Shown here: positions 1-64,000 of the stretch, in pieces | Layout of the letters: every line of letters begins with the position of its first letter | Numbering within the stretch: the stretch's first letter is position 1 | Assembly (NCBI RefSeq): GCF_008362905.1 | Contig: NZ_VFJB01000001.1 | Span: forward strand, 186,001-250,000 | DNA: 64,000 nt | Direction: 5' to 3' | Source of the DNA: Deferribacter autotrophicus | Lineage (GTDB): Bacteria > Chrysiogenota > Deferribacteres > Deferribacterales > Deferribacteraceae | Program-made: the position numbers and the translations under genes | Notes under the pieces: model-generated | The model's database searches: none | What the model saw: the letters and a program-made list of their open reading frames with translations, nothing else | What the model was told of the DNA's origin: nothing

Positions 1-869
1 TCTGCAGTTTTAACCTCAACCTTATTATGAAGATATTTATTAAAAATGAATAAAAACAAAGATATTCCTGTTAAAATTATTAAAATAATTATGAAGATAG
101 AGTAATTATAATTCTCAACATAGTTATTCAAAAGGAAATTTAATCTTTTATAATAATAAGAATCTCTATTCTCAATTAAATTTTTTAACTCATTGTTTAT
201 TTTTGATATTATATTACCATCAAAATTTCTATTAAATGCAAAAACAATTTTGACTGGATTAAATATCAGATTTGTTTTATATAATTTTACATCTTTCATT
301 TGTAACAAATATAGTCTACTTACTAAACCTGCATCACCTTCCCTTTTGATTAATCCGCTAATCACTTGGTCGTAATCTTCTTCTACAATAATATTAGATT
401 TTATATTAAAACTCTTTAAATTACTTTTTAATCCTTGTAACCCTTCAAAAAATATATCATTATTGACAACTAAAATTCTTTTCTCTTCAAGATCCAATAC
501 CGACTTAATACTTTTATCAACAGAAACTATCTGTCCCCAATTAGTCAACAGTGGAAAATCAGGTGAGCTAAATTTCATATATTTTAGACGCTCATCCGAA
601 TAACCGATAGGTAAAAAAATATCTATATTTCCTTTTACTAATTCTTCATAAAGACCGTTCCAATTACCTGTTACAATTTCATATTTTATATTTTCTTTTT
701 CAGCAATATATTTAAAAATATCTACGACAAATCCACTAACCTTATCATGTTCCACATATGATAGTGGTGGGTTGTGCCAAATACCAACTTTAAAAGTTTT
801 AGCATAATTAAAATCAGGGTAGAAAAGAATAAAAAGAAAAGCAAAGAATAACATAAACCTCGATAACAT
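1..869 (-). CDS. Membrane sensor with periplasmic family 3 solute-binding domain (3' end off the window)
   Basis: This minus-strand reading frame is open from an ATG at 869 to the left edge, giving 289 residues of an unfinished protein. Residues 1-22 form a signal peptide or N-terminal anchor. Residues about 24-250 look like a family 3 extracellular solute-binding domain: it opens with a KVGIWHNPPLSYVE-type strand and contains DIFLPIGYSDER. A hydrophobic segment at about 255-276 is followed by a basic cytoplasmic stretch where the window ends. The family usually continues into a histidine kinase or GGDEF output domain, which cannot be seen here. Neither ATG (869 or 854) has a well-spaced ribosome site, so the start is uncertain. 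Confidence 0.75.
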   Translation of the reverse strand, partial: MLSRFMLFFAFLFILFYPDFNYAKTFKVGIWHNPPLSYVEHDKVSGFVVDIFKYIAEKENIKYEIVTGNWNGLYEELVKGNIDIFLPIGYSDERLKYMKFSSPDFPLLTNWGQIVSVDKSIKSVLDLEEKRILVVNNDIFFEGLQGLKSNLKSFNIKSNIIVEEDYDQVISGLIKREGDAGLVSRLYLLQMKDVKLYKTNLIFNPVKIVFAFNRNFDGNIISKINNELKNLIENRDSYYYKRLNFLLNNYVENYNYSIFIIILIILTGISLFLFIFNKYLHNKVEVKTA

Positions 870-987
870 AAGCAATTATAACATTTTTTAATTTTTTTAT
901 CAATATCAATTGACTTTAGTAAATTTTGTTTTATTTTGTCATTATCTTTTAGTCATATTTAGTCATATTAAAATTAAGGAGAGAGAT

Positions 988-1512
988 ATGTTAGAGTTAT
1001 TGAGAAAAAGAAGAAGTATCAGGCAATTTCAAGACAAAAAAATCGAATCTGAAAAAATCGAAATACTAAAAGAAGCAATTCTTCGCTCACCATCATCAAG
1101 AGGCCTTACCCCTTGGGAATTTATTTTTGTCGATGATAAAAATATTTTACAAAAGCTATCCACGGCAAAAACACATGGCTCTTCTTTCATTAAAAACGCA
1201 CCGCTAGCTGTAGTGGTCATTGCAGATACAAATAAGTCGGATGTTTGCATTGAAGATTGCTCAATAGCAGCAATTACGCTTCAGTACACTGCAGAATCTT
1301 TAGGGCTTGGCAGCTGCTGGGCACAAATTAGATTAAGGGAACATAATAAAGAAATGAGTGCGGAAGATTATGTGAAAAACATATTAAACATTCCCGAAAA
1401 TTATATGGTGGAATGTATCATTGGCATTGGTTATCCGGCTGAAACCAAAAAAGGTCATACAACTTCTGAACTGCACTTTAATAAAATTCATTGGAACTCC
1501 TATGGGAAGTAA
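988..1512 (+). CDS. Nitroreductase family FMN oxidoreductase
   Basis: A 174-residue member of the nitroreductase family: flavoenzymes that bind FMN as dimers and reduce nitro compounds or quinones with NAD(P)H. The N-terminal RRSIRQF motif (residues about 9-15) is the family's FMN-phosphate signature. It is followed by SPSSRGLTPW and, near the C-terminus, IIGIGYPAE. The ATG at 988 is preceded by AAGGAGAGAGAT, so this start is preferred to an in-frame one 78 bases upstream. The substrate cannot be assigned. A 9-bp repeat array begins directly after the stop codon. Confidence 0.85.
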   Translation: MLELLRKRRSIRQFQDKKIESEKIEILKEAILRSPSSRGLTPWEFIFVDDKNILQKLSTAKTHGSSFIKNAPLAVVVIADTNKSDVCIEDCSIAAITLQYTAESLGLGSCWAQIRLREHNKEMSAEDYVKNILNIPENYMVECIIGIGYPAETKKGHTTSELHFNKIHWNSYGK

Positions 1513-1631
1513 GGGTATTAGGGGTAGTAAAGGTATTAGAGGTATTAGAGGTTGTAGAGGTATTTAAGGGCGTAAGGGGAATAAGGGTTGTTGAAAAATA
1601 TACATATACAACTCCTAGTACCTTACTACCC
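1513..1631. repeat. Degenerate 9-bp tandem repeat array with inverted partner
   Basis: Positions 1513-1593 divide exactly into nine 9-base units close to RGGTATTAG (GGGTATTAG, GGGTAGTAA, AGGTATTAG twice, AGGTTGTAG and so on). After a 15-base gap, 1609-1631 carries C-rich sequence whose reverse complement begins GGGTAGTAA, identical to unit two. The whole can fold as a long imperfect hairpin. A second array of the same type lies at 44288-44433. Confidence 0.8.
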
Positions 1632-1667
1632 ATAACTATTTTATGAAATAAAAAAAAAGGGTAAAAA

Positions 1668-3353
1668 ATGATAAAAAATGAACTTTCTAAAGCGAAAAGC
1701 AAATATTTACTTCAGCATAAAGATAATCCAGTTGCATGGCAAACTTGGAATAATGAGACACTAGAGCTTGCCAAAAGATTGAATAAACCCCTTTTCATAA
1801 GTATCGGATACTCATCCTGTCACTGGTGCCACGTAATGGCTCACGAATCTTTTGAAGATAATGAAACTGCAAATATTTTAAATAAAAATTTTATCCCCAT
1901 AAAAATTGATAAAGAAGAATACCCTGAAATCGATAAAAAATACCAGTTTTATATTCAAATTACGAATAAACAAGGTGGATGGCCGCTATCCGTTTTTGCT
2001 ACCCCTGAAGGAGAACCTTTTTTTGCCGGTACATATTTTCCAAAAGAGGAAAAATACGGAATAATATCTTTTAAAAATTTATTAAATCAAATAATAAATA
2101 TCTTCCATAATCAGTCTGAACAAATTGATAAATCGATTAAGAAATATAACCAATTTATTTCAGACTTTTACAAAATAGATAGTTTTCCCCTTCACTCAAT
2201 AAACATTTCACAGCTTCACGAAAGAATCATATCCCTTTTAGATTTTAAAAAAGGGGGACTAAAAGGCAACAATAAATTCCCAAACATCCCCTATCTTCTA
2301 TATTTACTAGAAAGTGAAGATGAAAAACTACAGGACTATCTCTATCTCACTGGTAAAAAGCTAGCTCTTTCAGGATTATATGACCATATAAACGGTGGAT
2401 TTTTTAGATATTGTGTGGATGAAAACTGGAGTTATCCACATTTTGAAAAGATGCTTTATGACAATGCACTCAACTCACTGTTTCTAATAAAGCTTTATGA
2501 AAAAACAAAAGAGCCGTTATTTTACCACATTGCAAGAAAAACTCTTGACTTCATTTTAGAAGAGTTCAATACCGAAAACGGTCTTATAGCATCGATGAAT
2601 GCAGATAGCCTAAATGAAGAAGGGAAATTTCAAGAAGGCTATTTTTATCATTTACCTGAAGAGCAATTATCTATCTTGCCTCAAAACTTACAAAACTTTA
2701 TAATAAATAACAATGGGTTCACATACTTGAAAGATAACGTTGATTATGAAACATATAAAAAACTTGATATTTACTTTGAAAAAATATCAGAAAACCATAC
2801 CAAAGAAAAACCTGAAAAAGACAATAAAATAATCTGTAGCTGGAATATGCTTTTTGTGGATGCACTACTGACATTTGCAGAAATTACTAATGATGATTAC
2901 TATTTCAACCATGCAATCTCACTTTTTAACAAGTTGAAAACCTTTCAAATATCAAAATCTCGTATTTACAGAATCAACTATCACAGTGAAATATTTAAAC
3001 ATGAAACCCTTGAAGATTACTCATTTACCATTATGGCACTCATTCATTTTTTTGAAATGACAAAAGAAAAGGAGTTTTTATCTCTAGCCAACTCAATAAC
3101 TAAGACAACATTTGAAAAGTTTTACAATGAAAACTACCTTTTTCTCGACATAAACAAAAGTATCTTAGATACCTTTGATGATGCAATCTATTCCCCTGTT
3201 GGAATTATGGGGTTAAATCTGCATAAATTAACCAATTATATCAGTAACGATAACTTTAATACTATAAAATCATTTCTTATTGATAGAGGAATAAAATATT
3301 CAACAGGTCATCCTACAATATTAAGATTAATAAGGAGGGTTGTTGATGATTGA
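1668..3353 (+). CDS. Thioredoxin-domain protein, DUF255/YyaL family
   Basis: A 561-residue protein of the YyaL/SPATA20 type. The N-terminal DUF255 domain has a thioredoxin fold with the redox motif CHWC (C51 and C54), then KIDKEEYPEIDKKYQ and GGWPLSVF. The remainder resembles the alpha/alpha-barrel of N-acylglucosamine 2-epimerase-like proteins. The family is often about 650-700 residues, so this is a short member, but no break is visible. Its biochemical role is unsettled; a redox or sugar-processing role is only inferred. The downstream DUF1858 gene starts inside its last codons, so the two are probably cotranscribed. Confidence 0.85.
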   Translation: MIKNELSKAKSKYLLQHKDNPVAWQTWNNETLELAKRLNKPLFISIGYSSCHWCHVMAHESFEDNETANILNKNFIPIKIDKEEYPEIDKKYQFYIQITNKQGGWPLSVFATPEGEPFFAGTYFPKEEKYGIISFKNLLNQIINIFHNQSEQIDKSIKKYNQFISDFYKIDSFPLHSINISQLHERIISLLDFKKGGLKGNNKFPNIPYLLYLLESEDEKLQDYLYLTGKKLALSGLYDHINGGFFRYCVDENWSYPHFEKMLYDNALNSLFLIKLYEKTKEPLFYHIARKTLDFILEEFNTENGLIASMNADSLNEEGKFQEGYFYHLPEEQLSILPQNLQNFIINNNGFTYLKDNVDYETYKKLDIYFEKISENHTKEKPEKDNKIICSWNMLFVDALLTFAEITNDDYYFNHAISLFNKLKTFQISKSRIYRINYHSEIFKHETLEDYSFTIMALIHFFEMTKEKEFLSLANSITKTTFEKFYNENYLFLDINKSILDTFDDAIYSPVGIMGLNLHKLTNYISNDNFNTIKSFLIDRGIKYSTGHPTILRLIRRVVDD

Positions 3354-3543
3354 CAAAAATACAACCATCGAAGAACTGGTAAACATAAAACCATCCAGCG
3401 TGGATTTTCTAAGAAAAAAGGGAATTGTATGTGTCAAGTGTGGCGAACCTATCTGGGGAACAGTTTTTGAGGTGTGTAAAGAAAAAGGCTTTAGTGATGA
3501 AGAAATAGAAAATATAATTAAAGAGTTAAATAACCTTCCTTAA
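3346..3543 (+). CDS. DUF1858 small redox-disulfide domain protein
   Basis: A 65-residue protein with a CVKCGEP motif (CxxC), matching the DUF1858 domain also found near hybrid-cluster proteins. AAGGAGG at 3332-3338 places the start at ATG 3346 rather than the TTG two codons earlier. The gene overlaps the end of the DUF255 gene by 8 bases, suggesting translational coupling and perhaps a shared redox function. Its 3' end overlaps convergent bioD by about 26 bases. A second DUF1858 gene is at 43982-44185. Confidence 0.75.
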   Translation: MIDKNTTIEELVNIKPSSVDFLRKKGIVCVKCGEPIWGTVFEVCKEKGFSDEEIENIIKELNNLP

Positions 3544-4135
3544 TCAACTTTAAATCATTATCAAAAATAATATATATCCTTTCACCAGTAAAATGATTAA
3601 TTAATTCTGTATTTTTTTGCTCATCGGTTTGACTAAAATACCTGTTCATTGCAAAACAGTATTCAATTCCTTCATTTCTGAACAGATAATCTACAAGTAG
3701 GGCATCATTTATACAACCAAGTTTATCAGGCAATACAACTATATTAAAATCAACTTTCAAAATTTTACATAAATGATAATTCAAAATTTTTTTATCAATG
3801 GGAGAACAAACCCCACCTGCAGTTTCAATTAATAAAAAATCGCAGTCATCAATTCTCTTCAGGTGCTCCACCACTCTTTCAATAGGAAATCTCTCAAATA
3901 GAGCAGCTGACGCTACAGGTTTCTCTCCCCTGATTATTGAAAATGCTTCATTATCTTTAAGATGCGCAAATTCCTTAATAAATTTTGCATCATCATCTTT
4001 TGGATATCCTGTTTGAACTGGCTTTACATATTTCACATTATACCCTTTTCTTTTTAAGTATTTACACAAAATTGCAGAAAAAAACGTTTTACCCACCTCA
4101 GTATTGGTACCTAATATCATTATTTTTTTACTCAC
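3518..4135 (-). CDS. bioD: Dethiobiotin synthetase
   Basis: ATP-dependent enzyme that closes the ureido ring of 7,8-diaminopelargonate with CO2 to give dethiobiotin. The Walker A motif GTNTEVGKT lies at residues 9-17, followed by KYVKPVQTG and IETAGGVCSPI, all typical of BioD. The GTG start at 4135 is chosen because GGAGGTACTT lies just upstream, inside the last codons of bioA; the longer upstream frame lies within bioA. At 205 residues it is slightly shorter than usual. It is downstream of bioA, overlaps it by 8 bases, and is clearly in the same operon. Confidence 0.93.
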   Translation of the reverse strand: MSKKIMILGTNTEVGKTFFSAILCKYLKRKGYNVKYVKPVQTGYPKDDDAKFIKEFAHLKDNEAFSIIRGEKPVASAALFERFPIERVVEHLKRIDDCDFLLIETAGGVCSPIDKKILNYHLCKILKVDFNIVVLPDKLGCINDALLVDYLFRNEGIEYCFAMNRYFSQTDEQKNTELINHFTGERIYIIFDNDLKLIKEGYLTL

Positions 4136-5453
4136 CAAGTACCTCCACAGTAGCACTAATTGCAATATCCACAAGTCTATCTATTTCATCAAACTCAATC
4201 ACATAGGGAGGCATAAAGTAAATAATATCACCCAAATTTCTAAGAAGAGCACCTTTTTCAATGGCTTTTCTATAAATTTGAAATCCAATCCTCTTTTTCC
4301 AATCAAATGGCTCCTTATTTCCCCTATTTTTCACAAGCTCTACAGCTGTAATGAACCCTTTAGATCTTACCTCACCACAAAATCTGTAATCAGCAAAAAC
4401 CTCCATAACCCTTTCTCTCAAATAATCCCCTTTTGCTTTATTCTTTTCCAAAACATTCTCCTCTTCAAACATTTTTAAGACCTCCACTGCCACAGCACAT
4501 GCAAGAGGATTACCTGTATAACTATGAGAATGCAAAAATGCCTTTAAAGAAGTGTAATCATCATAATATGCATCATATACTTCCTCAGTTGTTAATACCA
4601 CTGAAAGCGGCAAATACCCACCTGTAAGCCCCTTTGAAAGTGACATAAAATCTGGAGTAATATCTGCATGCTCACAAGCAAACATTTTACCAGTTCTTCC
4701 AAAACCAACCGCTATTTCATCAGCAATAAGATGAATTCCAAGCTCCTTTGTTAAGCTTCTTAGTTTTTTCAAATATTTTGGCGAATAAATTTTAAAACCT
4801 CCAGCACACTGCACAATTGGCTCAATTAAAACTGCACATACCTCGTTTTTATGCCGCAATAGGGCTTGTTCCATAAACTCAAAACATTCTGCATCACAAC
4901 TATCTCTATCTTTTCCATAAGGACATCTAAAGCAATCAGGCCCTTTAACCCTGATATTATTAATCATAATTTCCTTGTACATATCACTGTACAGTTCTTC
5001 TCCACATACAGATAGAGCACCCAGTGTTTCTCCATGATATCCACTATCTAAATAAACAAACCTGTTCCTCAGCTCACCCTTATTTTTAAAATAACCAAAA
5101 CTCATTTTCATTGCCACTTCCACAGCACTTGAGCCATTATCAGCAAAAAAAACTTTTGAAAGAGGTTTGGGAGCAATTTTAAGTAACCTATCAGTTAATT
5201 CTAAGGCAGGTTCATGGACAAAGTTTGCAAATATAACATGCTCCAATTTTTCAACTTGCTGTTTTAAAGCATTATTCAACCTTTCATTGGAGTGCCCAAA
5301 TAAATTTACCCACCACGAAGATATAGCATCAATATATTTTTTTCCTTTATCATCATAAAGATATATTCCTTTACCTCTAACAATTTTTATAAGAGGGTAC
5401 TTCTCATGATCTTTCATCTGCGTACATGGATGCCAAATTGAATATCCTTTCAT
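4128..5453 (-). CDS. bioA: Adenosylmethionine-8-amino-7-oxononanoate aminotransferase
   Basis: Class III PLP aminotransferase that makes 7,8-diaminopelargonate with S-adenosylmethionine as amino donor. The N-terminal IWHPCTQM motif, ISSWWVN, the DEIAVGFGRTGK segment and the PLP-lysine motif SLSKGLTGGY are all present. GGAGGTAAAG directly before the ATG at 5453 decides the start; an in-frame GTG at 5465 overlaps that ribosome site. The gene is divergent from bioB. The 9-bp target duplication of the small element at 5466-5604 includes part of this ribosome site. Confidence 0.95.
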   Translation of the reverse strand: MKGYSIWHPCTQMKDHEKYPLIKIVRGKGIYLYDDKGKKYIDAISSWWVNLFGHSNERLNNALKQQVEKLEHVIFANFVHEPALELTDRLLKIAPKPLSKVFFADNGSSAVEVAMKMSFGYFKNKGELRNRFVYLDSGYHGETLGALSVCGEELYSDMYKEIMINNIRVKGPDCFRCPYGKDRDSCDAECFEFMEQALLRHKNEVCAVLIEPIVQCAGGFKIYSPKYLKKLRSLTKELGIHLIADEIAVGFGRTGKMFACEHADITPDFMSLSKGLTGGYLPLSVVLTTEEVYDAYYDDYTSLKAFLHSHSYTGNPLACAVAVEVLKMFEEENVLEKNKAKGDYLRERVMEVFADYRFCGEVRSKGFITAVELVKNRGNKEPFDWKKRIGFQIYRKAIEKGALLRNLGDIIYFMPPYVIEFDEIDRLVDIAISATVEVLGE

Positions 5454-5456
5454 CTT

Positions 5457-5613
5457 TACCTCCACAATGCTGGCGTCACCCCATTTTTTGCAAATCGGGC
5501 ATCATATTTAAAAAGAAAAAAGTATTTTCTTTTACATAAACTTTATAATATACTGACATATAAACCTACCCATTCAACTCCTCAAAAAAATGGGAAGATG
5601 CCAGTACCTCCAC
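5457..5613. mobile_element. Short MITE-1 element (copy C) between bioA and bioB
   Basis: About 139 bp (5466-5604) with ends CTGGCGTCACCCCATTTTTT on the left and, read inverted from the right, CTGGCATCTTCCCATTTTTT. It is flanked by the direct repeat TACCTCCAC at 5457-5465 and 5605-5613. On the left, four bases (AATG) separate the repeat from the CTGG end. The interior is AT-rich and lacks the structured core of copies A (37727-37961) and B (62538-62777). It occupies most of the divergent bio promoter region. Confidence 0.75.
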
Positions 5614-5680
5614 AAAGATATTGAAAATTATCATACTTTGTTTTAAAATTCAACAATATGCAAATCTAATTGGAGATATT

Positions 5681-6640
5681 ATGATTGAAAAAATTATTAA
5701 AAAATCCAAAGAGTTACAAACTTTAAATAACGATGAAATAGAATTTATCATTAGATGCGATAATATCAAAGAAATTTGTGAAGCAGCAGACGAAGTAAAA
5801 AAACATTTTTTCGACAACAAAGTTCAGTTCTGCTCAATAATAAACGCTAAAAGCGGTCGATGCTCTGAAGACTGTAAATTCTGTGCACAATCTGCTCATT
5901 ATAACACTGAGTCACCCGTTTATGAATTTATAGATTTGGATAATATAGAAAAAAGGGTAAAAGAATATAAACAATATGGAATAAAAAGATTTTCCATAGT
6001 TACTAGTGGTAAATCTTTATCCAGGAAGGATATCGATAAACTTGTGGAAGGAGTTAAAATAGTTAGAGAAAATGGCCTCCTTGCCGATGTATCTGTAGGC
6101 ATTCTAGATAAAGACACATTGATTAAATTGAAGAATGCTGGATTATCAGGTTTTCACCACAACCTTGAAACATCAAGAAGTTATTTTAAAAATGTATGCA
6201 CCACTCATGATTATGAAGAGGATGTATTGTGTGTAAAAAATGCCGTAGAGCTTGGCTTTTTTGTATGCTCAGGAGGGATATTTGGAATCGGTGAAAATTG
6301 GTATCACAGAGTTGAACTTGCTTTAACATTAAAAGAGTTAAATGTTGATTCCATCCCATTAAATTTTTTAAATCCGATAAAAGGAACACCTTATGAGCAT
6401 TTATCTCCTTTAAGCGAAGATGAAGCATTAAAGATTATAGCTCTTTACAGATTTTTACTCCCCAATAAGCAGATAAGAGTATGTGGTGGAAGAAATATTG
6501 TCTTTACAAAAACCACAAAACATAAAATTTTGGAAAGCGGTGCCTTTGGTATAATGGTAGGTGACTACCTTACAGTATCAGGATTTGATATCCCCTCAGA
6601 TCTAGAAGACATAAAAAAATTGAATTTAAAACTAGTATGA
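5681..6640 (+). CDS. bioB: Biotin synthase
   Basis: Radical SAM enzyme that inserts sulfur into dethiobiotin, using a [4Fe-4S] cluster for SAM cleavage and an auxiliary cluster as sulfur source. The cluster motif CSEDCKFC has cysteines at residues 61, 65 and 68; HHNLETSRSYF and NFLNPIKGTP are also typical. GGAG at 5672-5675 supports the ATG at 5681, giving 319 residues; longer upstream in-frame starts lack a site. It overlaps bioF by four bases (ATGA), so it leads a translationally coupled operon bioB-bioF-esterase-bioC. Confidence 0.96.
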   Translation: MIEKIIKKSKELQTLNNDEIEFIIRCDNIKEICEAADEVKKHFFDNKVQFCSIINAKSGRCSEDCKFCAQSAHYNTESPVYEFIDLDNIEKRVKEYKQYGIKRFSIVTSGKSLSRKDIDKLVEGVKIVRENGLLADVSVGILDKDTLIKLKNAGLSGFHHNLETSRSYFKNVCTTHDYEEDVLCVKNAVELGFFVCSGGIFGIGENWYHRVELALTLKELNVDSIPLNFLNPIKGTPYEHLSPLSEDEALKIIALYRFLLPNKQIRVCGGRNIVFTKTTKHKILESGAFGIMVGDYLTVSGFDIPSDLEDIKKLNLKLV

Positions 6641-7803
6641 TAAATTACGAAAATTTATTTGCCCAAAAAATTCAAGAAATCAAAAAAGCAAACCTTTTCA
6701 GAACTATACCTGAGATAACAGCTGGTGCTGAAAAATATATTACTATAGAAGGGAAAAAATGCCTTAACCTTGCATCAAACAATTATCTTGGTCTATCTCT
6801 CAACGAAAAATTAAAAACAGAAAGTATAAAAGCCATTAATAAGTACGGATGCTCATCGTCTGCTTCAAGAATCGTTACTGGCAACTATTCTCTTTACACC
6901 ATACTCGAAGAAGAAATTGCAAAATTTAAAGGATATGAAAAAGGATTAATTTTGGGTAGCGGCTATGTAGCAAACCTCTCTATTATTTCTGCCATTTGTG
7001 ATAATAAGTGGATTGTCTTTTCAGATAGATTGAACCATGCAAGCATCATCGATGGTATAAAATTATCAGGGGCAAAACACGTTAGATACAAACACAACGA
7101 CATGGATCATTTGAGATATTCTTTAAAAAAATATGATAAAGATGTAAAAAAATTAATTGTTACTGATACTGTATTCAGTATGGATGGAGATACTGCCAAT
7201 CTAATAGAAATTGTTAAGCTTGCAAAAGATTATCAAGCAATTGTGATGGTTGATGAAGCTCATGCAACGGGTATTTTTGGAAAAGGTAGAGGCTTAGTCC
7301 ATGAACTTGGAATGGAAAAAGAGATAGATATAAACATGGGAACATTCAGTAAAGGGCTTGGTTCATTTGGAGCATATGTCTGTGCTTCAAAAACAATAAT
7401 CGAATATCTAATAAACAAATCAAGAGGATTTATATTTTCCACTAGTTTACCCCCTTCTGTAATAGGTGCTAATCTTGCAGCAATAGAACTGTTAAAAAAC
7501 AATTACTCTTTAGGTCTAAAGCTTATCAATATTTCGGAAATTGTCAGAAAATCTCTAGCTAGTTTAGGTTTCAACACCCTAAATTCTTCCACACAGATTA
7601 TACCTGTTATAATTGGTGACAGAAAAAAGCTTTTTATGGCTAAAGACTTTTTGATAAAAAAAGGGGTATTTGCGGCAGCTATCAGACCGCCTTCAGTGCC
7701 CATAAACACTGAAAGGCTCAGAATCTCTTTAAGAGCTGACCTCACAGATGATGAACTAAATTTGATAATCCAAGCATTTAAGGAGCTATCACAGTGTCTT
7801 TGA
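6637..7803 (+). CDS. bioF: 8-amino-7-oxononanoate synthase
   Basis: PLP enzyme of the alpha-oxoamine synthase family that condenses pimeloyl-ACP with alanine. Its 388 residues match the family length. SNNYLGLS near residue 48, DEAHATGIFG and the PLP-lysine segment GTFSKGLGSFG are visible, as is the C-terminal AAIRPPSVP motif. Its ATG overlaps the bioB stop (ATGA), and its own end overlaps the next gene by 10 bases. It is the second gene of the plus-strand biotin operon. Confidence 0.95.
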   Translation: MINYENLFAQKIQEIKKANLFRTIPEITAGAEKYITIEGKKCLNLASNNYLGLSLNEKLKTESIKAINKYGCSSSASRIVTGNYSLYTILEEEIAKFKGYEKGLILGSGYVANLSIISAICDNKWIVFSDRLNHASIIDGIKLSGAKHVRYKHNDMDHLRYSLKKYDKDVKKLIVTDTVFSMDGDTANLIEIVKLAKDYQAIVMVDEAHATGIFGKGRGLVHELGMEKEIDINMGTFSKGLGSFGAYVCASKTIIEYLINKSRGFIFSTSLPPSVIGANLAAIELLKNNYSLGLKLINISEIVRKSLASLGFNTLNSSTQIIPVIIGDRKKLFMAKDFLIKKGVFAAAIRPPSVPINTERLRISLRADLTDDELNLIIQAFKELSQCL

Positions 7804-8399
7804 TTTTTGTATCAGGATGGGCTGGATTTTCTTATCTTTATCCTAATTTTTCAAAATTTGGGATTTTCATCACCCCATTTTCCGTTGATTTCGATGAAGA
7901 AAAAACGGTTAATTTCCTGAAATCACAAGGTGGCGAAATCCTAATTGGCTGGTCAACCGGAGCACATATTATTTTAAAAGAATTAGAAACCATTTCAAAA
8001 AACTTTCAAAGTATAATTCTAATAGCTCCTTTCTTAGATTTTATATCTTTTACAAAGGAAAAAATCCTTGATATCATGATTGAAAATTTTAAATCAAATC
8101 CAGAAAAAGTAATAAAAAACTTTATAACAAAATGTGGTGCTAACTACCATTTTACAGAAAAATACAATACAGAACTTATGCTAACAGGCCTAGAATTTTT
8201 AAAAAAATCAAAAATTGGCCACATTCACAAAACAAATAACCTTTTTGTTATTCATGGAAAAAAGGATAAAATAGTCCCTTTTAAAGAAAGTTATAAAATA
8301 GTAAACAATCCAGTGATTATTGAAGGAATGAATCACTACATTGAGGAAAAAATACTAGAAAAGTATATCTATGAAATTACAGGTAAAAAGATTTTTTGA
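7794..8399 (+). CDS. Probable pimeloyl-ACP methyl ester esterase (BioG/BioH-like alpha/beta hydrolase)
   Basis: A 201-residue alpha/beta hydrolase with nucleophile motif GWSTG (Ser54), and likely Asp158 (HGKKD) and His181 (GMNH) completing the triad. It sits between bioF and bioC, overlapping both, exactly where the esterase that unmasks pimeloyl-ACP is expected. The opening FVSGWAGF resembles BioG/BioH-type enzymes. I infer hydrolysis of the methyl ester made by BioC. The GTG start at 7794 follows AAGGAG inside bioF. Assignment to BioG rather than BioH or another analog is unsettled, so no symbol is given. Confidence 0.78.
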   Translation: MSLIFVSGWAGFSYLYPNFSKFGIFITPFSVDFDEEKTVNFLKSQGGEILIGWSTGAHIILKELETISKNFQSIILIAPFLDFISFTKEKILDIMIENFKSNPEKVIKNFITKCGANYHFTEKYNTELMLTGLEFLKKSKIGHIHKTNNLFVIHGKKDKIVPFKESYKIVNNPVIIEGMNHYIEEKILEKYIYEITGKKIF

Positions 8400-9126
8400 C
8401 AATTCATTTAAAACTTATGATAACAATGCCAATATACAAAAAATTATAGCAAATCATCTTGCTGGGCATATAAGCAAAAATTATTATGAACAAGTTTTAG
8501 AGCTTGGGGTTGGAAGTGGTTTATTTACAAAACTTTTAATGGATAAAATTTCATTTAAAAAATATGTTGGAATTGACCTTTCTTACAACCTACTAACAAA
8601 AGCAAAAAGTAAATTTGATGAATTAAGCTTTATCAATGCCGATATTGATTATTTACCAGTAGATATTGCAAGGTTTGATATAATTACAGGCTCTTCAGTA
8701 TTACAGTGGCTGGAATTTCCTAAAAATACAATCAGCCTTTTGATTCAAAATGCTAAAAAGGGCACGGAGTTTTATTTTTCCATTTTTCTTGAAGGCACTT
8801 TCTCTGAAATGAAACACCTATACCACCTTACTGGCTTTGGTTCAGTGTTTAATTTAAAAGATGAGAATTTCTATAAAGACATTTTCTATAATTTTAATAA
8901 AAGTGAATGGATTTTTGAGAAACAGAATTATGTCCTCTACTATGATTCTGTACAAGAGTTTTTAAAGCAACACAAGAAAACTGGGGCAAGATACACAGAA
9001 AAAAAATCCTTTACATCTAAGCAATCTTACATTAATTTCTGCAGGCTTTATGAGGAACTATTTAAAAATGAAAATAACAAAATACCCGTAACTTACTCAA
9101 TTCTTTATATTCGGGGTGTTAAGTAA
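8371..9126 (+). CDS. bioC: Malonyl-ACP O-methyltransferase
   Basis: SAM-dependent methyltransferase that caps malonyl-ACP so that the fatty-acid pathway can build pimeloyl-ACP. Motif I VLELGVGSG lies at residues 42-50, followed by VGIDLS, and SSVLQWLE is the usual BioC signature. At 251 residues it has normal length. It overlaps the esterase gene by 29 bases, and its stop directly precedes the TTG start of pabB. With the upstream genes it gives a full pimelate-to-biotin route in this window. Confidence 0.9.
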   Translation: MKLQVKRFFDNSFKTYDNNANIQKIIANHLAGHISKNYYEQVLELGVGSGLFTKLLMDKISFKKYVGIDLSYNLLTKAKSKFDELSFINADIDYLPVDIARFDIITGSSVLQWLEFPKNTISLLIQNAKKGTEFYFSIFLEGTFSEMKHLYHLTGFGSVFNLKDENFYKDIFYNFNKSEWIFEKQNYVLYYDSVQEFLKQHKKTGARYTEKKSFTSKQSYINFCRLYEELFKNENNKIPVTYSILYIRGVK

Positions 9127-10131
9127 TTGACTACTGTAGCAAACAGTAAAAAGAATTTATACGTTGATAAATATTCTTTCATAAATAATTTTAATTATTA
9201 TATTAAAGCTGAAACTCCATTCTTATTTTTAATTGACTTTCATATGAAAAATTTTTTCATATCACCGTTAGATCAATTAAAAACAAACCAAATAATGTTT
9301 AATTTCAACGGAATTTCAAACTTTCACAATAAGCAGATTGATAAAAAAGTAGAACTTATATCAACGCCTGTGGATTATGAAACATATTTGAAAAGCTTTA
9401 ATATAGTTCAAAATCACCTGAAACTTGGTAACAGCTATCTTGTTAACCTCACTTTTCCTACTGAAATTTACACAAACTTTAGCTTTGATGAAATTTTTTA
9501 TAAAAGTAAGGCATTATATAAATTGAAATTTTATGATCACTTTATCTTCTTTTCACCTGAAACTTTTATAAAAATAATAGATGGGTTCATATATACCTAC
9601 CCCATGAAAGGAACAATTGATGCCTCATTGTGGAATGCAGAAGAAAGAATTTTAAAAGATGAAAAAGAGCTTGCCGAACACATAACAATTGTGGATTTGC
9701 TGAGAAATGACTTAAATATGATATCAACTGACGTTACTGTAACAAAATTCAGGTTCATCTCAAAAATCAAATCAAACAATAAAGACCTTTTACAGGTAAG
9801 CTCAGAAATAAAAGGAAAATTACCGCCAGATTACAAAAATAACTTAGCAGAGATTATTTTAAAACTTCTTCCTGCTGGCTCAATATCTGGTGCTCCAAAA
9901 AGAAAAACCGTGGAAATAATTAAAGAAGCTGAAATCTATGACAGAGGTTTTTATACAGGTATTGCAGGCATTTTTGATGGGAAAAACATTGATTCATGTG
10001 TTATAATCCGATTTATTGAAAGGATTGATGACAAGTTAATTTATAAAAGTGGTGGTGGGATTACAATCTATTCCGATCCTGAAAAAGAATATATGGAGCT
10101 TATAAATAAGATTTATGTCCCTACTTGTTGA
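9127..10131 (+). CDS. pabB: Aminodeoxychorismate synthase component I
   Basis: Chorismate-binding enzyme that aminates chorismate to 4-amino-4-deoxychorismate on the path to p-aminobenzoate and folate. The C-terminal half carries the family motifs PMKGTIDAS, DLLRNDLNMIS, PAGSISGAPKRKT and RGFYTGIAG. At 334 residues it is a short form missing much of the N-terminal domain of E. coli PabB; such short PabB proteins are known. The start is TTG, directly after the bioC stop. No glutamine amidotransferase (pabA) is nearby, so ammonia must come from a partner encoded elsewhere. Confidence 0.88.
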   Translation: MTTVANSKKNLYVDKYSFINNFNYYIKAETPFLFLIDFHMKNFFISPLDQLKTNQIMFNFNGISNFHNKQIDKKVELISTPVDYETYLKSFNIVQNHLKLGNSYLVNLTFPTEIYTNFSFDEIFYKSKALYKLKFYDHFIFFSPETFIKIIDGFIYTYPMKGTIDASLWNAEERILKDEKELAEHITIVDLLRNDLNMISTDVTVTKFRFISKIKSNNKDLLQVSSEIKGKLPPDYKNNLAEIILKLLPAGSISGAPKRKTVEIIKEAEIYDRGFYTGIAGIFDGKNIDSCVIIRFIERIDDKLIYKSGGGITIYSDPEKEYMELINKIYVPTC

Positions 10132-10729
10132 AACAATTAAATTAAAAGATGGAACATTCTATAATTTAGATTATCATACCAAAAGATTTAACCGTTCAAG
10201 ATTTGAACTCTTTGGAGTAAAAAAAGAAATTGATTTAAAAGATGTTTTACAATTATCTAATTTTCCAACATCAGGTCTTTTCAAAACCAGAATCATTTAC
10301 GATGAAAAAATAGTAAAAATAGAATTTGAAGAATATCAAATTAAGCATATTGAAAAGTTAAAAATGGTTGTCAATAATAATATAACTTACCCATACAAAT
10401 TTCTTAACAGACAGGCATTTGAAACAATTAAAAAAAAATTATCCAAAAATGAAGAAGCAATTATAGTTAAAAATGGCTTTATAACTGATACAACTTTTTC
10501 TAATCTTGCTTTTTATGATGGACAAAACTGGTTTACACCAAATACTTATCTTTTAAATGGCACAAAAAGGCAGTTTTATATTGATAAAAAATTACTACTT
10601 GAATCCACAATCACATTGCATGATTTAAGAAAATTCTTAAAAGTATCTCTAATAAATACCATGCTTGATATAGCTGAAATAGAAATTTCTACAGAAAACA
10701 TCCTACTATCAAATCAAAATAGTGTTTGA
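10115..10729 (+). CDS. pabC: Aminodeoxychorismate lyase (class IV aminotransferase fold)
   Basis: PLP-dependent fold IV protein of 204 residues that would release pyruvate from aminodeoxychorismate to give p-aminobenzoate. The opening ETIKLKDG and the likely PLP lysine K95 in YPYKFLNRQ fit PabC, as do TDTTFSNLAF and the pairing with pabB, which it overlaps by 17 bases. It is shorter than typical PabC (about 270 residues), so activity as a branched-chain-type aminotransferase is not fully excluded. It is the last gene of the bio-pab operon. Confidence 0.82.
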   Translation: MSLLVETIKLKDGTFYNLDYHTKRFNRSRFELFGVKKEIDLKDVLQLSNFPTSGLFKTRIIYDEKIVKIEFEEYQIKHIEKLKMVVNNNITYPYKFLNRQAFETIKKKLSKNEEAIIVKNGFITDTTFSNLAFYDGQNWFTPNTYLLNGTKRQFYIDKKLLLESTITLHDLRKFLKVSLINTMLDIAEIEISTENILLSNQNSV

Positions 10730-10754
10730 CTTAATTAAAAAATATCTTTAATAT
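10726..10754 (+). promoter_or_regulatory. Possible sigma-70 promoter upstream of nhaB
   Basis: TTGACT at 10726-10731 and TAATAT at 10749-10754 are 17 bases apart. They overlap the pabC stop codon and lie about 150 bases upstream of nhaB. The long AT-rich leader that follows contains a small hairpin near 10815-10835 but no riboswitch class that I recognise. Confidence 0.4.
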
Positions 10755-10906
10755 ATAATTAGCTAATTTAGACTAACTTGTTTAATTAGTAGTATTTGTA
10801 TAACGGAGTTTTATATTTTTTTATAAAAAATATAAGATCAAATAAAAATTATCCTTTAGTTTAGTTATCTTAATTTCTAATACATTTACATAAAAATGGA
10901 GGTTTT

Positions 10907-12406
10907 ATGCAAAAAAGTATTTTGAAAAGCATGATGAATAACTTTCTTGGTAATGCACCAAACTGGTATAAATATACCATCATAATCTTTCTGTTAATCA
11001 ACCCTGTTCTTTTAAAAGTTTTAGGACCTTTTATAACTGGTTGGATTATTATGATTCAATTTATATTCACATTGTCTATGGCTCTAAAATGTTATCCTTT
11101 ACCTGCTGGTGGTTTAATAGCTCTTGAAGCCATTATATTAAACATGACATCTCCTAAAACAGTATACAAAGAAGTCGTGGTCAACTTTCCTCTTATTTTA
11201 CTTATGATATTCATGGTAGCCGGAATATATTTTATGAAAGAAGGGTTACTTTTTATCTTTTCTAAAGTTTTAATTAAAGTAAAATCAAAACTTTACTTAT
11301 CTCTATTATTTTCATTTTTTGCAGCACTACTTTCGGCTTTTTTAGATGCTTTAACTGTTATGGCAGTTATCATAGCGGTTATATACGGATTTTATCAAAT
11401 TTATCACAAAGTAGTATCAGAAAGTCATACGGATAAGGAATTTGATTTATCAGATGATAGTCAGTTTAAAGATAATCTCAAAAAAGATTTAGAAAATTTC
11501 AGAGGGTTTTTAAGAAACTTATTAATGCATGGAGCTATTGGGACTGCTCTTGGTGGAGCCACCACACTAGTTGGTGAACCACAAAATTTACTTATTGGAA
11601 AGATTGTAGGCTGGGACTTTTTAGATTTTTTCATCCATACTGCCCCAGTCTCAATTCCCGTATTAATCACAGGTCTAATTACATGTATCATATTAGAAAA
11701 ATTTAAAATTTTCGGTTATCACTATGAGATACCACAAAGCGTTAGAACTATTTTGGAAAAATATAAAGAAGAACAAAACCTAATGTCAGATAATAAATAT
11801 AAAGCAAGACTACTGACTCAAGGATTTATAGGGATAATTCTTATTATCTCCCTAGCTTTCCATATTGCAGAAATTGGCCTTATTGGTCTAATGATAATTG
11901 TATTACTTACAGCATTTACAGGAATAATTGATGAACACAAAATAGGTAACGCATTTACAGAAGCATTACCTTTTACTGCACTCTTAGTAGTTTTCTTTGC
12001 CATTGTTGCTATTATTCATGATCAAAATCTTTTTACACCTATAACCAAACTTGTAATAGGTCTTGACGGAAATACCCAAAAAGTTGCCTATTTTACAGCA
12101 AATGGGATATTATCTATGATAAGTGATAATGTCTTTGTTGCAACTGTTTACGCAAGCGAAACATTAGAAGCGTTTAAAGCTGGACTTATTTCCAAAGCTC
12201 AATTTGAAAAGTTGGCAGTTGCTATAAATATGGGAACAAATATCCCCTCGATAGCAACACCTAATGGACAAGCAGCATTCCTGTTTTTATTAACTTCTGC
12301 TGTTGCACCACTAATCAGATTATCCTATTTTGAAATGATAAAGTTAGCCATTCCATATTTTTTCACAATGACAACTGCGGGCTTAATTGGGATGTATTTC
12401 TTGTAA
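10907..12406 (+). CDS. nhaB: Na+/H+ antiporter NhaB
   Basis: A 499-residue inner-membrane antiporter that exports Na+ in exchange for H+. It tracks E. coli NhaB along its length: NFLGNAPNWYK near the start, MALKCYPL, MVAGIYFMKE, LSAFLDALTVMAV, GTALGGATTLVGEPQNL, and SDNVFVATVY with TNIPSIATPNGQAAF near the end. About a dozen hydrophobic segments are visible. AATGGAGG precedes the ATG. It stands alone as a transcription unit with its own promoter region and a hairpin after the stop. The presence of NhaB suggests a saline or marine habitat (inference). Confidence 0.95.
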   Translation: MQKSILKSMMNNFLGNAPNWYKYTIIIFLLINPVLLKVLGPFITGWIIMIQFIFTLSMALKCYPLPAGGLIALEAIILNMTSPKTVYKEVVVNFPLILLMIFMVAGIYFMKEGLLFIFSKVLIKVKSKLYLSLLFSFFAALLSAFLDALTVMAVIIAVIYGFYQIYHKVVSESHTDKEFDLSDDSQFKDNLKKDLENFRGFLRNLLMHGAIGTALGGATTLVGEPQNLLIGKIVGWDFLDFFIHTAPVSIPVLITGLITCIILEKFKIFGYHYEIPQSVRTILEKYKEEQNLMSDNKYKARLLTQGFIGIILIISLAFHIAEIGLIGLMIIVLLTAFTGIIDEHKIGNAFTEALPFTALLVVFFAIVAIIHDQNLFTPITKLVIGLDGNTQKVAYFTANGILSMISDNVFVATVYASETLEAFKAGLISKAQFEKLAVAINMGTNIPSIATPNGQAAFLFLLTSAVAPLIRLSYFEMIKLAIPYFFTMTTAGLIGMYFL

Positions 12407-12436
12407 TTCAAAAAAAATTTTCAAGTATTTGCTTCA

Positions 12437-12461
12437 AGCTGTCACTTCTTTAGTGACAGCT
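12437..12461. terminator. Convergent hairpin between nhaB and the nitronate monooxygenase-like gene
   Basis: AGCTGTCACT at 12437-12446 pairs perfectly with AGTGACAGCT at 12452-12461, leaving a five-base loop. Only a weak T-run follows on the plus strand (GTTTATATA). The stop codon of the minus-strand gene lies in the loop and arm, so it can serve both directions. Confidence 0.6.
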
Positions 12462-13871
12462 GTTTATATACTCTTTCAATTTTGTAATCACACTTTTGAC
12501 AGTCGGTAACCCTTTATCAGGAAGTAAATGTTCTAAAAATCTCACACTATCACCCAGTGTAATAAGGTACGGTTCTCTATATCCATTTTTATATACATTT
12601 CCATAACCAATATTTGCTAACAAGGCATTGCAAAGACATTTCCTACCTTCGGTATTTTTCACATCTCCGCCTTTTTTCACATATTCATCAACTGGCTCAG
12701 CTGGGCACCTATAACCTATATTACCTTCTTTATCTTTGTAAAGCTCTGCTAAATATCTAAAATTACATATTCTTTTTCTTTCTAAGTAAATCTTCTCATC
12801 AGATAAAGTGCCTTCAACTTGTGCAACTTTAAAAGGAAAACCTGTAGGAGAAGCTAGTGGATCAGTAAATACTTTTATTGTACCATCTTTTATCATTTCT
12901 ATTAATTTAAGTTTAATATCTTCATTAAAACCGGATTCTTTTGTCAAAGCAAAGATAGTTCCTACCTGAACACCTGTAGCGCCAATTTTTGATAACGCTT
13001 CTGATATTTTTTCTTGAGTTACATAGTTTCCTGCTAAGTAAAAAGGTACCTCAAGCTTTTTAATTTTTTCAAAATCAATTTTATCCTTTTCACCATAAAC
13101 AGGAGCTCCATTCACATCAAAAACCCCTTTTACTCTTGGAGGAGCATTGTGCCCCCCAGCCATATAATTTTCAATTACCAACCCGTCCACTTTTCCTGTG
13201 GATTTTTTAACAAGAGTTGTTGCCAATACATTTGAAGAAACAATGGCAAAGAAATATGGACGTTTTAATTCCACTGCTTTATTCTGCATAAAACTTCTGG
13301 GACTAAAAAGCATTTTAAATTTTTCATCTTTTGAAGCTCCGGTCACATTCAAAGTAAGTTCAGCATCTAATCCTCTTGCAAATTTATCGAGAATTCCTGG
13401 AATTTCCCGTGGAATCCCAGCACCCATAATTACATAATCTACACCGGCTAACATTGCCCCATATAGTGAGTAAAGGGTTGTTAGCTGAATTTTTTCGAGC
13501 AAATTTATACCAACGGGGTAATTGTGCCCCTTTTTTGCAAGAAAAACTTCTACAAAGTTTGCAGCAACTGTGAGCTCAATCAATTCATCTGAGGGATTCA
13601 ATGAGAAAAAAGGCACGGGTAAATAGCTTCCATCCTCTCTTTTCTTGCCAAAATATTTTTTATAAATTCTCTCAGCAATCTCTTTTATTGGGAAATGTGA
13701 CAATGCATTAACGGTATCTTCATCTTTTTCCTGTAACCTTCTCGCTACAATTGTATCAAGTGCAGTTGCTGAAACAACACCCAATCCACCTAACAAAGAT
13801 ACTGCTCTAGCTAATTTCCAATGGGAAACTCCAGCTCCCATCCCCCCTTGAATTAAATCTGGATAACTCAT
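12450..13871 (-). CDS. Nitronate monooxygenase / 2-nitropropane dioxygenase-like flavoprotein
   Basis: A TIM-barrel flavoprotein of about 473 residues. DLIQGGMGAGVSHW at the N-terminus, VIMGAGIPREIPG, VIENYMAGGHNAP and LAGNYVTQEK match the FMN-binding core of the nitronate monooxygenase family. A C-terminal extension carries a cysteine-containing segment, RKCLCNALLANIGYGN. The long form is typical of anaerobes, where the true substrate is often unknown. The start is uncertain: ATGs at 13895, 13883 and 13871 are all in frame, and the conserved family sequence begins at 13871. It is monocistronic and convergent with nhaB. Confidence 0.82.
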   Translation of the reverse strand: MSYPDLIQGGMGAGVSHWKLARAVSLLGGLGVVSATALDTIVARRLQEKDEDTVNALSHFPIKEIAERIYKKYFGKKREDGSYLPVPFFSLNPSDELIELTVAANFVEVFLAKKGHNYPVGINLLEKIQLTTLYSLYGAMLAGVDYVIMGAGIPREIPGILDKFARGLDAELTLNVTGASKDEKFKMLFSPRSFMQNKAVELKRPYFFAIVSSNVLATTLVKKSTGKVDGLVIENYMAGGHNAPPRVKGVFDVNGAPVYGEKDKIDFEKIKKLEVPFYLAGNYVTQEKISEALSKIGATGVQVGTIFALTKESGFNEDIKLKLIEMIKDGTIKVFTDPLASPTGFPFKVAQVEGTLSDEKIYLERKRICNFRYLAELYKDKEGNIGYRCPAEPVDEYVKKGGDVKNTEGRKCLCNALLANIGYGNVYKNGYREPYLITLGDSVRFLEHLLPDKGLPTVKSVITKLKEYINSCH

Positions 13872-14345
13872 ACTCCACCCCATGTTCTTTTTCATAATAA
13901 TAATATAACTTAACTCAGTTTGACACAACAATAAAAGGTGAATAAATAGTCAATCCGTTTAATTGTTCTTTAATTCTGTAATAGAAACAAGAAAACCATC
14001 ATTTTTGTCAAAGATAGCATTTTTAAAAGAATTTTTAACAAATATAGCTTTTATTTACACTTGTTTTTGCAAAAATTTTAAACCAAAACCAACTTTTTTC
14101 CTCCAAAGTTAACATTGCGAATAGATGAAGAGTTAATTAGTTGCCACTGAAAAAGTGGCAACTAATTAATAGTTAATATGTTTTTCCTTATTATACTGAT
14201 TGTTATCCATCAATTACTAAAATCTATTGTCTTATATAATTTATTGTAAACTCTAAATCTTTTTGGGGGTTTTAAAGGGGGTTTACACCCTTTATGTATC
14301 ATTATTGCAAATATCACAAATGAATAATTTTTTAATTATTAATAA
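13872..14345. other. Gene-free AT-rich spacer with one strong hairpin
   Basis: No convincing coding frame is present. The only clear structure is a perfect 16-bp stem, 14133-14148 (TTAATTAGTTGCCACT) against 14154-14169, with loop GAAAA. No T-run follows, so it is not a classic terminator. The decayed antitoxin remnant begins just to the right. Confidence 0.6.
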
Positions 14346-14573
14346 AATACACTTTTTCAGCAGGAACTAATTAAAGCTGCAAAACAATATTCCGCTAAAA
14401 AAGGAAAGTCAGTTTCTCGCCTGGTTGCTGATTTTTTTTAAATAATTAAAAATGAAAAATTACAAAAAGATTATGAAATAACTCCTACAGTCCGTTCTTT
14501 AAAGGGTATATTAAAAGAAAAAGAACTATCTGAAAAAGATTATAAAAAATACCTCGAAGATAAATATTTATGA
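14346..14573 (+). pseudogene. Decayed antitoxin (DUF6364-like ribbon-helix-helix type)
   Basis: In one frame the sequence reads ELIKAAKQYSAKKGKSVSRL, then VADFF, a TAA stop at 14439-14441, then TPTVRSLKGILKEKELS and KDYKKYLEDKYL. This resembles small antitoxins paired with PIN toxins. The frame has no start codon and no recognisable N-terminus, and a single A-to-T change of a lysine codon could explain the internal stop. The frame ends with TGA overlapping the toxin's ATG (ATGA), the usual layout of such modules. Confidence 0.75.
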
Positions 14574-14597
14574 AAATATTATTTGATACAAATATTA
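14570..14597 (+). pseudogene. 5' fragment of PIN-domain toxin gene
   Basis: ATG at 14570 begins MKILFDTNI, the first beta strand and first metal-binding aspartate of a PIN-domain ribonuclease. It then runs into foreign sequence and a stop at 14612. The nine bases CAAATATTA at 14589-14597 recur at 16036-16044, where the rest of the gene resumes. Joining the two fragments through one copy restores FDTNIILDVLLD in frame. Confidence 0.9.
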
Positions 14598-14760
14598 AGG
14601 GTATTGCACGGTAATGGATAGCCAACTCCATAATTGTTTGATGAACAATAGATTGCTTCGCTTCGCTCGCAATGACGAAACTACTTGCCGTCATCGTATA
14701 TTGCAAATTATTAAAAGATATTAACGAGCAGTAAAAATTAATTTAATATTATAGAGAGTA

Positions 14761-14898
14761 CCTAATGTGGAGAAGGATATGATTGTCATTGGTCTAAAAA
14801 GACCGTTCGCAATGTTATCCCCACATTAGGCTCCCTTTACTCAGAACAGAACATTAGGCATAAAGCCTGTATTTACGATGATAGAGTAAAAAGGGAGC
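14761..14898 (+). ncRNA. Predicted IS110 bridge RNA (target and donor loops)
   Basis: Two long stem-loops precede the recombinase. Loop 1 is closed by CCTAATGTGG (14761-14770) pairing with 14821-14830. Inside it, GTCATTG (14785-14791) equals the target top strand, and TCGCAATG (14807-14814) is complementary to target CATTGCGA. A small GGTC/GACC hairpin lies between them. Loop 2 is closed by GCTCCCTTTACTC (14830-14842) against 14884-14898. Inside it, ACAGAACAT (14846-14854) equals the element's right end (15947-15955), and TACGATG (14874-14880) is complementary to the left junction CATCGTA (14692-14698). This is the split-guide layout known for bridge RNAs of IS110-family recombinases. The transcript ends are not determined. 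Confidence 0.85.
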
Positions 14899-14927
14899 AA
14901 GCTCAATAAAAAATTTGAGGTGAGTAA

Positions 14928-15938
14928 ATGTATAAGTATCAAAAGGTGGTAGGTATTGATGTATCGAAGTTGAATTTATCCATAAGCGTATATGATGGTA
15001 AGAAGTATAGTTTTTACGAAGTTTCTAATAATACTAACTTATTTAAAAAAGATTTTTTTGACAAAGAGAGATTAGATTTATCAACCACACTTTTCATAAT
15101 GGAAAACACAGGAGTATATCACTTAAAGTTAGCAACCTATTTAGTAAAAGAATTAGGATGTATAGTATCAGTAGTAAATCCGCTTGCAATAAAAAACTTT
15201 ATAGGTATTGATTTAAACAGATTAAAAACAGATAAGGCAGACTCTAAAAAGATAGCAGAGTTTGGTTATATTTATGGTGATAAATACTTATTTAGTCCTA
15301 CAGATGAACTCTCAGAAAAGATAGAATTAACGTTAAACATGATAGATGATTTTTATAATCAAATAAACACGCTAAGTAATCAATTGGAAAGTTTAATGCA
15401 AAGATACTATAAATTTCCTGAAATAATAAAAAGTTACAAAAGCATGATAAAAACATATCAAAGAAAGATTAGAGAAGCGGAGAAGGAACTAGAGAGATTA
15501 ATAAAGAAAAATTTTAAAGTGGAATATGAGCTTTTACGTAGTATTCCAGGTGCTGGATTAAAGTTTTGTTCACTTGTAATAGGTAAACTTAAATGTTTTA
15601 AAAATTTCGATAAGGCTAAGCAAGTAAGTTCATATATTGGGATTTGTCCTAGTCCTTATGAGTCAGGGAGTTCAATTAAAGGCAGAGGTAAAATATCCAA
15701 GAGGGGTAACACGTATATGAGAAAAATATTATTTATGTGTTCATTAAGTGCTTGTAAGCATAACAGGAGCTGTAGGACTTTGTATTATAGGTTGATTGCA
15801 TCTGGGAAACCTAAAAAGCTAGCGTTAATTGCTGTTGCAAATAAATTAATAAGACAAGCTTTTGGGATATTGAAAAGTGGAAAACCTTATGATCCTGATT
15901 ATCATGCAGGATTAACACATAGTGCAAAAAATGCTTGA
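14928..15938 (+). CDS. IS110-family DEDD recombinase/transposase
   Basis: A 336-residue recombinase. The N-terminal RuvC-like DEDD domain shows GIDVSK (first Asp near residue 10), IMENTGVYH (Glu) and LKTDKADSKKIA (paired Asp). A coiled middle section follows. The C-terminal Transposase_20 domain has SIPGAGLKF and the catalytic-serine region ESGSSIKGRGKISKRGN. Length and motifs are complete. GAGGTGAG supports the ATG at 14928. Its position after the predicted bridge RNA fits the IS110 group, whose guide RNA is encoded at the left end. The protein would use that RNA to recombine the element into GTCATTGCGA-type palindromes. Confidence 0.95.
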   Translation: MYKYQKVVGIDVSKLNLSISVYDGKKYSFYEVSNNTNLFKKDFFDKERLDLSTTLFIMENTGVYHLKLATYLVKELGCIVSVVNPLAIKNFIGIDLNRLKTDKADSKKIAEFGYIYGDKYLFSPTDELSEKIELTLNMIDDFYNQINTLSNQLESLMQRYYKFPEIIKSYKSMIKTYQRKIREAEKELERLIKKNFKVEYELLRSIPGAGLKFCSLVIGKLKCFKNFDKAKQVSSYIGICPSPYESGSSIKGRGKISKRGNTYMRKILFMCSLSACKHNRSCRTLYYRLIASGKPKKLALIAVANKLIRQAFGILKSGKPYDPDYHAGLTHSAKNA

Positions 15939-16035
15939 CTTTTAACACAGAACATTGCGAGGAGCATTTGCGACGAAGCAATCTATTGGATATCAATAAG
16001 TTACAGATCTATGATATCTTTTTATGCAATATCCT

Positions 16036-16430
16036 CAAATATTATACTAGATGTTTTATTAGATAGACAACCATTTTCGAAGCCTGCGGCATATTTGATG
16101 TCCAAAGTTGAACGATCCGAACTTCTGGGATATGTTTATGCAACTACCATTACGACAATACATTATCTTATATCGAAAAATCTTGGAGATGCTGCCGCAA
16201 AACAACATATTGGGTCGTTATTGACATTATTTGAAATAGCTCCGGTAACCCGGACAGTTCTTGAAAGTGCTTTATCCAGTAAATTTAAAGATTTCGAAGA
16301 TGCTGTATTACATGAATCTACAATTCATGTAGGAGCGAAATATATTGTAACCCGAAATGTATGTGACTTCAAATGTTCCATGATACCAGTATTTGAGCCA
16401 GTTGAATTAACAAATATAATAGAAAATTAA
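16036..16430 (+). pseudogene. 3' fragment of PIN-domain toxin gene
   Basis: This is the bulk of the PIN ribonuclease interrupted at 14597. It reads NIILDVLLDRQPF, a central hydrophobic region, DFEDAVLHEST with conserved acidic residues, and YIVTRNVCDF near the end. An ATG upstream at 16011 lies in the inserted element and would give a 139-residue product beginning MISFYAISSNIILD. That product lacks the first catalytic Asp of the native FDTN motif, so even if translated it should be inactive. The gap to the 5' fragment is the MITE-2 plus IS110 insertion. Confidence 0.88.
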
Positions 16431-16640
16431 AAAAATAATGCCTAACAATTAATTGCATCTGACTGCTCACGTTCTTATATAATGAAAATTTTAGATATTT
16501 GAGCACTCAGGCCAATGACGCTATTTGTGTAAATTTTACACAGTATTGTATATTTTTTTCTCACAAAAAAAAATCTCTCAACTCATTAAAAATATAATTG
16601 ATTACATATTTTCTTAAAATGCATTATAATTAAATATATT

Positions 16641-16655
16641 TGGCACAGTTTTTGA
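16641..16655 (+). promoter_or_regulatory. Candidate sigma-54 promoter
   Basis: TGGCAC-N5-TTGA at 16641-16655 matches the -24/-12 consensus TGGCAC-N5-TTGC except for the last base. It lies 34 bases upstream of the DUF4405 gene start, a plausible distance for a sigma-54 transcript. An NtrC-type activator is encoded at 56059-57501, but no link between the two is shown. Confidence 0.4.
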
Positions 16656-16688
16656 TTATCAAACTTAAAAAAATGTGGAGGTTACATT

Positions 16689-17516
16689 ATGTTCTCTTTA
16701 AGAAAAATTACTTCTTTAGTTCTTTTACTATCTTTTTTAATGCTAGTTTATACTGGGGTAATGCTTTATATTGCACCTCAAGGAAGAGTAGCCTATTGGG
16801 CAATATGGAAATTTGCCGGTTTAACAAAAACCGAATATACAAACATTCATATTATGTTTTCAATTATTTTTCTAATTTCTGGGATTCTTCATATCTATTA
16901 TAATTGGAAAGCTATATTACATTACCTAAAAAACAAAAGTCAACAACTTGTCATTTTCACACCAAATTTTGTAATAGCATTATTATTAACGCTAATCACA
17001 TTTCTAGGGACATATTACAATTTAAAACCTTTTAGCTCAGTCATAACTTTTAGCGATAACATTAAAACCTACTGGGAAAAAGTGCTTGGAACCCCACCAA
17101 TTTCCCACGGAGAACTTTTATCTTTAGAAAACTTCTGTAAAAAATTCAATATTGACTTACAAAAAGCAGAATCAATTTTAAAAGAAAATGGTATTAAAAT
17201 CACCAGTGTTAAAGATACATTAAAAACAATTGCAATAACTAATAATACCACACCACAAAAAATCTACGACTTAATTAAAGATGCTAAAAAACTTTCTCCA
17301 ACCAAAATCAAAAACAACATGGAAGAGGAAACACCAACAGGTCTTGGTAGGCTCACTTTAAAAGAAATGTGTGATCAATATAATATTAATTTTGAAATGG
17401 CGAAAAACATTTTAAAAGAGAAGGGATTCGAGTTTGATGATAAAACAAAAATTAAAGATATAAGTGTTCAAAAGGGTATGTTACCTGTTGACATTTACAA
17501 AATGCTCAAAAAATAA
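16689..17516 (+). CDS. DUF4405 membrane protein with duplicated C-terminal domain
   Basis: A 275-residue protein. The N-terminal part has three to four hydrophobic segments (about residues 6-28, 53-72 and 91-111) with histidines in IHIMFSIIFLISGILHIYY, resembling the DUF4405/cytochrome b561-like fold that may bind heme. The soluble remainder holds two related units of about 58 residues: GELLSLENFCKKFNIDLQKA and GLGRLTLKEMCDQYNI both open a helical repeat ending in IYDLIK or IYKMLK. GGAGG precedes the ATG at 16689. The function is unknown; a membrane redox role is a guess. It is monocistronic, with a terminator after it. Confidence 0.7.
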   Translation: MFSLRKITSLVLLLSFLMLVYTGVMLYIAPQGRVAYWAIWKFAGLTKTEYTNIHIMFSIIFLISGILHIYYNWKAILHYLKNKSQQLVIFTPNFVIALLLTLITFLGTYYNLKPFSSVITFSDNIKTYWEKVLGTPPISHGELLSLENFCKKFNIDLQKAESILKENGIKITSVKDTLKTIAITNNTTPQKIYDLIKDAKKLSPTKIKNNMEEETPTGLGRLTLKEMCDQYNINFEMAKNILKEKGFEFDDKTKIKDISVQKGMLPVDIYKMLKK

Positions 17517-17537
17517 AGGAGGGAGTACCCCTCCTTT
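17515..17537. terminator. Bidirectional rho-independent-type hairpin
   Basis: AAAGGAGGG at 17515-17523 pairs with CCCTCCTTT at 17529-17537 around a five-base loop. It sits between the convergent DUF4405 and recO genes and overlaps both stop codons. The A/T ends of the stem give short T-runs in both directions. Confidence 0.8.
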
Positions 17538-18225
17538 AAATATAGAGCATTTCAAACACTTTTATCTCTTTTTTTAAAGTTTGATTTACTATATTTTTTA
17601 TAAAATTCATATAGAGTCTTTCTATTTTTCTATCAACCATTGTAACTTTATATTTCTTCACATCTTGCAATAATTCAAACAAATTCACCAACTCATTTTC
17701 AATTGCTATACCAGTCCCACTACAGCAGTTTTTACACTTTATCGTTCCATCATCTTCAAGAAAGAGATTTTTCTTTTTACCGCATTCATGGCAATTCATT
17801 TCAGGCAAAAATCCGGAATGTTTTAAAATAAAATATGTTATAAAGATCGTGGACTTATAAATATTATTCTCTCTTATACTCAAAATCATTTTCCACAACA
17901 TCTCATTATGTTCAGAATCTAAACCAAATTCATCAAGTAAGCTAAAGATTAAATTGAGCCTCATAAGTATATATGGATTTTCAATAAAAAAATAATACTT
18001 AACATTTTGCTCAAATCCATAAAATTTGTGTAGCTCTGAATTCTCTTTCAAAAGTAAATCAACTGTACCAGGCAAAAATTTAAAAATTCCACCCTTTTTT
18101 CCAAAAGCCCTCGATATAAAAGCCTTTATAAGGCCAAATTCTTTTGAAAAAAGAAACCCAACAGCTGATCTATCAGAATAATTTAGCAGCTTGTATATTA
18201 TTGCCTCAGTTTTTACTCTACCCAT
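17536..18225 (-). CDS. recO: DNA repair protein RecO
   Basis: RecO loads RecA with RecR at gaps in the RecF pathway. The 229-residue protein begins with an OB-fold segment (EAIIYKLLNYSDRSAVGFLF) and carries a zinc-binding pair, CHECGKK and CKNC, near residues 151-176, as many RecO proteins do. The ATG at 18225 shares a base with the mgtE stop (TGATG), so recO is translationally coupled to mgtE. It ends the long minus-strand operon and meets the hairpin at 17515-17537. Confidence 0.88.
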   Translation of the reverse strand: MGRVKTEAIIYKLLNYSDRSAVGFLFSKEFGLIKAFISRAFGKKGGIFKFLPGTVDLLLKENSELHKFYGFEQNVKYYFFIENPYILMRLNLIFSLLDEFGLDSEHNEMLWKMILSIRENNIYKSTIFITYFILKHSGFLPEMNCHECGKKKNLFLEDDGTIKCKNCCSGTGIAIENELVNLFELLQDVKKYKVTMVDRKIERLYMNFIKNIVNQTLKKEIKVFEMLYI

Positions 18226-19580
18226 CAAAGAATAGATAATAATACTATTGAGACGGTGAAATAGATTGTGAGGCCAGTAATATCATTCAAAGTTGATATG
18301 AAAGGACTTGAAGCAACGGCAGGATCAAAATTAAACCTTATTAGTGTAGCAGGAACAAAAGTCCCAGTAAAAGTAGAAAACGTTACAGCAGCAAACATTG
18401 CACATCCTACCACAATGCCTAGTTTTGGATCTCCATGCCATATCGGAGCCACCAAAGCAAGCAGTATCCCCATAATCAAACCCATAATCATACCAACCCT
18501 AATCTCTTTAAAAATAACCTTACTAAGATCTTTACTATCAATTTTACCGAGCGCCATTCCACGAATTAGTATAGTGGCCGATTGGCTTCCCACATTACCA
18601 CCCATAGCCATAATAAGTGGCATAAAACTAGCCAAAATGGCAAATTCATGAACCCTTCCCTGAAAAAAAGTAATAACAAAACCTGAAATTAATTCACCCA
18701 CAAAAGTAATTAATAGCCAAGGAAGTCTAACTCTTGCAATTTTAATAGATTTATTACCCATTAATACTTCATCATCCGTAGTACCGGCCATTTTATAAAT
18801 ATCTTCAGTGGCTTCTTCACGAATAATGTCAATAATGTCATCCACTGTAATAATACCCACAAGCCTGTTCTGCTCGTCAACTACAGGTATCGCAAGTAAA
18901 TCGTATTTCTCAACAATCTTTGCAACATCCTCCCTGTCCATATCAACAGTTACACGAATAACATCTTTTGTCATAATCTCTTTCAATTTCTTCTCTGGAG
19001 GATTCAAAATAAGCTGTCTAAGAGAAATTACTCCAACAAGCCTCCCTTCATCATCAACCACATAAAGATAAAAAACCATCTCCACATCTTCAGCTTTATG
19101 CAAAACCTTGGTAGCTTCCTTAATAGTTGTATCCTCATGTAGGGCAAAAAAGTTTGGATTCATCACAGCCCCTGCACTATCTTCAGGATAGTGAAGGAGC
19201 TCTTCTACTGCTTCAACCTCATCTTTTTTCATGTATTTGAGAATTTCATTTACCTTATCCTGATCAAGCAATCTCAAAATATTTGCAGCATCATCACTTT
19301 CCATTTCATTCAAGATAAGTGCTATTTCATTTGGCTGCATAGCGTCAAAAAATTCGATTATTTGAGAGTCTTCCAGCTCAAGTATGATACTTGCGATTTT
19401 GCTTTTATCAGAAATAGATTCCCATATCTTTTTTCTATCCAGATCGCTCAAGTTCTTTATAATTAATGCAATATCAGCAGGGTGCAATTTAGCTAAAACC
19501 TTTTCAAGGCTCGTTCTTGCATTTTTTCTAACTAGTTTTTTTACAGTTTCAATTTTTACCCTTAATGCAGGAGTAATCAT
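18225..19580 (-). CDS. mgtE: Magnesium transporter MgtE
   Basis: A 451-residue Mg2+ channel. The cytosolic N-domain (residues about 10-130) contains the ELEDSQIIEFFDAMQPNE-type repeat. Two CBS domains follow at about 135-255 (EIMTKDVIRVTVDMDRED, VVDEQNRLVGIITVDDIID), then a five-helix pore domain starting at about 285 with MAMGGNVGSQSATILIRG, the conserved pore-lining segment. In this family the CBS and N domains close the pore when Mg2+ is high. The gene abuts era (start directly after the era stop) and overlaps recO. Confidence 0.95.
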   Translation of the reverse strand: MITPALRVKIETVKKLVRKNARTSLEKVLAKLHPADIALIIKNLSDLDRKKIWESISDKSKIASIILELEDSQIIEFFDAMQPNEIALILNEMESDDAANILRLLDQDKVNEILKYMKKDEVEAVEELLHYPEDSAGAVMNPNFFALHEDTTIKEATKVLHKAEDVEMVFYLYVVDDEGRLVGVISLRQLILNPPEKKLKEIMTKDVIRVTVDMDREDVAKIVEKYDLLAIPVVDEQNRLVGIITVDDIIDIIREEATEDIYKMAGTTDDEVLMGNKSIKIARVRLPWLLITFVGELISGFVITFFQGRVHEFAILASFMPLIMAMGGNVGSQSATILIRGMALGKIDSKDLSKVIFKEIRVGMIMGLIMGILLALVAPIWHGDPKLGIVVGCAMFAAVTFSTFTGTFVPATLIRFNFDPAVASSPFISTLNDITGLTIYFTVSIVLLSIL

Positions 19581-20465
19581 CTACAACAACCTTTGAATTT
19601 TTAAATATTCATCTTTTTCCTGCCAATTATTAACTACTTTCACCCATAAATCAAGATATACCTTAACGCCGAAAAATTTTTCTAAATTTTCCCTAGCCCT
19701 TTTTCCAATCTCTTTAATTGTTCTTCCACGCTTCCCCAAAAGAATGGGTTTTTGGGATTCTCTCGAAATAATTATTGAACAAGCTGTATAAAGTAAGTTT
19801 TCACTTCTATCTTCCACCATCTCACACTCAACAACTGTATCATAAGGTACTTCTTCCTTTAAAAGTCTGAAAATTTGCTCTCTCACAAATTCAGCTATTA
19901 AAAATTTTTCAGGTATATCCGTAATATAGTCATTATCAAATATTTTATAATTTTCAGGTAAGTCTTTCACAGTCAAATCAATCAATTTATCAATATTTAT
20001 TCCTTTGAGAGCTGAAATAGGTAATACATAATCAAATTCCAAATATTTGAAAATTTCATTTGCTGTATTTATCGCTTTCGTTTTTGTGGATTTATCCACT
20101 TTATTTATCAGAAGATATTTCTTTCCTTCGTACTTTTTCAAAACTTCAAGGATAAATTTAATTTCTTTACCAATAAATTCACCAGGTTCTACCATAAAAT
20201 ATACAATATCCACCATTTCAAGACTGTCCAATGCATTTTGAACCATTAGTCTGTTTATTTTATCCTTTGCAATATGAATCCCAGGTGTATCAATCAAAAT
20301 TAATTGATAATTTTCACCAGTTTTAACCCCTTTAATATTTGTTCTTGTGGTATTTGGTTTGCTTGATACTATTGTAACTTTCTCATCTAAAATTCTATTT
20401 AATAACGTAGACTTACCTACATTAGGTCTTCCGATAATTGAAACAAAACCACACTTAAAACCCAT
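19581..20465 (-). CDS. era: GTPase Era
   Basis: Ribosome-assembly GTPase that binds the 3' end of 16S rRNA. G1 is GRPNVGKST (residues about 12-20); DTPG and NKVDKST give G3 and G4. A C-terminal KH domain carries GKRGRTIKEIGKRA. Its 294 residues are full length. Together with ybeY and phoH upstream, and recO downstream, it forms a cluster of ribosome maturation and repair genes seen in many bacteria. It shares one base with the preceding corC-like gene. Confidence 0.95.
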   Translation of the reverse strand: MGFKCGFVSIIGRPNVGKSTLLNRILDEKVTIVSSKPNTTRTNIKGVKTGENYQLILIDTPGIHIAKDKINRLMVQNALDSLEMVDIVYFMVEPGEFIGKEIKFILEVLKKYEGKKYLLINKVDKSTKTKAINTANEIFKYLEFDYVLPISALKGINIDKLIDLTVKDLPENYKIFDNDYITDIPEKFLIAEFVREQIFRLLKEEVPYDTVVECEMVEDRSENLLYTACSIIISRESQKPILLGKRGRTIKEIGKRARENLEKFFGVKVYLDLWVKVVNNWQEKDEYLKIQRLL

Positions 20466-21727
20466 TACTCTTCAACCTCTGTATCTCCAAGGATTGTAAG
20501 TTGGAGCTTTTCCAACTTTTTACCATCCTTTTCTAATATTTTAAACAGAAAATTTTTATATCTGTATTCTTCTCCAACTTCTGGGATTTTCCCAGCTAAG
20601 AAGTAAATAAGTCCACCCACTGTTTCGTAATCATCCATACTTTCATCCCTTTCAAGTTTAAAATACTCACAAAAATCATCAATATCTAAAAGTGGATCAA
20701 TTATAAATGTGTTATCATCTACCGGAATGATTCTATCCTCTTCCTTATCAAACTCATCTCTTATTTCTCCCACAATTTCCTCAATTATATCCTCAAGTGT
20801 CACAAGACCAGCTACCCCTCCATACTCATCAATAACAATGGCAAGATGAATATGGTTTATCTGAAATTCTCTCAGCAAATCATCAATTTTTTTTGTCTCA
20901 GGAACAAAATATGGTTTCCTCAAAATCTTCTTCAATTCAAAATGTTCAAAACCGTTCTTTAATTCTTTTATCAAATCTTTTGTATATAAAATACCTACTA
21001 TGTTGTCCATTTTTCCTTCATATACAGGGATTCTAGAATATTCAGTCTCAATAACTACTTTTAATACTTCTTCAATGGGTAAATCAACTCTTACGGCTAC
21101 CATATCAGTTCGTGGAACCATAATTTCCTTTACAAGAGTCTCACTAATCTCAAAAATGTTATGCAACATCTCTTTTTTCTGATTCTCCAAAATCCCTTCT
21201 TCACCACCAATGTTTATTAAAAATTCTAATTCATCTTCAGTAATTTTTGGTTGGCTATTTTCCAACTTACCACCCATTATCCTTATCAAAAGTTTAACAA
21301 GGATATTAAGTGAAAAGGTAAAAGGATAAAAAGCCTTATAAAAAATCTTAAGTATTTTAATAAAAATTCTTGATATTGTTTCAGCATTATATTTGGCAAA
21401 TGTCTTTGGCATCACTTCACCAAAAACAAGCACAAGAAATGTCATTACACCCGTTGTAAGAGCTATCTGAGCATTACCAAAATACTTTTCTGCAATATCC
21501 GCAGCCACTATAGAACCAAATATATTTACAATATTATTACCAATTAATATCGTGTTCAATACCTTGTTAGGATGCAAAAGCCACAATTCCAAATCTTTTA
21601 CACGGCTGCCATACTCTTCCAGCATATGTTTAACTTTCAACTCATTCAACGCTGTAAGCGCAGTTTCACTCGCTGAGAAAAATCCCGACAAAATTAGACA
21701 ACCAATTACTATAAAAATCTCAGCCAT
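20465..21727 (-). CDS. CorC/HlyC-family membrane protein (CNNM-CBS-CorC_HlyC)
   Basis: A 420-residue protein with an N-terminal DUF21/CNNM membrane domain (GFFSASETALTALN, then LIGNNIVNIFGSI), two CBS domains (VPRTDMVAVRVDLPIEEVLK, and DEYGGVAGLVTLEDIIEEIVG), and a C-terminal CorC_HlyC domain. Such proteins are linked to Mg2+/Co2+ efflux or resistance; the old label 'hemolysin' is not well founded. Next to mgtE it suggests Mg2+ homeostasis. The start is uncertain between ATG 21727 and an in-frame TTG 21742 that has GGGGGTT upstream. Confidence 0.88.
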   Translation of the reverse strand: MAEIFIVIGCLILSGFFSASETALTALNELKVKHMLEEYGSRVKDLELWLLHPNKVLNTILIGNNIVNIFGSIVAADIAEKYFGNAQIALTTGVMTFLVLVFGEVMPKTFAKYNAETISRIFIKILKIFYKAFYPFTFSLNILVKLLIRIMGGKLENSQPKITEDELEFLINIGGEEGILENQKKEMLHNIFEISETLVKEIMVPRTDMVAVRVDLPIEEVLKVVIETEYSRIPVYEGKMDNIVGILYTKDLIKELKNGFEHFELKKILRKPYFVPETKKIDDLLREFQINHIHLAIVIDEYGGVAGLVTLEDIIEEIVGEIRDEFDKEEDRIIPVDDNTFIIDPLLDIDDFCEYFKLERDESMDDYETVGGLIYFLAGKIPEVGEEYRYKNFLFKILEKDGKKLEKLQLTILGDTEVEE

Positions 21728-21753
21728 TATACTTATTTCCAACTTTTAACCCC

Positions 21754-22452
21754 CTATAAAAAAAATTTATACATTAAAAAGGTCACCGAAGTACCTAATA
21801 TTGCACCAAAAATTACTTCTGTGGTGTTATGTATCTTCAGTTGAACCCTTGATTGACAAACAAGAATAGCAAGTAAAAAAACCATTATAATCACCATAAC
21901 ATCCTTAGTTAAATATGTTATGGAAACAAGAATTGAAAACGCTGTTGCAGCATGCCCAGATGGCATCCCACCATGTAACGGTTCACCTCTACCAAAAATT
22001 GCCTTTAACACTACCACTAATAATATCGTGATAAATAAAGAGATGACAGCTAAGTGGGACGGTAAACCAGGCAATCTTTTTAAAGCAAAACCTGCATATT
22101 CTTTAATCCTATCAAATAGTACAAAATATCCGACAAAAATAGCTCCAAATGCAGTAGTCAATACGGCACCGGCCGCTACATCTTTTATATGCTTTGCCTC
22201 TTCACTCTCTTCTTTGCATATATAATCAACAATATACTCTATCGCAGTATTAAAAAGCTCAGCAGCAATAACCAAAGTAATGGTAATGGCAAGTATAATA
22301 TATTCTAAAAATTTTAATTTAAAAAATAGAGCAAAAAACAGAATTAGAATCGCCAAAATAGTATGAATTTTTAAATTTCGTTCATGCCTTACTGCGTAAA
22401 TTATCCCTTCAATAGCAAAACCTAAGGATTTCCACCAACTATCAGATTTCAT
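21754..22452 (-). CDS. Fusion of undecaprenol/diacylglycerol kinase and PAP2 phosphatase
   Basis: A 232-residue membrane protein joining two opposing activities. The N-terminal part (residues about 1-115) is a DgkA-type prenol/lipid kinase with ELFNTAIEYIVD and KDVAAGAVL. The C-terminal part (about 130-232) is a PAP2 phosphatase with KAIFGRGEP, PSGHAA and SRVQLKIHNTTEV, the three-part phosphatase signature. A role in recycling undecaprenyl phosphate for cell-wall synthesis is inferred. The gene lies four bases from ybeY and ahead of the corC-like gene in the same minus-strand run. Confidence 0.88.
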   Translation of the reverse strand: MKSDSWWKSLGFAIEGIIYAVRHERNLKIHTILAILILFFALFFKLKFLEYIILAITITLVIAAELFNTAIEYIVDYICKEESEEAKHIKDVAAGAVLTTAFGAIFVGYFVLFDRIKEYAGFALKRLPGLPSHLAVISLFITILLVVVLKAIFGRGEPLHGGMPSGHAATAFSILVSITYLTKDVMVIIMVFLLAILVCQSRVQLKIHNTTEVIFGAILGTSVTFLMYKFFL

Positions 22453-22455
22453 ATA

Positions 22456-22935
22456 CTAACTGCATATTTTTTCATTTATTAAACTCTTTAATATACCTTC
22501 CTGTAAATCAAACATTTCTTCTTCACTTTGCTTGCTCCTCTCATGGTCAAAACCTAACAAGTGGAGCAATCCATGTATATATAAAAATGAAACTTCCCTA
22601 TCTAATGGAAAACCGTGTTCACTGCTAAATTCTTTAGCTTTATCAATACTTATCACAATATCACCCAACATTCCATCAGAAATTTCATCCTCATTCATCG
22701 GAAAAGATAAAACATCAGTGGGATTATCCATTCCTCTAAACTGTTTATTTATTTCCCTTATTTCATCATTATCACACAAAACAATTGAAATTTCAGCAAA
22801 ATCTAATGAATATCCAACCATTTCGAGAACCTTACGTGTGATTTTTTCAAAAAAATCCTCAGAAAAACCGGAATCAACACGGTCATCAATTAGTAAGTTT
22901 ATCTCATTTCTCACTTTCTGACTCATATTTTTCAT
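22456..22935 (-). CDS. ybeY: Endoribonuclease YbeY
   Basis: Metal-dependent RNase for 16S rRNA 3' maturation and ribosome quality control. The zinc motif HGLLHLLGFDHE lies near residues 125-136, preceded by GMDNPTDVLSFP and GDIVIS, all characteristic. It is 159 residues long. It overlaps the end of phoH by 32 bases, the classic phoH-ybeY pairing. ATG 22926 is an alternative start three codons in. Confidence 0.94.
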   Translation of the reverse strand: MKNMSQKVRNEINLLIDDRVDSGFSEDFFEKITRKVLEMVGYSLDFAEISIVLCDNDEIREINKQFRGMDNPTDVLSFPMNEDEISDGMLGDIVISIDKAKEFSSEHGFPLDREVSFLYIHGLLHLLGFDHERSKQSEEEMFDLQEGILKSLINEKICS

Positions 22936-23890
22936 AAGCTTTAATTATCCTCTGAACAAGAGGGTGTCTTACCACATCTTTTTCCGTAAAATTGATAAAT
23001 TTTATCCCTTCCACATTCTTCAATATATTTTTAACCATCACAAGACCAGACTGTTTATCTTTTGGTAAATCTATCTGTGTAATATCACCTGTTATAACTG
23101 CCTTTGAATTAAAACCAAGCCTTGTCAAAAACATTTTCATCTGCTCAACCGTAGTATTCTGTGCTTCATCAAGGATAATAAACGAATCATCCAAAGTCCT
23201 TCCACGCATAAAAGCAAGGGGTGCAAGCTCGATTACACCTTTTTCTATTAACTTTGCAGCTTTATCAATACTTAACATACTGTAAAGAGCATCATATAAT
23301 GGCCTCAAATAAGGGGTTATTTTATCTGCTATATCCCCTGGCAAAAATCCTAACCTTTCACCCGCTTCCACTGCAGGACGTGTCAAAATTATTCTATTAA
23401 CCATCTTATTTAAATAAAGATTTATGGCCATAGCCATAGCAAGATATGTTTTACCCGTCCCTGCAGGACCAATACCAAAAACCACATCAAAATCTCTTAT
23501 AGCATTTATATATTCATGTTGCTTCTTTGTTTTAGGTGTAACTCGTTTTACAAATCCTGCCACTTTTATATGATCAGTAAGTATTGATGATATTTTTTCA
23601 TCTTTATCATCCTTAATCATATTTATTGCATCAGAAACATCTTCAGCACTGACATCCCTAACAAGAGCCACATGTTTTAAGTGGTCCAAAAGCTTAACTG
23701 TTTTTTCCACATTATCATAGTCACCTTTTATAATAAACTCTGAACCTCTTACTACTATTTTTACATCCATTCGATCTTTTATTGTCCTTAAGTTATCATC
23801 ATTTGCACCTAAAATAATAGGAATAATCGGTTCTTGAATTGTGACTACCTTTTTAATCTCAACAATCTCTTTCACAAGAAAGCTCCTCAA
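22904..23890 (-). CDS. phoH: PhoH-like ATPase
   Basis: A 328-residue PhoH-family NTPase related to superfamily 1 helicases. The N-terminal domain (about 20-90) is the KH-like part. Walker A is GPAGTGKTYLA (near residue 138) and Walker B is FIILDEAQNTT; LTRPAVEAGERLGFLPGD is also typical. Its role is RNA-related, probably acting with YbeY. The start overlaps the preceding nucleotidyltransferase fusion gene by 32 bases. Confidence 0.93.
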   Translation of the reverse strand: MRSFLVKEIVEIKKVVTIQEPIIPIILGANDDNLRTIKDRMDVKIVVRGSEFIIKGDYDNVEKTVKLLDHLKHVALVRDVSAEDVSDAINMIKDDKDEKISSILTDHIKVAGFVKRVTPKTKKQHEYINAIRDFDVVFGIGPAGTGKTYLAMAMAINLYLNKMVNRIILTRPAVEAGERLGFLPGDIADKITPYLRPLYDALYSMLSIDKAAKLIEKGVIELAPLAFMRGRTLDDSFIILDEAQNTTVEQMKMFLTRLGFNSKAVITGDITQIDLPKDKQSGLVMVKNILKNVEGIKFINFTEKDVVRHPLVQRIIKAYEKYESESEK

Positions 23891-26492
23891 AAATCTTTTT
23901 TGCCATCATTTTTTCGTCCTCCATAGTTTTTATAATACCATCAAGTTTCATATCCAACAACTTTTCAAGCACAACCTTGAATTTTTTAGATGGTTTATAC
24001 CCTAAAGATATCAGAGTATCACCATTAATTTCAAGACTAACATGTTTAATCCTAAGAAAATAATCTTTTATATACTCCTCATATTTTTCCCCAATAATAG
24101 CTGCAGTATAAAAAACGAATTCATCTTCAACCTCTTTAAACTGATTATATACAAAAGAAGGTTGTATCACCTTCTGTTTTTTAAACTTGATGGCAGCATT
24201 TCTTGCTTTTAAAATTTGCGTTAAAAAATGCTTTTTATAGCTTTTTGTAAATTCGAATCTCGTCATTAATTTTTGCAAACCAGCCACTTTTAGAGGATGG
24301 AAAAGTAGAGAAAATCTCGTCTTCCAAACTTCAAGCTCTTTTTTAAATTGAATATTAAACCAATTTAGTAGTTTTTCTAGATACTCAAAATCTTCCAATC
24401 TGTCCTTTGATAAATATATATTTTCATGAAAAAATTTCAATACTTCATAATCCTGCAGCATTTTTAAGGCTTTTATATAATCTTTTTCACTTAAAATATA
24501 TTTCATTTCTAAAAACAACCGTTGTCCAACAATTCTATCAATAAGCTTTAAATTCACTGCATGTTTCAACAATCTTTCAGTATGGGGACCAATTTCAAAA
24601 TTAAAACGAACTGCAAACCTGATTGCCCTAAAAATTCTCGATGGGTCATCCACAAAACTCAAGTTGTGCAACACCCTGATTTTTTTATCCCTTATATCAG
24701 ACTGCGCTCCAAAATAATCAATCAACTGACCAAATTCATCTTTGTTAAGTTTTATTGCCATAGTATTTATTGTGAAATCTCTTCGATATAGATCAGTTTT
24801 AATGGATGAATCTTCCACAACTGGAGCTGCAGCAGGAAAATCGTAATACTCTATTCTAGCAGTAGCAAAATCAATTCTGAAATCATCTTTCATTATAACC
24901 ACAGCAGTTTTGAATTTATAATGAGCCGATACCTTTGCTCCTTTTATTTTCGCGTACTTTTTAGCCAAAATAACAGCATCACCCTCCACCACAATATCTA
25001 TATCGTAATTTTCTATCTTCATTATAAGATCTCTTACAAATCCCCCCACAACATAAGCATTCATACCCAACTCTTGTGCCATCTCACCAATTTCCTGTAA
25101 AATATTGAAAATCTTTTCAGGCAATCTATCTTTCATCAAATTTTTTACATTTTTAAACCTTCTACTATCCATCTGAGAAATTCGACCCATTATATATTTG
25201 GGTGTCTTACTCAACTCAGACATTGCCCTAATAAAATCAGTTCTAGTAATGACCCCCACAAGCTTTCCATCTTCTTCCACAGGCACAAGTTTTTGTCTTT
25301 TTTCAAGAATAATATCTTCTACCAAATGAAAGGGAGTTTCAGGATTCACAGTATAAAATTCTGTCTGCATAATAGAATTTACAGGTTCATTTGATAAACC
25401 ATGTTTAATCCCTTGTAAAATATCTTTTCTTGAAATTAGCCCCACTGTCTTTCCATTTTTTACCACAGGCATAGTGTTAAGATTATATTTCATAAAAAGT
25501 TCTAAAGCTTCTTTAAACTTTTTATCATGCTCAATATACTTAACCGGAAAAGTCATAAATTCTTTTGCAATCTTAACAGGCTTAATGTTTTCTTTTATCA
25601 GATATTTCAGCTTTTCAAGCGATTCATGCAACGTCATGTCTTTAATTATGGCACTTGCAGCATAAGGATGCCCACCACCTTTAAATCCCTCTGCAATCTT
25701 ACTTACATCAATCTCATCAGCATTGCTTCTGCCAATAAAAAGGACTCTATCTTCCACTCTAACAAGTATAAAAAGAGCATCAAGCCCCTCAATGTACATA
25801 ATTTTATGTGCAAGGATAGAAACCTCACTTACATATTCATCATGACTAGCATAAGAAACACCAACAGAAAAATTTGCAATTTTTAAAACAGTTAGGTTTT
25901 GCAACAACTGATTTAAAATAAAAACTTGAGCCTTGTTTAATTCTCTATTTATATAAATTGGCACCGCTGATAACTCTCCACCATTTTCAATCAAATATGC
26001 AGCCGCATATAAATCCCTTGGAGTTGTATTACTAAATGTTAATAATCCTGTATCTTCATAAATCCCTAAAAGAAGAAATGTGGCAAGTTCACTATCCATT
26101 TCCAAGTTTTTCACTTTTATTCTTTCAGTGATGATGGTAGAAGTTGAACCAAAATTAAAAATAAACTCTTCATCTGCCTCAATATCTTTACCACTAATAG
26201 GATGATGATCATAAATAATAACTCTCTTTGCTCTATCAAGCAGTAAAGCAGCCTCTCCCAAACGTTCTTTAATTTTGCAATCCGTTATAATTATTAATTC
26301 TATATCTTCATCAACTATCTCATTCACATGTTTTAGAGGAATATTAATATCATAATTCCTTATAAACTTTTTAATATTTTCATCAAAACCTGTAGTATAA
26401 ACTATAAAGTCACATGCATGCACTTTGAGAGCAGCATAAGCACTAGCAATTGCATCGAAGTCAGGATTTACATGCGTCAAGACTATCTTCAA
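23859..26492 (-). CDS. DHH-CBS-tRNA nucleotidyltransferase multidomain protein
   Basis: An 877-residue fusion. Residues 1-300 form a DHH/DHHA1 phosphoesterase (THVNPDFDAIASAY, YDHHP, GGGHPYAAS). Residues about 310-430 hold two CBS domains (FMTFPVKYIEHDKKF, GVITRTDFIRAM). Residues about 465-870 form a class II poly(A)/CCA nucleotidyltransferase (AYVVGGFVRDLIMKIENYDI, DFTINTMAIKLN, DDPSRIFRAIRFAVRF). Proteins of this layout serve as A-adding or CCA-adding enzymes in Aquifex-type and related bacteria. Which activity this one has, and what the DHH domain cleaves, cannot be read from sequence. It overlaps phoH and is three bases from xerD. Confidence 0.9.
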   Translation of the reverse strand: MKIVLTHVNPDFDAIASAYAALKVHACDFIVYTTGFDENIKKFIRNYDINIPLKHVNEIVDEDIELIIITDCKIKERLGEAALLLDRAKRVIIYDHHPISGKDIEADEEFIFNFGSTSTIITERIKVKNLEMDSELATFLLLGIYEDTGLLTFSNTTPRDLYAAAYLIENGGELSAVPIYINRELNKAQVFILNQLLQNLTVLKIANFSVGVSYASHDEYVSEVSILAHKIMYIEGLDALFILVRVEDRVLFIGRSNADEIDVSKIAEGFKGGGHPYAASAIIKDMTLHESLEKLKYLIKENIKPVKIAKEFMTFPVKYIEHDKKFKEALELFMKYNLNTMPVVKNGKTVGLISRKDILQGIKHGLSNEPVNSIMQTEFYTVNPETPFHLVEDIILEKRQKLVPVEEDGKLVGVITRTDFIRAMSELSKTPKYIMGRISQMDSRRFKNVKNLMKDRLPEKIFNILQEIGEMAQELGMNAYVVGGFVRDLIMKIENYDIDIVVEGDAVILAKKYAKIKGAKVSAHYKFKTAVVIMKDDFRIDFATARIEYYDFPAAAPVVEDSSIKTDLYRRDFTINTMAIKLNKDEFGQLIDYFGAQSDIRDKKIRVLHNLSFVDDPSRIFRAIRFAVRFNFEIGPHTERLLKHAVNLKLIDRIVGQRLFLEMKYILSEKDYIKALKMLQDYEVLKFFHENIYLSKDRLEDFEYLEKLLNWFNIQFKKELEVWKTRFSLLFHPLKVAGLQKLMTRFEFTKSYKKHFLTQILKARNAAIKFKKQKVIQPSFVYNQFKEVEDEFVFYTAAIIGEKYEEYIKDYFLRIKHVSLEINGDTLISLGYKPSKKFKVVLEKLLDMKLDGIIKTMEDEKMMAKKIFEELSCERDC

Positions 26493-26494
26493 AG

Positions 26495-27376
26495 TTACCT
26501 CTTAAACCTTGGATGATAATTTAGAAGACTTTCACGCATTTTATCATCTGCAACTTGTGTGTAAATTTCAGTTGTAGAAATGGATGCATGTCCAAGTAAT
26601 AGTTGAATTATTCTCAAATCTGCACCATTTGCTAATAAATGGGTAGCAAATGAATGACGAAAACTATGGGGAGAAATATTCTTTTTAATATCAGCTTTTT
26701 CTGCATACTTTTTCACAATATTCCAGCAATAAACTCTGCTCAATTTTTTCCCATTTTTATTCAAAAAAAGATAACCTTCATCCCTTCCTTTAACTAAGTA
26801 ATTATGTCTTATATGCAAATAATTTTCTAATATTTCAATAAGATTTTTATGAATAGGTACAAAACGCTCTTTATTCCCTTTCCCTTTTACCTTAATTACA
26901 CCCCTCTTAAAATCACAATCTGATACTTTTATATTTATAAGTTCCGAAACTCTAACTCCAGAAGAATATAACAACTTCAGAATCACTTTATCCCTTAAAC
27001 CAACTGCGGTACTTGTATCAACCGTGTCAAAAATCCTTTTGACTTCATCTTCTGTTAAAAATTCAGGCAATTTAAACCACTTTTTAGGTTTATCCAATAA
27101 AACAATAGGATTCTTATCAATCTTTTTTTCCTTGATCAAAAAATCAAAAAAAGATGATAAACTTGATAATTTTCTTAAAACAGTTTCTACTGCATATTTT
27201 TTACTTAAAAGCTCTTTTATATATGAAAGAATAGACTCTACACTATCATACTTGATTTTATTTCTTTTAACAAATTCAACATACCCTTTTAAGTCTCTAA
27301 CATAGGCCTCAACACTGTTTTTAGATAATGATTCCTCATTAATCAAATAATGTCTGTAAAAATCAATTTCTTTCAT
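26495..27376 (-). CDS. xerD: Tyrosine recombinase XerD/XerC type
   Basis: A 293-residue site-specific recombinase that would resolve chromosome dimers at dif. The N-terminal SAM-like domain occupies about residues 1-85. The catalytic residues are visible as Arg in SGVRVSEL, HSFRHSFATHLL (His and Arg), LLGHASISTTEIY (His) and the tyrosine in IYTQV. It is chromosomal and sits in a housekeeping run, so it is not a phage integrase. The XerC versus XerD distinction is tentative. It overlaps the deoC-like gene by 14 bases. Confidence 0.88.
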   Translation of the reverse strand: MKEIDFYRHYLINEESLSKNSVEAYVRDLKGYVEFVKRNKIKYDSVESILSYIKELLSKKYAVETVLRKLSSLSSFFDFLIKEKKIDKNPIVLLDKPKKWFKLPEFLTEDEVKRIFDTVDTSTAVGLRDKVILKLLYSSGVRVSELINIKVSDCDFKRGVIKVKGKGNKERFVPIHKNLIEILENYLHIRHNYLVKGRDEGYLFLNKNGKKLSRVYCWNIVKKYAEKADIKKNISPHSFRHSFATHLLANGADLRIIQLLLGHASISTTEIYTQVADDKMRESLLNYHPRFKR

Positions 27377-28037
27377 ATTGAACTATGATATCCTCCACAT
27401 TACTCATTCCTAACCTGTCAGCTCCTGCTTTTAAAAACAAGACAGCTTGTTCATATGTTTTAATTCCGCCAGATGCTTTTATTTTAATTTTATCACCAAA
27501 CTTATCTTTAATCAATGCAACATCAGATAGCCTTGCCCCAGAACTTCCAAACCCAGTACTGGTTTTAACATAATCAACATTCGCATCAATTAAAAGTTTC
27601 ACTGCATCAATTATTTGTTTTTCTGATAAATAACATGTTTCTATAATAACTTTCATTATTTTATTTTTAATTAACTTTCTAATACCTGTTAACTCCTGCA
27701 AAACCGTTTTATAGTCATTTTCAAGAAATTTTGAGATGTTCATAACCACATCATATTCATCAATCCCTATATTTTTTCCATAGCTTATTTCAATTGATTT
27801 ATTATCCATAAAATCATACCCAAACGGGAAACCTATTACAGTTATGGTTTTAAAACTTCTCTGACTAAATAATTCTTTATTTTCATATAGTTTGCTTATA
27901 GGCAAACATAATCCATAAAAATTATACCTTTCACAATATGCTATATATTTTTTTATTATTTCATTAGTAATATCACCCTTCAAATAAGTTATATCGATTT
28001 TTTCTATAACATCTCTTGGTTCAATATAAATTTTCAT
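27363..28037 (-). CDS. deoC: Deoxyribose-phosphate aldolase
   Basis: Class I aldolase that splits 2-deoxyribose-5-phosphate into glyceraldehyde-3-phosphate and acetaldehyde. The Schiff-base lysine lies in YVKTSTGFG and the second conserved lysine in IKASGGIKTYEQA. The ATG at 28037 is preceded by GAGGAGG about 11 bases upstream; the longer frame to 28118 crosses the divergent promoter region and is rejected. The product has 224 residues. It leads the long minus-strand gene run. Confidence 0.9.
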   Translation of the reverse strand: MKIYIEPRDVIEKIDITYLKGDITNEIIKKYIAYCERYNFYGLCLPISKLYENKELFSQRSFKTITVIGFPFGYDFMDNKSIEISYGKNIGIDEYDVVMNISKFLENDYKTVLQELTGIRKLIKNKIMKVIIETCYLSEKQIIDAVKLLIDANVDYVKTSTGFGSSGARLSDVALIKDKFGDKIKIKASGGIKTYEQAVLFLKAGADRLGMSNVEDIIVQYERN

Positions 28038-28076
28038 AATATTGAATTCCTCCTCACGAAAAATTTCATTTTTTTG

Positions 28077-28105
28077 TTTACATATCAATTCAGTTGATTT
28101 ATAGT
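28077..28105 (+). promoter_or_regulatory. Probable sigma-70 promoter for maeB
   Basis: TTTACA at 28077-28082 and TATAGT at 28100-28105 are spaced by exactly 17 bases, about 50 bases upstream of the maeB start and within the divergent gap from deoC. Confidence 0.5.
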
Positions 28106-28154
28106 TTACATGAAACATTACTTATGGTCAATAACAACATATCGGAGGTCTTTT

Positions 28155-30449
28155 ATGGAAAAGAAAGGAAAAATAACCAGAGAGGAAGCTCTTGAATATC
28201 ACGCAGGAGCGAGACCAGGTAAAATCGAAGTAGTACCAACAAAACCATGTTATACTCAAAGAGAACTATCTCTTGCCTACACTCCAGGAGTGGCAATACC
28301 ATGTAAAGAGATTGAAAAAGATCCTAACTTAGCTTTTGAATATACTGCTAAAGGTAATCTTGTTGCCGTAGTATCAAACGGTACAGCTGTTTTGGGACTT
28401 GGAAATATTGGTGCCCTTGCTGGCAAACCTGTTATGGAAGGAAAAGGGGTTTTATTTAAAAGATTTGCTGATGTCGATGTTTTCGATATAGAAGTAAATT
28501 CACAGAATCCTGATGATGTAATAAAAGTATGTGAACTTTTAGAGCCAACCTTCGGTGGTATAAACCTTGAAGATATAAAAGCACCTGACTGCTTCTACAT
28601 TGAAGAAGAATTAAAAAAGAGATTATCAATACCTGTCTTTCATGACGACCAACATGGAACTGCTATTATTGCAGCAGCTGCCCTTTTAAACGCTCTTGAA
28701 CTTGTTGATAAAAAAATAGATGAAATAAAAATTGTAATTAATGGTGCTGGGGCTGCAGGAATTGCCATTGGGAAGTTACTCCTTTCTCTTGGTGCTAAAA
28801 AAGAAAACATAATCATGTGTGATACAAAAGGTGTTATTTATAAAGGTCGTAAAGAAGGAATGAATAAATACAAAGAAGAATTTGCCATAGAAACGGATAA
28901 AAGAACACTTGAAGAGGCAATGGATGGTGCTGACGTTTTTATGGGTCTTTCTGTAAAAGGTGCTGTTACTAAAAAAATGGTAAAAATGATGTCTAGAAAC
29001 CCTATCATTATGGCAATGGCTAATCCTGATCCTGAAATCACCCCTGAAGAAGTGGCTGAAGTTAGAGGCGATGCAATTATGGCAACTGGTAGATCAGACT
29101 ATCCAAACCAGGTAAATAATGTTCTTGGTTTTCCATTTATTTTCCGCGGGGCCCTTGATGTAAGAGCAAAAGCCATCAATGAAGAAATGAAACTTGCTGC
29201 TGTAAAAGCCCTTGCTGCTTTAGCAAAAGAGGATGTACCTGAAAATGTATGTAAAGCATATGGAGTTGAAAGAATCGAGTTTGGTAAAGATTATATTATT
29301 CCAAAACCTTTTGATCCAAGAGTATTAACTTGGGTTGCTCCTGCTGTAGCTAAAGCTGCTATGGATTCTGGTGTTGCAAGAAAACCAATTGAAGATTTTG
29401 AAAAATATAAAGACTATCTTGAATCAAGACTTTCCTTTGCAAAAGAATTTACTAGAGAAATTATTCATATTGCTAAACAAACTCCAAAAAGAATTGTTAT
29501 GCCAGAAGGTGATTTTGAAAAAGTGCTTCGTGCTGCTCAAAAAATTGTTGAAGAAGGATTTGGGACACCTATTCTACTCGGAGACAAATCAAATATTCTT
29601 TCCATTGCAGAAAAATACAATATCAATTTAAATGGTTGTGAAATTATTGAGCCTGCTAAATCTGAAAAACTGGATGAATATGCTAAGCAACTCTTTGAAA
29701 TGAGACAAAGAAAAGGGATGACATTGGTAGAAGCAAAAAGAAAACTATCAAAAGTTTATAACTATTATGCAGCATTAATGGTTTTAAACGGTGAAGCTGA
29801 CTGCTTACTTACAGGCTATTCAAGGAGCTATGGCGACTCTATAAAACCACTTCTTGAGACATTATCTCTTCAAAAAGGTTACACTGTTCCTTCAGGCTCA
29901 TACTTCATGGTATTTAAAAATAGATTAGTGCTCTGTGCTGACACAACTGTAAATATTGATCCTGATGCTGAACAACTTGCCCAAATAGCAATTCAATCAG
30001 CTGAAACTTTAGAAAAATTTGGAATCGAGCCTAAAATAGCTATGCTCAGTTTTTCAAACTTTGGTAGTGTAAGAATTCCTAGAACAATAAAGGTAGCAGA
30101 AGCGATAAAAATTGTAAAAGAAAAATATCCTGAACTCATTATTGATGGAGATATGCAAGCTGATACTGCTACTTATCCACCTATTGCAGAAGAAGCATTC
30201 CCATTCTCAGAAATAAAAGGGGACGCAAATATACTTATCTTCCCTAACCTGGAAGCTGGTAACATTGCATACAAATTGCTTTACAGACTTGGTAATGGCA
30301 TTGCAATTGGACCAATTCTTCAGGGATTCTGCAAATCTGTTCACGTTTTACAAAGAGGTAGTGATGTAAATGAAATCGTTAACATGGCTGCAATTGCAGT
30401 GGTTGACGCAGAATGGAAAGAAAATAACAAGGATAAAATCTGCTTATAA
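28155..30449 (+). CDS. maeB: Malic enzyme with C-terminal phosphotransacetylase-like domain
   Basis: A 764-residue MaeB-type malic enzyme converting malate to pyruvate and CO2 with NAD(P). The N-terminal catalytic part (about 1-425) shows [35 protein letters not shown] and [10 protein letters not shown] (nucleotide binding). The C-terminal part (about 430-764) is a phosphate acetyl/butyryltransferase-like domain ([31 protein letters not shown]), regulatory in known homologs. CGGAGG before ATG 28155 sets the start. It is monocistronic, with a strong terminator. Confidence 0.94.
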
Positions 30450-30478
30450 ATTATCCAATTAAACAAACAGCTACATCA

Positions 30479-30505
30479 AAGGGCGCTTATTAAGCGCCCT
30501 TTTCT
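30479..30505 (+). terminator. Rho-independent terminator after maeB
   Basis: AAGGGCGCTT (30479-30488) pairs with AAGCGCCCTT (30492-30501) across a three-base loop, followed by TTTTCT. It is G+C-rich against an AT-rich background and ideally placed 30 bases after the stop. Confidence 0.92.
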
Positions 30506-30598
30506 ATTTCCAAACCAATTCTTCTACTATTCTGCTTGAAATTATAATTATTTTAATTTATAGAAATATTATCTTCAAATTTTTAAGGAGTATTCAGA

Positions 30599-31831
30599 TT
30601 GAAAAAGATTGTAATAATAGGTGCGGGTTTTGGAGGGCTTAATGCAGCTAAGATTCTGTGCAAAAATAAAAAGCTAAATATTACCATCATTGATAAAAAA
30701 AACCATCATTTATTTCAACCGCTTCTATATCAGGTTGCCACTGCAGGACTCAATGAGTCGGATATAGCCTATCCTATTCGCAGCATCTTTCGAAATAAAA
30801 AAAATGTCACTGTATATAAAGAAACTGTAATCGATTTTGATTTCAATACCAAGACTGTAATCACAGATTCAAATAAACACAGTTACGACTATCTCATCAT
30901 CGCATGTGGTGCTGTAGAAAATTATTTCGGAAAAGATAAATGGGCTAAATATGCTCCAACCTTAAAAAATCTTAACCATGCACAGCAACTTAGGAATAAA
31001 ATTTTAAATGCTTTTGAAATGGCAGAAAAAACAAAAGATGATAATGAAAAAAGAAAATATTTAACATTTGTAGTAATCGGTGGCGGTCCCACAGGGGTAG
31101 AACTTGCTGGTGCTATTGGTGAAATGACAAGATTTACCCTAGCAAAAGACTTCAGAAATATTGATCCACGCCTTTCAAGAATTATTCTTATTGAAGCAGC
31201 CGATAAAATCCTTGCAACCTTTGATGATAAACTGATTAATAAAGCAGTAAGAAATCTTGAGTCTTTAGGTGTCCAGGTATGGACAAAAAGTATGGTCACG
31301 GATATCGATGAAAAAGGCGTTACAATAGGCAATGAGAGATTAGAATCTGCTACAATAATCTGGGCTGCAGGAATTAAAGCCAATCCATTGTCTGAAAAAT
31401 TGCCTGGCAATAAGGATAAAATGGGGCGAATCATCGTAAATAAAGATCTCTCCATTGAAAATTATCCGGATGTTTTTGTGGTAGGTGATCTTGCCCATTT
31501 TGAGCAAAATGGAAAAATATTGCCTGGTATTGCCCCGGTTGCCATGCAACAAGGGAAATTCGTAGCAAAATTAATTTTAGCCGAACTTAAAGGCAAAAAA
31601 AGAACACAATTTAAATATTTTGACAAAGGTCAGATGGCCACAATAGGTAGAAGTAAAGCTATTGCTGAAATTAAAAATTTAAAATTATCAGGTTTCATAG
31701 CCTGGATTACCTGGATTTTGGTACACATTATGTACTTAACCGGATTCAAAAATAGAATATTTGTAATGCTTCAGTGGGCCTGGTCCTACCTCACATTGAA
31801 AAAAGGAGCAAGGCTGATAATAGACGATTAA
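30599..31831 (+). CDS. ndh: Type II NADH dehydrogenase
   Basis: A 410-residue FAD protein that passes electrons from NADH to quinone without pumping protons, attached to the inner membrane. The first dinucleotide fold is IIGAGFGGLNAAK at residues 4-16, then QPLLYQVATAGL. The second fold is VVIGGGPTGVELAGAI. VVGDLAHF and APVAMQQGKFVAK are family signatures. A hydrophobic C-terminal helix pair (about 360-400) fits membrane binding. The start is TTG with AAGGAG 9 bases before it. It faces der, whose stop lies only 4 bases away. Confidence 0.92.
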   Translation: MKKIVIIGAGFGGLNAAKILCKNKKLNITIIDKKNHHLFQPLLYQVATAGLNESDIAYPIRSIFRNKKNVTVYKETVIDFDFNTKTVITDSNKHSYDYLIIACGAVENYFGKDKWAKYAPTLKNLNHAQQLRNKILNAFEMAEKTKDDNEKRKYLTFVVIGGGPTGVELAGAIGEMTRFTLAKDFRNIDPRLSRIILIEAADKILATFDDKLINKAVRNLESLGVQVWTKSMVTDIDEKGVTIGNERLESATIIWAAGIKANPLSEKLPGNKDKMGRIIVNKDLSIENYPDVFVVGDLAHFEQNGKILPGIAPVAMQQGKFVAKLILAELKGKKRTQFKYFDKGQMATIGRSKAIAEIKNLKLSGFIAWITWILVHIMYLTGFKNRIFVMLQWAWSYLTLKKGARLIIDD

Positions 31832-31835
31832 CAAA

Positions 31836-33155
31836 CTAAAACTCTTTCTTCTCTCCTCGCTTTCTATAATTAACAATTAGCGGAACACCTCTAAATCCAA
31901 AACTTTCACGAAGCTGATTAACTATAAATCTTCTATAAGAAAAGTGAACGGCATCAGGATAATTAACGAAAACAACAAACTCAGGCGGTTTCACCCCTAC
32001 CTGTGTCATATAATAAAATTTAACCCTTCTGTTTCTAACAACAGGTGGTTGATGTTTCATTTGCACTTCTTCAAGTAATTTATTCAATTTTGAAGTTTGA
32101 ATCCGTTTTGTATATTCTTTATATAGTTCATTAACCGCATCAAAAATCTTATAAATGTTTTTACCGGTTACAGCAGAAATAAACAAAACAGGCGGATTAT
32201 TTAAAAACTTAAACTTCTCTGCAATTTCTCTTCTAAATTTATTACCGAGTTTTTCATCCTTTTCCACAGCATCCCATTTGTTTACCGCAATCACCACTGG
32301 CCTGCCAGCCTCATAAGCATCTGCAATAACTTTTACATCCCTTTCGGTAACACCCTGTGTAGCATCAATAAGCCCTACAGCAATATCGGCTCTTTCTATG
32401 GCATCGTAACTTCTGTAATATCCATATTTCTCTATCCTATCTTTAAACATTACAGACTTTTTGCGAAGTCCGGCTGTATCAATAAGAATATATTTCTCAT
32501 CATTATACTCAAAAAAAGTATCTACACTATCTCGCGTAGTACCTGGAATAGGAGTAACAATTAATCTTTCTTCTTTTAACCATTTATTTATCAAACTTGA
32601 TTTACCAACATTCGGCCTTCCCACCACCACAATTTTTATCCTACTTTCCGCATCAATTTCATCGTCTTCCACAACATTTTCAGCAATCTTATCCAACAAT
32701 TCATCTATATTTTTACCATGAGTGGCGCTTATAGGTATAATCTCATCAACACCTAAAGCATAAAACTCCAAAACATTAGCTTCGCTCTTTTCATTATCAA
32801 TCTTATTAACCGCCAAAATAAACGGCTTCTCTTTCTCTCTCAAAATATTGCAAACAATTTCATCAAGAGGGTGTACTCCCTCTTTTCCATCCACCAAAAA
32901 AATGAAGAAATCAGACTCATCAAGGGAAGCGTAAAACTGCTTTAACATCTCTTTTTTTAAAAGATCTTCCCTCAAATCATAACCGCATGTATCCAGAATT
33001 TTAAACTTCTTCCCCTGCCATTCGGCAATATACTCGATCCTATCTCTGGTAACACCGGGCATATCATCCACAATGGCAATACGCCTGCCGGCTATCCTGT
33101 TAAACAGCGTGGATTTCCCCACATTTGGTCTTCCTATAATCCCAACAGTAAACAT
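31836..33155 (-). CDS. der: Ribosome-assembly GTPase Der (EngA)
   Basis: A tandem GTPase for 50S subunit maturation. Two G domains are visible: G1 GRPNVGKST at residues about 8-16 with NKIDNE, and a second GRPNVGKSS near 180 with DTAGLRKKS and NKWD. A C-terminal KH-like domain (about 350-439) contains [19 protein letters not shown] 33155 is preferred to the TTG one codon before. It is close to gltX (31 bases) and probably cotranscribed. Confidence 0.95.
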
Positions 33156-33186
33156 CAAAACTCCTAAATCTCAAACTTTTTATAAA

Positions 33187-34644
33187 TCATTGTTTTTCAA
33201 TTAATTCTAAAACTTCTTTAACCCTCTTTATAACTTCATCCTTACCAAGATTGATTACCAGTTTATCAAGCTCAGGCCCTTTTGTTAACCCAGAGACACC
33301 GATTCTTATAACCATAAAAAGGCTTTTACCTTTAGCACCAGTAGATTTTTGCACATTTTTCACAATAGATTTATAAATCTGTTCATCCAATTTATCAACC
33401 TTTTCAATTTCAGATAAAAAGGTTTTCAAAACAGGGATTGATGTTTCCAGTGCAAGTAACTCTTTAGCCTTTTCATCAAACACAGTATTGAGTTTAAAAT
33501 AAACTTCTATATATTGCGAAATGTCAGACAACAACTCAAGATTATCCTTAACGGATTCAATCATATCTGCTAACAAATCAAAATTTTCCTCAACATAAGC
33601 CTCATTCACCAAGCCACTTGAAACAAGATATGGTACACACAATTTTGCAAGCTCTTCTTTACTCTTATTTCTGATATATATGCCATTCATCCATTTCAAT
33701 TTTTCAAAATCAAAAACCGCAGCACTTTTTGACACCCTATCAAGTGAAAAGGCCTCTATCAGCTCTTCCTTTGATAAAACTTCTTTTTCTTCAGGATGAG
33801 ACCAGGATAAAAGTGCCAAATAATTAAACAACGCCTCTGGCAAATACCCCTTTTCCCTAAACTGATTTACACTAGTATCACCATGTCTTTTACTGAGCTT
33901 GGAGTGATCAGGCCCCAATATCATTGGAATATGTGCAAATTTAGGAACTTCAAAACCTAAAGCTCTATAAATTAAAACCTGTTTAGGAGTATTGCTTAAA
34001 TGGTCATCACCTCTAATAACATGAGTAATCTTCATCAACGCATCATCTATCACCACAACAAAATTATATACTGGCGTTCCATCAGGTCTTACAATAATAA
34101 AATCACCAAATGCATCGGTTTTAAAAGTAATTTCGCCTTTGATAATATCGTATATAGTAACTTCCTCATCCTCTACTTTGAAACGAATAGATGCCTTCTT
34201 ACCCTCCTTTTCAAGAGCTTCAATTTCTTGAGGGGTTAAATTGCGACATTTACCATTATATCTCGGTGGTTTCCCTTCTTTAAGCGCTTTTTCCTTCATC
34301 TCTTCAAGTTCTTCTTTAGAACAAAAACATTTGTACGCTTTACCTTCATCAAGTAACTTTTGTACATATTTTTTATATATATCAAAGCGCTCAGTCTGTT
34401 TATAAGGACCATAATCACCACCTTTGATTGGTCCTTCATCCCAATCAAGCCCTAACCATTGTAAGTCTTCATAGATTAGTTTTTCACTCTCTAAAGTCGA
34501 CCTTTCAAGGTCAGTATCCTCTATTCTTAAAATAAAACTTCCTTTTTGATTTCTTGCAAATAAATAATTGAACAATGCCGTTCTCACATTACCTACATGT
34601 ATATGACCAGTAGGACTTGGTGCGAATCTCACTCTAACAGCCAT
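33187..34644 (-). CDS. gltX: Glutamyl-tRNA synthetase
   Basis: A class I aminoacyl-tRNA synthetase of 485 residues. The HIGH-type motif appears as PSPTGHIHVGNVRTA near residues 8-22 and the KMSKS-type motif as SKLSKRHG near 245-252. RIEDTDLERS and YNFVVVIDD are characteristic. A cysteine-bearing insertion (CFCSKEELEEM) and a C-terminal anticodon-binding domain are present. AGGGAT precedes the ATG at 34644. It also supplies Glu-tRNA for HemA, encoded at 50145-51410. Confidence 0.95.
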   Translation of the reverse strand: MAVRVRFAPSPTGHIHVGNVRTALFNYLFARNQKGSFILRIEDTDLERSTLESEKLIYEDLQWLGLDWDEGPIKGGDYGPYKQTERFDIYKKYVQKLLDEGKAYKCFCSKEELEEMKEKALKEGKPPRYNGKCRNLTPQEIEALEKEGKKASIRFKVEDEEVTIYDIIKGEITFKTDAFGDFIIVRPDGTPVYNFVVVIDDALMKITHVIRGDDHLSNTPKQVLIYRALGFEVPKFAHIPMILGPDHSKLSKRHGDTSVNQFREKGYLPEALFNYLALLSWSHPEEKEVLSKEELIEAFSLDRVSKSAAVFDFEKLKWMNGIYIRNKSKEELAKLCVPYLVSSGLVNEAYVEENFDLLADMIESVKDNLELLSDISQYIEVYFKLNTVFDEKAKELLALETSIPVLKTFLSEIEKVDKLDEQIYKSIVKNVQKSTGAKGKSLFMVIRIGVSGLTKGPELDKLVINLGKDEVIKRVKEVLELIEKQ

Positions 34645-34718
34645 AATCCCTCCAACTAAATATTGAATATTTATTTTTTTTATAGTAAACTTTTTTTAAA
34701 GCTTAAGGTTTATTTATC

Positions 34719-36026
34719 ATGAGAAAACACATACTTATAGCAGACACCTCTAAAGTGTCAAGATATGTTTTAGAAAACTACCTATCTGAAAAATTTAATG
34801 TGGCTTCTGTTTCATCTATATCCGAGGCTCTTGATATATCAAATGAGATTAAACCAGATTTAGTAATAATGAGTTATGAATTAAAAGACGGTAACGCTTT
34901 CCAGTTTTGTGAATCGTTAAAGGAAAAAAATCTGAATATTCCTCTCGTAATTATCACTTCTAACAAAGAAGAAATTTCAAAATATGATGCTTATGAGTAT
35001 GGTATAATTGAATTTTTAGATAGAGATAAAATAGATGAATCCATTGTCGATATTGTTGACGAGATAATTAACTTATATTCAAATATTAATCTCTCAGATT
35101 CTTATATTGTGGCTGTGGATGATAGTATTACTCAATTAAAATTCATTGAAAATGTTTTACAACAAACTAATGCAAAATATAAGCTATTTTCTGATCCAAA
35201 AAAATTTTTAATGGAAATTGAAAAACAAATTCCAGACATATGTATTATCGACATTTTTATGGATGAAATTGACGGTATAGAGCTTACAAAGGCTATAAGA
35301 AAAAATAAAAAACTAGTAAACACAAGAATAGTAATACAAACAGGTTCAAGAGAAAGTAGCTTAATTAGAACACTCATTGTTTTTGGTGCTGATGACTACT
35401 TATTAAAACCATATTCACCAGAAGAGTTGCTTCTTAAAATCATAAATAATGTGAAAATAAAAAAAATTAATGATGAGCTTGATGAAATAAATAAAGAACT
35501 ATTTTTAAAAGCAACAACTGACCCATTAACAAAACTTTACAACAGAAGATTTATTTTAGAACAACTAAATATTTTAATAGCAAATTTCAATAGATACCTC
35601 ACCCCTTTTGCAGTAATAATTTTAGATCTAGATCACTTTAAACATATTAATGATACATATGGACATGATGTAGGAGATGACGTTCTTGTTCATTTTTCAA
35701 GCATTTTAAGGGCAACACTAAGAAAAACAGATATAATAGGAAGGTTTGGTGGTGAAGAATTTTTATGTTTAATCCCAAACATTTCAAATGAATCTATAGC
35801 TACAGTTGTAAGCAAGATATTATCAAACGTTCGAAGCTACAAAATAAAATCCAATAATGAGACAATAACTTTTACTGTGAGTATAGGTTGTTGTATTTTC
35901 AATAAAAACTACAAAACTAGTAATGAAATCATAAAATGTGCTGATGAAATGCTGTACATGGCTAAAAACAATGGTAGAAACAGAGCTTATTTAAAAATTG
36001 ATGATGATATAATAGAAATTACATAA
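34719..36026 (+). CDS. Diguanylate cyclase with two receiver domains (PleD-like)
   Basis: A 435-residue protein: REC1 (about 1-125), REC2 (about 128-245) and GGDEF (about 265-430). REC2 keeps the phospho-acceptor Asp (CIIDIFMDE) and acidic pair (VDDS). REC1 has Ser where Asp is expected (VIMSYELKDG) and lacks the usual Lys, so it is probably an adaptor. The cyclase active site is GGEEF and is intact. RKTD five residues before it matches the RxxD product-inhibition site. It should make c-di-GMP when REC2 is phosphorylated. It is a stand-alone gene, divergent from gltX. Confidence 0.92.
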   Translation: MRKHILIADTSKVSRYVLENYLSEKFNVASVSSISEALDISNEIKPDLVIMSYELKDGNAFQFCESLKEKNLNIPLVIITSNKEEISKYDAYEYGIIEFLDRDKIDESIVDIVDEIINLYSNINLSDSYIVAVDDSITQLKFIENVLQQTNAKYKLFSDPKKFLMEIEKQIPDICIIDIFMDEIDGIELTKAIRKNKKLVNTRIVIQTGSRESSLIRTLIVFGADDYLLKPYSPEELLLKIINNVKIKKINDELDEINKELFLKATTDPLTKLYNRRFILEQLNILIANFNRYLTPFAVIILDLDHFKHINDTYGHDVGDDVLVHFSSILRATLRKTDIIGRFGGEEFLCLIPNISNESIATVVSKILSNVRSYKIKSNNETITFTVSIGCCIFNKNYKTSNEIIKCADEMLYMAKNNGRNRAYLKIDDDIIEIT

Positions 36027-36256
36027 CATTTAATTTTTTTTATCGAATAAAATTTTATAAATTTTTTGTCCATATTAAATATTATGCACAAATCAATCAT
36101 TTGAAACTTCTAAAATATCTTTCCGTAACAGATATTTTAAATCTATTATGCTGAATTTTTTGCTCATCATAAAATTCATAACCACACTCTTTCACGGATC
36201 TGCCTTCGGCTAAAAATTATATTTTTTTGGATACACTTAAGAAAAGTTATGATTTG
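36027..36256. other. AT-rich spacer without a recognised gene
   Basis: No supported coding frame. It holds only scattered short inverted repeats, such as AAAATATCT and AGATATTTT at about 36112-36132, before the MITE-2 copy starts at 36257. Confidence 0.5.
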
Positions 36257-36458
36257 AGGATGTTGCATAATATAAAAATTGAAAAGCTGCAAAATTTCAA
36301 TTTAATCTGTAACATATTTATAACAAAAAGATTGCTTCGCTTACGCTCGCTGGTGAGGATTCGGCTGTTCTGTCACCATTGAGGAGCGGCAGCGACGAAG
36401 CAATCTCTTATTTACTAAAAAGTTACAAGATTAGTCTTTTGTTATTGTGCAACATCCT
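36257..36458. mobile_element. MITE-2 element (copy 2)
   Basis: The ends AGGATGTTGCA (36257) and TGCAACATCCT (to 36458) are exact inverted repeats. The interior carries AGATTGCTTCGCT on the left and AGCGACGAAGCAATCT on the right, matching copy 1 at 14598-16035 in ends, core and the AGTTACA segment near the right end. A clear 9-bp flanking repeat is not visible; GATTT occurs on both outer sides if one more base (GAGG / CCTC) is counted into each end. The right arm reads CATTGAGGAGCGGCAGCGA, a degenerate form of the sequence hit by the IS110 element in copy 1. Confidence 0.75.
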
Positions 36459-36637
36459 CGATTTCTTATATTTATCTTATTTCATCAAAAAACACTTTAT
36501 ACCTTATGAAACAATTATGGTGCTTTATGCTAATTATTTAATTCTTATTTTCTATAAAGCTAGACTTTTCGGAGCTAGAAGTGCATAGCTTAAAAAGGAG
36601 TTTTAATCTAAGAGGGTAATAAAATGAGAAAAAAAGA

Positions 36638-36713
<76 letters not shown>

Positions 36714-36780
36714 TCCTCATCGAAGGCAAGAAGCTTTTACATAATTTATTCTATAATGTCAAGCACTTTTTAAAAATTTA

Positions 36781-37566
36781 TCACCCTTGATAACCAAGCC
36801 TTTTTGATATCTCTCTTGCATACTTCTTTGCTACAGGATATATTTCATTAAAAATTTTATCATCAGTCATTCTGCAAGCAGGTCCAGTCACACTAAGAGC
36901 TGCAACAGGTACCCCTAAATAATCCTTTACAGGTACAGCAATACATCTAACTCTTTCTTCATACTCTTCATTATCTAAGGCATAATCATTTGCTAATACT
37001 TCTTTCAGATGTTTTTTCAATTCAGGCAAGGAAGTAATTGTATTTTCTGTATATCTTTTTAATCTAGCACCCATATAAATACTGTTAATTTCCTCTTCGG
37101 AAGCATAAGCAAGCTGGATTTTACCAATAGCAGTACAATACGCTGGCACATCTTTTCCTACTCTTGAAACTACCCTTACATTTTGATTTGCTTCCACAAT
37201 ATCTAAATATACAACAAACCCTTTTCTCAAAATACCAATATATACGGATTCATTTACCTCAGATACTATTTTTTCCATAAACGGTTTTGCAAGTTTTAAA
37301 ATACCTAGCTTATTGATAAATTGTTGCCCCAAATTGAAAATTTCAATTCCAAGCCTGTAATTTTCTGTCTCGGGATTTTGCTCAATATACCCTCTAGACT
37401 CAAGGGTAGCCAATAATCTGAATACATTGTTCTTATGTAGCCCTAATGATTTACTCAATTCAGTAACACCAAATTCATCCTTATTTTCAGTTGTTCTAAA
37501 CACTTCAAACAACTGCAATGCATGAAGCACTGATTGAACTAATTTTACATTTGCCTTATAAGTCAC
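36781..37566 (-). CDS. IclR-family transcriptional regulator
   Basis: A 261-residue regulator. The N-terminal winged helix (about residues 10-70) contains FGVTELSKSLGLHKNNVFRL, the DNA-reading helix. The C-terminal effector domain (about 85-255) has the family pattern AYCTAIGKIQLAY and RCIAVPVKDYLGVPVAAL. Such proteins sense small organic acids or aromatic compounds. The neighbours (tRNA-Phe and a chemotaxis receptor) give no clear regulon, so the target is unknown. It is monocistronic. Confidence 0.9.
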   Translation of the reverse strand: MTYKANVKLVQSVLHALQLFEVFRTTENKDEFGVTELSKSLGLHKNNVFRLLATLESRGYIEQNPETENYRLGIEIFNLGQQFINKLGILKLAKPFMEKIVSEVNESVYIGILRKGFVVYLDIVEANQNVRVVSRVGKDVPAYCTAIGKIQLAYASEEEINSIYMGARLKRYTENTITSLPELKKHLKEVLANDYALDNEEYEERVRCIAVPVKDYLGVPVAALSVTGPACRMTDDKIFNEIYPVAKKYAREISKRLGYQG

Positions 37567-37717
37567 AACACACCTCTCAATTTTAATAAATATGTCATAA
37601 ATCTAAATTAGCATACATAACCATTATTAAAAATATAACACTGTTAAATAAAAAATCAACACAATCAAACAATTTATGTAAATTTCTTATAACCAATTTT
37701 TTGAAATTTTTCAACAC

Positions 37718-37970
37718 TACTTGTTTCAGGAGTCACCCCATTTTTTGCAAAAGGTTGTTTTATAGGTTTATGGGAAAACAGTTTGCGGGTTTAAGTTCCC
37801 ATAAAACCGCCATGGATGGCGGTTTTAGAGGAACTTACCTCGGAGCCAAACTGGACGTTTGGCGAGAATGAGCAAAATGTTTTCCCATAAACAATTCCAC
37901 ATAACTTATTGACATATAAGCATAATTCAAAATAGTCTTAGTAAAAATGGGGTGACCCCAGTACTTGTTT
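37718..37970. mobile_element. MITE-1 element (copy A) with structured core
   Basis: The element 37727-37961 (235 bp) has ends CAGGAGTCACCCCATTTTTT and, inverted from the right, CTGGGGTCACCCCATTTTTA. It is flanked by a perfect 9-bp duplication, TACTTGTTT, at 37718-37726 and 37962-37970. The right duplication touches the stop codon of the chemotaxis gene. No coding frame lies inside. Copy B is at 62538-62777 and a short copy C at 5466-5604. Confidence 0.88.
37766..37892. other. Covarying structured core of MITE-1 copy A
   Basis: Nested stems: P1 37766-37780 with 37878-37892 (15 perfect pairs); P2 TAAGTTCC (37792-37799) with GGAACTTA (37830-37837); P3 TAAAACCGCCA (37802-37812) with 37817-37827; P4 GCCAAAC (37845-37851) with GTTTGGC (37857-37863), loop TGGAC. 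CCTCGGAGC and GCGAGAATGAG beside P4 are unpaired and conserved in copy B. Copy B keeps every stem with different bases in P1, P2 and P4. Confidence 0.75.
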
Positions 37971-39757
37971 TATTTACCTAAACAAAAAGCCTCTTTAGGA
38001 TCAAAACCAATTCTGATGGCACCCCAATGATTTCCATCTATAAATATTGGAAAAGAAAGATCACAAAGAATTTCACCTGTATCTCTCATATATGTTTGCA
38101 ATAAAAATTTTTCTCTATTTTTTGCAGCACTTATCCCCGTTGGATCATTATAAATCCTCTTATCTCTACTATTAATCAAATCTGCTTCATAATTACCTGT
38201 AAGTTGTTTTGAGTACTTCGAATTATGTGTAGGTGCATACCCATTTTTATCAACACACAACATAAAAATCCCCCCAGGCACCTCCTCTACACCTTTGTCA
38301 TATATTGGCTGCAGTTCTTTTTCAAAATAAGAATCATAGCTTGTTTTATATTTTTGAGGATTTGTATCAGGTATGGGAATATAATTTATATCAAATACAT
38401 TAATACCTCTATCTTTAAGTGACTTTATTCTTTCATAACAAAGGTCTCTGTATTTCATCCCAATATTTAATATTGACTCAAACTTACATTCTCCAGCACC
38501 AGTTTTAAATTTGGATACTAATACCTGCATAAGCTGTGTTTCTTTATTCAATTCATCTGTAGCAATATTTGCCTCATTCATTTTATCTAAAACATCTTTA
38601 CTCAAAGAATGTATCTCCTCAACATTCTTATGGATTTCATCATTTGTTATTGACAACTCTTCAATTGCCGAAGCTATTTTCAATAATTGATCACTATTAT
38701 TCTCAAAATCATTAATCATTTTTTCAAATTGTTTTGCTGTTTTATCAATAACCACTGTAGCTTCTTTAACATCTTTTACAATATGCTCACTTTCACCTTT
38801 GGTAGCATTAACATTATCTATCATATTTTTAATATTCTGATTAATTTCATCAGTAGCATCTTTAACTTTTTCAGCAAGTTTTCTCACTTCATCAGCAACA
38901 ACTGCAAACCCCCTTCCATGTTCACCTGCTCTTGCAGCTTCAATAGCAGCATTTAATGCCAATAAATTAGTTTGATCCGCAATATCCTGAATTAAACCTA
39001 AAACTCCCTTAATCTTTTCAGAACTTAGACTTAACATATCTACAACACTTACAAAATGTTGAAACTGCTCATTTATCTTATTCACTTTATCTGCAATACT
39101 GTTCATCTTCACCAAAGAATCTTTGGCAGAATCTAAATTTTCCTTTGTCGTTTCTGTCACATATTGTGTATTTTTAGTGACTTCACAAATTGCAATATTT
39201 GCTTCATTACTTGCGTTAAATATAAACTGAGCAAGTTCATTTTGTTTTTCAGCATTAATAGTAGCCTGGCCTATTTTAGCCTTTACCTTTGCAGAACTTA
39301 TCGCTATAAGTATTCCATGAGATCTTACATTATCAATGATTTCTCTAAGTTTTCTTATAAATTCATTATAACTATCTGAAAGACCTCTAAACTCATCATA
39401 TGTAATAACAGGTAAATCTTGAGATAAATCCCCCTCACCTCTCCCAATTTCGTTAAAAATCTTAATAACTTTCTTTAATGGAACAAGTATTAGAAATCTT
39501 AAAAAATAAATAAGAAAAAAAGCTACAAATATAGATACTACTGAAATCACAATAAAATATAACGAGCCATCCTGTAATACTTTTCTTATCAGAGCTATAT
39601 TCCCTTCTTCTGCATAAGATAAAAGTTTTGATTTTATATTAAAAAAAACTGCTATATTTATTAATTGAAGCAGAACTAAAACAGAAATATTACCAACCAG
39701 TTTCTTAGTCACAGAGTTAAATAGGTTCTTTTCTAAAAATAAATAAAGGTTCTTCAA
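37970..39757 (-). CDS. Methyl-accepting chemotaxis protein with C-terminal sensor domain
   Basis: A 595-residue receptor. Two membrane helices (about 20-38 and 52-78) enclose almost no periplasmic domain. HAMP follows (about 78-130), then the signalling hairpin with [20 protein letters not shown], and [20 protein letters not shown]. The remainder (about 425-595) is an extra cytoplasmic domain with [17 protein letters not shown] and [10 protein letters not shown], resembling a Cache/PAS-like ligand domain placed at the C-terminus. It probably senses an internal cue. It lies 12 bases from the DUF493 gene. Confidence 0.88.
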
Positions 39758-39769
39758 TATGTTTCTCCC

Positions 39770-40039
39770 TTACAAAAAATACTTTACCTCTTTAATGGCT
39801 TTAATCTTTTCATAATATGCAATTAATTCATCTTCATTCGATATCTCAACAATAACAGTAGCTGATATGTACTTATTCAACCTACTTTTTTCCCATTTAA
39901 GAGATAAAATTTCTTTTTGGCTAAAAATACCCTCAACATCTAAAATAAAACTATCACTATTTACACCAATAATTTTGAAAGTATATATTACCGGAAAATC
40001 AATTAAATCCTTTATTTTTTGTTTATCTATACCTTTCAT
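39770..40039 (-). CDS. DUF493 (YbeD-like) protein
   Basis: An 89-residue ferredoxin-like fold protein. IDFPVIYTFKIIGV near the start, TVIVEISNEDELIAYYEKI and a final VKYFL strand fit the DUF493/YbeD family, small proteins proposed to regulate partner enzymes. The ATG at 40039 is taken because it follows a G-rich GGGGGCGG tract. The longer frame upstream overlaps the radical SAM gene and has no family similarity. The function here is unknown. Confidence 0.7.
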   Translation of the reverse strand: MKGIDKQKIKDLIDFPVIYTFKIIGVNSDSFILDVEGIFSQKEILSLKWEKSRLNKYISATVIVEISNEDELIAYYEKIKAIKEVKYFL

Positions 40040-40076
40040 ACCGCCCCCGCATGTATAATTATAATCATACTTTGTT

Positions 40077-41234
40077 TTATATTTCAACAAGTTTTTTAGA
40101 ATAGTCCATCTGCCTTACCCACTGACCAAATATTTTTCCTTCTCCTTCCAGCGATTTAAGCTTCAATAATGATCTTTCGCTCAATTGTGACGGCATTTCA
40201 TTTTCAAACTCAGTACCTGGTAAGGGCATAAAATAATGAGCATGGATTCTCACCCTATCATTCCATTTTTCAATCCACTTTATACTCTCAATTACATCTT
40301 TTTCCTCTTCAAAAGGGAGTCCAAAAATAAAATCCACATCCACACCAAAACCAAATTGCAAAAAATCATTTATAACAGATTCTACCTTTGCCAAATCAGT
40401 CGGTCTATTTATAATAGATAATAATCTTTCACTTGCCGTCTGTAGACCTATAACTACCCTTGTGTTTGAACAATAACTTTTCATTAGTTCAATCAACTCC
40501 CTACTTACATGATAGGGATTTATCTCTGAAGGAAAAGATCCAAAAAATATCCTACCATCATATTTTGTTATTTTTTTTATCCCCTCAAAAAGTTCTTTTA
40601 TAGCTTCTAAATTTACTCCTTTGTTATACTGATAAATAGCAGCATCAGGAGTAATAAACCTAAAATCCGTTTTATTATTTTTATATGCATACTCAACATC
40701 TTCAAAAATTCGACTCAAATCTTTATGCCTTACCTTTCTATCAAAAAGATTTGGAGTCTGACAATATTTACACCTAAAAAAGCATCCTCTTGTAATCTCA
40801 ATAGGCCCAAACATCTTCTCTTTTTTAGGAAAAGACGGATAATCATCAATATTGACTAAACCAAAATTTTCATAAATTTTCTTTAGAGCACCATCTAAAA
40901 AATCCTCCACAACATCTTTAATTATCTCCTCACCTTCCCCTATACAAACAGCATCAAAATATTTTATGCATTCAGAGGGTTTAGCAGTGGGATGAGGTCC
41001 TCCGCAAACTGTGATGGCACCTTTATCTTTTATTTTTTTTGACAAAAAATAATATTTCTCTTTATTGAAAGTGTTAAACGAAAAAAATATGAGTTTACCT
41101 TTAACATTATAATTCTCTATTTCTTCAATGTTTAATAATTTGTAATCAAAATGAAAATGTCTTTCAAAAGATGAAATTAATGCTCTTATGGAATACTTAT
41201 TAAATTTATCCTTAACGAAAATAAAATCACTCAT
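40077..41234 (-). CDS. B12-binding-type radical SAM protein
   Basis: A 385-residue protein. The N-terminal 115 residues look like a cobalamin-binding-type Rossmann domain (TVCGGPHPTAKPSE, CIGEGEEII). The radical SAM core follows with ITRGCFFRCKYCQTPN, giving the CxxxCxxC cluster site near residue 155, and later FGLPFEEEKD. It resembles archaeal-type B12/radical SAM families of unknown reaction. The substrate is not assigned. It overlaps the NfeD gene by eight bases and is probably part of a minus-strand operon with trmB. Confidence 0.8.
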   Translation of the reverse strand: MSDFIFVKDKFNKYSIRALISSFERHFHFDYKLLNIEEIENYNVKGKLIFFSFNTFNKEKYYFLSKKIKDKGAITVCGGPHPTAKPSECIKYFDAVCIGEGEEIIKDVVEDFLDGALKKIYENFGLVNIDDYPSFPKKEKMFGPIEITRGCFFRCKYCQTPNLFDRKVRHKDLSRIFEDVEYAYKNNKTDFRFITPDAAIYQYNKGVNLEAIKELFEGIKKITKYDGRIFFGSFPSEINPYHVSRELIELMKSYCSNTRVVIGLQTASERLLSIINRPTDLAKVESVINDFLQFGFGVDVDFIFGLPFEEEKDVIESIKWIEKWNDRVRIHAHYFMPLPGTEFENEMPSQLSERSLLKLKSLEGEGKIFGQWVRQMDYSKKLVEI

Positions 41235-42480
41235 CCTTGATCTTTTCCACTAATAGGATTAGCCCTTTTACTTCTTTTATCTTAACCTTATCACCTTTTT
41301 TAAATTTTTGATCACTCACTGCATCCCAATACTCACCATTGACAAAAACTTTCCCCTTACCCTTATCCCAATAAACTATTTCCCCTTCAAGATCTTTAAA
41401 TTTCTCAGCTCCTGTAACTGGATTTTTTCTATAATCTTTTATAATAACCTTGCCAATTACCAACACTAATATAACTATAATTAAAACAATCGATGCTATA
41501 ACATACCAAGCCACTTTTATCCCCAAATTTCCATTAACTCTAAAAAGTAAATTAAGGCCTAAGATTATTAATACAATAGAAGAAAGTGCAAGAAGCCCAA
41601 AACTTGGGATAAAAATCTCCATAATAAGTAACACAATCCCAGCCAAAAACAGCAATAAAGCAAAATAATTGACAGGAATAATATTAAGCCCGATTAAAAA
41701 AAGAATAAAAGATATTATTGATATTCCGGCAAAAATAAACGTCCCACCAAATTTTATCTCAAGATAAAGAGAAAGCAAAGTTATTAAAAGTAAAAACACA
41801 AGAACATTCGGATCACTCAAAAAAAATTTTATTGTTTCAAAAGTAGTAGGCTTCAAAAACGTATAGTTAATACTTTTAAAGTTAAAGGTATCCATTAAAA
41901 ACTTATCGATTTCATCATCAGAATTAACTATTCCATCAATTAATCCATTTTCATAAGCTTCTTTAGCTGTAAAACTTTTTGATTCAGTTACCATTAAAAC
42001 AGCATTATTTACATTTCTTTTACGCTTTTCTGCAATGGCCTTCATAAAAGCTACAGTATCATTTTCAACCTTCTTTCGCATATCCCCTTCAATGTTCTTT
42101 CCTGTTATTGATACTGGATGAGCCGCACCGATAACAGAACCTTCATACATTAAAGCATAATCTGATGCCATTACTATGAAAGAACCTGCAGAACCAGCCC
42201 TTGCACCAGCAGGATAAACCACAGAAACAACAGGCACACTGCTTTTAAACATAAGCTGTATTATATTTCTTGTGGAAGAAAGAAGACCTCCTGGAGTATC
42301 AATTCTTAACAGTAATATCCCATTCACTTTTTCCGCTGATACAATTCCTTTTTTCACAAAATTGGTAGTCGCAGAAGTTATAATCCCTTTAATATCAATT
42401 ACAACTACATCTTTTGCATATAAATTTAAGGTTATGAAAAATAAGAAAATTATGAAAATATATACTGATCTATTTTTCAT
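41227..42480 (-). CDS. NfeD-family membrane-bound ClpP-class serine protease
   Basis: A 417-residue protein with a signal peptide (about 1-22). The ClpP/SppA-like protease domain (about 23-215) has RIDTPGG and GARAGSAGSFIVMASDYA with the serine nucleophile, and a lysine in KSFTAKEAYENGLIDG as general base. Four to five membrane helices follow (about 230-345), then a C-terminal OB-fold NfeD domain (KDLEGEIVYWDKGKGKVFVN). Homologs (1510-N-type) cleave stomatin-like proteins in membrane quality control. No stomatin gene is adjacent here. Confidence 0.88.
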   Translation of the reverse strand: MKNRSVYIFIIFLFFITLNLYAKDVVVIDIKGIITSATTNFVKKGIVSAEKVNGILLLRIDTPGGLLSSTRNIIQLMFKSSVPVVSVVYPAGARAGSAGSFIVMASDYALMYEGSVIGAAHPVSITGKNIEGDMRKKVENDTVAFMKAIAEKRKRNVNNAVLMVTESKSFTAKEAYENGLIDGIVNSDDEIDKFLMDTFNFKSINYTFLKPTTFETIKFFLSDPNVLVFLLLITLLSLYLEIKFGGTFIFAGISIISFILFLIGLNIIPVNYFALLLFLAGIVLLIMEIFIPSFGLLALSSIVLIILGLNLLFRVNGNLGIKVAWYVIASIVLIIVILVLVIGKVIIKDYRKNPVTGAEKFKDLEGEIVYWDKGKGKVFVNGEYWDAVSDQKFKKGDKVKIKEVKGLILLVEKIKDE

Positions 42481-43135
42481 TTTTCAGATGGAAGAAATAA
42501 ACACCGGTCTTAGAAGCAAATTTTCGATAATATTTCGTGGGATAATAATCGCGCAACTCATTAATATACCAGCTATCAAAAACTGATTTGAATTTACCAG
42601 ATGTAATCAAATTAGTTACAATCTCCTCTTTATATCCTACATGATCAGTGGCGATAAAAAGTTCACCATCATCTACTAATTTTTCTGACATCAAATTAAG
42701 AAACTCAGGCTTTAATAATCTTCTTTTATGATGCTTTTTTTTAGGCCATGGATCAGGGAAATTTATATAAAACCTTCTTACTGAGTTATTTGGAAAAAGG
42801 TTTACAAAAAATTTTGCATCAAAATGTATAAGTCTTACATTTTCAAGCCCTTTTCTTTCTACTCTACTGATTGCTTTTCTTATAACCTTTTTAACCACTT
42901 CAAAACCAAGATAATTCTCATCGCTATTCAATTCAGCGTAATGAGTAATAAATTCACCATTTCCTATTCCAATCTCTACATTCACAGGATTATTGTTATT
43001 AAAAATTTCCGTAAAATTGATTTCCTCATAGACAACGAAAGGTTTTACCTGCGGTTTAATCTCTTCGGAAAAAACATAACATTTATCAGAAAAATCCAAA
43101 ATTATTTTTTCTCTTTCCATTAAACTCTTTTCCAT
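42470..43135 (-). CDS. trmB: tRNA (guanine-N7)-methyltransferase
   Basis: SAM-dependent enzyme that makes m7G46 in tRNA. NVEIGIGNGEF is the SAM-binding motif I, and NFPDPWPKKKHHKRRL is the near-diagnostic TrmB signature; FIATDHVGY follows. Its 221 residues are normal. The start overlaps the MBL-fold gene by 16 bases with AAAGGGAT upstream, and its end overlaps NfeD by 11 bases, indicating one transcript. Confidence 0.93.
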   Translation of the reverse strand: MEKSLMEREKIILDFSDKCYVFSEEIKPQVKPFVVYEEINFTEIFNNNNPVNVEIGIGNGEFITHYAELNSDENYLGFEVVKKVIRKAISRVERKGLENVRLIHFDAKFFVNLFPNNSVRRFYINFPDPWPKKKHHKRRLLKPEFLNLMSEKLVDDGELFIATDHVGYKEEIVTNLITSGKFKSVFDSWYINELRDYYPTKYYRKFASKTGVYFFHLKNEK

Positions 43136-43995
43136 CTTATCCCTTTATCATAATAAGGTTTTATCTTTTCATCCTTTTCTAGCCAATATAAATAACCTTT
43201 TACGGTAGAATTTATCAAATTTATTAAATCCATATTCAGCTTAATATCAAATTTTTCAAAAAGCCTATCACTTATCTCTTCGGCCGTTAGCCCATCACAA
43301 AGTTCATAAAGAGTGTTATACATCTTGTCAAGATGATTAATATTCACATCAATTAAACTTTTCAGTTCTTCCTTATCTATCATGCCCTTATGGCAGAAAA
43401 TTACATTTTCACATTCAATTTCCATAATCTTGTTTAAAGACTGATAATATGCAAACGGATTAAAAAGATACAAAATCTTGTACTTTTCTATTATGGCAGG
43501 TGAAAATAAAGCATCACCAACAAACAGATATTCATCAACGAGATACCCAGTAAGTCCTGGTGAATGACCGCTTAGATCAAAAACAGTTATATCGTTCTTA
43601 TTCAAAAAATGAACCCCTTTTTCAAGTTTTTCCACCTTTTCCACAGAATTAGCCGATAAAAACTTCCCTGTAATTTCAATATAAGCAGCTCCACCATAAA
43701 GTAGTGAAGGCTCCAAAAAGGTATCCGCTACAAAAGATAATTCCCTTTTATCTATATAAACTTGGCAATCATACTTGTTTACAAAGAAGAAATCTCCTCC
43801 CATGTGATCAGCATGCGAATGGGTGTGAAAAATGGCTTTTACATCTTTTTGTAAAATTTTATCAATTTTTTTAGCATTTGAGCCATCAAGTGATGTATCA
43901 AAAAGAATTACTCCATCCTCTGTATTTACCCCACAGGTATATGTTGGGCCATGGTCAATCAGAAAAAACCGATCTGTTAAATCAGTAATTTTCAC
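43120..43995 (-). CDS. Metallo-beta-lactamase-fold hydrolase
   Basis: A 291-residue MBL-fold protein. HTHSHADHMGGD gives the metal-binding HxHxDH near residues 57-62; DLSGHSPGLTGY and VIFCHKG supply later ligands. A helical C-terminal part (about 215-285) resembles glyoxalase II-like or flavoprotein-type MBL proteins. The exact substrate is unknown. It is coupled to the small DUF1858 gene upstream (14-base overlap), suggesting a redox or sulfur-linked role by association only. Confidence 0.82.
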   Translation of the reverse strand: MKITDLTDRFFLIDHGPTYTCGVNTEDGVILFDTSLDGSNAKKIDKILQKDVKAIFHTHSHADHMGGDFFFVNKYDCQVYIDKRELSFVADTFLEPSLLYGGAAYIEITGKFLSANSVEKVEKLEKGVHFLNKNDITVFDLSGHSPGLTGYLVDEYLFVGDALFSPAIIEKYKILYLFNPFAYYQSLNKIMEIECENVIFCHKGMIDKEELKSLIDVNINHLDKMYNTLYELCDGLTAEEISDRLFEKFDIKLNMDLINLINSTVKGYLYWLEKDEKIKPYYDKGIRWKRV

Positions 43996-44185
43996 TTATA
44001 TAATCCTCCAAGGCCCTGATAAGTTCATTTACATTTATTCCATGCATCATACACCCTTTTTCAAGAGTCTCATTTTGCACACCTAAACAGCTTACACAAC
44101 CCATATTAAACTTTTCAAACACCTCCACAGCCTTAGGATATTTCCTTAAAACATCAGCTATTACCATATCCTTACTAACTTGCAT
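43982..44185 (-). CDS. DUF1858 small redox-disulfide domain protein
   Basis: A 67-residue paralog of the protein at 3346-3543. It shares the layout of a short helix (IADVLRKYPKAVEVFEKFNM), a CVSCLG motif and a C-terminal helical pair ending LIRALEDYI. An extra cysteine (KGCMMHG) is present. The gene leads a small operon with the MBL-fold hydrolase and trmB. The domain name comes from the family pattern; the biochemical role is unknown. Confidence 0.78.
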   Translation of the reverse strand: MQVSKDMVIADVLRKYPKAVEVFEKFNMGCVSCLGVQNETLEKGCMMHGINVNELIRALEDYISENY

Positions 44186-44287
44186 AACTCACCCCCATTT
44201 TTTTAAAATTTAACACCAAATGAAATGAAAAGCAATAGACACTTAACCTGGCATCACCTCAATTTTCATAAATAATCCAATTAATAA

Positions 44288-44433
44288 GGGTTGTAATAGT
44301 AGTAGAGGTTTTAGGGGTTTTAGGGGTATTAAGGGTTGTAAAGGTTATAAGAAACTTAGTGAATGTTACCCATTCTACAAATCTATCTTCCTATTTCTCT
44401 TTTTCCCCCTAATACCTTTACTACCTTTACAAC
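44288..44433. repeat. Second degenerate 9-bp array with inverted partner
   Basis: 44288-44350 divides exactly into seven 9-base units (GGGTTGTAA, TAGTAGTAG, AGGTTTTAG, GGGTTTTAG, GGGTATTAA, GGGTTGTAA, AGGTTATAA). After 54 bases, 44405-44433 is C-rich; its reverse complement keeps the same 9-base period (GTTGTAAAG, GTAGTAAAG, GTATTAGGG). It is the same design as 1513-1631 and fills the gap between the DUF1858 gene and the end of korB. Confidence 0.8.
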
Positions 44434-44473
44434 ATCCCATCAATTAGTTAGCTTCTTTTTAAATACTAACCAA

Positions 44474-45325
44474 TTATTTGTAAGCTGATAAAATATTACT
44501 TATATCTCTAACCCTTACCTCTCTTTCCACCAATGCCTTGTCTTTCAAAACCGAATGCTGCTCTTCATAAGATGGCTTCGAAATATCTTTGTAGATAATC
44601 CCTAATGCAAATCTATCTTCTTCATAAGCTATTTTATATGCATTTTCTTTAGAGGTAAAATCATAATTATCATCCAACTTATACACTCTATTATCATAAA
44701 AATCATAAGAAAATTCTTTAGCAAACGATACACATGGCTGTAAAACATCTATAAGTGCAAAACCTTTATGATTAATTCCTTCCTTTATTAATTCTTTTAA
44801 CAACTCGCTTTCCCCTGAATACCCTCTTGCAATAAATGTAGCCCCAGCACTCAAAGCATAAACAATAGGATTAACCGGCTCATCAATCACACCTTCCGGA
44901 GTTGACTTGGTAACAACTCCTTTTAATGTTGTTGGAGATGCTTGGCCTGTTGTAAGGCCATACGTCCTGTTATTATGAACAATGTAAGTTATATCCACAT
45001 TTCTTCTCATTGCATGTATAAAATGACCTAGCCCCATTCCATAGCCGTCCCCATCTCCACCATTAGCAATAACAGTGAGATTTTTATTTGCTAACTTCAC
45101 ACCTGTAGCAACAGGTATCACTCTACCATGTAGAGAATGGAAACCATAACATTTGATATAATTTACCATTTTTCCAGAACAACCAATCCCTGAAACAGTT
45201 ACTACTTCCCAAGGATTTAAACCAAGCTCTGCAATAGCCCCCTTTAAAGCATTCCAAATAGCATAATTACCACATCCTGGACACCATACTGGTTTTTTAT
45301 TTGTATTAAGCTCCATTGGCTTCAT
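44474..45325 (-). CDS. korB: 2-oxoacid:ferredoxin oxidoreductase beta subunit
   Basis: Thiamine-diphosphate subunit, 283 residues. WCPGCGNYAIWNAL is the family opening with cluster or TPP-associated cysteines; GDGDGYGMGLGHFIHAMRRN and NNRTYGLTTGQASPTT form the TPP/Mg site. KGFALIDVLQPCVSF is also typical. With the alpha subunit directly upstream (start and stop share a base) it should form a 2-oxoglutarate or pyruvate:ferredoxin oxidoreductase. The fused gamma-alpha partner and overall form favour 2-oxoglutarate, as used in reductive or oxidative TCA cycles. Confidence 0.9.
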   Translation of the reverse strand: MKPMELNTNKKPVWCPGCGNYAIWNALKGAIAELGLNPWEVVTVSGIGCSGKMVNYIKCYGFHSLHGRVIPVATGVKLANKNLTVIANGGDGDGYGMGLGHFIHAMRRNVDITYIVHNNRTYGLTTGQASPTTLKGVVTKSTPEGVIDEPVNPIVYALSAGATFIARGYSGESELLKELIKEGINHKGFALIDVLQPCVSFAKEFSYDFYDNRVYKLDDNYDFTSKENAYKIAYEEDRFALGIIYKDISKPSYEEQHSVLKDKALVEREVRVRDISNILSAYK

Positions 45326-47013
45326 TATGAAACCCTCTTTAATATATTTAAAACTTCTTCCACAAAAAACGGTCTTCCATCATATTTTAGAAATTTATCT
45401 TCAATAAATACTCCGGTGTTTTCAGCAATGATACCCCCTAGTTGCCCGGTAAAATTATTTTCTATAAGAATTAATTTTTTCCTGGTTTCAAGTAACCCCT
45501 TAGTACTCTTCCAATCAATTGGATATATTGAAGGAAAGTGAATAAAATTAAAATTCTTTTCATATTTCATCGCTTCAAAAAGAACTGTTTTTGTAGAACC
45601 CCAGGATACAAAGGTAATATCAGCAGTCTCGTCCCCATAAAGCAGAGGAGTTGGCATTTCTTTAACTAAATTTTCCAGTTTTCTAAATCGTCTTTCTTGC
45701 TGCTCTTTTCTGATGAAAGCATCATCACTTACAAAACCGTATTCATCATGCTCATTGCTAGGAGTTTTATGAATCCCCCCTGGGGTACCAGGAAACGCTC
45801 TCTTGGGAATACCATCTTTATACTCTTTATACCTTGGAAACAGATTCATAGGATCTGATTTGTCACCTTCAAAAATATACCCCCTATCTATTTTCAAACC
45901 TTCCGTTTTAAAACCATCTTCCATAAATATTGATTCTGATAGATATTTGTCCGATAAAACAAAGACAGGAATCTGGTATTTTTCAGCAATATTAAACGCA
46001 TCAAACACTGCATAAAAAAGTTCTTTCAAATCCCCTGGTGTAAAAACTGCTCTTACAAATTCATCTTGAGATGCATGGAGTACAAACCTCAAATCAGCCT
46101 GCTCCTGCCAAGTGGGCATTCCAGTAGCCGGGCCGGGCCTTTGACTAATAAATAATACAAGCGGAGTCTCGGTTATAGCAGCAAGTCCTAACCCCTCTAC
46201 CATTAAGGAAAATCCACCACCTGATGTTCCAGTCATAGCCCTTGCACCTGCATAAGCAGCACCAATTGCCATTGTAATCCCAGCAATTTCATCCTCTGTA
46301 TGCTTTACAATGATATTGTAATCCTTAGCATACTTTGCCAAAAAATGAAGAACAGTGGAAGCAGGCGTCATAGGATACGTACTGTAAAAATTTACACCTG
46401 CAGTTATTGCAGAAGTTGCAGCCACTTCGTTCCCAGTCATTATTATATGTTCATTCAAATCCCTCTTTTCCCACTCCACATTAACAAAATGTTCTGTACA
46501 CAGCCTGTAACCACACTCAGCGGCTTTATAGTTAACCTCTAACACTTTATCAGATAATGCTCCCTTTAAAACTTCCTTTAAAACGGAGATATCTATCCCC
46601 ATACCCTTACAAAGATAGGCTATACCAATAATATTTTGAACTATATCTGGTAATCCTTCTTCTTTAACAGTCTTTGCAAAGGGGATGTCATAAACTTTGC
46701 AATTTAAATTTGATTTATCAACTCTAAGTTTTTCAAAATCAGCAATTACAATAGTATCTGATTTCAAATCTTCTTTATCAAATGACAATTTACTGTAAGT
46801 TAATAAAATATCTGTTTTTTCATAAGGGCTATAAACTGGCTCATCCGATATCATAAGCAGGTAACTATTATAGCCACCTCGAATAAGTGATGGATATTCT
46901 GGATAACCCATCACATAAAATCCATACCTTTTTAATACTTTAGCAAGCAAAGGCCCCATACTCATAATACCAAAACCAGCAGGAGCCGCTATTTTAATTT
47001 TCAGCATACTCAT
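45325..47013 (-). CDS. korA: 2-oxoacid:acceptor oxidoreductase, fused gamma-alpha subunit
   Basis: A 562-residue subunit. Residues 1-175 are the gamma domain (APAGFGIMSMGPLLAKVL, EYPSLIRGGYNSYL). The rest is the alpha subunit, with GNEVAATSAITAGVNFYSTY, PMTPAS, HTEDEIAGITMAIGAAYAGA, MTGTSGGGFSLMVEG, and SQRPGPATGMPTWQEQADLR. GAGGTAATTT before ATG 47013 sets the start. No ferredoxin delta subunit is adjacent, so a free ferredoxin is the likely partner. It forms a two-gene operon with korB. Confidence 0.92.
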   Translation of the reverse strand: MSMLKIKIAAPAGFGIMSMGPLLAKVLKRYGFYVMGYPEYPSLIRGGYNSYLLMISDEPVYSPYEKTDILLTYSKLSFDKEDLKSDTIVIADFEKLRVDKSNLNCKVYDIPFAKTVKEEGLPDIVQNIIGIAYLCKGMGIDISVLKEVLKGALSDKVLEVNYKAAECGYRLCTEHFVNVEWEKRDLNEHIIMTGNEVAATSAITAGVNFYSTYPMTPASTVLHFLAKYAKDYNIIVKHTEDEIAGITMAIGAAYAGARAMTGTSGGGFSLMVEGLGLAAITETPLVLFISQRPGPATGMPTWQEQADLRFVLHASQDEFVRAVFTPGDLKELFYAVFDAFNIAEKYQIPVFVLSDKYLSESIFMEDGFKTEGLKIDRGYIFEGDKSDPMNLFPRYKEYKDGIPKRAFPGTPGGIHKTPSNEHDEYGFVSDDAFIRKEQQERRFRKLENLVKEMPTPLLYGDETADITFVSWGSTKTVLFEAMKYEKNFNFIHFPSIYPIDWKSTKGLLETRKKLILIENNFTGQLGGIIAENTGVFIEDKFLKYDGRPFFVEEVLNILKRVS

Positions 47014-47040
47014 AAATTACCTCAATAAAAACCACTACTT

Positions 47041-47907
47041 TTATTTTAAACTAATTCTAAATTTTTTCAACAATATGTCTGGATAATAAGATGATTTTGC
47101 TTTTCTTAGAGCCATCTGTCCTAGATCCTGCTCAAAGTTTAAAAATTTATATCTTTTAGGTAATCTCTTTGCAAAATCATTATAAATAAACTGATAAATA
47201 CCTTTATATCTTTTTAACCCTTTAGCAAAATGAATAACAAACATATCTTCATTATGCTCCTCACCTATAATAAAACCTGCAGGTTTTCCGTTTACATAAT
47301 AAATGAGGCCACACAAAACGAGCTCATCTAGTAAATTAAGAGCCTCCTGACATGCATAATAATCTGTATCATCTTTTTTAAAGTTGTTTTCTTCTATCCA
47401 TAAATCAAGAATTTCCCTCGCATCATTTACAAAATCATCTGTTAATGGTTTACACTCATGTTCATAAAGTTTATAAAACTGTTTCAATAGATTTCTCTTT
47501 TTATGCAATTTTCTCCCTTTATAGGTACTAATTTTTTCAACTGTATATATGTAATCTGAATCTCCATCTTTATAATCAAAAACAAACTGATCCTTTAAAT
47601 AATCAAGCCATTTCTCATCCACTGGAAAAATAGCATCCACATAACTCAAAACATCTCTAAGTATATCTTTTGGGACTTCTTCAAGATTCATAGTAGGCAT
47701 AACATAGCGCAATCCATCGTATGTAATACCTTTAATAAATAAATATTCCGAATTATTTTTCCCATTATACCAGCACAATTCATAGTCGTGTTTATCTCGA
47801 AAAAGATAAATATTTGCAAAATTATATTCAGATATCATAGTATCAACTTTTTTAAACCTCTCAAATAAAATATTCTTATGCTGAAGACCTATTTTTTCAC
47901 AAAACAT
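47041..47907 (-). CDS. DUF2156 (GNAT-fold) protein
   Basis: A 288-residue protein matching the DUF2156 domain, the GNAT-like fold that in MprF-type proteins transfers aminoacyl groups to lipids. FANIYLFRDKHDYELCWYNG near residues 30-50, KGRKLHKKRNLLKQF and a late FINFEQD-like segment (KFLNFEQDLGQMALRKAK) are typical. No membrane part is present, so the substrate is open. AGGTGG upstream supports ATG 47907, which overlaps the MATE gene by 11 bases. Confidence 0.78.
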   Translation of the reverse strand: MFCEKIGLQHKNILFERFKKVDTMISEYNFANIYLFRDKHDYELCWYNGKNNSEYLFIKGITYDGLRYVMPTMNLEEVPKDILRDVLSYVDAIFPVDEKWLDYLKDQFVFDYKDGDSDYIYTVEKISTYKGRKLHKKRNLLKQFYKLYEHECKPLTDDFVNDAREILDLWIEENNFKKDDTDYYACQEALNLLDELVLCGLIYYVNGKPAGFIIGEEHNEDMFVIHFAKGLKRYKGIYQFIYNDFAKRLPKRYKFLNFEQDLGQMALRKAKSSYYPDILLKKFRISLK

Positions 47908-49213
47908 ATTCCATCCACCTCTTCTTCCAATATTGTCTTGTCATCAAAAAACATTGAATTAAAATCGATATATTCATGCTCCACCATATAAATGAAGCAC
48001 CAAACCCCAACACACTCACAAAAATAAATGCTAAAGGTATTCTTATAAACCATAATGAAAAAAGTACATTCTTCATAACTGTTTTTGTATCACCAGCTCC
48101 TGACATTGCTCCTCCTAAAATAACTCCCCAGGCCATAAAAGGTTCACTTATCATACTAATATACAAATATCTTATAGTTTCATTTATAACAACACTGTTA
48201 TGTGAAAGAAATTCTGCAATACTTTTAGCATAAATTATAATAAAAATTGTCATAATTGTTACAACAATTGTCCCCATAATTGCGGTAACAAGACCATTTT
48301 TAAAAGCATCCTTTTTTTTATTTTCTCCAAGTAAATTACCTATAATCACAGCATTTGCCATATTAAAAGCAAATGCTGGCAAATAAATAGCAGCTTCGAT
48401 TCTGATACCATTAGTAAAAGCAGCCATAACTTCTACACGATTTTCTTTTAAAGAATTTATTATTAGAAATAAAACTGTTGAACCAAGTTGCCACCCTATC
48501 TGCAAAATTCCACTTGGAATACCTATCTTCAATACTTTTTTAATAACATAGATTTTCAAAACTAATCTATTAACCAACGTTTTCAAATTTAAATAATTTA
48601 TTAAAGCCCCAATAAATACACTTACTGCAGTGGAAAGAGCCACTCCCCTAAAACCAATAGGTGTAGCAAATACAAAGAAAAAATTGAGAGCAACATTACT
48701 AACAGCTACAATAAACATAGTAAGAAGAGATTTTTTTACGCTCTTAATTGATCTTAATACACCATTACTTAAAATCAGTAAGTAATGAAAAACAATTCCA
48801 AATGAATAAAAAAAAGCAAATTCTGCTGCAATTTTTCTAACATGAATCTCAATAGGGATTTTAAGAGTTATATTTTTTGCAAAAAAAACTCCCAAAGTTG
48901 ATAAAATAATTCCTGCAACCACAGCCAATGTAAAAACCGATGAAATAGTTGTTTCCAATTCCTCTCTGTTTTTTTCACCCCATTTTCTTGAAACTACAGC
49001 TACAGTCCCCATAGTTATAGCGTTAACTACCACGATAAAAATAAAATAAACTTGAGACACAAAACCGACAGCTGCTTGATATTCTTTACCCAACTTTCCG
49101 GCAATGTATACATCTGTAAGACTTATTATAAACTCAAAAAACATAATCAAAATCATTGGCCAACTTATAGACCAACTTTTTTTAATTAAACTTTTCACCG
49201 AATTTCCCATCAT
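47897..49213 (-). CDS. MATE-family multidrug/Na+ antiporter
   Basis: A protein of about 438 residues with around 12 membrane helices and two-fold repeat structure. It shows SWPMILIMFFEFIISLTDVY at the start of the first half, GFVSQVYFIF, and GAMSGAGDTKTVM in the second half. MATE proteins expel cationic compounds using Na+ or H+ gradients; Na+ would suit a cell with NhaB. The start is uncertain (ATG at 49231, 49213 or 49210), none with a strong ribosome site; upstream residues to 49270 look non-native. Confidence 0.85.
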   Translation of the reverse strand: MMGNSVKSLIKKSWSISWPMILIMFFEFIISLTDVYIAGKLGKEYQAAVGFVSQVYFIFIVVVNAITMGTVAVVSRKWGEKNREELETTISSVFTLAVVAGIILSTLGVFFAKNITLKIPIEIHVRKIAAEFAFFYSFGIVFHYLLILSNGVLRSIKSVKKSLLTMFIVAVSNVALNFFFVFATPIGFRGVALSTAVSVFIGALINYLNLKTLVNRLVLKIYVIKKVLKIGIPSGILQIGWQLGSTVLFLIINSLKENRVEVMAAFTNGIRIEAAIYLPAFAFNMANAVIIGNLLGENKKKDAFKNGLVTAIMGTIVVTIMTIFIIIYAKSIAEFLSHNSVVINETIRYLYISMISEPFMAWGVILGGAMSGAGDTKTVMKNVLFSLWFIRIPLAFIFVSVLGFGASFIWWSMNISILIQCFLMTRQYWKKRWMEYVL

Positions 49214-49263
49214 ATTTTTATGGACAACCATACTAAATAAGTATAAATTAAACAATAAATTTT

Positions 49264-49290
49264 TTGACAAATTTATTTTAGATATATAAA
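49264..49290 (+). promoter_or_regulatory. Candidate sigma-70 promoter for the heme operon
   Basis: TTGACA at 49264-49269 and TATAAA at 49285-49290 lie 15 bases apart, about 60 bases upstream of the first heme operon gene and divergent from the MATE gene. The spacing is a little short, so this is a candidate only. Confidence 0.45.
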
Positions 49291-49351
49291 CTTTATGCTT
49301 GTAATAATAAATAATTTATGGTTATTTTGATTGTAGTATTTGGAGGAGAAT

Positions 49352-50140
49352 ATGTTATTTGATATTGCTTTCCTTTTCTATTTACTCGCCTTTTTGCATA
49401 TAATGCTCTATTTCTTTTTAGGATATAAAAACCTCTTTAAAATAACAAACCTTTTTATATTAATCGGGTTACTCTTTAATATTACGTTCACTATCAATCT
49501 TTTTTATATTGAAAGCAACTCCCCCTTTGATACAATAGGTGAAATTTTTACTTTTATGGCGCTATCCATGAATATTATTTATATAATTCTTTATCTAACG
49601 TACAAAAGACCTTTACTTTATCTTCTCATATCTCCTGTTGTCATTATTTGCTCAATAATAGCTATATTAAAATTGAAAACTGTTGGTATTCCTACAGCAA
49701 ATAAAGATTTTTGGCTTTATATTCATCTTCCTTTCATAATATTTGGTACTTCTTTGTTTTTTTTATCAGCAATAACAGGTCTAATTTACTTCCTTCAAGA
49801 AAGACAAATCAAAAGGAAACATTTTGGTTTGATTTTTAATAGATTCCCACCTTTAGAAACAATTAATAAATTAAACAACATAACTCTACTTTCCGGATTT
49901 GCCTTTTATACAATTGGTGTAATCAGTGGTTTTCTGTGGGCTCTAAGTTTGCAAAATATATCTATTACCACACATCCCAAAATAATTTTTGCTTTAATTT
50001 CATGGATTATTTTTGGCATCATTATTTTGCTAAAGTTTATAAGGGGATTAAGCCCAAAAAGTGGTGCATTATGGAGCATAATTGGATTTATATCACTAAT
50101 TATCACTTATTTTACTGTAATAACATTTTTAAAAGGATAA
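49352..50140 (+). CDS. hemX: HemX/CcsA-type cytochrome assembly membrane protein
   Basis: A 262-residue protein with about eight membrane helices. LYIHLPFIIFGTSLFFLSAI (near 125-145), a later histidine in TTHPKI and the WALS-type segment resemble the CcsA/HemX family. The gene order hemX-hemA is the usual one, and HemX can modulate HemA level or assist cytochrome c assembly. TGGAGGAG directly before ATG 49352 decides the start over a TTG at 49340. It is separated from hemA by four bases. Confidence 0.8.
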   Translation: MLFDIAFLFYLLAFLHIMLYFFLGYKNLFKITNLFILIGLLFNITFTINLFYIESNSPFDTIGEIFTFMALSMNIIYIILYLTYKRPLLYLLISPVVIICSIIAILKLKTVGIPTANKDFWLYIHLPFIIFGTSLFFLSAITGLIYFLQERQIKRKHFGLIFNRFPPLETINKLNNITLLSGFAFYTIGVISGFLWALSLQNISITTHPKIIFALISWIIFGIIILLKFIRGLSPKSGALWSIIGFISLIITYFTVITFLKG

Positions 50141-50144
50141 TCTG

Positions 50145-51410
50145 ATGCAGTTAGCCATAGTAGGATTAAATCACAATACAGCACCAGTAGAAATTAGAGA
50201 AAAACTAAGTCTTAAAGAAGACGAACTTCAAAAAGAATATTCGCTTTTACTATCAACTGAAAGAATTTATGAAACATTAATTATATCAACATGCAATAGA
50301 GTAGAATATTACATTATTACTGATGATTTCCTATGTAATGTTGAAGCAATTATCAACAGACTATCTGAACGCAGCGGTATTGATATAATGGAATTAAAAA
50401 ATTACACATATGTTTACTGCGGAACTGAAGCATTAAAACATTTATTTAAGGTAGCGTGTGGACTTGATTCTCTAGTTCTTGGTGAACCACAAATTCTTGG
50501 ACAGGTAAAAGATTCATTCAATCAAGCAAGACTGTACGGTAAGTTTGGAACCTATTTAAAACAACTTGAACAATTTACTTTAAAAACAGCTAAAAAAGTG
50601 CGTACTCATACTGCTATTTCAGAAAATCCTGTATCAGTTAGTTATGCTGCCGTTGAGCTTGCAAAAAAAATATTTGGTGATTTAAAAAATAACACAGCAC
50701 TAATAATTGGTGCTGGTGAAATGTGTGAACTTGCTGCTAAGCATTTGCAAACTTCAAATATCAATAAAATATATGTGACAAATCGAACCTTTGAGAGAGC
50801 AGTAACTCTTGCAAATGAAGTGAATGGTGAACCTATTCCTTTCGACAGTTTTATCAATTATTTACCAAAGGTCGATATCGTCATAAGTTCTACAGGAGCT
50901 CCAAACTACATTGTAACATATCAACACATTAAAGATATAATGAAAAAAAGAAAATATTCTCCAATGTTTTTCATTGATATTGCGGTCCCAAGAGATATCG
51001 ATCCAGACATTTCAAATTTGGACAATATTTACGTGTATGATATTGATGATTTGAAAGATGTAGTTGAAGCAAATAAAAGAGAAAGAGAAAAAGAAGCACA
51101 AAAGGCACTGAAATTTATTGAGTATTATGTTGAAGAATTTAACAAGTGGCTTGAATCTCTAAAAATTGTTCCAACCATAAAATTAATTAGACAAAATTTT
51201 GAAAAAATAAAAGAAACAGAACTTGAAAAATTCTTTTCAAAAAACCAAATTGAAGATGCAGATTTGAAAAAACAGATAGATTATCTTCTCACATCTTATA
51301 TGAATAAAATCTTGCACAACCCTCTCACAGTACTTAAAAACAAAAGTATTGAAAAAGAAAAATATACTATATCAGAAGCAGCACAAATTTTATTTAACAT
51401 AAAGGAGTGA
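50145..51410 (+). CDS. hemA: Glutamyl-tRNA reductase
   Basis: First committed enzyme of the C5 heme pathway; it reduces Glu-tRNA to glutamate-1-semialdehyde with NADPH. At 421 residues, GLNHNTAPVEIREKL (near 7-21), the catalytic Cys50 in ISTCNRVEYY, GLDSLVLGEPQILGQVKDS, IIGAGEMCELAAKHL (NADPH fold) and FIDIAVPRDIDP are all present. It is the second gene of the operon hemX-hemA-hemC-hemD-hemB. No hemL is seen in this window, so the aminomutase must lie elsewhere. Confidence 0.96.
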   Translation: MQLAIVGLNHNTAPVEIREKLSLKEDELQKEYSLLLSTERIYETLIISTCNRVEYYIITDDFLCNVEAIINRLSERSGIDIMELKNYTYVYCGTEALKHLFKVACGLDSLVLGEPQILGQVKDSFNQARLYGKFGTYLKQLEQFTLKTAKKVRTHTAISENPVSVSYAAVELAKKIFGDLKNNTALIIGAGEMCELAAKHLQTSNINKIYVTNRTFERAVTLANEVNGEPIPFDSFINYLPKVDIVISSTGAPNYIVTYQHIKDIMKKRKYSPMFFIDIAVPRDIDPDISNLDNIYVYDIDDLKDVVEANKREREKEAQKALKFIEYYVEEFNKWLESLKIVPTIKLIRQNFEKIKETELEKFFSKNQIEDADLKKQIDYLLTSYMNKILHNPLTVLKNKSIEKEKYTISEAAQILFNIKE

Positions 51411-51412
51411 CG

Positions 51413-52339
51413 ATGGAAAAAATTGTAATTGGCACAAGAGGTAGTAAGCTTGCTCTCTGGCAGGCAAACTATATTAAATCGAGGATTGAAGAGAAACACG
51501 GTATCAAAGTGGAATTAAAAATCATTAAAACCACCGGAGATAAAATTCTTGATACTCCTCTAGCCAAAATAGGTGGTAAAGGGCTTTTTGTAAAAGAAAT
51601 AGAGCAGGAGCTACTTAAAGGTACAATTGACCTTGCAGTACACTCAATGAAAGATGTCCCTGTAGAGCTTCCTGAAGGACTTGATATTTTTATTCATCCT
51701 GAAAGAGAAGAACCTTTTGACGCTTTTCTCTCAGTAAAATATGACAGTATTGATAGTTTACCTGATGGGGCAGTGGTTGGAACAAGTAGTCTGAGAAGAA
51801 AGGTTCAACTTCTTAGAAAATATCCTCATTTAAAGATAAAAGATTTAAGAGGTAACGTTGATACAAGGATTAGAAAACTTGTAAGCGGTGAATTTGATGC
51901 TATCATTCTTGCAAAAGCAGGTTTAAAAAGACTTGGACTTACAGAACATATCAAACAAACCTTGACCGATGATTTCATGATACCCGCAGTTTGCCAAGGT
52001 ACTCTCGGTATCGAAGTTAGAGAAAAAGATAAAGAAACTATCGATATCCTCTCCTTTCTAAATGATGAAGAAACAAATATTTGCTCAAAAGCTGAAAGAG
52101 CTTTCCTTAAAACTCTCGAAGGTGGATGTCAGGTACCAATAGGCTGCTATGCTAAGCTTGATAAAGATAAGCTTTTTATAAAAGGGTTTCTTGCAAATTT
52201 AGACGGCTCAAAATTTTTATACGAAGAGATAACCGGTCAAAAAGAGGATGCTGAAAAACTCGGAATAAAACTAGCACAAACAATTCTTGATAAAGGTGGA
52301 GACAAAATAATTCAAGAGATCTATGAAACAGAGAATTAA
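51413..52339 (+). CDS. hemC: Porphobilinogen deaminase (hydroxymethylbilane synthase)
   Basis: It polymerises four porphobilinogens into hydroxymethylbilane on a dipyrromethane cofactor. GTRGSKLALWQANY (residues 6-19), DLAVHSMKDVP, GTSSLRRKVQLL, DLRGNVDTRIRKL and the cofactor-binding cysteine in EGGCQVPIGC are visible. AAAGGAGTGACG places the start at ATG 51413. Its 308 residues are standard. It overlaps hemD by 17 bases. Confidence 0.96.
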   Translation: MEKIVIGTRGSKLALWQANYIKSRIEEKHGIKVELKIIKTTGDKILDTPLAKIGGKGLFVKEIEQELLKGTIDLAVHSMKDVPVELPEGLDIFIHPEREEPFDAFLSVKYDSIDSLPDGAVVGTSSLRRKVQLLRKYPHLKIKDLRGNVDTRIRKLVSGEFDAIILAKAGLKRLGLTEHIKQTLTDDFMIPAVCQGTLGIEVREKDKETIDILSFLNDEETNICSKAERAFLKTLEGGCQVPIGCYAKLDKDKLFIKGFLANLDGSKFLYEEITGQKEDAEKLGIKLAQTILDKGGDKIIQEIYETEN

Positions 52340-53042
52340 AAATGTATTAATAACAAGACAGCCTAATCAGTCGGTAGAATTTATAAATGAATTGTCCAAA
52401 TCCGGTTTTCACCCTTTTTTACTACCTATGATAAAAACTATCCCTTTGGATTATTCGGTTTCTTCAAACAACTACGACTTTATCGTTTTTACAAGCACAA
52501 ATGCCGTAACTTATTTCGCAAACAATTTAAAAAAAATAAAATTCAAAAATATAATTGCCGTTGGTGAAAAAACGGCTTCTTTATTAAAACAATTTGATAT
52601 CATTCCCAATATAATACCTGATGAATTTTCTGCCGAAGGCTTAATAAAAGTTTTAGACAATATGGACATAAAAAATAATTTTTTCCTCATCCCCACAACC
52701 CCTGCTAGAAGTGACCTCTTAGAAAATTATCTAAAGCAAAGAAAAGCTCTAGTAGAAATTTGCTATATTTACAAAACTGTGGAAGAAAATTATCCAGAAG
52801 GATATATTGATAACTTTGTTATAAATAACAATATTGATACTGTAACCTTCGCTTCGCCGTCGGCTGCAAGAAGTTTTTTAAAGCAAGCAAAAAATATAAA
52901 TTTAAATTTACTCACTATTATCTCAATAGGAAAAACCACCGCAAAGTTTCTGGAAAAAGAAGGGATAAAATCATACTACCCTGAAAAATATACTGTTAAG
53001 GAGATGGTAAAATTGATTTCATCTCTTTCAAAAAATAACTAA
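52323..53042 (+). CDS. hemD: Uroporphyrinogen-III synthase
   Basis: It cyclises hydroxymethylbilane with inversion of ring D. The family is weakly conserved, but the two-domain HemD pattern is present: NVLITRQPNQSVEFINEL at the start, YDFIVFTSTNAVTYF, and DTVTFASPSAARSFLK in the second domain, ending with IGKTTAKFLEKEGIK. At 239 residues and with overlap to hemC, the assignment is secure by context. Confidence 0.9.
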   Translation: MKQRIKNVLITRQPNQSVEFINELSKSGFHPFLLPMIKTIPLDYSVSSNNYDFIVFTSTNAVTYFANNLKKIKFKNIIAVGEKTASLLKQFDIIPNIIPDEFSAEGLIKVLDNMDIKNNFFLIPTTPARSDLLENYLKQRKALVEICYIYKTVEENYPEGYIDNFVINNNIDTVTFASPSAARSFLKQAKNINLNLLTIISIGKTTAKFLEKEGIKSYYPEKYTVKEMVKLISSLSKNN

Positions 53043-53057
53043 AACTAGGAGGATATT

Positions 53058-54023
53058 ATGAGTTTTCCGACAATTAGAGGAAGAAGATTAAGAAGAAATG
53101 AAACTATTAGAAGAATGATTAGGGAAACAAACCTAAGTGTAGATGATTTAATATATCCTCTTTTTGTAGTTGAAGAAGAAAATGTAAAAAATGAAGTCCC
53201 ATCAATGCCAGGTGTATTTCAGATGAGCATTGATAATATCGTTAAAGAATGTATTGAAGCGGAAAAACTTGGAATCCCTGGAGTAATCCTATTCGGCATT
53301 CCTGAACACAAAGATGAATTGGGTAGTGAAGCCTACAACGATGAAGGGATTATTCAAAGAACAATCAAAGCTATTAAAGAAAATACTAAAACTTTGCAGG
53401 TAATTACAGATGTCTGCATGTGCGAATACACCAGTCACGGACATTGTGGTATCATAAAGGATGGGGATGTGGATAACGATGAAACTCTGAAATACTTAGC
53501 TCTTGAAGCTTTAAGCCATGCCAAAGCTGGAGCAGATATGGTTGCTCCAAGTGATATGATGGATGGAAGAGTGGCTGCAATCAGAGACATTCTTGATGAA
53601 AACGGCTTTTATAACATTCCTATTATGAGTTATGCTGTTAAATATGCATCAGCTTTTTACGGACCGTTCAGAGACGCTGCCGAAAGCACACCAGCTTTTG
53701 GGGATAGAAGAACTTATCAAATGGATCCTCCCAATAGGCTAGAAGCATTAAGGGAAGCAGAACTTGATCTGATGGAAGGGGCTGACATAATTATGGTAAA
53801 ACCAGCTCTTCCTTACCTTGATATCATCAGAGAAATAAAGGATAATTTCAACGTACCTGTGGCTGCTTATAACGTCAGCGGTGAGTATTCCATGCTTAAA
53901 GCTGCTATAGAAAAAGGATGGCTAGATGAAAAAGTTATATATGAGTCCCTAATTTCAATAAAAAGAGCTGGGGCTGATTTAATCCTTACTTATTTTGCAA
54001 AAGAAATTGCAATGAGGCTATAA
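53058..54023 (+). CDS. hemB: Delta-aminolevulinic acid dehydratase
   Basis: It condenses two 5-aminolevulinates to porphobilinogen. A cysteine-rich zinc site is seen in [14 protein letters not shown] (near residues 119-132). The active-site lysines are in [16 protein letters not shown] and [27 protein letters not shown] is also diagnostic. AGGAGG precedes the ATG. Its 321 residues are full length. It is followed two bases later by an AAA ATPase gene. Confidence 0.96.
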
Positions 54024-54025
54024 GC

Positions 54026-54769
54026 GTGGAGAATATTTTCAAAAACTGCCCAGCCTTTAGATGGGACGGTCAACAACTTGAAGAAATACACTTTATAGAA
54101 AGTGTAAGAAGAAAAGATTTAATAGGAATCGATAATCAGATACATTTTGCAACAAAAAATATAGAATCTTTTATTGAAAAAGGTATTTCTTTAAATATGC
54201 TTCTTTGGGGTGAAAGAGGATGTGGCAAGTCCTCATTAATAAATATGCTTTTAACCGAATACAGTGAAAGAGGATTGAGAGTTATAGAGTTTCCGCAAGA
54301 AAAAATTGAAACAATTTTCAAGCTATTTAAAACGCTTCGTCCATTCAAAGAATTTAGATTTATCCTGTTTTTTGATGATATTTCCTTTGATGAACAAGAC
54401 ATCTATTACAGAAAATTCAAATCAATTATGGAGGGTGGACTCGAATCCACCCCTCCAAATGTTATGTTTGTAGCTACGTCTAACAGGAGGCATCTCATTG
54501 AAGATAAAACTTACGATTCTGATACTCCGTATAACAGAGATGAAATAAATGAAGCAATGTCTCTTTATGCAAGATTTGGGCTCGTAATTGGTTTTTATCC
54601 AATCAGCAGAAAAACATATCTTGATATATGTAAATATTACATGGATAAATATTCAATACCATTTTTTGAAGATTGGGAAAAAGAAGCTGAAAACTTTGCA
54701 ATAAACAGAGGTAGGAGAACAGCAAGAGTGGCAAAGCAGTTTGCCATCTACCAAAAAATTTTTAGATAA
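54026..54769 (+). CDS. DUF815-family AAA ATPase
   Basis: A 247-residue ATPase of the DUF815 group. Walker A is WGERGCGKSSLI near residues 60-71, Walker B FILFFDDISF near 113-122, and VMFVATSNRRHLIED resembles the sensor region. GFYPISRKTYLDI and NRGRRTARVAKQF follow. The GTG start at 54026 is two bases after the hemB stop, so it is probably translated from the heme transcript. The function is unknown; linkage to heme synthesis is only positional. Confidence 0.82.
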   Translation: MENIFKNCPAFRWDGQQLEEIHFIESVRRKDLIGIDNQIHFATKNIESFIEKGISLNMLLWGERGCGKSSLINMLLTEYSERGLRVIEFPQEKIETIFKLFKTLRPFKEFRFILFFDDISFDEQDIYYRKFKSIMEGGLESTPPNVMFVATSNRRHLIEDKTYDSDTPYNRDEINEAMSLYARFGLVIGFYPISRKTYLDICKYYMDKYSIPFFEDWEKEAENFAINRGRRTARVAKQFAIYQKIFR

Positions 54770-54779
54770 AAAAAAGTTA

Positions 54780-56012
54780 CTACAATTCCCTTATAAGAGT
54801 ATAAAACCACTTATAACTTTTCAGTTTTGCATCAGTAATCTGTTCTAACGTCAAACCTAAATTATTTTCAATCTCAGTTATGTCTTCTTCTTTATCACTT
54901 TGTTCGACAATTTTTAAGAGCTCACCTATAAACCCTTCATAATGTAAAACACCACGTTTTATCTCTTCTGAAACAGAAATTTCATTCAACAACCTCTCTT
55001 TAGGCATAGAAAAAAGAACATCTATATTTGAAAGTAAGCCAGCTAAAAAAGCGCTATCGCAATCACTTCTCTTAAGGTAATCGCTACATAAGATTTCCAT
55101 TGTTTTTGCCTTTACAGCCACCATCTGAAAAAGAGGTGAATCAAGTCCAAAGTTATTTTTACTAACATAACTTAGCATTATCAACCAGTTTAAAAGTTTT
55201 TTCATACCTATTAGACTTATCGCATGCTGAATAGATTTTACTTCATTTCTTAAATAAAAAGCTGCAGAATTAATAAACTTTAATAAATTTACACTAAGAT
55301 CTGGATACAAATTGAATGTATCTACAATTTTTTTTATATTCGAATCTCTATTAATCAAGTTAATTAATCTAAGAATTCCCATTCTCTGTGGGTCAATTTT
55401 TCTTGCTTCCAAAGTCTCAGGTTTTTCAAAGTAAAACCCTTGAAAATAATCATAACCAAGGAATTTACAGAGTTCGTATTGTTCTCTATTTTCCACCTTT
55501 TCTGCCAAAAGAAAGCAGTTTGTTTTCTTTAAATATTTTGTATTCCTTATTATTTCTTCTTCACTAATATTTAAAAGATCCACTTTAATAATATCAATAA
55601 AAGGCTCCACATTTTTCAAAGCATTAATATTGAATTGTTTAAAAATAAAATCATCTAAAGCAAATAGATATCCATTCGACCTTAAGTCCTCTAATCTTTC
55701 AATCAACTCTTTATCAATTGTAACATCTTCAAGAATTTCAAGAATAAAACGCTTTGAAGGTAAAAGCTCAATAATTGGCGACATTAAAACTCTTTTATTA
55801 ACATTTATAAAGCCATATCCATTTCCAACTAGTACATCTATTCCAAAGTAATCAAGTGCATTAACAAGGGTTTCAATAATAGCCGTAAAGGGGTCATTTA
55901 TCTCAGCTTTTGTTGCATCTCCAGATTTTCTGAACAATAATTCATACCCAACAAGTTTACTATTTTCATCTAATATAGGTTGGCGACCTATAAATGTTTT
56001 ATTTAAATCCAT
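54780..56012 (-). CDS. EAL-HDOD (YuxH-type) signalling protein
   Basis: A 410-residue protein. The N-terminal EAL-like domain (about 1-205) reads IGRQPILDENSKLVGYELLF, with ELLF in place of the catalytic EAL, so it is likely not a c-di-GMP phosphodiesterase. The C-terminal HDOD domain (about 205-395) shows KFINSAAFYLRNEVKSIQHA and IGMKKLLNWL. Similar proteins control motility or stress outputs. It is convergent with the heme operon and lies 46 bases downstream of the NtrC-type regulator gene, so it could share that transcript. Confidence 0.87.
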   Translation of the reverse strand: MDLNKTFIGRQPILDENSKLVGYELLFRKSGDATKAEINDPFTAIIETLVNALDYFGIDVLVGNGYGFINVNKRVLMSPIIELLPSKRFILEILEDVTIDKELIERLEDLRSNGYLFALDDFIFKQFNINALKNVEPFIDIIKVDLLNISEEEIIRNTKYLKKTNCFLLAEKVENREQYELCKFLGYDYFQGFYFEKPETLEARKIDPQRMGILRLINLINRDSNIKKIVDTFNLYPDLSVNLLKFINSAAFYLRNEVKSIQHAISLIGMKKLLNWLIMLSYVSKNNFGLDSPLFQMVAVKAKTMEILCSDYLKRSDCDSAFLAGLLSNIDVLFSMPKERLLNEISVSEEIKRGVLHYEGFIGELLKIVEQSDKEEDITEIENNLGLTLEQITDAKLKSYKWFYTLIREL

Positions 56013-56058
56013 TTAACGATATACCTCTTTTAAAAGATATTTTTAAAAAGAGTAAAAT

Positions 56059-57501
56059 TTAATCATTTTTCCCAAGATATTCATCTACATTTATACCTTG
56101 AGCACGATATTCATTTAATTTATTCCTCAATGTTCTAACTGTTATACCAAGTATTTCAGCAGCTTTTGTCCTATTTCCACCAACATCTTTTAGAGTATTT
56201 AAAATTAGTTCCCTTTCCACATCTGCAATACTTCTCCCTTTTAGTTCAAATGAGATTTTTTTATCTTCATCATCTTCTACACAATTAACAATCTCTTCCT
56301 CAATAATTTCATTATTCGACTTCTTTTTATCAACACAAATATCATTATTAAAAACAAGGCCATGTAAAAATAAATCCTTTGGCTCAATCCTTTCTCCTTT
56401 ACTCAAAATAACCGCACGCTCAATAGTATGTTCTAACTCCCTTACATTACCAGGCCAGTCATAATCTAAAAGAACTCTTTTTGCCTCATCACTCAAAGCT
56501 TTAAACTTTTTCCCATTTATCTTTGAATATTTTTCTAAAAAGAATTCAGCAAGATGAAGCACATCCTCTTTTCTATCCCTAAGTGGAGGAATATGAATAT
56601 TTATTACATTCAATCTATAGTACAAATCCTCTCGAAAGTTACCCTTATTCACCTCTTCTTTTAAATCTCTATTTGTAGTCGCAATAATCCTTACATCTAC
56701 AGAAACAGGCTTTATTCCACCAAGTCTCTCAATCTCCTTTTCCTGCAAAACTCGTAGTAGTTTTGCCTGCAAATGTAATGGCACTTCCCCTATTTCATCA
56801 AGAAGAATAGTCCCTCCATCTGCAAGCTCAAACTTGCCAGGCTTTCTTTTCTCTGCACCGGTAAAAGCCCCTTTTTCATATCCAAAAAACTCACTTTCAA
56901 CAAGATTTTCAGGAACAGCCGCACAGTTAATAGCTACAAATGACTTGTTTTTCCTCCTGCTGTTTTCATGAATGAATCTTGCAAGCACTTCTTTACCAGT
57001 ACCTGATTCTCCAGTAATTAACACAGTTGCTTCACTTTTTGCCACATCCATTGCAATGGAAAAAAGTTCAGCCATATACTTGCTTTTATAAATTACCTTA
57101 CGCTCATTGTCATTCTTTGAAACCTTTTGCTTTCCAAGATTTAACCCTCTTATAATGAGTTCTTCAACCACTTCAGGAGGAAAAGGTTTTACAATATAAT
57201 CAAATGCCCCCATTTTTAAGGCTTCAACAGCCGTTTCTACTGTTGCATAAGCTGTAATAAAACAAACTGGTACATCTATACCAGCATTCTTTAACATTTT
57301 AAAAAAAGATAAGCCGTCAATTTTTGGCATTTTCAAATCTGAAATAATAAAATCATATCTTCTTTTCATTGCTTTCTCAAAACCATCAGCAGCATCCATT
57401 GCAGTATCAACATTAATCCCCATCCGCTTAATAGTTACTTCCAAGCCTTTTCTCATATTTTCATCGTCATCTACCACTAATACATGTTTTTCACCAAACA
57501 T
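56059..57501 (-). CDS. NtrC-family sigma-54 response regulator
   Basis: A 480-residue activator with a receiver domain (about 1-120; phospho-Asp in FIISDLKMPKIDG), a sigma-54 AAA+ domain (about 140-370) with GESGTGKEV and the sigma-54 contact GAFTGA, DGGTILLDEIG, and a C-terminal Fis-type helix-turn-helix (GGNRTKAAEILGITVRTLRN). It overlaps the kinase gene by 11 bases, so the two are a cognate pair. Many such pairs control flagellar genes, but none are nearby, so the regulon is open. Confidence 0.94.
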   Translation of the reverse strand: MFGEKHVLVVDDDENMRKGLEVTIKRMGINVDTAMDAADGFEKAMKRRYDFIISDLKMPKIDGLSFFKMLKNAGIDVPVCFITAYATVETAVEALKMGAFDYIVKPFPPEVVEELIIRGLNLGKQKVSKNDNERKVIYKSKYMAELFSIAMDVAKSEATVLITGESGTGKEVLARFIHENSRRKNKSFVAINCAAVPENLVESEFFGYEKGAFTGAEKRKPGKFELADGGTILLDEIGEVPLHLQAKLLRVLQEKEIERLGGIKPVSVDVRIIATTNRDLKEEVNKGNFREDLYYRLNVINIHIPPLRDRKEDVLHLAEFFLEKYSKINGKKFKALSDEAKRVLLDYDWPGNVRELEHTIERAVILSKGERIEPKDLFLHGLVFNNDICVDKKKSNNEIIEEEIVNCVEDDEDKKISFELKGRSIADVERELILNTLKDVGGNRTKAAEILGITVRTLRNKLNEYRAQGINVDEYLGKND

Positions 57502-58618
57502 TTTCCCCTCTTTTTAATTTAATTAATATTTTAGTATAGCTCTTACCATCACTTTCGACAAAAATATTTCCTTTATGAGCTTTTATAATTTTATAAACAA
57601 TGGATAAACCTAGCCCCGTCCCTTTGGTTTTTGTAGTATGAAAAGGTATAAATATTTTATCTAAAAACTCTTTCTCAATACCACAACCATTATCTTCAAC
57701 CACAATGACATCAAATTCTTTATCACAAAAATTATACAACTCAATCTTACCATTCTCATCTACAGCATCAATAGCATTATGAATTAGATTCATAAAAACT
57801 TGCTTCATCAATTCCTTGTCACAGTAAATCATACTGTCTTCATCTATTCTGTTTATAAAATTAATATTTTTATCAATCATAAGATGTCTGAGATATAACA
57901 CCACATCATCAATAATATCAGCAAGATAATGCTTCTCTATTTTTACAACAACATCTTTAGAAAACAGTAGTATATTTGAAATAGTAGAATTAATGCTTTT
58001 TACCCCTTTTAAAATTGAATCAGCCAGTGACCGTTTTTCTAGATTATTTTTTAAATCCCTAGAAAGAAGTGAAGCAAACAGTTCTATGCTACCCAAGGGG
58101 TTTCTTATTTCATGGGCTATATTGGCTGCCATCACCCCCATTGCTTTTAAATGTTCATCTCTTCTATGCTCCTTCTCCATCTCCTTAAATTCCGTAATAT
58201 CATCAATGGAAAATGTCCAGCCATCTAAACCATTATGATTAAATTTACCCACACTGATTCTAAACACACTTTTTTCAAAATCTTTCTCATAAATTCCTTT
58301 AGACATATTTTTCATCAAAAAATCTAAGAATTTATCCCCATAAAAATTATATAATTCATCAAACTTTCTATTTGATATTATTATTTTCCCATTATCATCC
58401 AATGCAACAATGGCACTGTTTGCACTCATCAAAACCGAAGATAATAATGAAGACATTTCTTCAAGCTGCTTGTTTTTCTCTTCAATCTCTTTCCTCAATT
58501 TTTCAGTTTCCTCTTTAAGTGCAGCATAACTATTTTGAAGTTTTTCAGTAGCAATATTGAAAGCTTGGAAAGCTTCACTTAAGAGCTCTATTTCGTTTCT
58601 TCTACTCTCTTTAGCCAA
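57491..58618 (-). CDS. PAS-domain sensor histidine kinase
   Basis: A 375-residue cytoplasmic kinase with no membrane segment. A coiled coil covers about residues 8-58, then a PAS domain (about 60-140, AIVALDDNGKIIISNRKFDE). The phosphoacceptor is in AANIAHEIRNPLGSIELF, and the ATPase motifs are NLIHNAIDAV, DNGCGI and GTGLGLSI. Layout and partner resemble the FlrB/FlgS type of soluble kinase. Its start lies within the 3' end of the TPR protein gene (31-base overlap). Confidence 0.93.
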   Translation of the reverse strand: MAKESRRNEIELLSEAFQAFNIATEKLQNSYAALKEETEKLRKEIEEKNKQLEEMSSLLSSVLMSANSAIVALDDNGKIIISNRKFDELYNFYGDKFLDFLMKNMSKGIYEKDFEKSVFRISVGKFNHNGLDGWTFSIDDITEFKEMEKEHRRDEHLKAMGVMAANIAHEIRNPLGSIELFASLLSRDLKNNLEKRSLADSILKGVKSINSTISNILLFSKDVVVKIEKHYLADIIDDVVLYLRHLMIDKNINFINRIDEDSMIYCDKELMKQVFMNLIHNAIDAVDENGKIELYNFCDKEFDVIVVEDNGCGIEKEFLDKIFIPFHTTKTKGTGLGLSIVYKIIKAHKGNIFVESDGKSYTKILIKLKRGENVW

Positions 58619-61197
58619 TTTAACTCCTTCAACTCTTTTTCTGCTAATTTAGTATAAAAACTGGTAGGGTAATTTTGTATGAGTTTATTATAAAACTTTT
58701 TAGCTTTATCATCCCCCATTTTTAAATACGATTTTCCAAGAAAATAATATACTTTATCCATTTCGCTATAATCCTTATTTTGAAAAATAAATTTTTCAAA
58801 AAGTTTAATAGCTAACTTATAATCACCTTCTTCAAAAGCAATCATCCCTCTATCTAATAATATTTCCTTGAATTCCTTTATTAAATTCAAATTCTCAAGG
58901 TTTTTATAAATATTCTTAAGCTCAGCTCTTTTCCTTTCTTTTTCGAAGGTATTTACAAGCTCATACATTAATCTGTATTTCAAAATAGGATTTTTCCTAA
59001 ACAATTTCAAAATTTTATAAGCATCATCTTTCTTTGAAATCTTAAGTTCATCAAATATTATTTTCAGGTCCTCATCACTCAGTTTGTTTACATTTTCATC
59101 CGTGATCTTTTCACCAAAAAGTATTCCCAGCACATTAACAATAGAAAAATTATAATTTTTTATTTCGTCATACAGATGTTTCGCTTCCTCAAAATCACCC
59201 AGTTTAAAATAACAAAATGCCAAATACCCTTTTATAATGGCAACATTATTTTTATTTTCTAATAGCTTAATCCAACTATTATTTTTAATATAAAATGTTA
59301 TGCCACTAGCATAATTACCTTTTTTAATATATTGTAAAATTTCATTAATAAAATAATCTGTAAGAAATGATAAAAACTCATTCTTATATTTTCCTTTAGG
59401 AAAATATATCAAATACTCCTTACACAATGTTGCAGCTTTTTCGTTAACATTTTGTTCAATTAGCTTTTTTATATAATGATAATATGAGTTCTCAAGTATA
59501 TCATCCCAACTCTTTTTAAAATAAATTTTCTTATGATTTACCATATATTCTTGTATCTTTTTCATAACATTTTCATAATTACCCTTTTCATATAACTCTC
59601 TTACCTTAATAAGCGAAATACTTTCAGCCAACTTTTCAGCTTCATCCAAATATTTTGTCTCAGGAAACTCTGTAATCAACTTGTTTATATAATCAATGCT
59701 TTGTTGATATTTGCCCTCTTTTAAATAATTTTTTGCAAAATTAAGAAAAATTTTCTGTTTTATATCATATACATTATTAAGCTCAGGTGTATCAAAATAT
59801 TTTGATTCAAACTCACTTATTTTTTCCAAAGCTTCATCATATCTCTTTTCCCTAAAATATGACTGAATTATTAATCTATTAGCCTTTGCAGTAAGATTTA
59901 CGTCAAGGGAAGAATCTAACACATCCATTAAAAAATCTATCCAATACTCAGTAGCATTCTCGTCTAAATATTTTTCGACATAATGTATTGCAGCCTTCTG
60001 TCCACCAATGCGTTTTGAATATTTTTTTCTACATTCTAACAACAAACTATTTGCAAGTTTTTCCTTCCCTATTTTTTCTAATAAAAGTGCTGAATTATAC
60101 ATCGCAATATCTGCATATTTACTGTCCGGATAAATATTATAAACCTTAGCGTATATTGATAGGGCATAATCTTCATCCCCTTTTATTTCAAAAGTTTTTG
60201 CTATTGCAAACAAAGTGTCCGCACCAAGCTTTAACAGATCATCTTTAGTATTTATTACTTTTAAAAAGTACTCTCTAGCTAATTCATAGTCTTTTAACAT
60301 CGCATAAAGCTTACCAATTCTTGCTAGCACATTTATAGATTTATCTTTAAATTTATCAGAATATTCTTTCAGGGCATTAATAGCTTTATCATACTGCCCA
60401 ATATTTTCATAAATAGAGACAATTCTCATATAACTTTTTTTAGCAAAAAGAGTCTCAGGATATGCTACGATTATAGCTTTATAATCAAAAATTGCTTCAA
60501 AATACATACCAGCTTTTTCTTTACTGAGTGCAGAATAATAAAGTGCATCAGAAGCTCTATAATTATCAGGGAATTTTGAGGCAAAATCTGAAAGATAATC
60601 GGCAGCCCGTAGATAATTTTTGGGATCATTTTCTCCTAATTTGTAATAGAGCATCCCTAACTTGTAATAAGCTTCTTGCGCATAAAAATCATTCTCATGT
60701 TTTGCAATCAAATCAAGAAGTTTGTTTATAGCACTATCGTACAACCCATTATCAATTTCACTTTCCACTTCAGCTAATATTTTTTCAGCCACATCATCTT
60801 TTATTTTTTTACTTTTTGTTTTTAATATAGGTTTTTCAATTGGAGATTTTAAATTTAGGTCAGCAATTTTTTTCTTTGGTGTAATAAAAAGATAAATATC
60901 CTTATCATCTTTTTTTAAAAAGTAATCCACCTCTGTTTTTAACGTAATAATAATTTTATTATCAACACCTTTAATATCCTTTAACAATTTATTTTTTGGT
61001 TTTTCAATAGGTTCAAATGAAATATTTCTCTTCAAAATCAAAATTATTTTATCATCAGTTTTTTCAACAACTTCAAAATACTCTTTTAACGATGTAAATT
61101 TTATTATTACAGAAAATTCCGTTTCATTAATATAAACACCTAATGCATAAACAAAAGAAACATAAAAAATTAGAATAAAAAACACACGTTTAATCAT
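58588..61197 (-). CDS. Secreted or periplasmic TPR-repeat protein
   Basis: An 869-residue protein with a signal peptide at residues 1-18. A beta-rich region (about 20-105) resembles an AMIN-like domain. The remainder is a long run of tetratricopeptide repeats, for example YKLGENDPKNYLRAADYLSD and YLKEGKYQQSIDYINKLITE, ending in FYNKLIQNYPTSFYTKLA. Such proteins act as periplasmic scaffolds; no partner is known here. It is upstream of and overlaps the kinase gene, which may mean it supplies a signal or is simply coexpressed. Confidence 0.82.
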   Translation of the reverse strand: MIKRVFFILIFYVSFVYALGVYINETEFSVIIKFTSLKEYFEVVEKTDDKIILILKRNISFEPIEKPKNKLLKDIKGVDNKIIITLKTEVDYFLKKDDKDIYLFITPKKKIADLNLKSPIEKPILKTKSKKIKDDVAEKILAEVESEIDNGLYDSAINKLLDLIAKHENDFYAQEAYYKLGMLYYKLGENDPKNYLRAADYLSDFASKFPDNYRASDALYYSALSKEKAGMYFEAIFDYKAIIVAYPETLFAKKSYMRIVSIYENIGQYDKAINALKEYSDKFKDKSINVLARIGKLYAMLKDYELAREYFLKVINTKDDLLKLGADTLFAIAKTFEIKGDEDYALSIYAKVYNIYPDSKYADIAMYNSALLLEKIGKEKLANSLLLECRKKYSKRIGGQKAAIHYVEKYLDENATEYWIDFLMDVLDSSLDVNLTAKANRLIIQSYFREKRYDEALEKISEFESKYFDTPELNNVYDIKQKIFLNFAKNYLKEGKYQQSIDYINKLITEFPETKYLDEAEKLAESISLIKVRELYEKGNYENVMKKIQEYMVNHKKIYFKKSWDDILENSYYHYIKKLIEQNVNEKAATLCKEYLIYFPKGKYKNEFLSFLTDYFINEILQYIKKGNYASGITFYIKNNSWIKLLENKNNVAIIKGYLAFCYFKLGDFEEAKHLYDEIKNYNFSIVNVLGILFGEKITDENVNKLSDEDLKIIFDELKISKKDDAYKILKLFRKNPILKYRLMYELVNTFEKERKRAELKNIYKNLENLNLIKEFKEILLDRGMIAFEEGDYKLAIKLFEKFIFQNKDYSEMDKVYYFLGKSYLKMGDDKAKKFYNKLIQNYPTSFYTKLAEKELKELNWLKRVEETK

Positions 61198-61276
61198 AAA
61201 CTAATTTTAAAATGATAAAAAAGTTTTTACAAGAAAAATTTAGAAAAGAAAAAGGGGAACTCAATCCCCTAAAATT

Positions 61277-62296
61277 TTAATGCATGTATCTACCTACAGC
61301 TAAAGCCACACTTTTTAATTCTCCCATCAACCTCAAAAAAATGTCCGGTTTTAAAGATTGGGCCCCATCACTTAATGCGTTTTCTGGATCTGGATGAACT
61401 TCAATTATCAAGCCATCAGCTCCCACCGCAATGGCAGCCTTTGACAATGCAGGAACATAATGCCAGTGTCCAGATGCATGAGAAGGATCAATTATAATAG
61501 GTAAATGAGACTTCTCTTTAACCACAGGAACACAGCTTATATCAAGTGTATTTCTTGTTGCTGTTTCAAACGTTCTTATCCCCCTTTCACAAAGTACAAC
61601 GTTTTTATTCCCCTCAGATAAAATATATTCTGCTGACATCAAAAACTCTTCAATTGTAGTGGCCATTCCTCTTTTTAAAAGAACCGGTTTATCAGTCTGT
61701 CCAAGAAGCTTTAATAATGCAAAGTTTTGAACATTTCTTGCACCAACCTGAAACATGTCAGTGTATTTGTATACCACGTCAACATCTCTGGGATTAACTA
61801 CTTCGGTTACAATTGGCAATCCTGTAACTTCTCTTGCTTTTGCTAAATATTTTAAACCAGTTTCTCCTAAACCCTGAAATGAATATGGACTTGTCCTCGG
61901 TTTAAAAGCACCACCCCGAAGTATTTTAGCTCCAGCAGCTTTCACATATTCTGCTGTTTTAATTATCTGTTCTTCACTCTCAACTGAGCATGGACCAGCA
62001 ATCACCACAATCTCTTCTCCACCAATCCCAACACCTTTTACGTCTACAATGGTTGTCTCCTGTTTTACCTCCTTGCTAGCAAGCTTGTATGGCTTTGTAA
62101 TAGGTACAACCCTATCAACTCCTGGCAAATCCTCTACAATTCCAATTTCATCCCTTTTACCCCCAATCCCCACTAAACCAACTACATTTCTCTCTTTACC
62201 ATAAATTACATGTGGAGAAAAACCTAGCTCCTCAGCTTTTTTACAAACATCTTCAAGCTGCTCCTTTGTTGCTCCAATCTTCATAACCACTATCAT
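61277..62296 (-). CDS. aroF: 3-deoxy-7-phosphoheptulonate (DAHP) synthase with N-terminal regulatory domain
   Basis: First enzyme of the shikimate pathway. It joins phosphoenolpyruvate and erythrose-4-phosphate. The type I-beta catalytic barrel (about residues 85-339) has AGPCSVESEEQI, GGAFKPRTSPYSFQGLG, QVGARNVQNF, and IIDPSHASGHWHYVP. The first 70 residues form a ferredoxin-like domain like that of Thermotoga DAHP synthase, which binds Phe and Tyr for feedback inhibition. GGAGGTTGTT before ATG 62296 sets the start. It is preceded by an attenuator (62316-62490), so control appears to be both transcriptional and allosteric. Confidence 0.95.
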   Translation of the reverse strand: MIVVMKIGATKEQLEDVCKKAEELGFSPHVIYGKERNVVGLVGIGGKRDEIGIVEDLPGVDRVVPITKPYKLASKEVKQETTIVDVKGVGIGGEEIVVIAGPCSVESEEQIIKTAEYVKAAGAKILRGGAFKPRTSPYSFQGLGETGLKYLAKAREVTGLPIVTEVVNPRDVDVVYKYTDMFQVGARNVQNFALLKLLGQTDKPVLLKRGMATTIEEFLMSAEYILSEGNKNVVLCERGIRTFETATRNTLDISCVPVVKEKSHLPIIIDPSHASGHWHYVPALSKAAIAVGADGLIIEVHPDPENALSDGAQSLKPDIFLRLMGELKSVALAVGRYMH

Positions 62297-62315
62297 AACA
62301 ACCTCCAAAATTTTC

Positions 62316-62395
62316 TAAAAAAAAAGGCCACAAGCGGTTTTGCCGCCTGTGGCCTTTATATACAATTACACCTTCACTGGCCTCAACAGGCGGCA
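62316..62395 (-). promoter_or_regulatory. Transcription attenuator of aroF (antiterminator/terminator pair)
   Basis: The terminator on the minus strand is GGCCACAGGCGG pairing with CCGCTTGTGGCC (62326-62354, one wobble), followed by a run of nine T (62317-62325). The competing antiterminator uses TGCCGCCTGT and GGCC (62379-62395), split by the leader peptide's TGA stop. These are perfectly complementary to the 5' arm of the terminator (62341-62354). A ribosome stalled on the aromatic codons would favour the antiterminator. Confidence 0.88.
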
Positions 62396-62490
62396 CTCCT
62401 CCACTTGCTATAAAAAAAGTAAAAGAAAAAGCTGTTAGATAGATCAAAGAAGGTTTTATTAGAAATATTGGTTAATAATTCGCAATTCAT
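62383..62490 (-). CDS. Leader peptide for aromatic amino acid attenuation
   Basis: A 35-codon reading frame starting at ATG 62490, with AAAGGG five bases upstream, and ending at TGA 62383-62385. Its product runs MNCELLTNIS, then NKTFFDLSNS, then FFFYFFYSKW and RSAAC. Seven Phe, two Tyr and one Trp codons, most of them consecutive, lie just before the antiterminator. This is the standard design for a leader peptide that senses charged aromatic tRNAs. The downstream gene, DAHP synthase, feeds all three amino acids, matching the mixed codons. A longer in-frame-shifted ORF over the same region is rejected. Confidence 0.85.
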   Translation of the reverse strand: MNCELLTNISNKTFFDLSNSFFFYFFYSKWRSAAC

Positions 62491-62496
62491 AGTTTC

Positions 62497-62525
62497 CCTT
62501 TATCAAAATTAAACATCAATGTCAA
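62497..62525 (-). promoter_or_regulatory. Possible promoter of the aroF leader
   Basis: On the minus strand TTGACA (plus 62520-62525) is followed after 15 bases by GATAAA, or after 17 by TAAAGG (plus 62497-62504). If used, transcription would begin very near the leader ATG at 62490, leaving little room for the ribosome site, so a promoter further upstream inside or beyond the MITE-1 copy is also possible. Confidence 0.35.
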
Positions 62526-62528
62526 ACA

Positions 62529-62786
62529 TTATTTTACCTGGAGTCACCCCATTTTTTACAAATAACCCTATTCACACAAAATTGAGGAAATACATTTTTT
62601 GGGTTCAAATGCCCATAAAACCGCCACGGACGGCGGTTTTAGAGGTATTTGCCTCGGAGCTTCTACTGGATGTAGAGCGAGAATGAGAAAAATGTTTTTC
62701 CTCAATTTATTTCAGATTAACTAATTAATAACCATAAAAATATTTCTACTGCTTTTAAAAAAATGGGGTGACGCCAGTTATTTTAC
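62529..62786. mobile_element. MITE-1 element (copy B) with structured core
   Basis: The element 62538-62777 (240 bp) has ends CTGGAGTCACCCCATTTTTT and, inverted from the right, CTGGCGTCACCCCATTTTTT. It is flanked by a perfect 9-bp duplication, TTATTTTAC, at 62529-62537 and 62778-62786. It lies between ferritin and the aroF leader, directly upstream of the aroF promoter region. It has no coding frame. Confidence 0.9.
62578..62708. other. Covarying structured core of MITE-1 copy B
   Basis: P1 pairs 62578-62598 with 62688-62708 (20 of 21). P2 pairs CAAATGCC (62606-62613) with GGTATTTG (62644-62651, one G-T). P3 pairs TAAAACCGCC (62616-62625) with 62632-62641. P4 pairs TCTAC (62662-62666) with GTAGA (62672-62676), loop TGGAT. 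Compared with copy A (37766-37892), P1, P2 and P4 have different bases but still pair, while P3, CCTCGGAGC and GCGAGAATGAG are unchanged. Confidence 0.75.
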
Positions 62787-62897
62787 TTTTGAGGTTACGC
62801 TTCATTTTTTTATTTTACACATCTGCCAAAAACAGATATACTCTGCTCAACCCGGACAAACCCGCTAATGGCAGGGAAAATTTTCATGTATAACAAA

Positions 62898-63410
62898 TTA
62901 CCCCGCAAGATCGGTAGCATTAAAAGTCCTCTGAGCCAAATCTTTATCAATCATGAATAACCCATTACCAGAATTTTGAACAAGTTTAAGTTGATCAAGA
63001 ATTTCACTAGCACTTGCTTCCTCTTCAACTTGTTCTGTAATAAACCACTGGAGAAAAGTATGAGTCGCATAATCTTTTTCCTGAATCGCAATATCTACAA
63101 GTTCATTTATACATTTTGTAATAAATCTTTCATGCTCTAAAGTTTTCTCAAACATATCTAAAGGAGATTCAAACTCCTGTTCTGGTTGTTCAATCTGCAT
63201 AAGTCTTACCATTTCACCCTGGTCAAGGATATATTTATAAAATTTCATAGCATGAACCATCTCTTCTTGATATTGAACATAAAACCAGTTCGCAAACCCT
63301 TTTAATCCAATATGCTCACTATAAGCTGACATTGAAAGATAAAGATATGCAGAAAACATTTCATTGTTGAGCTGTTTGTTTAAAGCTTCTGCCATTCTTT
63401 TTGAAATCAT
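62898..63410 (-). CDS. ftnA: Ferritin (non-heme)
   Basis: A 170-residue four-helix ferritin for iron storage. LNNEMFSAYLYLSMSAYSEH near residue 15, FYVQYQEEMVHAMKFYKYI with the di-iron Glu and His, and WFITEQVEEEASASEILDQL give the ferroxidase ligands. AAGGAGG before ATG 63410 sets the start; eight further upstream codons are not native. It is monocistronic, with a MITE-1 copy downstream. Confidence 0.93.
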   Translation of the reverse strand: MISKRMAEALNKQLNNEMFSAYLYLSMSAYSEHIGLKGFANWFYVQYQEEMVHAMKFYKYILDQGEMVRLMQIEQPEQEFESPLDMFEKTLEHERFITKCINELVDIAIQEKDYATHTFLQWFITEQVEEEASASEILDQLKLVQNSGNGLFMIDKDLAQRTFNATDLAG

Positions 63411-63468
63411 AACAACCTCCTTATTTATAGCCACTCTAAATCAGATGCTTTCTATGCAAAATTAAAAT

Positions 63469-64000
63469 CTACTTTTTAAAATAAAATAACTCACCATCAT
63501 GCTCTTTTTCAACAATCATATCTTTCTCTATAAGTCTCTCAACTACTTCTTTAATTTTAGCAGTCCCAAACAATAAAATCAAATCTTCTTCAGTGCATGG
63601 ACGCATCTTTAAAAGCTCCACAACATCTTCAACAATATTCTCTCCTTCATTATTTAATTTTTTTACATAATTCCCCACAGGCTCAACTCTAACACCATTT
63701 TTGCTTAAAAATAGAGCCTTTTCCAAAAGCTCCTTTTCACTAAGACCAACAACACCTTTATACGCAGTCGGTCTAAACACTGTATTTAACTGAACTTTTG
63801 TATATTCTATATCCTTTAAAACCTCAGTTAGCCGTTGCAAATCTTCATTTGAATCATTGACACCTTTTACTAACAACACTTCTATATAAACTTCACCCTT
63901 AAATTCAGTACAAAACTGTTTTAAGCCTGCAATAATATCATTAATTTTTATACCTTCTACAGGCTTATTAACTTCTGCAAAAGTTTTATCAGTTACAGCA
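63469..64000 (-). CDS. Radical SAM protein, C-terminal part (5' end off the window)
   Basis: The open frame enters from the right edge and ends at 63469, showing 177 residues of the C-terminal part. FKGEVYIEVLLVKGVNDSNE and KVQLNTVFRPTAYKGV match COG0731-type radical SAM Fe-S oxidoreductases. The last 70 residues (VVELLKMRPCTEEDLILLFG) look like a winged helix. The cluster-binding CxxxCxxC motif must lie beyond the window. The substrate is unknown. An internal in-frame TTG at 63879 is not the true start. Confidence 0.78.
   Translation of the reverse strand, partial: AVTDKTFAEVNKPVEGIKINDIIAGLKQFCTEFKGEVYIEVLLVKGVNDSNEDLQRLTEVLKDIEYTKVQLNTVFRPTAYKGVVGLSEKELLEKALFLSKNGVRVEPVGNYVKKLNNEGENIVEDVVELLKMRPCTEEDLILLFGTAKIKEVVERLIEKDMIVEKEHDGELFYFKK

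Follow-up and report, generated by a model that had tools for sequence, protein, structure and literature searches.

A probable bridge-RNA insertion sequence of the IS110 group in Deferribacter autotrophicus, with relatives that may have been retargeted in place

The 64,000-nucleotide stretch of the Deferribacter autotrophicus genome analysed here (the window) contains, at positions 14695-15955, an IS110-group insertion sequence of 1261 bp with a single gene, set between two copies of the duplicated trinucleotide CAT. Judged from its sequence, it is probably a genuine and intact bridge-RNA element that was recently active, and we assign a probability of roughly 0.93 to the reading that it is such an element and moves by bridge-RNA-guided recombination. 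The evidence comes from its boundaries, its guides and their covariation with the sites, empty paralogous sites, catalytic residues and a promoter motif at the circle junction, all of which can be read directly from the DNA.

Three window-type copies, 100% identical, are present in the same genome, on contigs 1, 3 and 9. All are inserted at GTCAT/TGCGAG (the slash marks the junction) at distinct loci, and they match letter for letter from CATCGTATATTG through ACAGAACAT, a span that opens with the CAT at 14692 and closes with the one whose last base is 15955. Beyond these ends they diverge, the common letters being the GT- before and the -TGCGAG after the element that belong to a REP repeat. 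This three-copy comparison confirms the boundaries 14695 and 15955 proposed in an earlier note on this DNA. On the plus strand, the left half of the target, GTCAT (14690-14694, putative core AT at 14693-14694), pairs with the left target guide, and the right half, TGCGAG, lies at 15956-15961; both are the same at all three copies. The left end is a non-coding region (14695-14927), identical in the three copies, that would encode the bridge RNA, while the right end, or left donor, spans 15939-15955 (putative core AT at 15954-15955). Spread by homologous recombination or by duplication of the surrounding repeat, not by transposition, was considered, since the targets lie in abundant repeats able to recombine and some guide-site mismatches in a related genome (G010) look like exchange between copies. 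Yet the unique flanks differ among the copies, identity stops exactly at the element termini and unoccupied repeats exist, which makes this explanation very unlikely.

Insertion into a specific short sequence, without long terminal inverted repeats and with duplication of the core only, places the element in the IS110 family. Following published criteria that separate the IS110 group from IS1111 (PMC11187229), it fits the former: 233 nt of non-coding sequence lie upstream of the recombinase gene and 17 nt downstream, the bottom-strand guide precedes the top-strand guide, and no subterminal inverted repeat pair of 11-13 bp was found among the repeats listed. The gene (14928-15938, plus strand) encodes a recombinase of 336 aa that matches both IS110 Pfam domains, PF01548 (DEDD, RuvC-like) and the C-terminal PF02371 with the catalytic serine, as well as the NCBIfam model NF033542, 'IS110 family RNA-guided transposase'. 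Structure matches include IS621 (8wt6, E 7e-28), whose catalytic residues D11, E60, D102, D105 and S241 align with D11, E59, D102, D105 and S246 (5/5 present), and the ISCro4 recombinase (PDB 9t56, E 1e-26), a distant homologue compared by recombinase alone. A single-sequence scan of GTDB contigs returned a sole relative, from Bacteroidales, whose 26% identity made it of no use. The genome also carries a second, distant IS110-superfamily transposase (399 aa, 27-28% identity) in 8-9 copies on contigs 1, 3, 4 and 9 (e.g. 277599-278741 of contig 1).

The target belongs to a REP-like repeat that often occurs in inverted pairs; its 11-mer, GTCATTGCGAG, was counted 80 times in the own genome and 127 times in a genome of the same genus (G001), while the reversed pattern gave 0 matches in the same counts. 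The earlier description of the target as palindromic does not hold, since the 11-mer is one arm of the abundant inverted pair and itself no palindrome. REP targeting by IS110 elements is already known. Empty sites were sought among paralogous repeats because the intergenic region of G001 could not be aligned: in a search for the orthologous empty site there, only the next gene (from window position 17536) aligned, at ~70%. When the flanks of the contig-3 copy are joined, they restore a repeat that is found empty at locus L013; the two are 83% identical along a 233-bp stretch that spans the junction. Similarly, the site of L042 and the flank of L053 agree at 93% along 89 bp, with no difference at the junction itself. 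Unoccupied paralogous sites, continuous across the junction, are therefore available.

The window element itself lies within a MITE-like repeat of about 180 bp with an inverted REP pair (14597-16036). The family to which this repeat belongs is about 200 bp long, has ends GAGGATRTTGCACAATA and includes further copies at 36256-36459 of the window, at 1261-1461 of L013 and at 1386-1587 of L020. Short duplications flank the copies (AAATATT on both sides of 14597-16036, GATTT around 36256-36459), and in several of them GTCATTGCGAG arms inside the repeat act as targets for IS110 insertion. One gene at this place (14572-16430), which encodes a PIN domain and likely belongs to a toxin-antitoxin pair (PF13470, E 2e-19 for 16011-16427), seems to be interrupted near its start (MKILFDTNI at 14572) by the MITE-like repeat, giving an apparent nested insertion of the IS inside the repeat inside the gene.

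All guide strings that the earlier note had read in the non-coding region are present: GTCATTG at 14785-14791, TCGCAATG at 14807-14814, ACAGAACAT at 14846-14854 and TACGATG at 14874-14880. We assign them, all on the plus strand, to four guides. The left target guide is ATTGTCAT (14782-14789), in which GTCAT matches exactly and the preceding UU can pair or wobble with the T or C that stands just before GTCAT in the majority of the ten sites scored, which are of the window type or from G010. The right target guide, TCGCAATG, is the complement of CATTGCGA, and its final G joins the T after it in a candidate handshake guide. For the donor, the left guide ACAGAACAT is the same string as the right end at 15947-15955, and the right guide, TACGATG, is the complement of CATCGTA, the left junction at 14692-14698. 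A longer left target guide, GTCATTG, was considered and rejected: its final TG belongs to a conserved UGG..CC scaffold hairpin, since a sister family of elements in the same genome keeps TTGG there although its own target has no TG at that place. The left target guide therefore stops at GTCAT, and of the four guides said to match over 7-9 bases, three do so. Exact matches anchored at the junctions (left target 5, right target 8, left donor 9, right donor 7) were compared with 20,000 dinucleotide shuffles of the non-coding region; no shuffle reached the sum 5+8+9+7, the largest being 25. Taken by itself, the left target guide, at 5 nt, falls short of significance in the window element (P 0.12).

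The guides are displayed on a two-loop fold. The upstream non-coding region has an RNA fold z of -7.5 against shuffles, and the predicted bridge RNA (14709-14905, plus strand, its 5' end placed from the -10 box; z = -6.6 for 14709-14910) comprises a target-binding loop 1 (14762-14829) and a donor-binding loop 2 (14830-14898). Both loops are retained in an alignment of seven relatives, in which ten base pairs changed on both sides, although these compensatory pairs represent few events because most separate the window element from the other relatives. The homologue alignment, which would have spoken against the original proposal had the loops not been conserved, thus keeps both of them. The suggested comparison with Rfam bridge-RNA models gave no match to any bridge-RNA family at gathering or permissive thresholds. 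A covariance model of the RNA (R1) matches only upstream of the recombinase, with 13 copies in the own genome, 10 in G010 and 2 in its congener G003; among 60 relatives and the own genome, no other genome has copies. Every match adjoins a full or partial recombinase gene or a contig end, so no stand-alone, trans-acting bridge RNA was found in this set.

We considered that, as in the seekRNA description, short target-loop RNAs could act as guides while the recombinase itself recognizes the ends, loop 2 being no donor guide. Target-only guide RNAs of similar size have been described for the IS110-family element ISEc21 (74 nt; PMC11187229), and with ends that hardly vary, little covariation can be expected from donor pairing. 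Against this, loop 2 matches the two ends beyond chance (P 0.0008 and 0.005), and the two loops form one conserved folded unit. Moreover, the one end base that varies among relatives (ACAGAACAT versus ACGGAACAT, A-to-G) changes in guide and right end together, and the right donor guide of the sister family, although changed, still pairs through G-U. We consider a target-only RNA improbable and retain the two-loop bridge RNA.

CAT is common to target and donor. Aligned by position to IS621, its C is position 7 and its AT positions 8-9, and the core is best read as AT. The earlier note had placed the core within CAT, as AT or CA and not the CT of IS621; the exclusion of CT stands and AT is preferred. 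CA was rejected, as it would break the T at position 9, which is nearly invariant in IS110 relatives and kept in the window element, and would put the cut inside the common CAT. A CT core, characteristic of IS621 and close relatives and not of all bridge-RNA systems, is absent. In the narrow sense, then, the element is no orthologue of IS621; a bridge-RNA system of this kind is still allowed because AT cores support recombination in engineered IS621 (PMC11208160). After the complement of the core, loop 1 carries GU, which fits the donor C7-A6 and misfits the target T6, whereas loop 2 carries GA, which fits the target C7-T6 and misfits the donor A6. These dinucleotides follow the handshake pattern of IS621 and are candidate handshake guides.

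The sister family, 65% identical in DNA, consists of eight identical copies, one that has diverged and one that is partial and lies where a contig ends. Wherever both flanks are known, its copies sit at TTTTTCTCAT/TCTC; the target, TTTTTCTCATTCTC, differs from that of the window type, and loop 1 of the family, ATTTTTCTCATTGG...CCGTTGAGAATG, contains exact guides for its own site. In the diverged copy, one change in the right guide matches its own site, TCTCG. All window-type and all sister copies consequently have flanks that match their own loop 1, the opposite of the outcome that would have spoken against the original proposal. Empty TTTTTCTCATTCTC sites exist, one of them in the window at 62679-62692 (minus strand). 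At that position and at L105, L107 and L108, TTTTTCTCATTCTC starts a dispersed repeat that often ends in a GC-rich hairpin, ACCGCCRTCCRTGGCGGT, and for which Rfam gave no match.

G010 and G003, both from the order of the host, contain further relatives. Those in G010, with a recombinase 58% identical in protein, comprise seven full and three degraded copies. Their right guides are for TGCGA or CTCGA, and their right flanks, including one solo right end, are TGCGA (4), CTCGA (2) and CCCGA (2). In G003 the guides specify CTCGA and TTCGA, and the right ends, from copies cut at contig ends, are CTCGA (3), TTCGA (3) and CCCGA (1); no TGCGA insertion is among those seen there, despite 15 GTCATTGCGAG sites. 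The TTC site, GTCATTTCGAC, occurs once in G010 versus five times in G003, so the lack of TTC insertions in G010 says little. For 15 distinct sites and a total of five guide sets, we compared own with label-shuffled guides (20,000 shuffles), bearing in mind that same-class sites are not fully independent, as some have a repeat family in common. Own guides scored 144/180, the shuffles averaged 111.7 (sd 7.7), and 1/20,000 of them was as good; within G010 alone the association is weak (5/21 labelings as good).

At the level of single copies, L042, L048 and L050, identical throughout, match perfectly on the right side in 3/3. In G010, L034 and L053 have a right guide for TGC at sites CCCGA and CTCGA, and L056 has a guide for CTC at a CCCGA site, a single mismatch. 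The mismatches of L034 and L053, which have three variable positions in common with the CTC lineage, could reflect exchange between copies or trans action. Insertions at CATCCCGAGC are seen at L034 and L056 in G010 and L095 in G003, with no copy seen to carry a CCC right guide; a lost guide allele, a tolerated mismatch or trans action may possibly explain them. Three or four sites excepted, then, the four guides of the two-loop RNA match target and donor and vary with the target across the relatives.

These data also bear on site choice by protein alone, in which the recombinase would read GTCATTGCGAG and the RNA-like matches would be by-products of captured target sequence. Capture of flanking sequence could in principle explain the right target guide. 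However, the two target-strand matches lie on different sides of a conserved loop and run in opposite senses, recombinases ~98% identical in DNA go to CTCGA or to TGCGA sites broadly in step with their guides, and in the sister family guides and target have both changed, leaving this the least probable of the explanations weighed. Under bridge-RNA guidance, ~98%-identical copies in one genome with different right guides (TGCGA or CTCGA), a sister species with CTCGA/TTCGA guides and filled sites that follow the resident guides are somewhat better explained by natural in-place retargeting than otherwise. Natural retargeting was reported earlier between 72%-identical relatives (PMC11187229), and the present copies suggest it at ~98% identity.

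A mechanism can be proposed on the model of IS621 (PMC11208160, PMC11208158). The recombinase would excise the element as a circle, whose closure would place the right end directly ahead of the left end, creating a sigma-70 promoter, the junction reading TTGACT..ACAGAACATCGTATATT. As a motif, the joined ends assemble a sigma-70-like promoter, which reads TTGACT-17-TATATT for both the window element and G010; the sister family gives TTGACA-17-TATATT. In the window element, the -35 box TTGACT (15935-15940, plus strand) overlaps the stop codon, and another part of the junction-spanning motif lies at 14697-14702 (plus strand). The motif is present in 4/4 element types with 17-bp spacing and a score of 10-11; among random 120-mers, 3.9% reach score 10 and 0.2% score 11. 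This promoter would drive a bridge RNA of ~190 nt together with the recombinase mRNA. Loop 1 (left guide AUUGUCAU, right guide UCGCAAUG) would pair with both strands of GTCAT/TGCGAG in REP repeats, and loop 2 (left guide ACAGAACAU, right guide UACGAUG) would do so with ACAGAACAT/CGTA, the sequence at the joined ends. Cutting after the AT core and strand exchange would then fall to a recombinase tetramer through D11, E59, D102, D105 and S246. The exchanged state may be favoured by handshake pairing, GU of loop 1 with donor C7-A6 and GA of loop 2 with target C7-T6.

The element resembles IS621 in its recombinase domains and catalytic residues, upstream non-coding region, overlapping core, REP target, two-loop RNA with the left guide before the right guide in each loop, circle-junction promoter motif and candidate handshake guides at the same positions. 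It differs in its core (CT in IS621, read as AT here), its guides and targets, an RNA outside any Rfam family, a right target guide that pairs at least 5 nt past the core, and a host in an order that appears to include Flexistipes. The presumed membership of the moderately thermophilic Flexistipes sinusarabici in that order fits the AT-rich, possibly thermophilic host imagined from the sequence. With ISEc21 and ISMch6 (IS110 group, seekRNA; PMC11187229) it has in common the bottom-strand guide placed first, the upstream non-coding region and apparent natural retargeting; those relatives are 72% identical in protein, whereas here the copies are ~98% identical and a donor loop is evident.

The mechanism is of the known IS110 bridge-RNA type, and what is new is another element with relatives that look naturally retargeted. 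It would contribute a recombinase of the bridge-RNA type whose core is naturally AT and whose right guide pairs over a longer stretch, from a probably thermophilic lineage, and such a recombinase could be useful for genome engineering. If in-place retargeting is correct, a handful of base changes in loop 1 would give these elements access to a new family of REP repeats, and guide-mismatched sites may reflect bridge RNAs acting in trans on the circles of other copies. The near-identical copies with different guides would thus amount to a small natural experiment on target change and on the trans action of bridge RNAs.

Follow-up and report, generated by a model that had tools for sequence, protein, structure and literature searches.

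Arrays of short words lying between genes have been observed in bacteria for decades, and STRR hairpins have been proposed to affect the stability or coupling of transcripts. In the account given in PMC2670836, STRR words are usually 7 bp long and their function is called unknown. For BrickBuilt, a MITE of Porphyromonas gingivalis with an internal minisatellite, the passages of PMC4596501 on its copies report that the number of internal tandem repeats varies between strains and that both ends are intact in only 4 of 19 copies. The Coxiella 23S rRNA IVS is described in the relevant part of PMC4990558 as having an S23 ORF flanked by complementary ends and as being cut by RNase III. Here we analyzed an intergenic locus of Deferribacter autotrophicus, named site 2, in a window (the whole stretch of DNA that was analyzed) of 64,000 nucleotides. 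Site 2 consists of two inverted arrays of a degenerate 9-bp word, which probably lie in the remains of a MITE; its history and a role in RNA are what we infer. Site 2 is like the IVS as characterized in PMC4990558 in having complementary arms at both ends, but the IVS lies in 23S rRNA and holds an ORF, whereas site 2 lies between protein genes and has no S23 or other ORF between its arms.

The features of site 2 and of related elements in the window are shown in Table 1. Units of the left arm, agreeing with GGTNNTARR in 8 or 9 of the 9 letters, start at positions 44289, 44298, 44307, 44316, 44325, 44334 and 44343, preceded by a weak first unit at 44280 (7/9 letters), and the inverted units start at 44434, 44425 and 44416. 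An earlier note, which had described seven units plus three inverted ones, was thus correct, also as to the coordinates. C is absent from 44288-44351 and G from 44399-44437, and the spacer, read on the minus strand, begins by eye with a GGGGGAAAAAGAGAAATAGG-like sequence, as in other copies. The earlier note had also proposed testing the period against base composition, and this test was performed. In the left arm, lag-9 matches reached 43/63, against a dinucleotide-shuffle mean of 20.5, and were equalled in none of 5000 shuffles; lag 18 gave 36/54 matches (0/5000) and lag 27 gave 28/45 (1/5000), and the lag sum was unreached in 5000 shuffles even when any period from 5 to 13 was allowed. The unit-chain score for 44240-44480 was 23.5, with a shuffle maximum of 10.5 (0/1000). 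Because the shuffles never reach the lag-9 or the chain score, the view that the period is expected from base composition is refuted.

Table 1. Site 2, its neighbours and related elements, in positions of the window.
Feature	Position	Strand	Remarks
Site 1, the other array of the earlier note	1505-1594	+	inverted units about 1614-1630
MITE, same terminal repeats, 135 bp	5470-5604		
MITE, same terminal repeats, 235 bp	37727-37961		9-bp flanking repeat TACTTGTTT
Small downstream gene, 67 aa	43982-44185	-	blastn 79% in G001
Terminal inverted repeat, MITE family (CTGGCATCACCTCAATTTTCATAAAT), outer end of site 2 element	44248-44273	+	
Short stretch, terminal repeat to array	44274-44279		
Left arm, 9-bp word GGTNNTARR	44280-44351	+	7 good units and 1 weak
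Spacer between arms, 56 nt	44352-44407		without ORF
Right arm, three inverted units	44408-44434	-	
Neighbouring gene, 2-oxoacid:ferredoxin oxidoreductase beta subunit	44474-45325	-	G001 counterpart 78% identical
MITE, same terminal repeats, 240 bp	62538-62777		9-bp flanking repeat TTATTTTAC

In order to find further arrays, the D. autotrophicus genome (2,535,300 bases in 10 contigs) was searched with a three-unit pattern, which gave 129 matches with up to 3 mismatches, versus 13 for the same pattern read backwards. Chains of units were counted in 32 loci and the window (241,832 bases, picked for having matches), and 39 chains were obtained versus 1 in the reversed sequences; they were grouped into 28 sites, so that the genome holds at least 28 array sites. 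All 28 listed sites are intergenic by an ORF test (at least 100 aa; site 1 overlaps by 8 bases), and some are paired, a plus array being followed by a minus array, which bears out the dispersed family with a defined structure suggested in the earlier note. At one locus (L059, 2442-2777) a plus and an inverted array enclose a tRNA-Leu gene at 2555-2643.

The 198 array units comprise 98 different ones. Unit positions 2, 3, 6 and 7 are fixed in 189, 181, 182 and 187 of them, respectively, these letters being demanded by the search pattern, and C occurs at the two pattern-free positions in 12/396 cases, against 18.5% C window-wide. Adjacent units agree in 2.43 of the 5 variable positions and units of different arrays in 2.39, a value as high being obtained in 588 of 2000 permutations. 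Since adjacent units are no more alike than others, each array looks like a series of draws from a single motif; an origin by local duplication was rejected on this ground, and the background level of likeness does not fit recent expansion by slippage.

The outer end of the site 2 element matches the terminal inverted repeat (TIR) of a MITE family, contrary to the earlier note, which had seen no terminal repeats. The match is imperfect (77% identical to the terminal repeat of the MITE at 5470), and BLAST of site 2 against the MITE at 62538 did not find this end, which is too diverged; it agrees with the consensus in 24/27 positions, and the reversed control gave at most 18 in 56 flanks. To the right of the inverted arm no terminal repeat was found (best 13/27). 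A target duplication, of which the earlier note had seen no obvious sign, is indeed absent at site 2, the best 9-mer match to the left flank (7/9) being at 44511 inside korB.

MITE ends were also sought at the other array sites, using a 27-letter consensus, a cut-off of at least 19 and a distance of up to 320 bp from the array. An end is present on at least one side in 14 of the 28 listed sites, namely site 2 and 13 further ones, and in 18 of the 56 flanks, whereas the reversed end was found at 0/28 sites and never scored above 18 (0/56 flanks); the supposition of the earlier note that the arrays may spread differently from the MITEs was not supported. Some of these ends stand 150-280 bp from the array. 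The other 14 listed sites have no MITE end within 320 bp, among them site 1, where none is detectable (15 and 16/27). Both ends are present in four array elements (L046, L048, L064 and L085), and a fifth, L062, has one end in good condition and another that is decayed. The MITE at 62538 aligns over its first 53-62 bp with L062 and with L085 (81-83%).

Genome-wide, the TIR gave 105 matches, versus 2 when reversed. TIR pairs have flanking repeats of 8-10 bp, with 9 as the best length (mean identity 0.548 versus 0.29-0.43 at other lengths; 28 pairs, with one left end entering the count twice over). The interiors differ: between these ends some copies have word arrays, others a GCC-rich hairpin or a CATTGCGAG-type palindrome. 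A palindrome of the form TCATTGCGAG...GAAGCAATCT is also dispersed (L174 at about 1370-1470, window 15959-16005 and 36381-36427, L084, L098 and L099) and is seen within MITEs bounded by these ends as well. An insert of about 100 bp, TTCAGGGTGTTGCAC...GTGCTACACCCTGAA, is seen in the MITE copies L089, L091, L094 and L082, apparently at one point.

Site 2 shares with MITEs an ORF-less interior, a transposase element with the same ends elsewhere, and membership in a family of many dispersed copies. An intact MITE has TIRs at both ends and a target duplication of 8-10 bp, and site 2 has neither; because a single end scores 24/27 and the other side 13/27, we call it a relic and not an intact MITE. 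That there is one end only, that it is diverged, and that no target duplication exists count against our reading, and so do the listed array sites lacking an end within 320 bp, the ends at 150-280 bp from their array, and the arrays of other genera that have no such end.

A candidate source of the transposase was found in two related genomes (G002 and G008), where the same ends bound a 1467-bp element in all 5 copies examined, with flanking repeats of 8-9 bp. This element belongs to the same TIR family as site 2, but it encodes a 454-aa DDE transposase (DDE_Tnp_1, PF01609, 44.9 bits), which is full-length in each of the five; among NCBIfam models the best are of the IS4 family, all below cut-off. 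In 9 of 39 genomes of the order this transposase has matches, of which some are fragments, and G010 has the protein. The D. autotrophicus assembly gave 0 matches, and its MITEs are therefore orphans in this assembly. An IS110-type transposase was considered as the mobiliser, which would have made it an IS110 with TIRs and target duplications, and was rejected. In seven copies of about 1.5 kb with MITE ends (L076-L082, on C4, C1, C3 and C8), an IS110-type element of about 1.27 kb (L076 protein: NF033542, 199.8 bits) is nested at one fixed point (position 92-94) of differing 236-bp MITE copies, and since the point is the same in seven different backbones, the IS110-type gene is a passenger. IS110 elements target repetitive palindromes, as outlined in PMC11208160, and the seven insertions are such a site-specific targeting of a repetitive palindrome.

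Arrays of the 9-bp word were found in 7 of 39 related genomes, one of which (G036) has a single match that by eye seems to be coding; a class-wide search found them in 7 of 47 genomes. The genome of the same genus, G001, has no 9-bp arrays; at the orthologous place the same neighbour genes enclose a TCATTGCGAG-type palindrome and no array, which would fit either a late arrival in D. autotrophicus or a loss in G001. In the fetched stretches of 20 array loci from the other genera g3 (19) and g8 (1), some of which hold N, no MITE end was present (0/20), and the g3 and g8 genomes do carry MITE ends elsewhere. Because these arrays stand without such an end, the word array is not merely a part of the MITE. 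Three of four orthologous arrays compared between G010 and G003, in a related genus, differ in length by whole units: L124/L135 with 12 versus 6 scored units and 45 bp of gaps, L118/L140 with a difference of 9 bp, and L144/L155 with 18 bp in the right arm; L129/L138 are of equal length.

The gene preceding site 2 in the direction of transcription we take to be of KorB type (korB), its nearest named match among the five found being from a Calditerrivibrio MAG (63%), and the 67-aa gene beyond site 2 is presumably DUF1858-like. Both are on the minus strand, and korB transcription would pass through the element. An Rfam scan of the window at gathering scores gave a tRNA as the sole match and no rRNA, and no similar DNA was found in plasmid and phage collections. 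The predicted RNA fold of site 2 has -49.1 kcal/mol on the plus strand (z -2.60; 2/200 shuffles as good) and -48.3 kcal/mol on the minus strand (z -1.82; 7/200), that is, it is only moderately better than shuffles. When the duplex energies of own and swapped arms were compared among 11 elements, the site 2 arms ranked 9th by row and 1st by column, the latter because its left arm is the longest. Co-adaptation of the arms in the 9-bp elements was therefore rejected on these energies, except for the S23 element L144, the sole one of the 11 ranking first both ways; the modelled pairing of the site 2 arms is no better than the common word predicts. With a moderate fold and arms generally not tuned to each other, an RNA role of site 2 is put forward as a proposal.

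The word arrays were also compared with S23 (four-helix-bundle) genes. PF05635 (23S_rRNA_IVP) is present in 8 of the 39 genomes, among them 5 of the 7 with arrays; both features occur in 5 genomes, arrays only in 2, S23 only in 3 and neither in 29 (Fisher p 0.0017). Arrays stand on both sides of a small four-helix-bundle gene at L133 and on one side at L142, and the 9-bp word itself flanks S23 genes on both sides at L144 and L155 and on one side at L153. By eye, the flanks of 16 S23 loci are mostly inverted arrays of short words, the word differing between loci and being the same on both sides, with L151 as a clear exception. For counting, 25 of 30 fetched loci were used, the fragments L158, L159, L165, L166 and L171 having been excluded beforehand; the 25 are not independent, because some (L148, L150, L162) look like orthologues. 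A G-rich left and a C-rich right flank were found at 17/25 S23 loci versus 6/227 other ORFs, and the reverse arrangement at 0/25 versus 16/227. At least ten 7-mers are common to the left and the inverted right flank at 14/25 S23 loci versus 37/209 controls, with two or fewer shared at L148, L150, L162, L164, L172 and L173; the skew test is stronger than the k-mer test, which is mixed locus by locus.

A similar arrangement was sought in cyanobacterial plasmids, at 10 S23 loci chosen by hand among 30 listed of 36 records. At least 10 shared 7-mers were present at 8/10 loci and at least 20 at 5/10, versus 0/65 annotated neighbours in three of those records, and the skew test was positive at 5/10 loci versus 4/65 neighbours. 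Clear inverted words were seen by eye at 6/10 (L204, L205, L207, L208, L209 and L212); among the 8 above the k-mer cut, the words of L206 are for the most part in direct orientation, and at L213 inspection by eye showed none within 90 bp. These words resemble the 7-bp STRR of that group (PMC2670836). A search of the open-access literature did not find S23 genes between inverted word arrays outside rRNA.

D. autotrophicus has 10 S23 matches, and the four inspected (L146, L152, L163 and L169) have arms of other words, none clearly of the 9-bp word; G001, G002 and G021 have S23 genes and no 9-bp arrays. Eight of the 10 matches lie within 42 kb of a single contig (C6:2835-44775), some broken or in pieces. 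The match at L146 (C6) stands by eye beside sugar-nucleotide genes, and at L146 and L153 (G008) word arrays with different words lie near the same place inside one gene, presumably, from its look by eye, a GDP-fucose synthase. The S23 genes with word arms at L144 and L155 (g3) and at L152 (C8:87709) stand directly before prepilin-like genes. At L144 and L155 a single open frame covers S23 and the Thr/Ser/Pro-rich arm and continues into KTKGFTLIEL, and L152 is alike by eye. Such an insertion would be tolerated provided that a prepilin peptidase cuts the leader.

In view of these loci, site 2 could be a copy of an S23 (IVS-type) element minus its gene, with the MITE end as a secondary neighbour. 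The skewed flanks of S23 loci, the 9-bp word around S23 at L144, L155 and on one side at L153, and the co-occurrence across the 39 genomes speak for this explanation; we nevertheless hold it to be doubtful, given that the site 2 spacer is short and without an ORF, that the inspected S23 loci of the same genome use other words, and that three genomes hold S23 genes without 9-bp arrays. It is conceivable, if improbable, that a single widespread class of selfish element ends in inverted C-poor word arrays and that its sole gene, S23, writes these arrays: S23 and a polymerase would copy a short degenerate template repeatedly at 3' ends, leaving the same word on both sides, and ORF-less copies like site 2, as well as the cyanobacterial STRR hairpins, would be footprints of this element. 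S23 is kin to Avd, the partner protein of diversity-generating retroelements. Array writing by S23 would account for the common word in the two arms of many S23 loci, with other words at other loci, and for the finding that adjacent 9-bp units are no more alike than units elsewhere in the genome.

Other explanations concern function or chance. Site 2 might be a protein-binding array in which the letters GT..TA are bound in each unit and the repeat is kept by selection, as the near-fixed unit positions (though demanded by the search) and the likeness of the units to independent draws from one motif would allow; the scarcity of C at the free positions too, needless for a binding site, the other words in equivalent places at S23 genes, and the missing array in the same-genus genome make it quite improbable. 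A role in terminating or attenuating transcription between korB and the small gene would agree with a foldable element between two same-direction genes, but no terminator-like site was found at site 2, array sites elsewhere are flanked by divergent (L047) or convergent (L043) ORFs, and the array is not kept in G001, so that we give this explanation very little weight. Chance low-complexity sequence in a genome of 31% G+C would agree with the high AT content of the region and its one-sided scarcity of C or G, but the lag-9 and chain scores against shuffles have already refuted this explanation, and the excess of unit chains over the same fetched sequences reversed leaves it with practically no probability.

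Site 2 is most likely a one-ended, immobile relic of an array-bearing MITE. In the history that we propose, a word array like those at the flanks of S23 genes, and resembling STRR, would have been captured between IS4-like MITE ends, and the array-bearing MITE would have spread while the transposase was present. With one end lost, site 2 would then have become immobile, and only the number of its units would still change. It would be transcribed from korB toward the small downstream gene, and the arms, of which one is without C and the other without G, so that neither folds strongly alone, would pair into one long imperfect stem acting on the transcript. Such a stem may serve as an RNase III-type processing site or as a spacer between the two messages. 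In this order an IS4-like MITE appears to have captured one array family and dispersed it, and the inverted arrays that surround many S23 genes in two phyla are a testable lead. If the S23 link holds, S23 is the first gene to test as a maker or user of arrays, with site 2 as a compact example that has no ORF.

BrickBuilt, as presented in PMC4596501, resembles the array MITEs of this genome in that it is intergenic, has short tandem repeats inside that vary in number, and often lacks an intact end; its ends are like those of resident IS elements. BrickBuilt has a 23-nt unit and ISPg (IS5-type) ends, whereas site 2 has a 9-bp unit, inverted arms and an IS4-like end, and unlike what that account gives for BrickBuilt, the 9-bp word is also found without a MITE end in other genera. 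As with the STRR hairpins of filamentous cyanobacteria portrayed in PMC2670836, the site 2 family consists of degenerate tandem words that are short, intergenic, dispersed and hairpin-capable; it differs in its unit of 9 instead of the usual 7 bp, in belonging to another phylum, and in often standing beside a MITE end. The name STRR is used for cyanobacteria, and the match of site 2 is one of likeness, not of descent. Eukaryotic foldback elements such as Tetris likewise have inverted repeats made of arrays of short repeats, but site 2 is bacterial and far shorter, and its units are degenerate. What is new in site 2, compared with the known array MITEs and STRR, is the combination of inverted arms, a degenerate 9-bp word and an IS4-like end.
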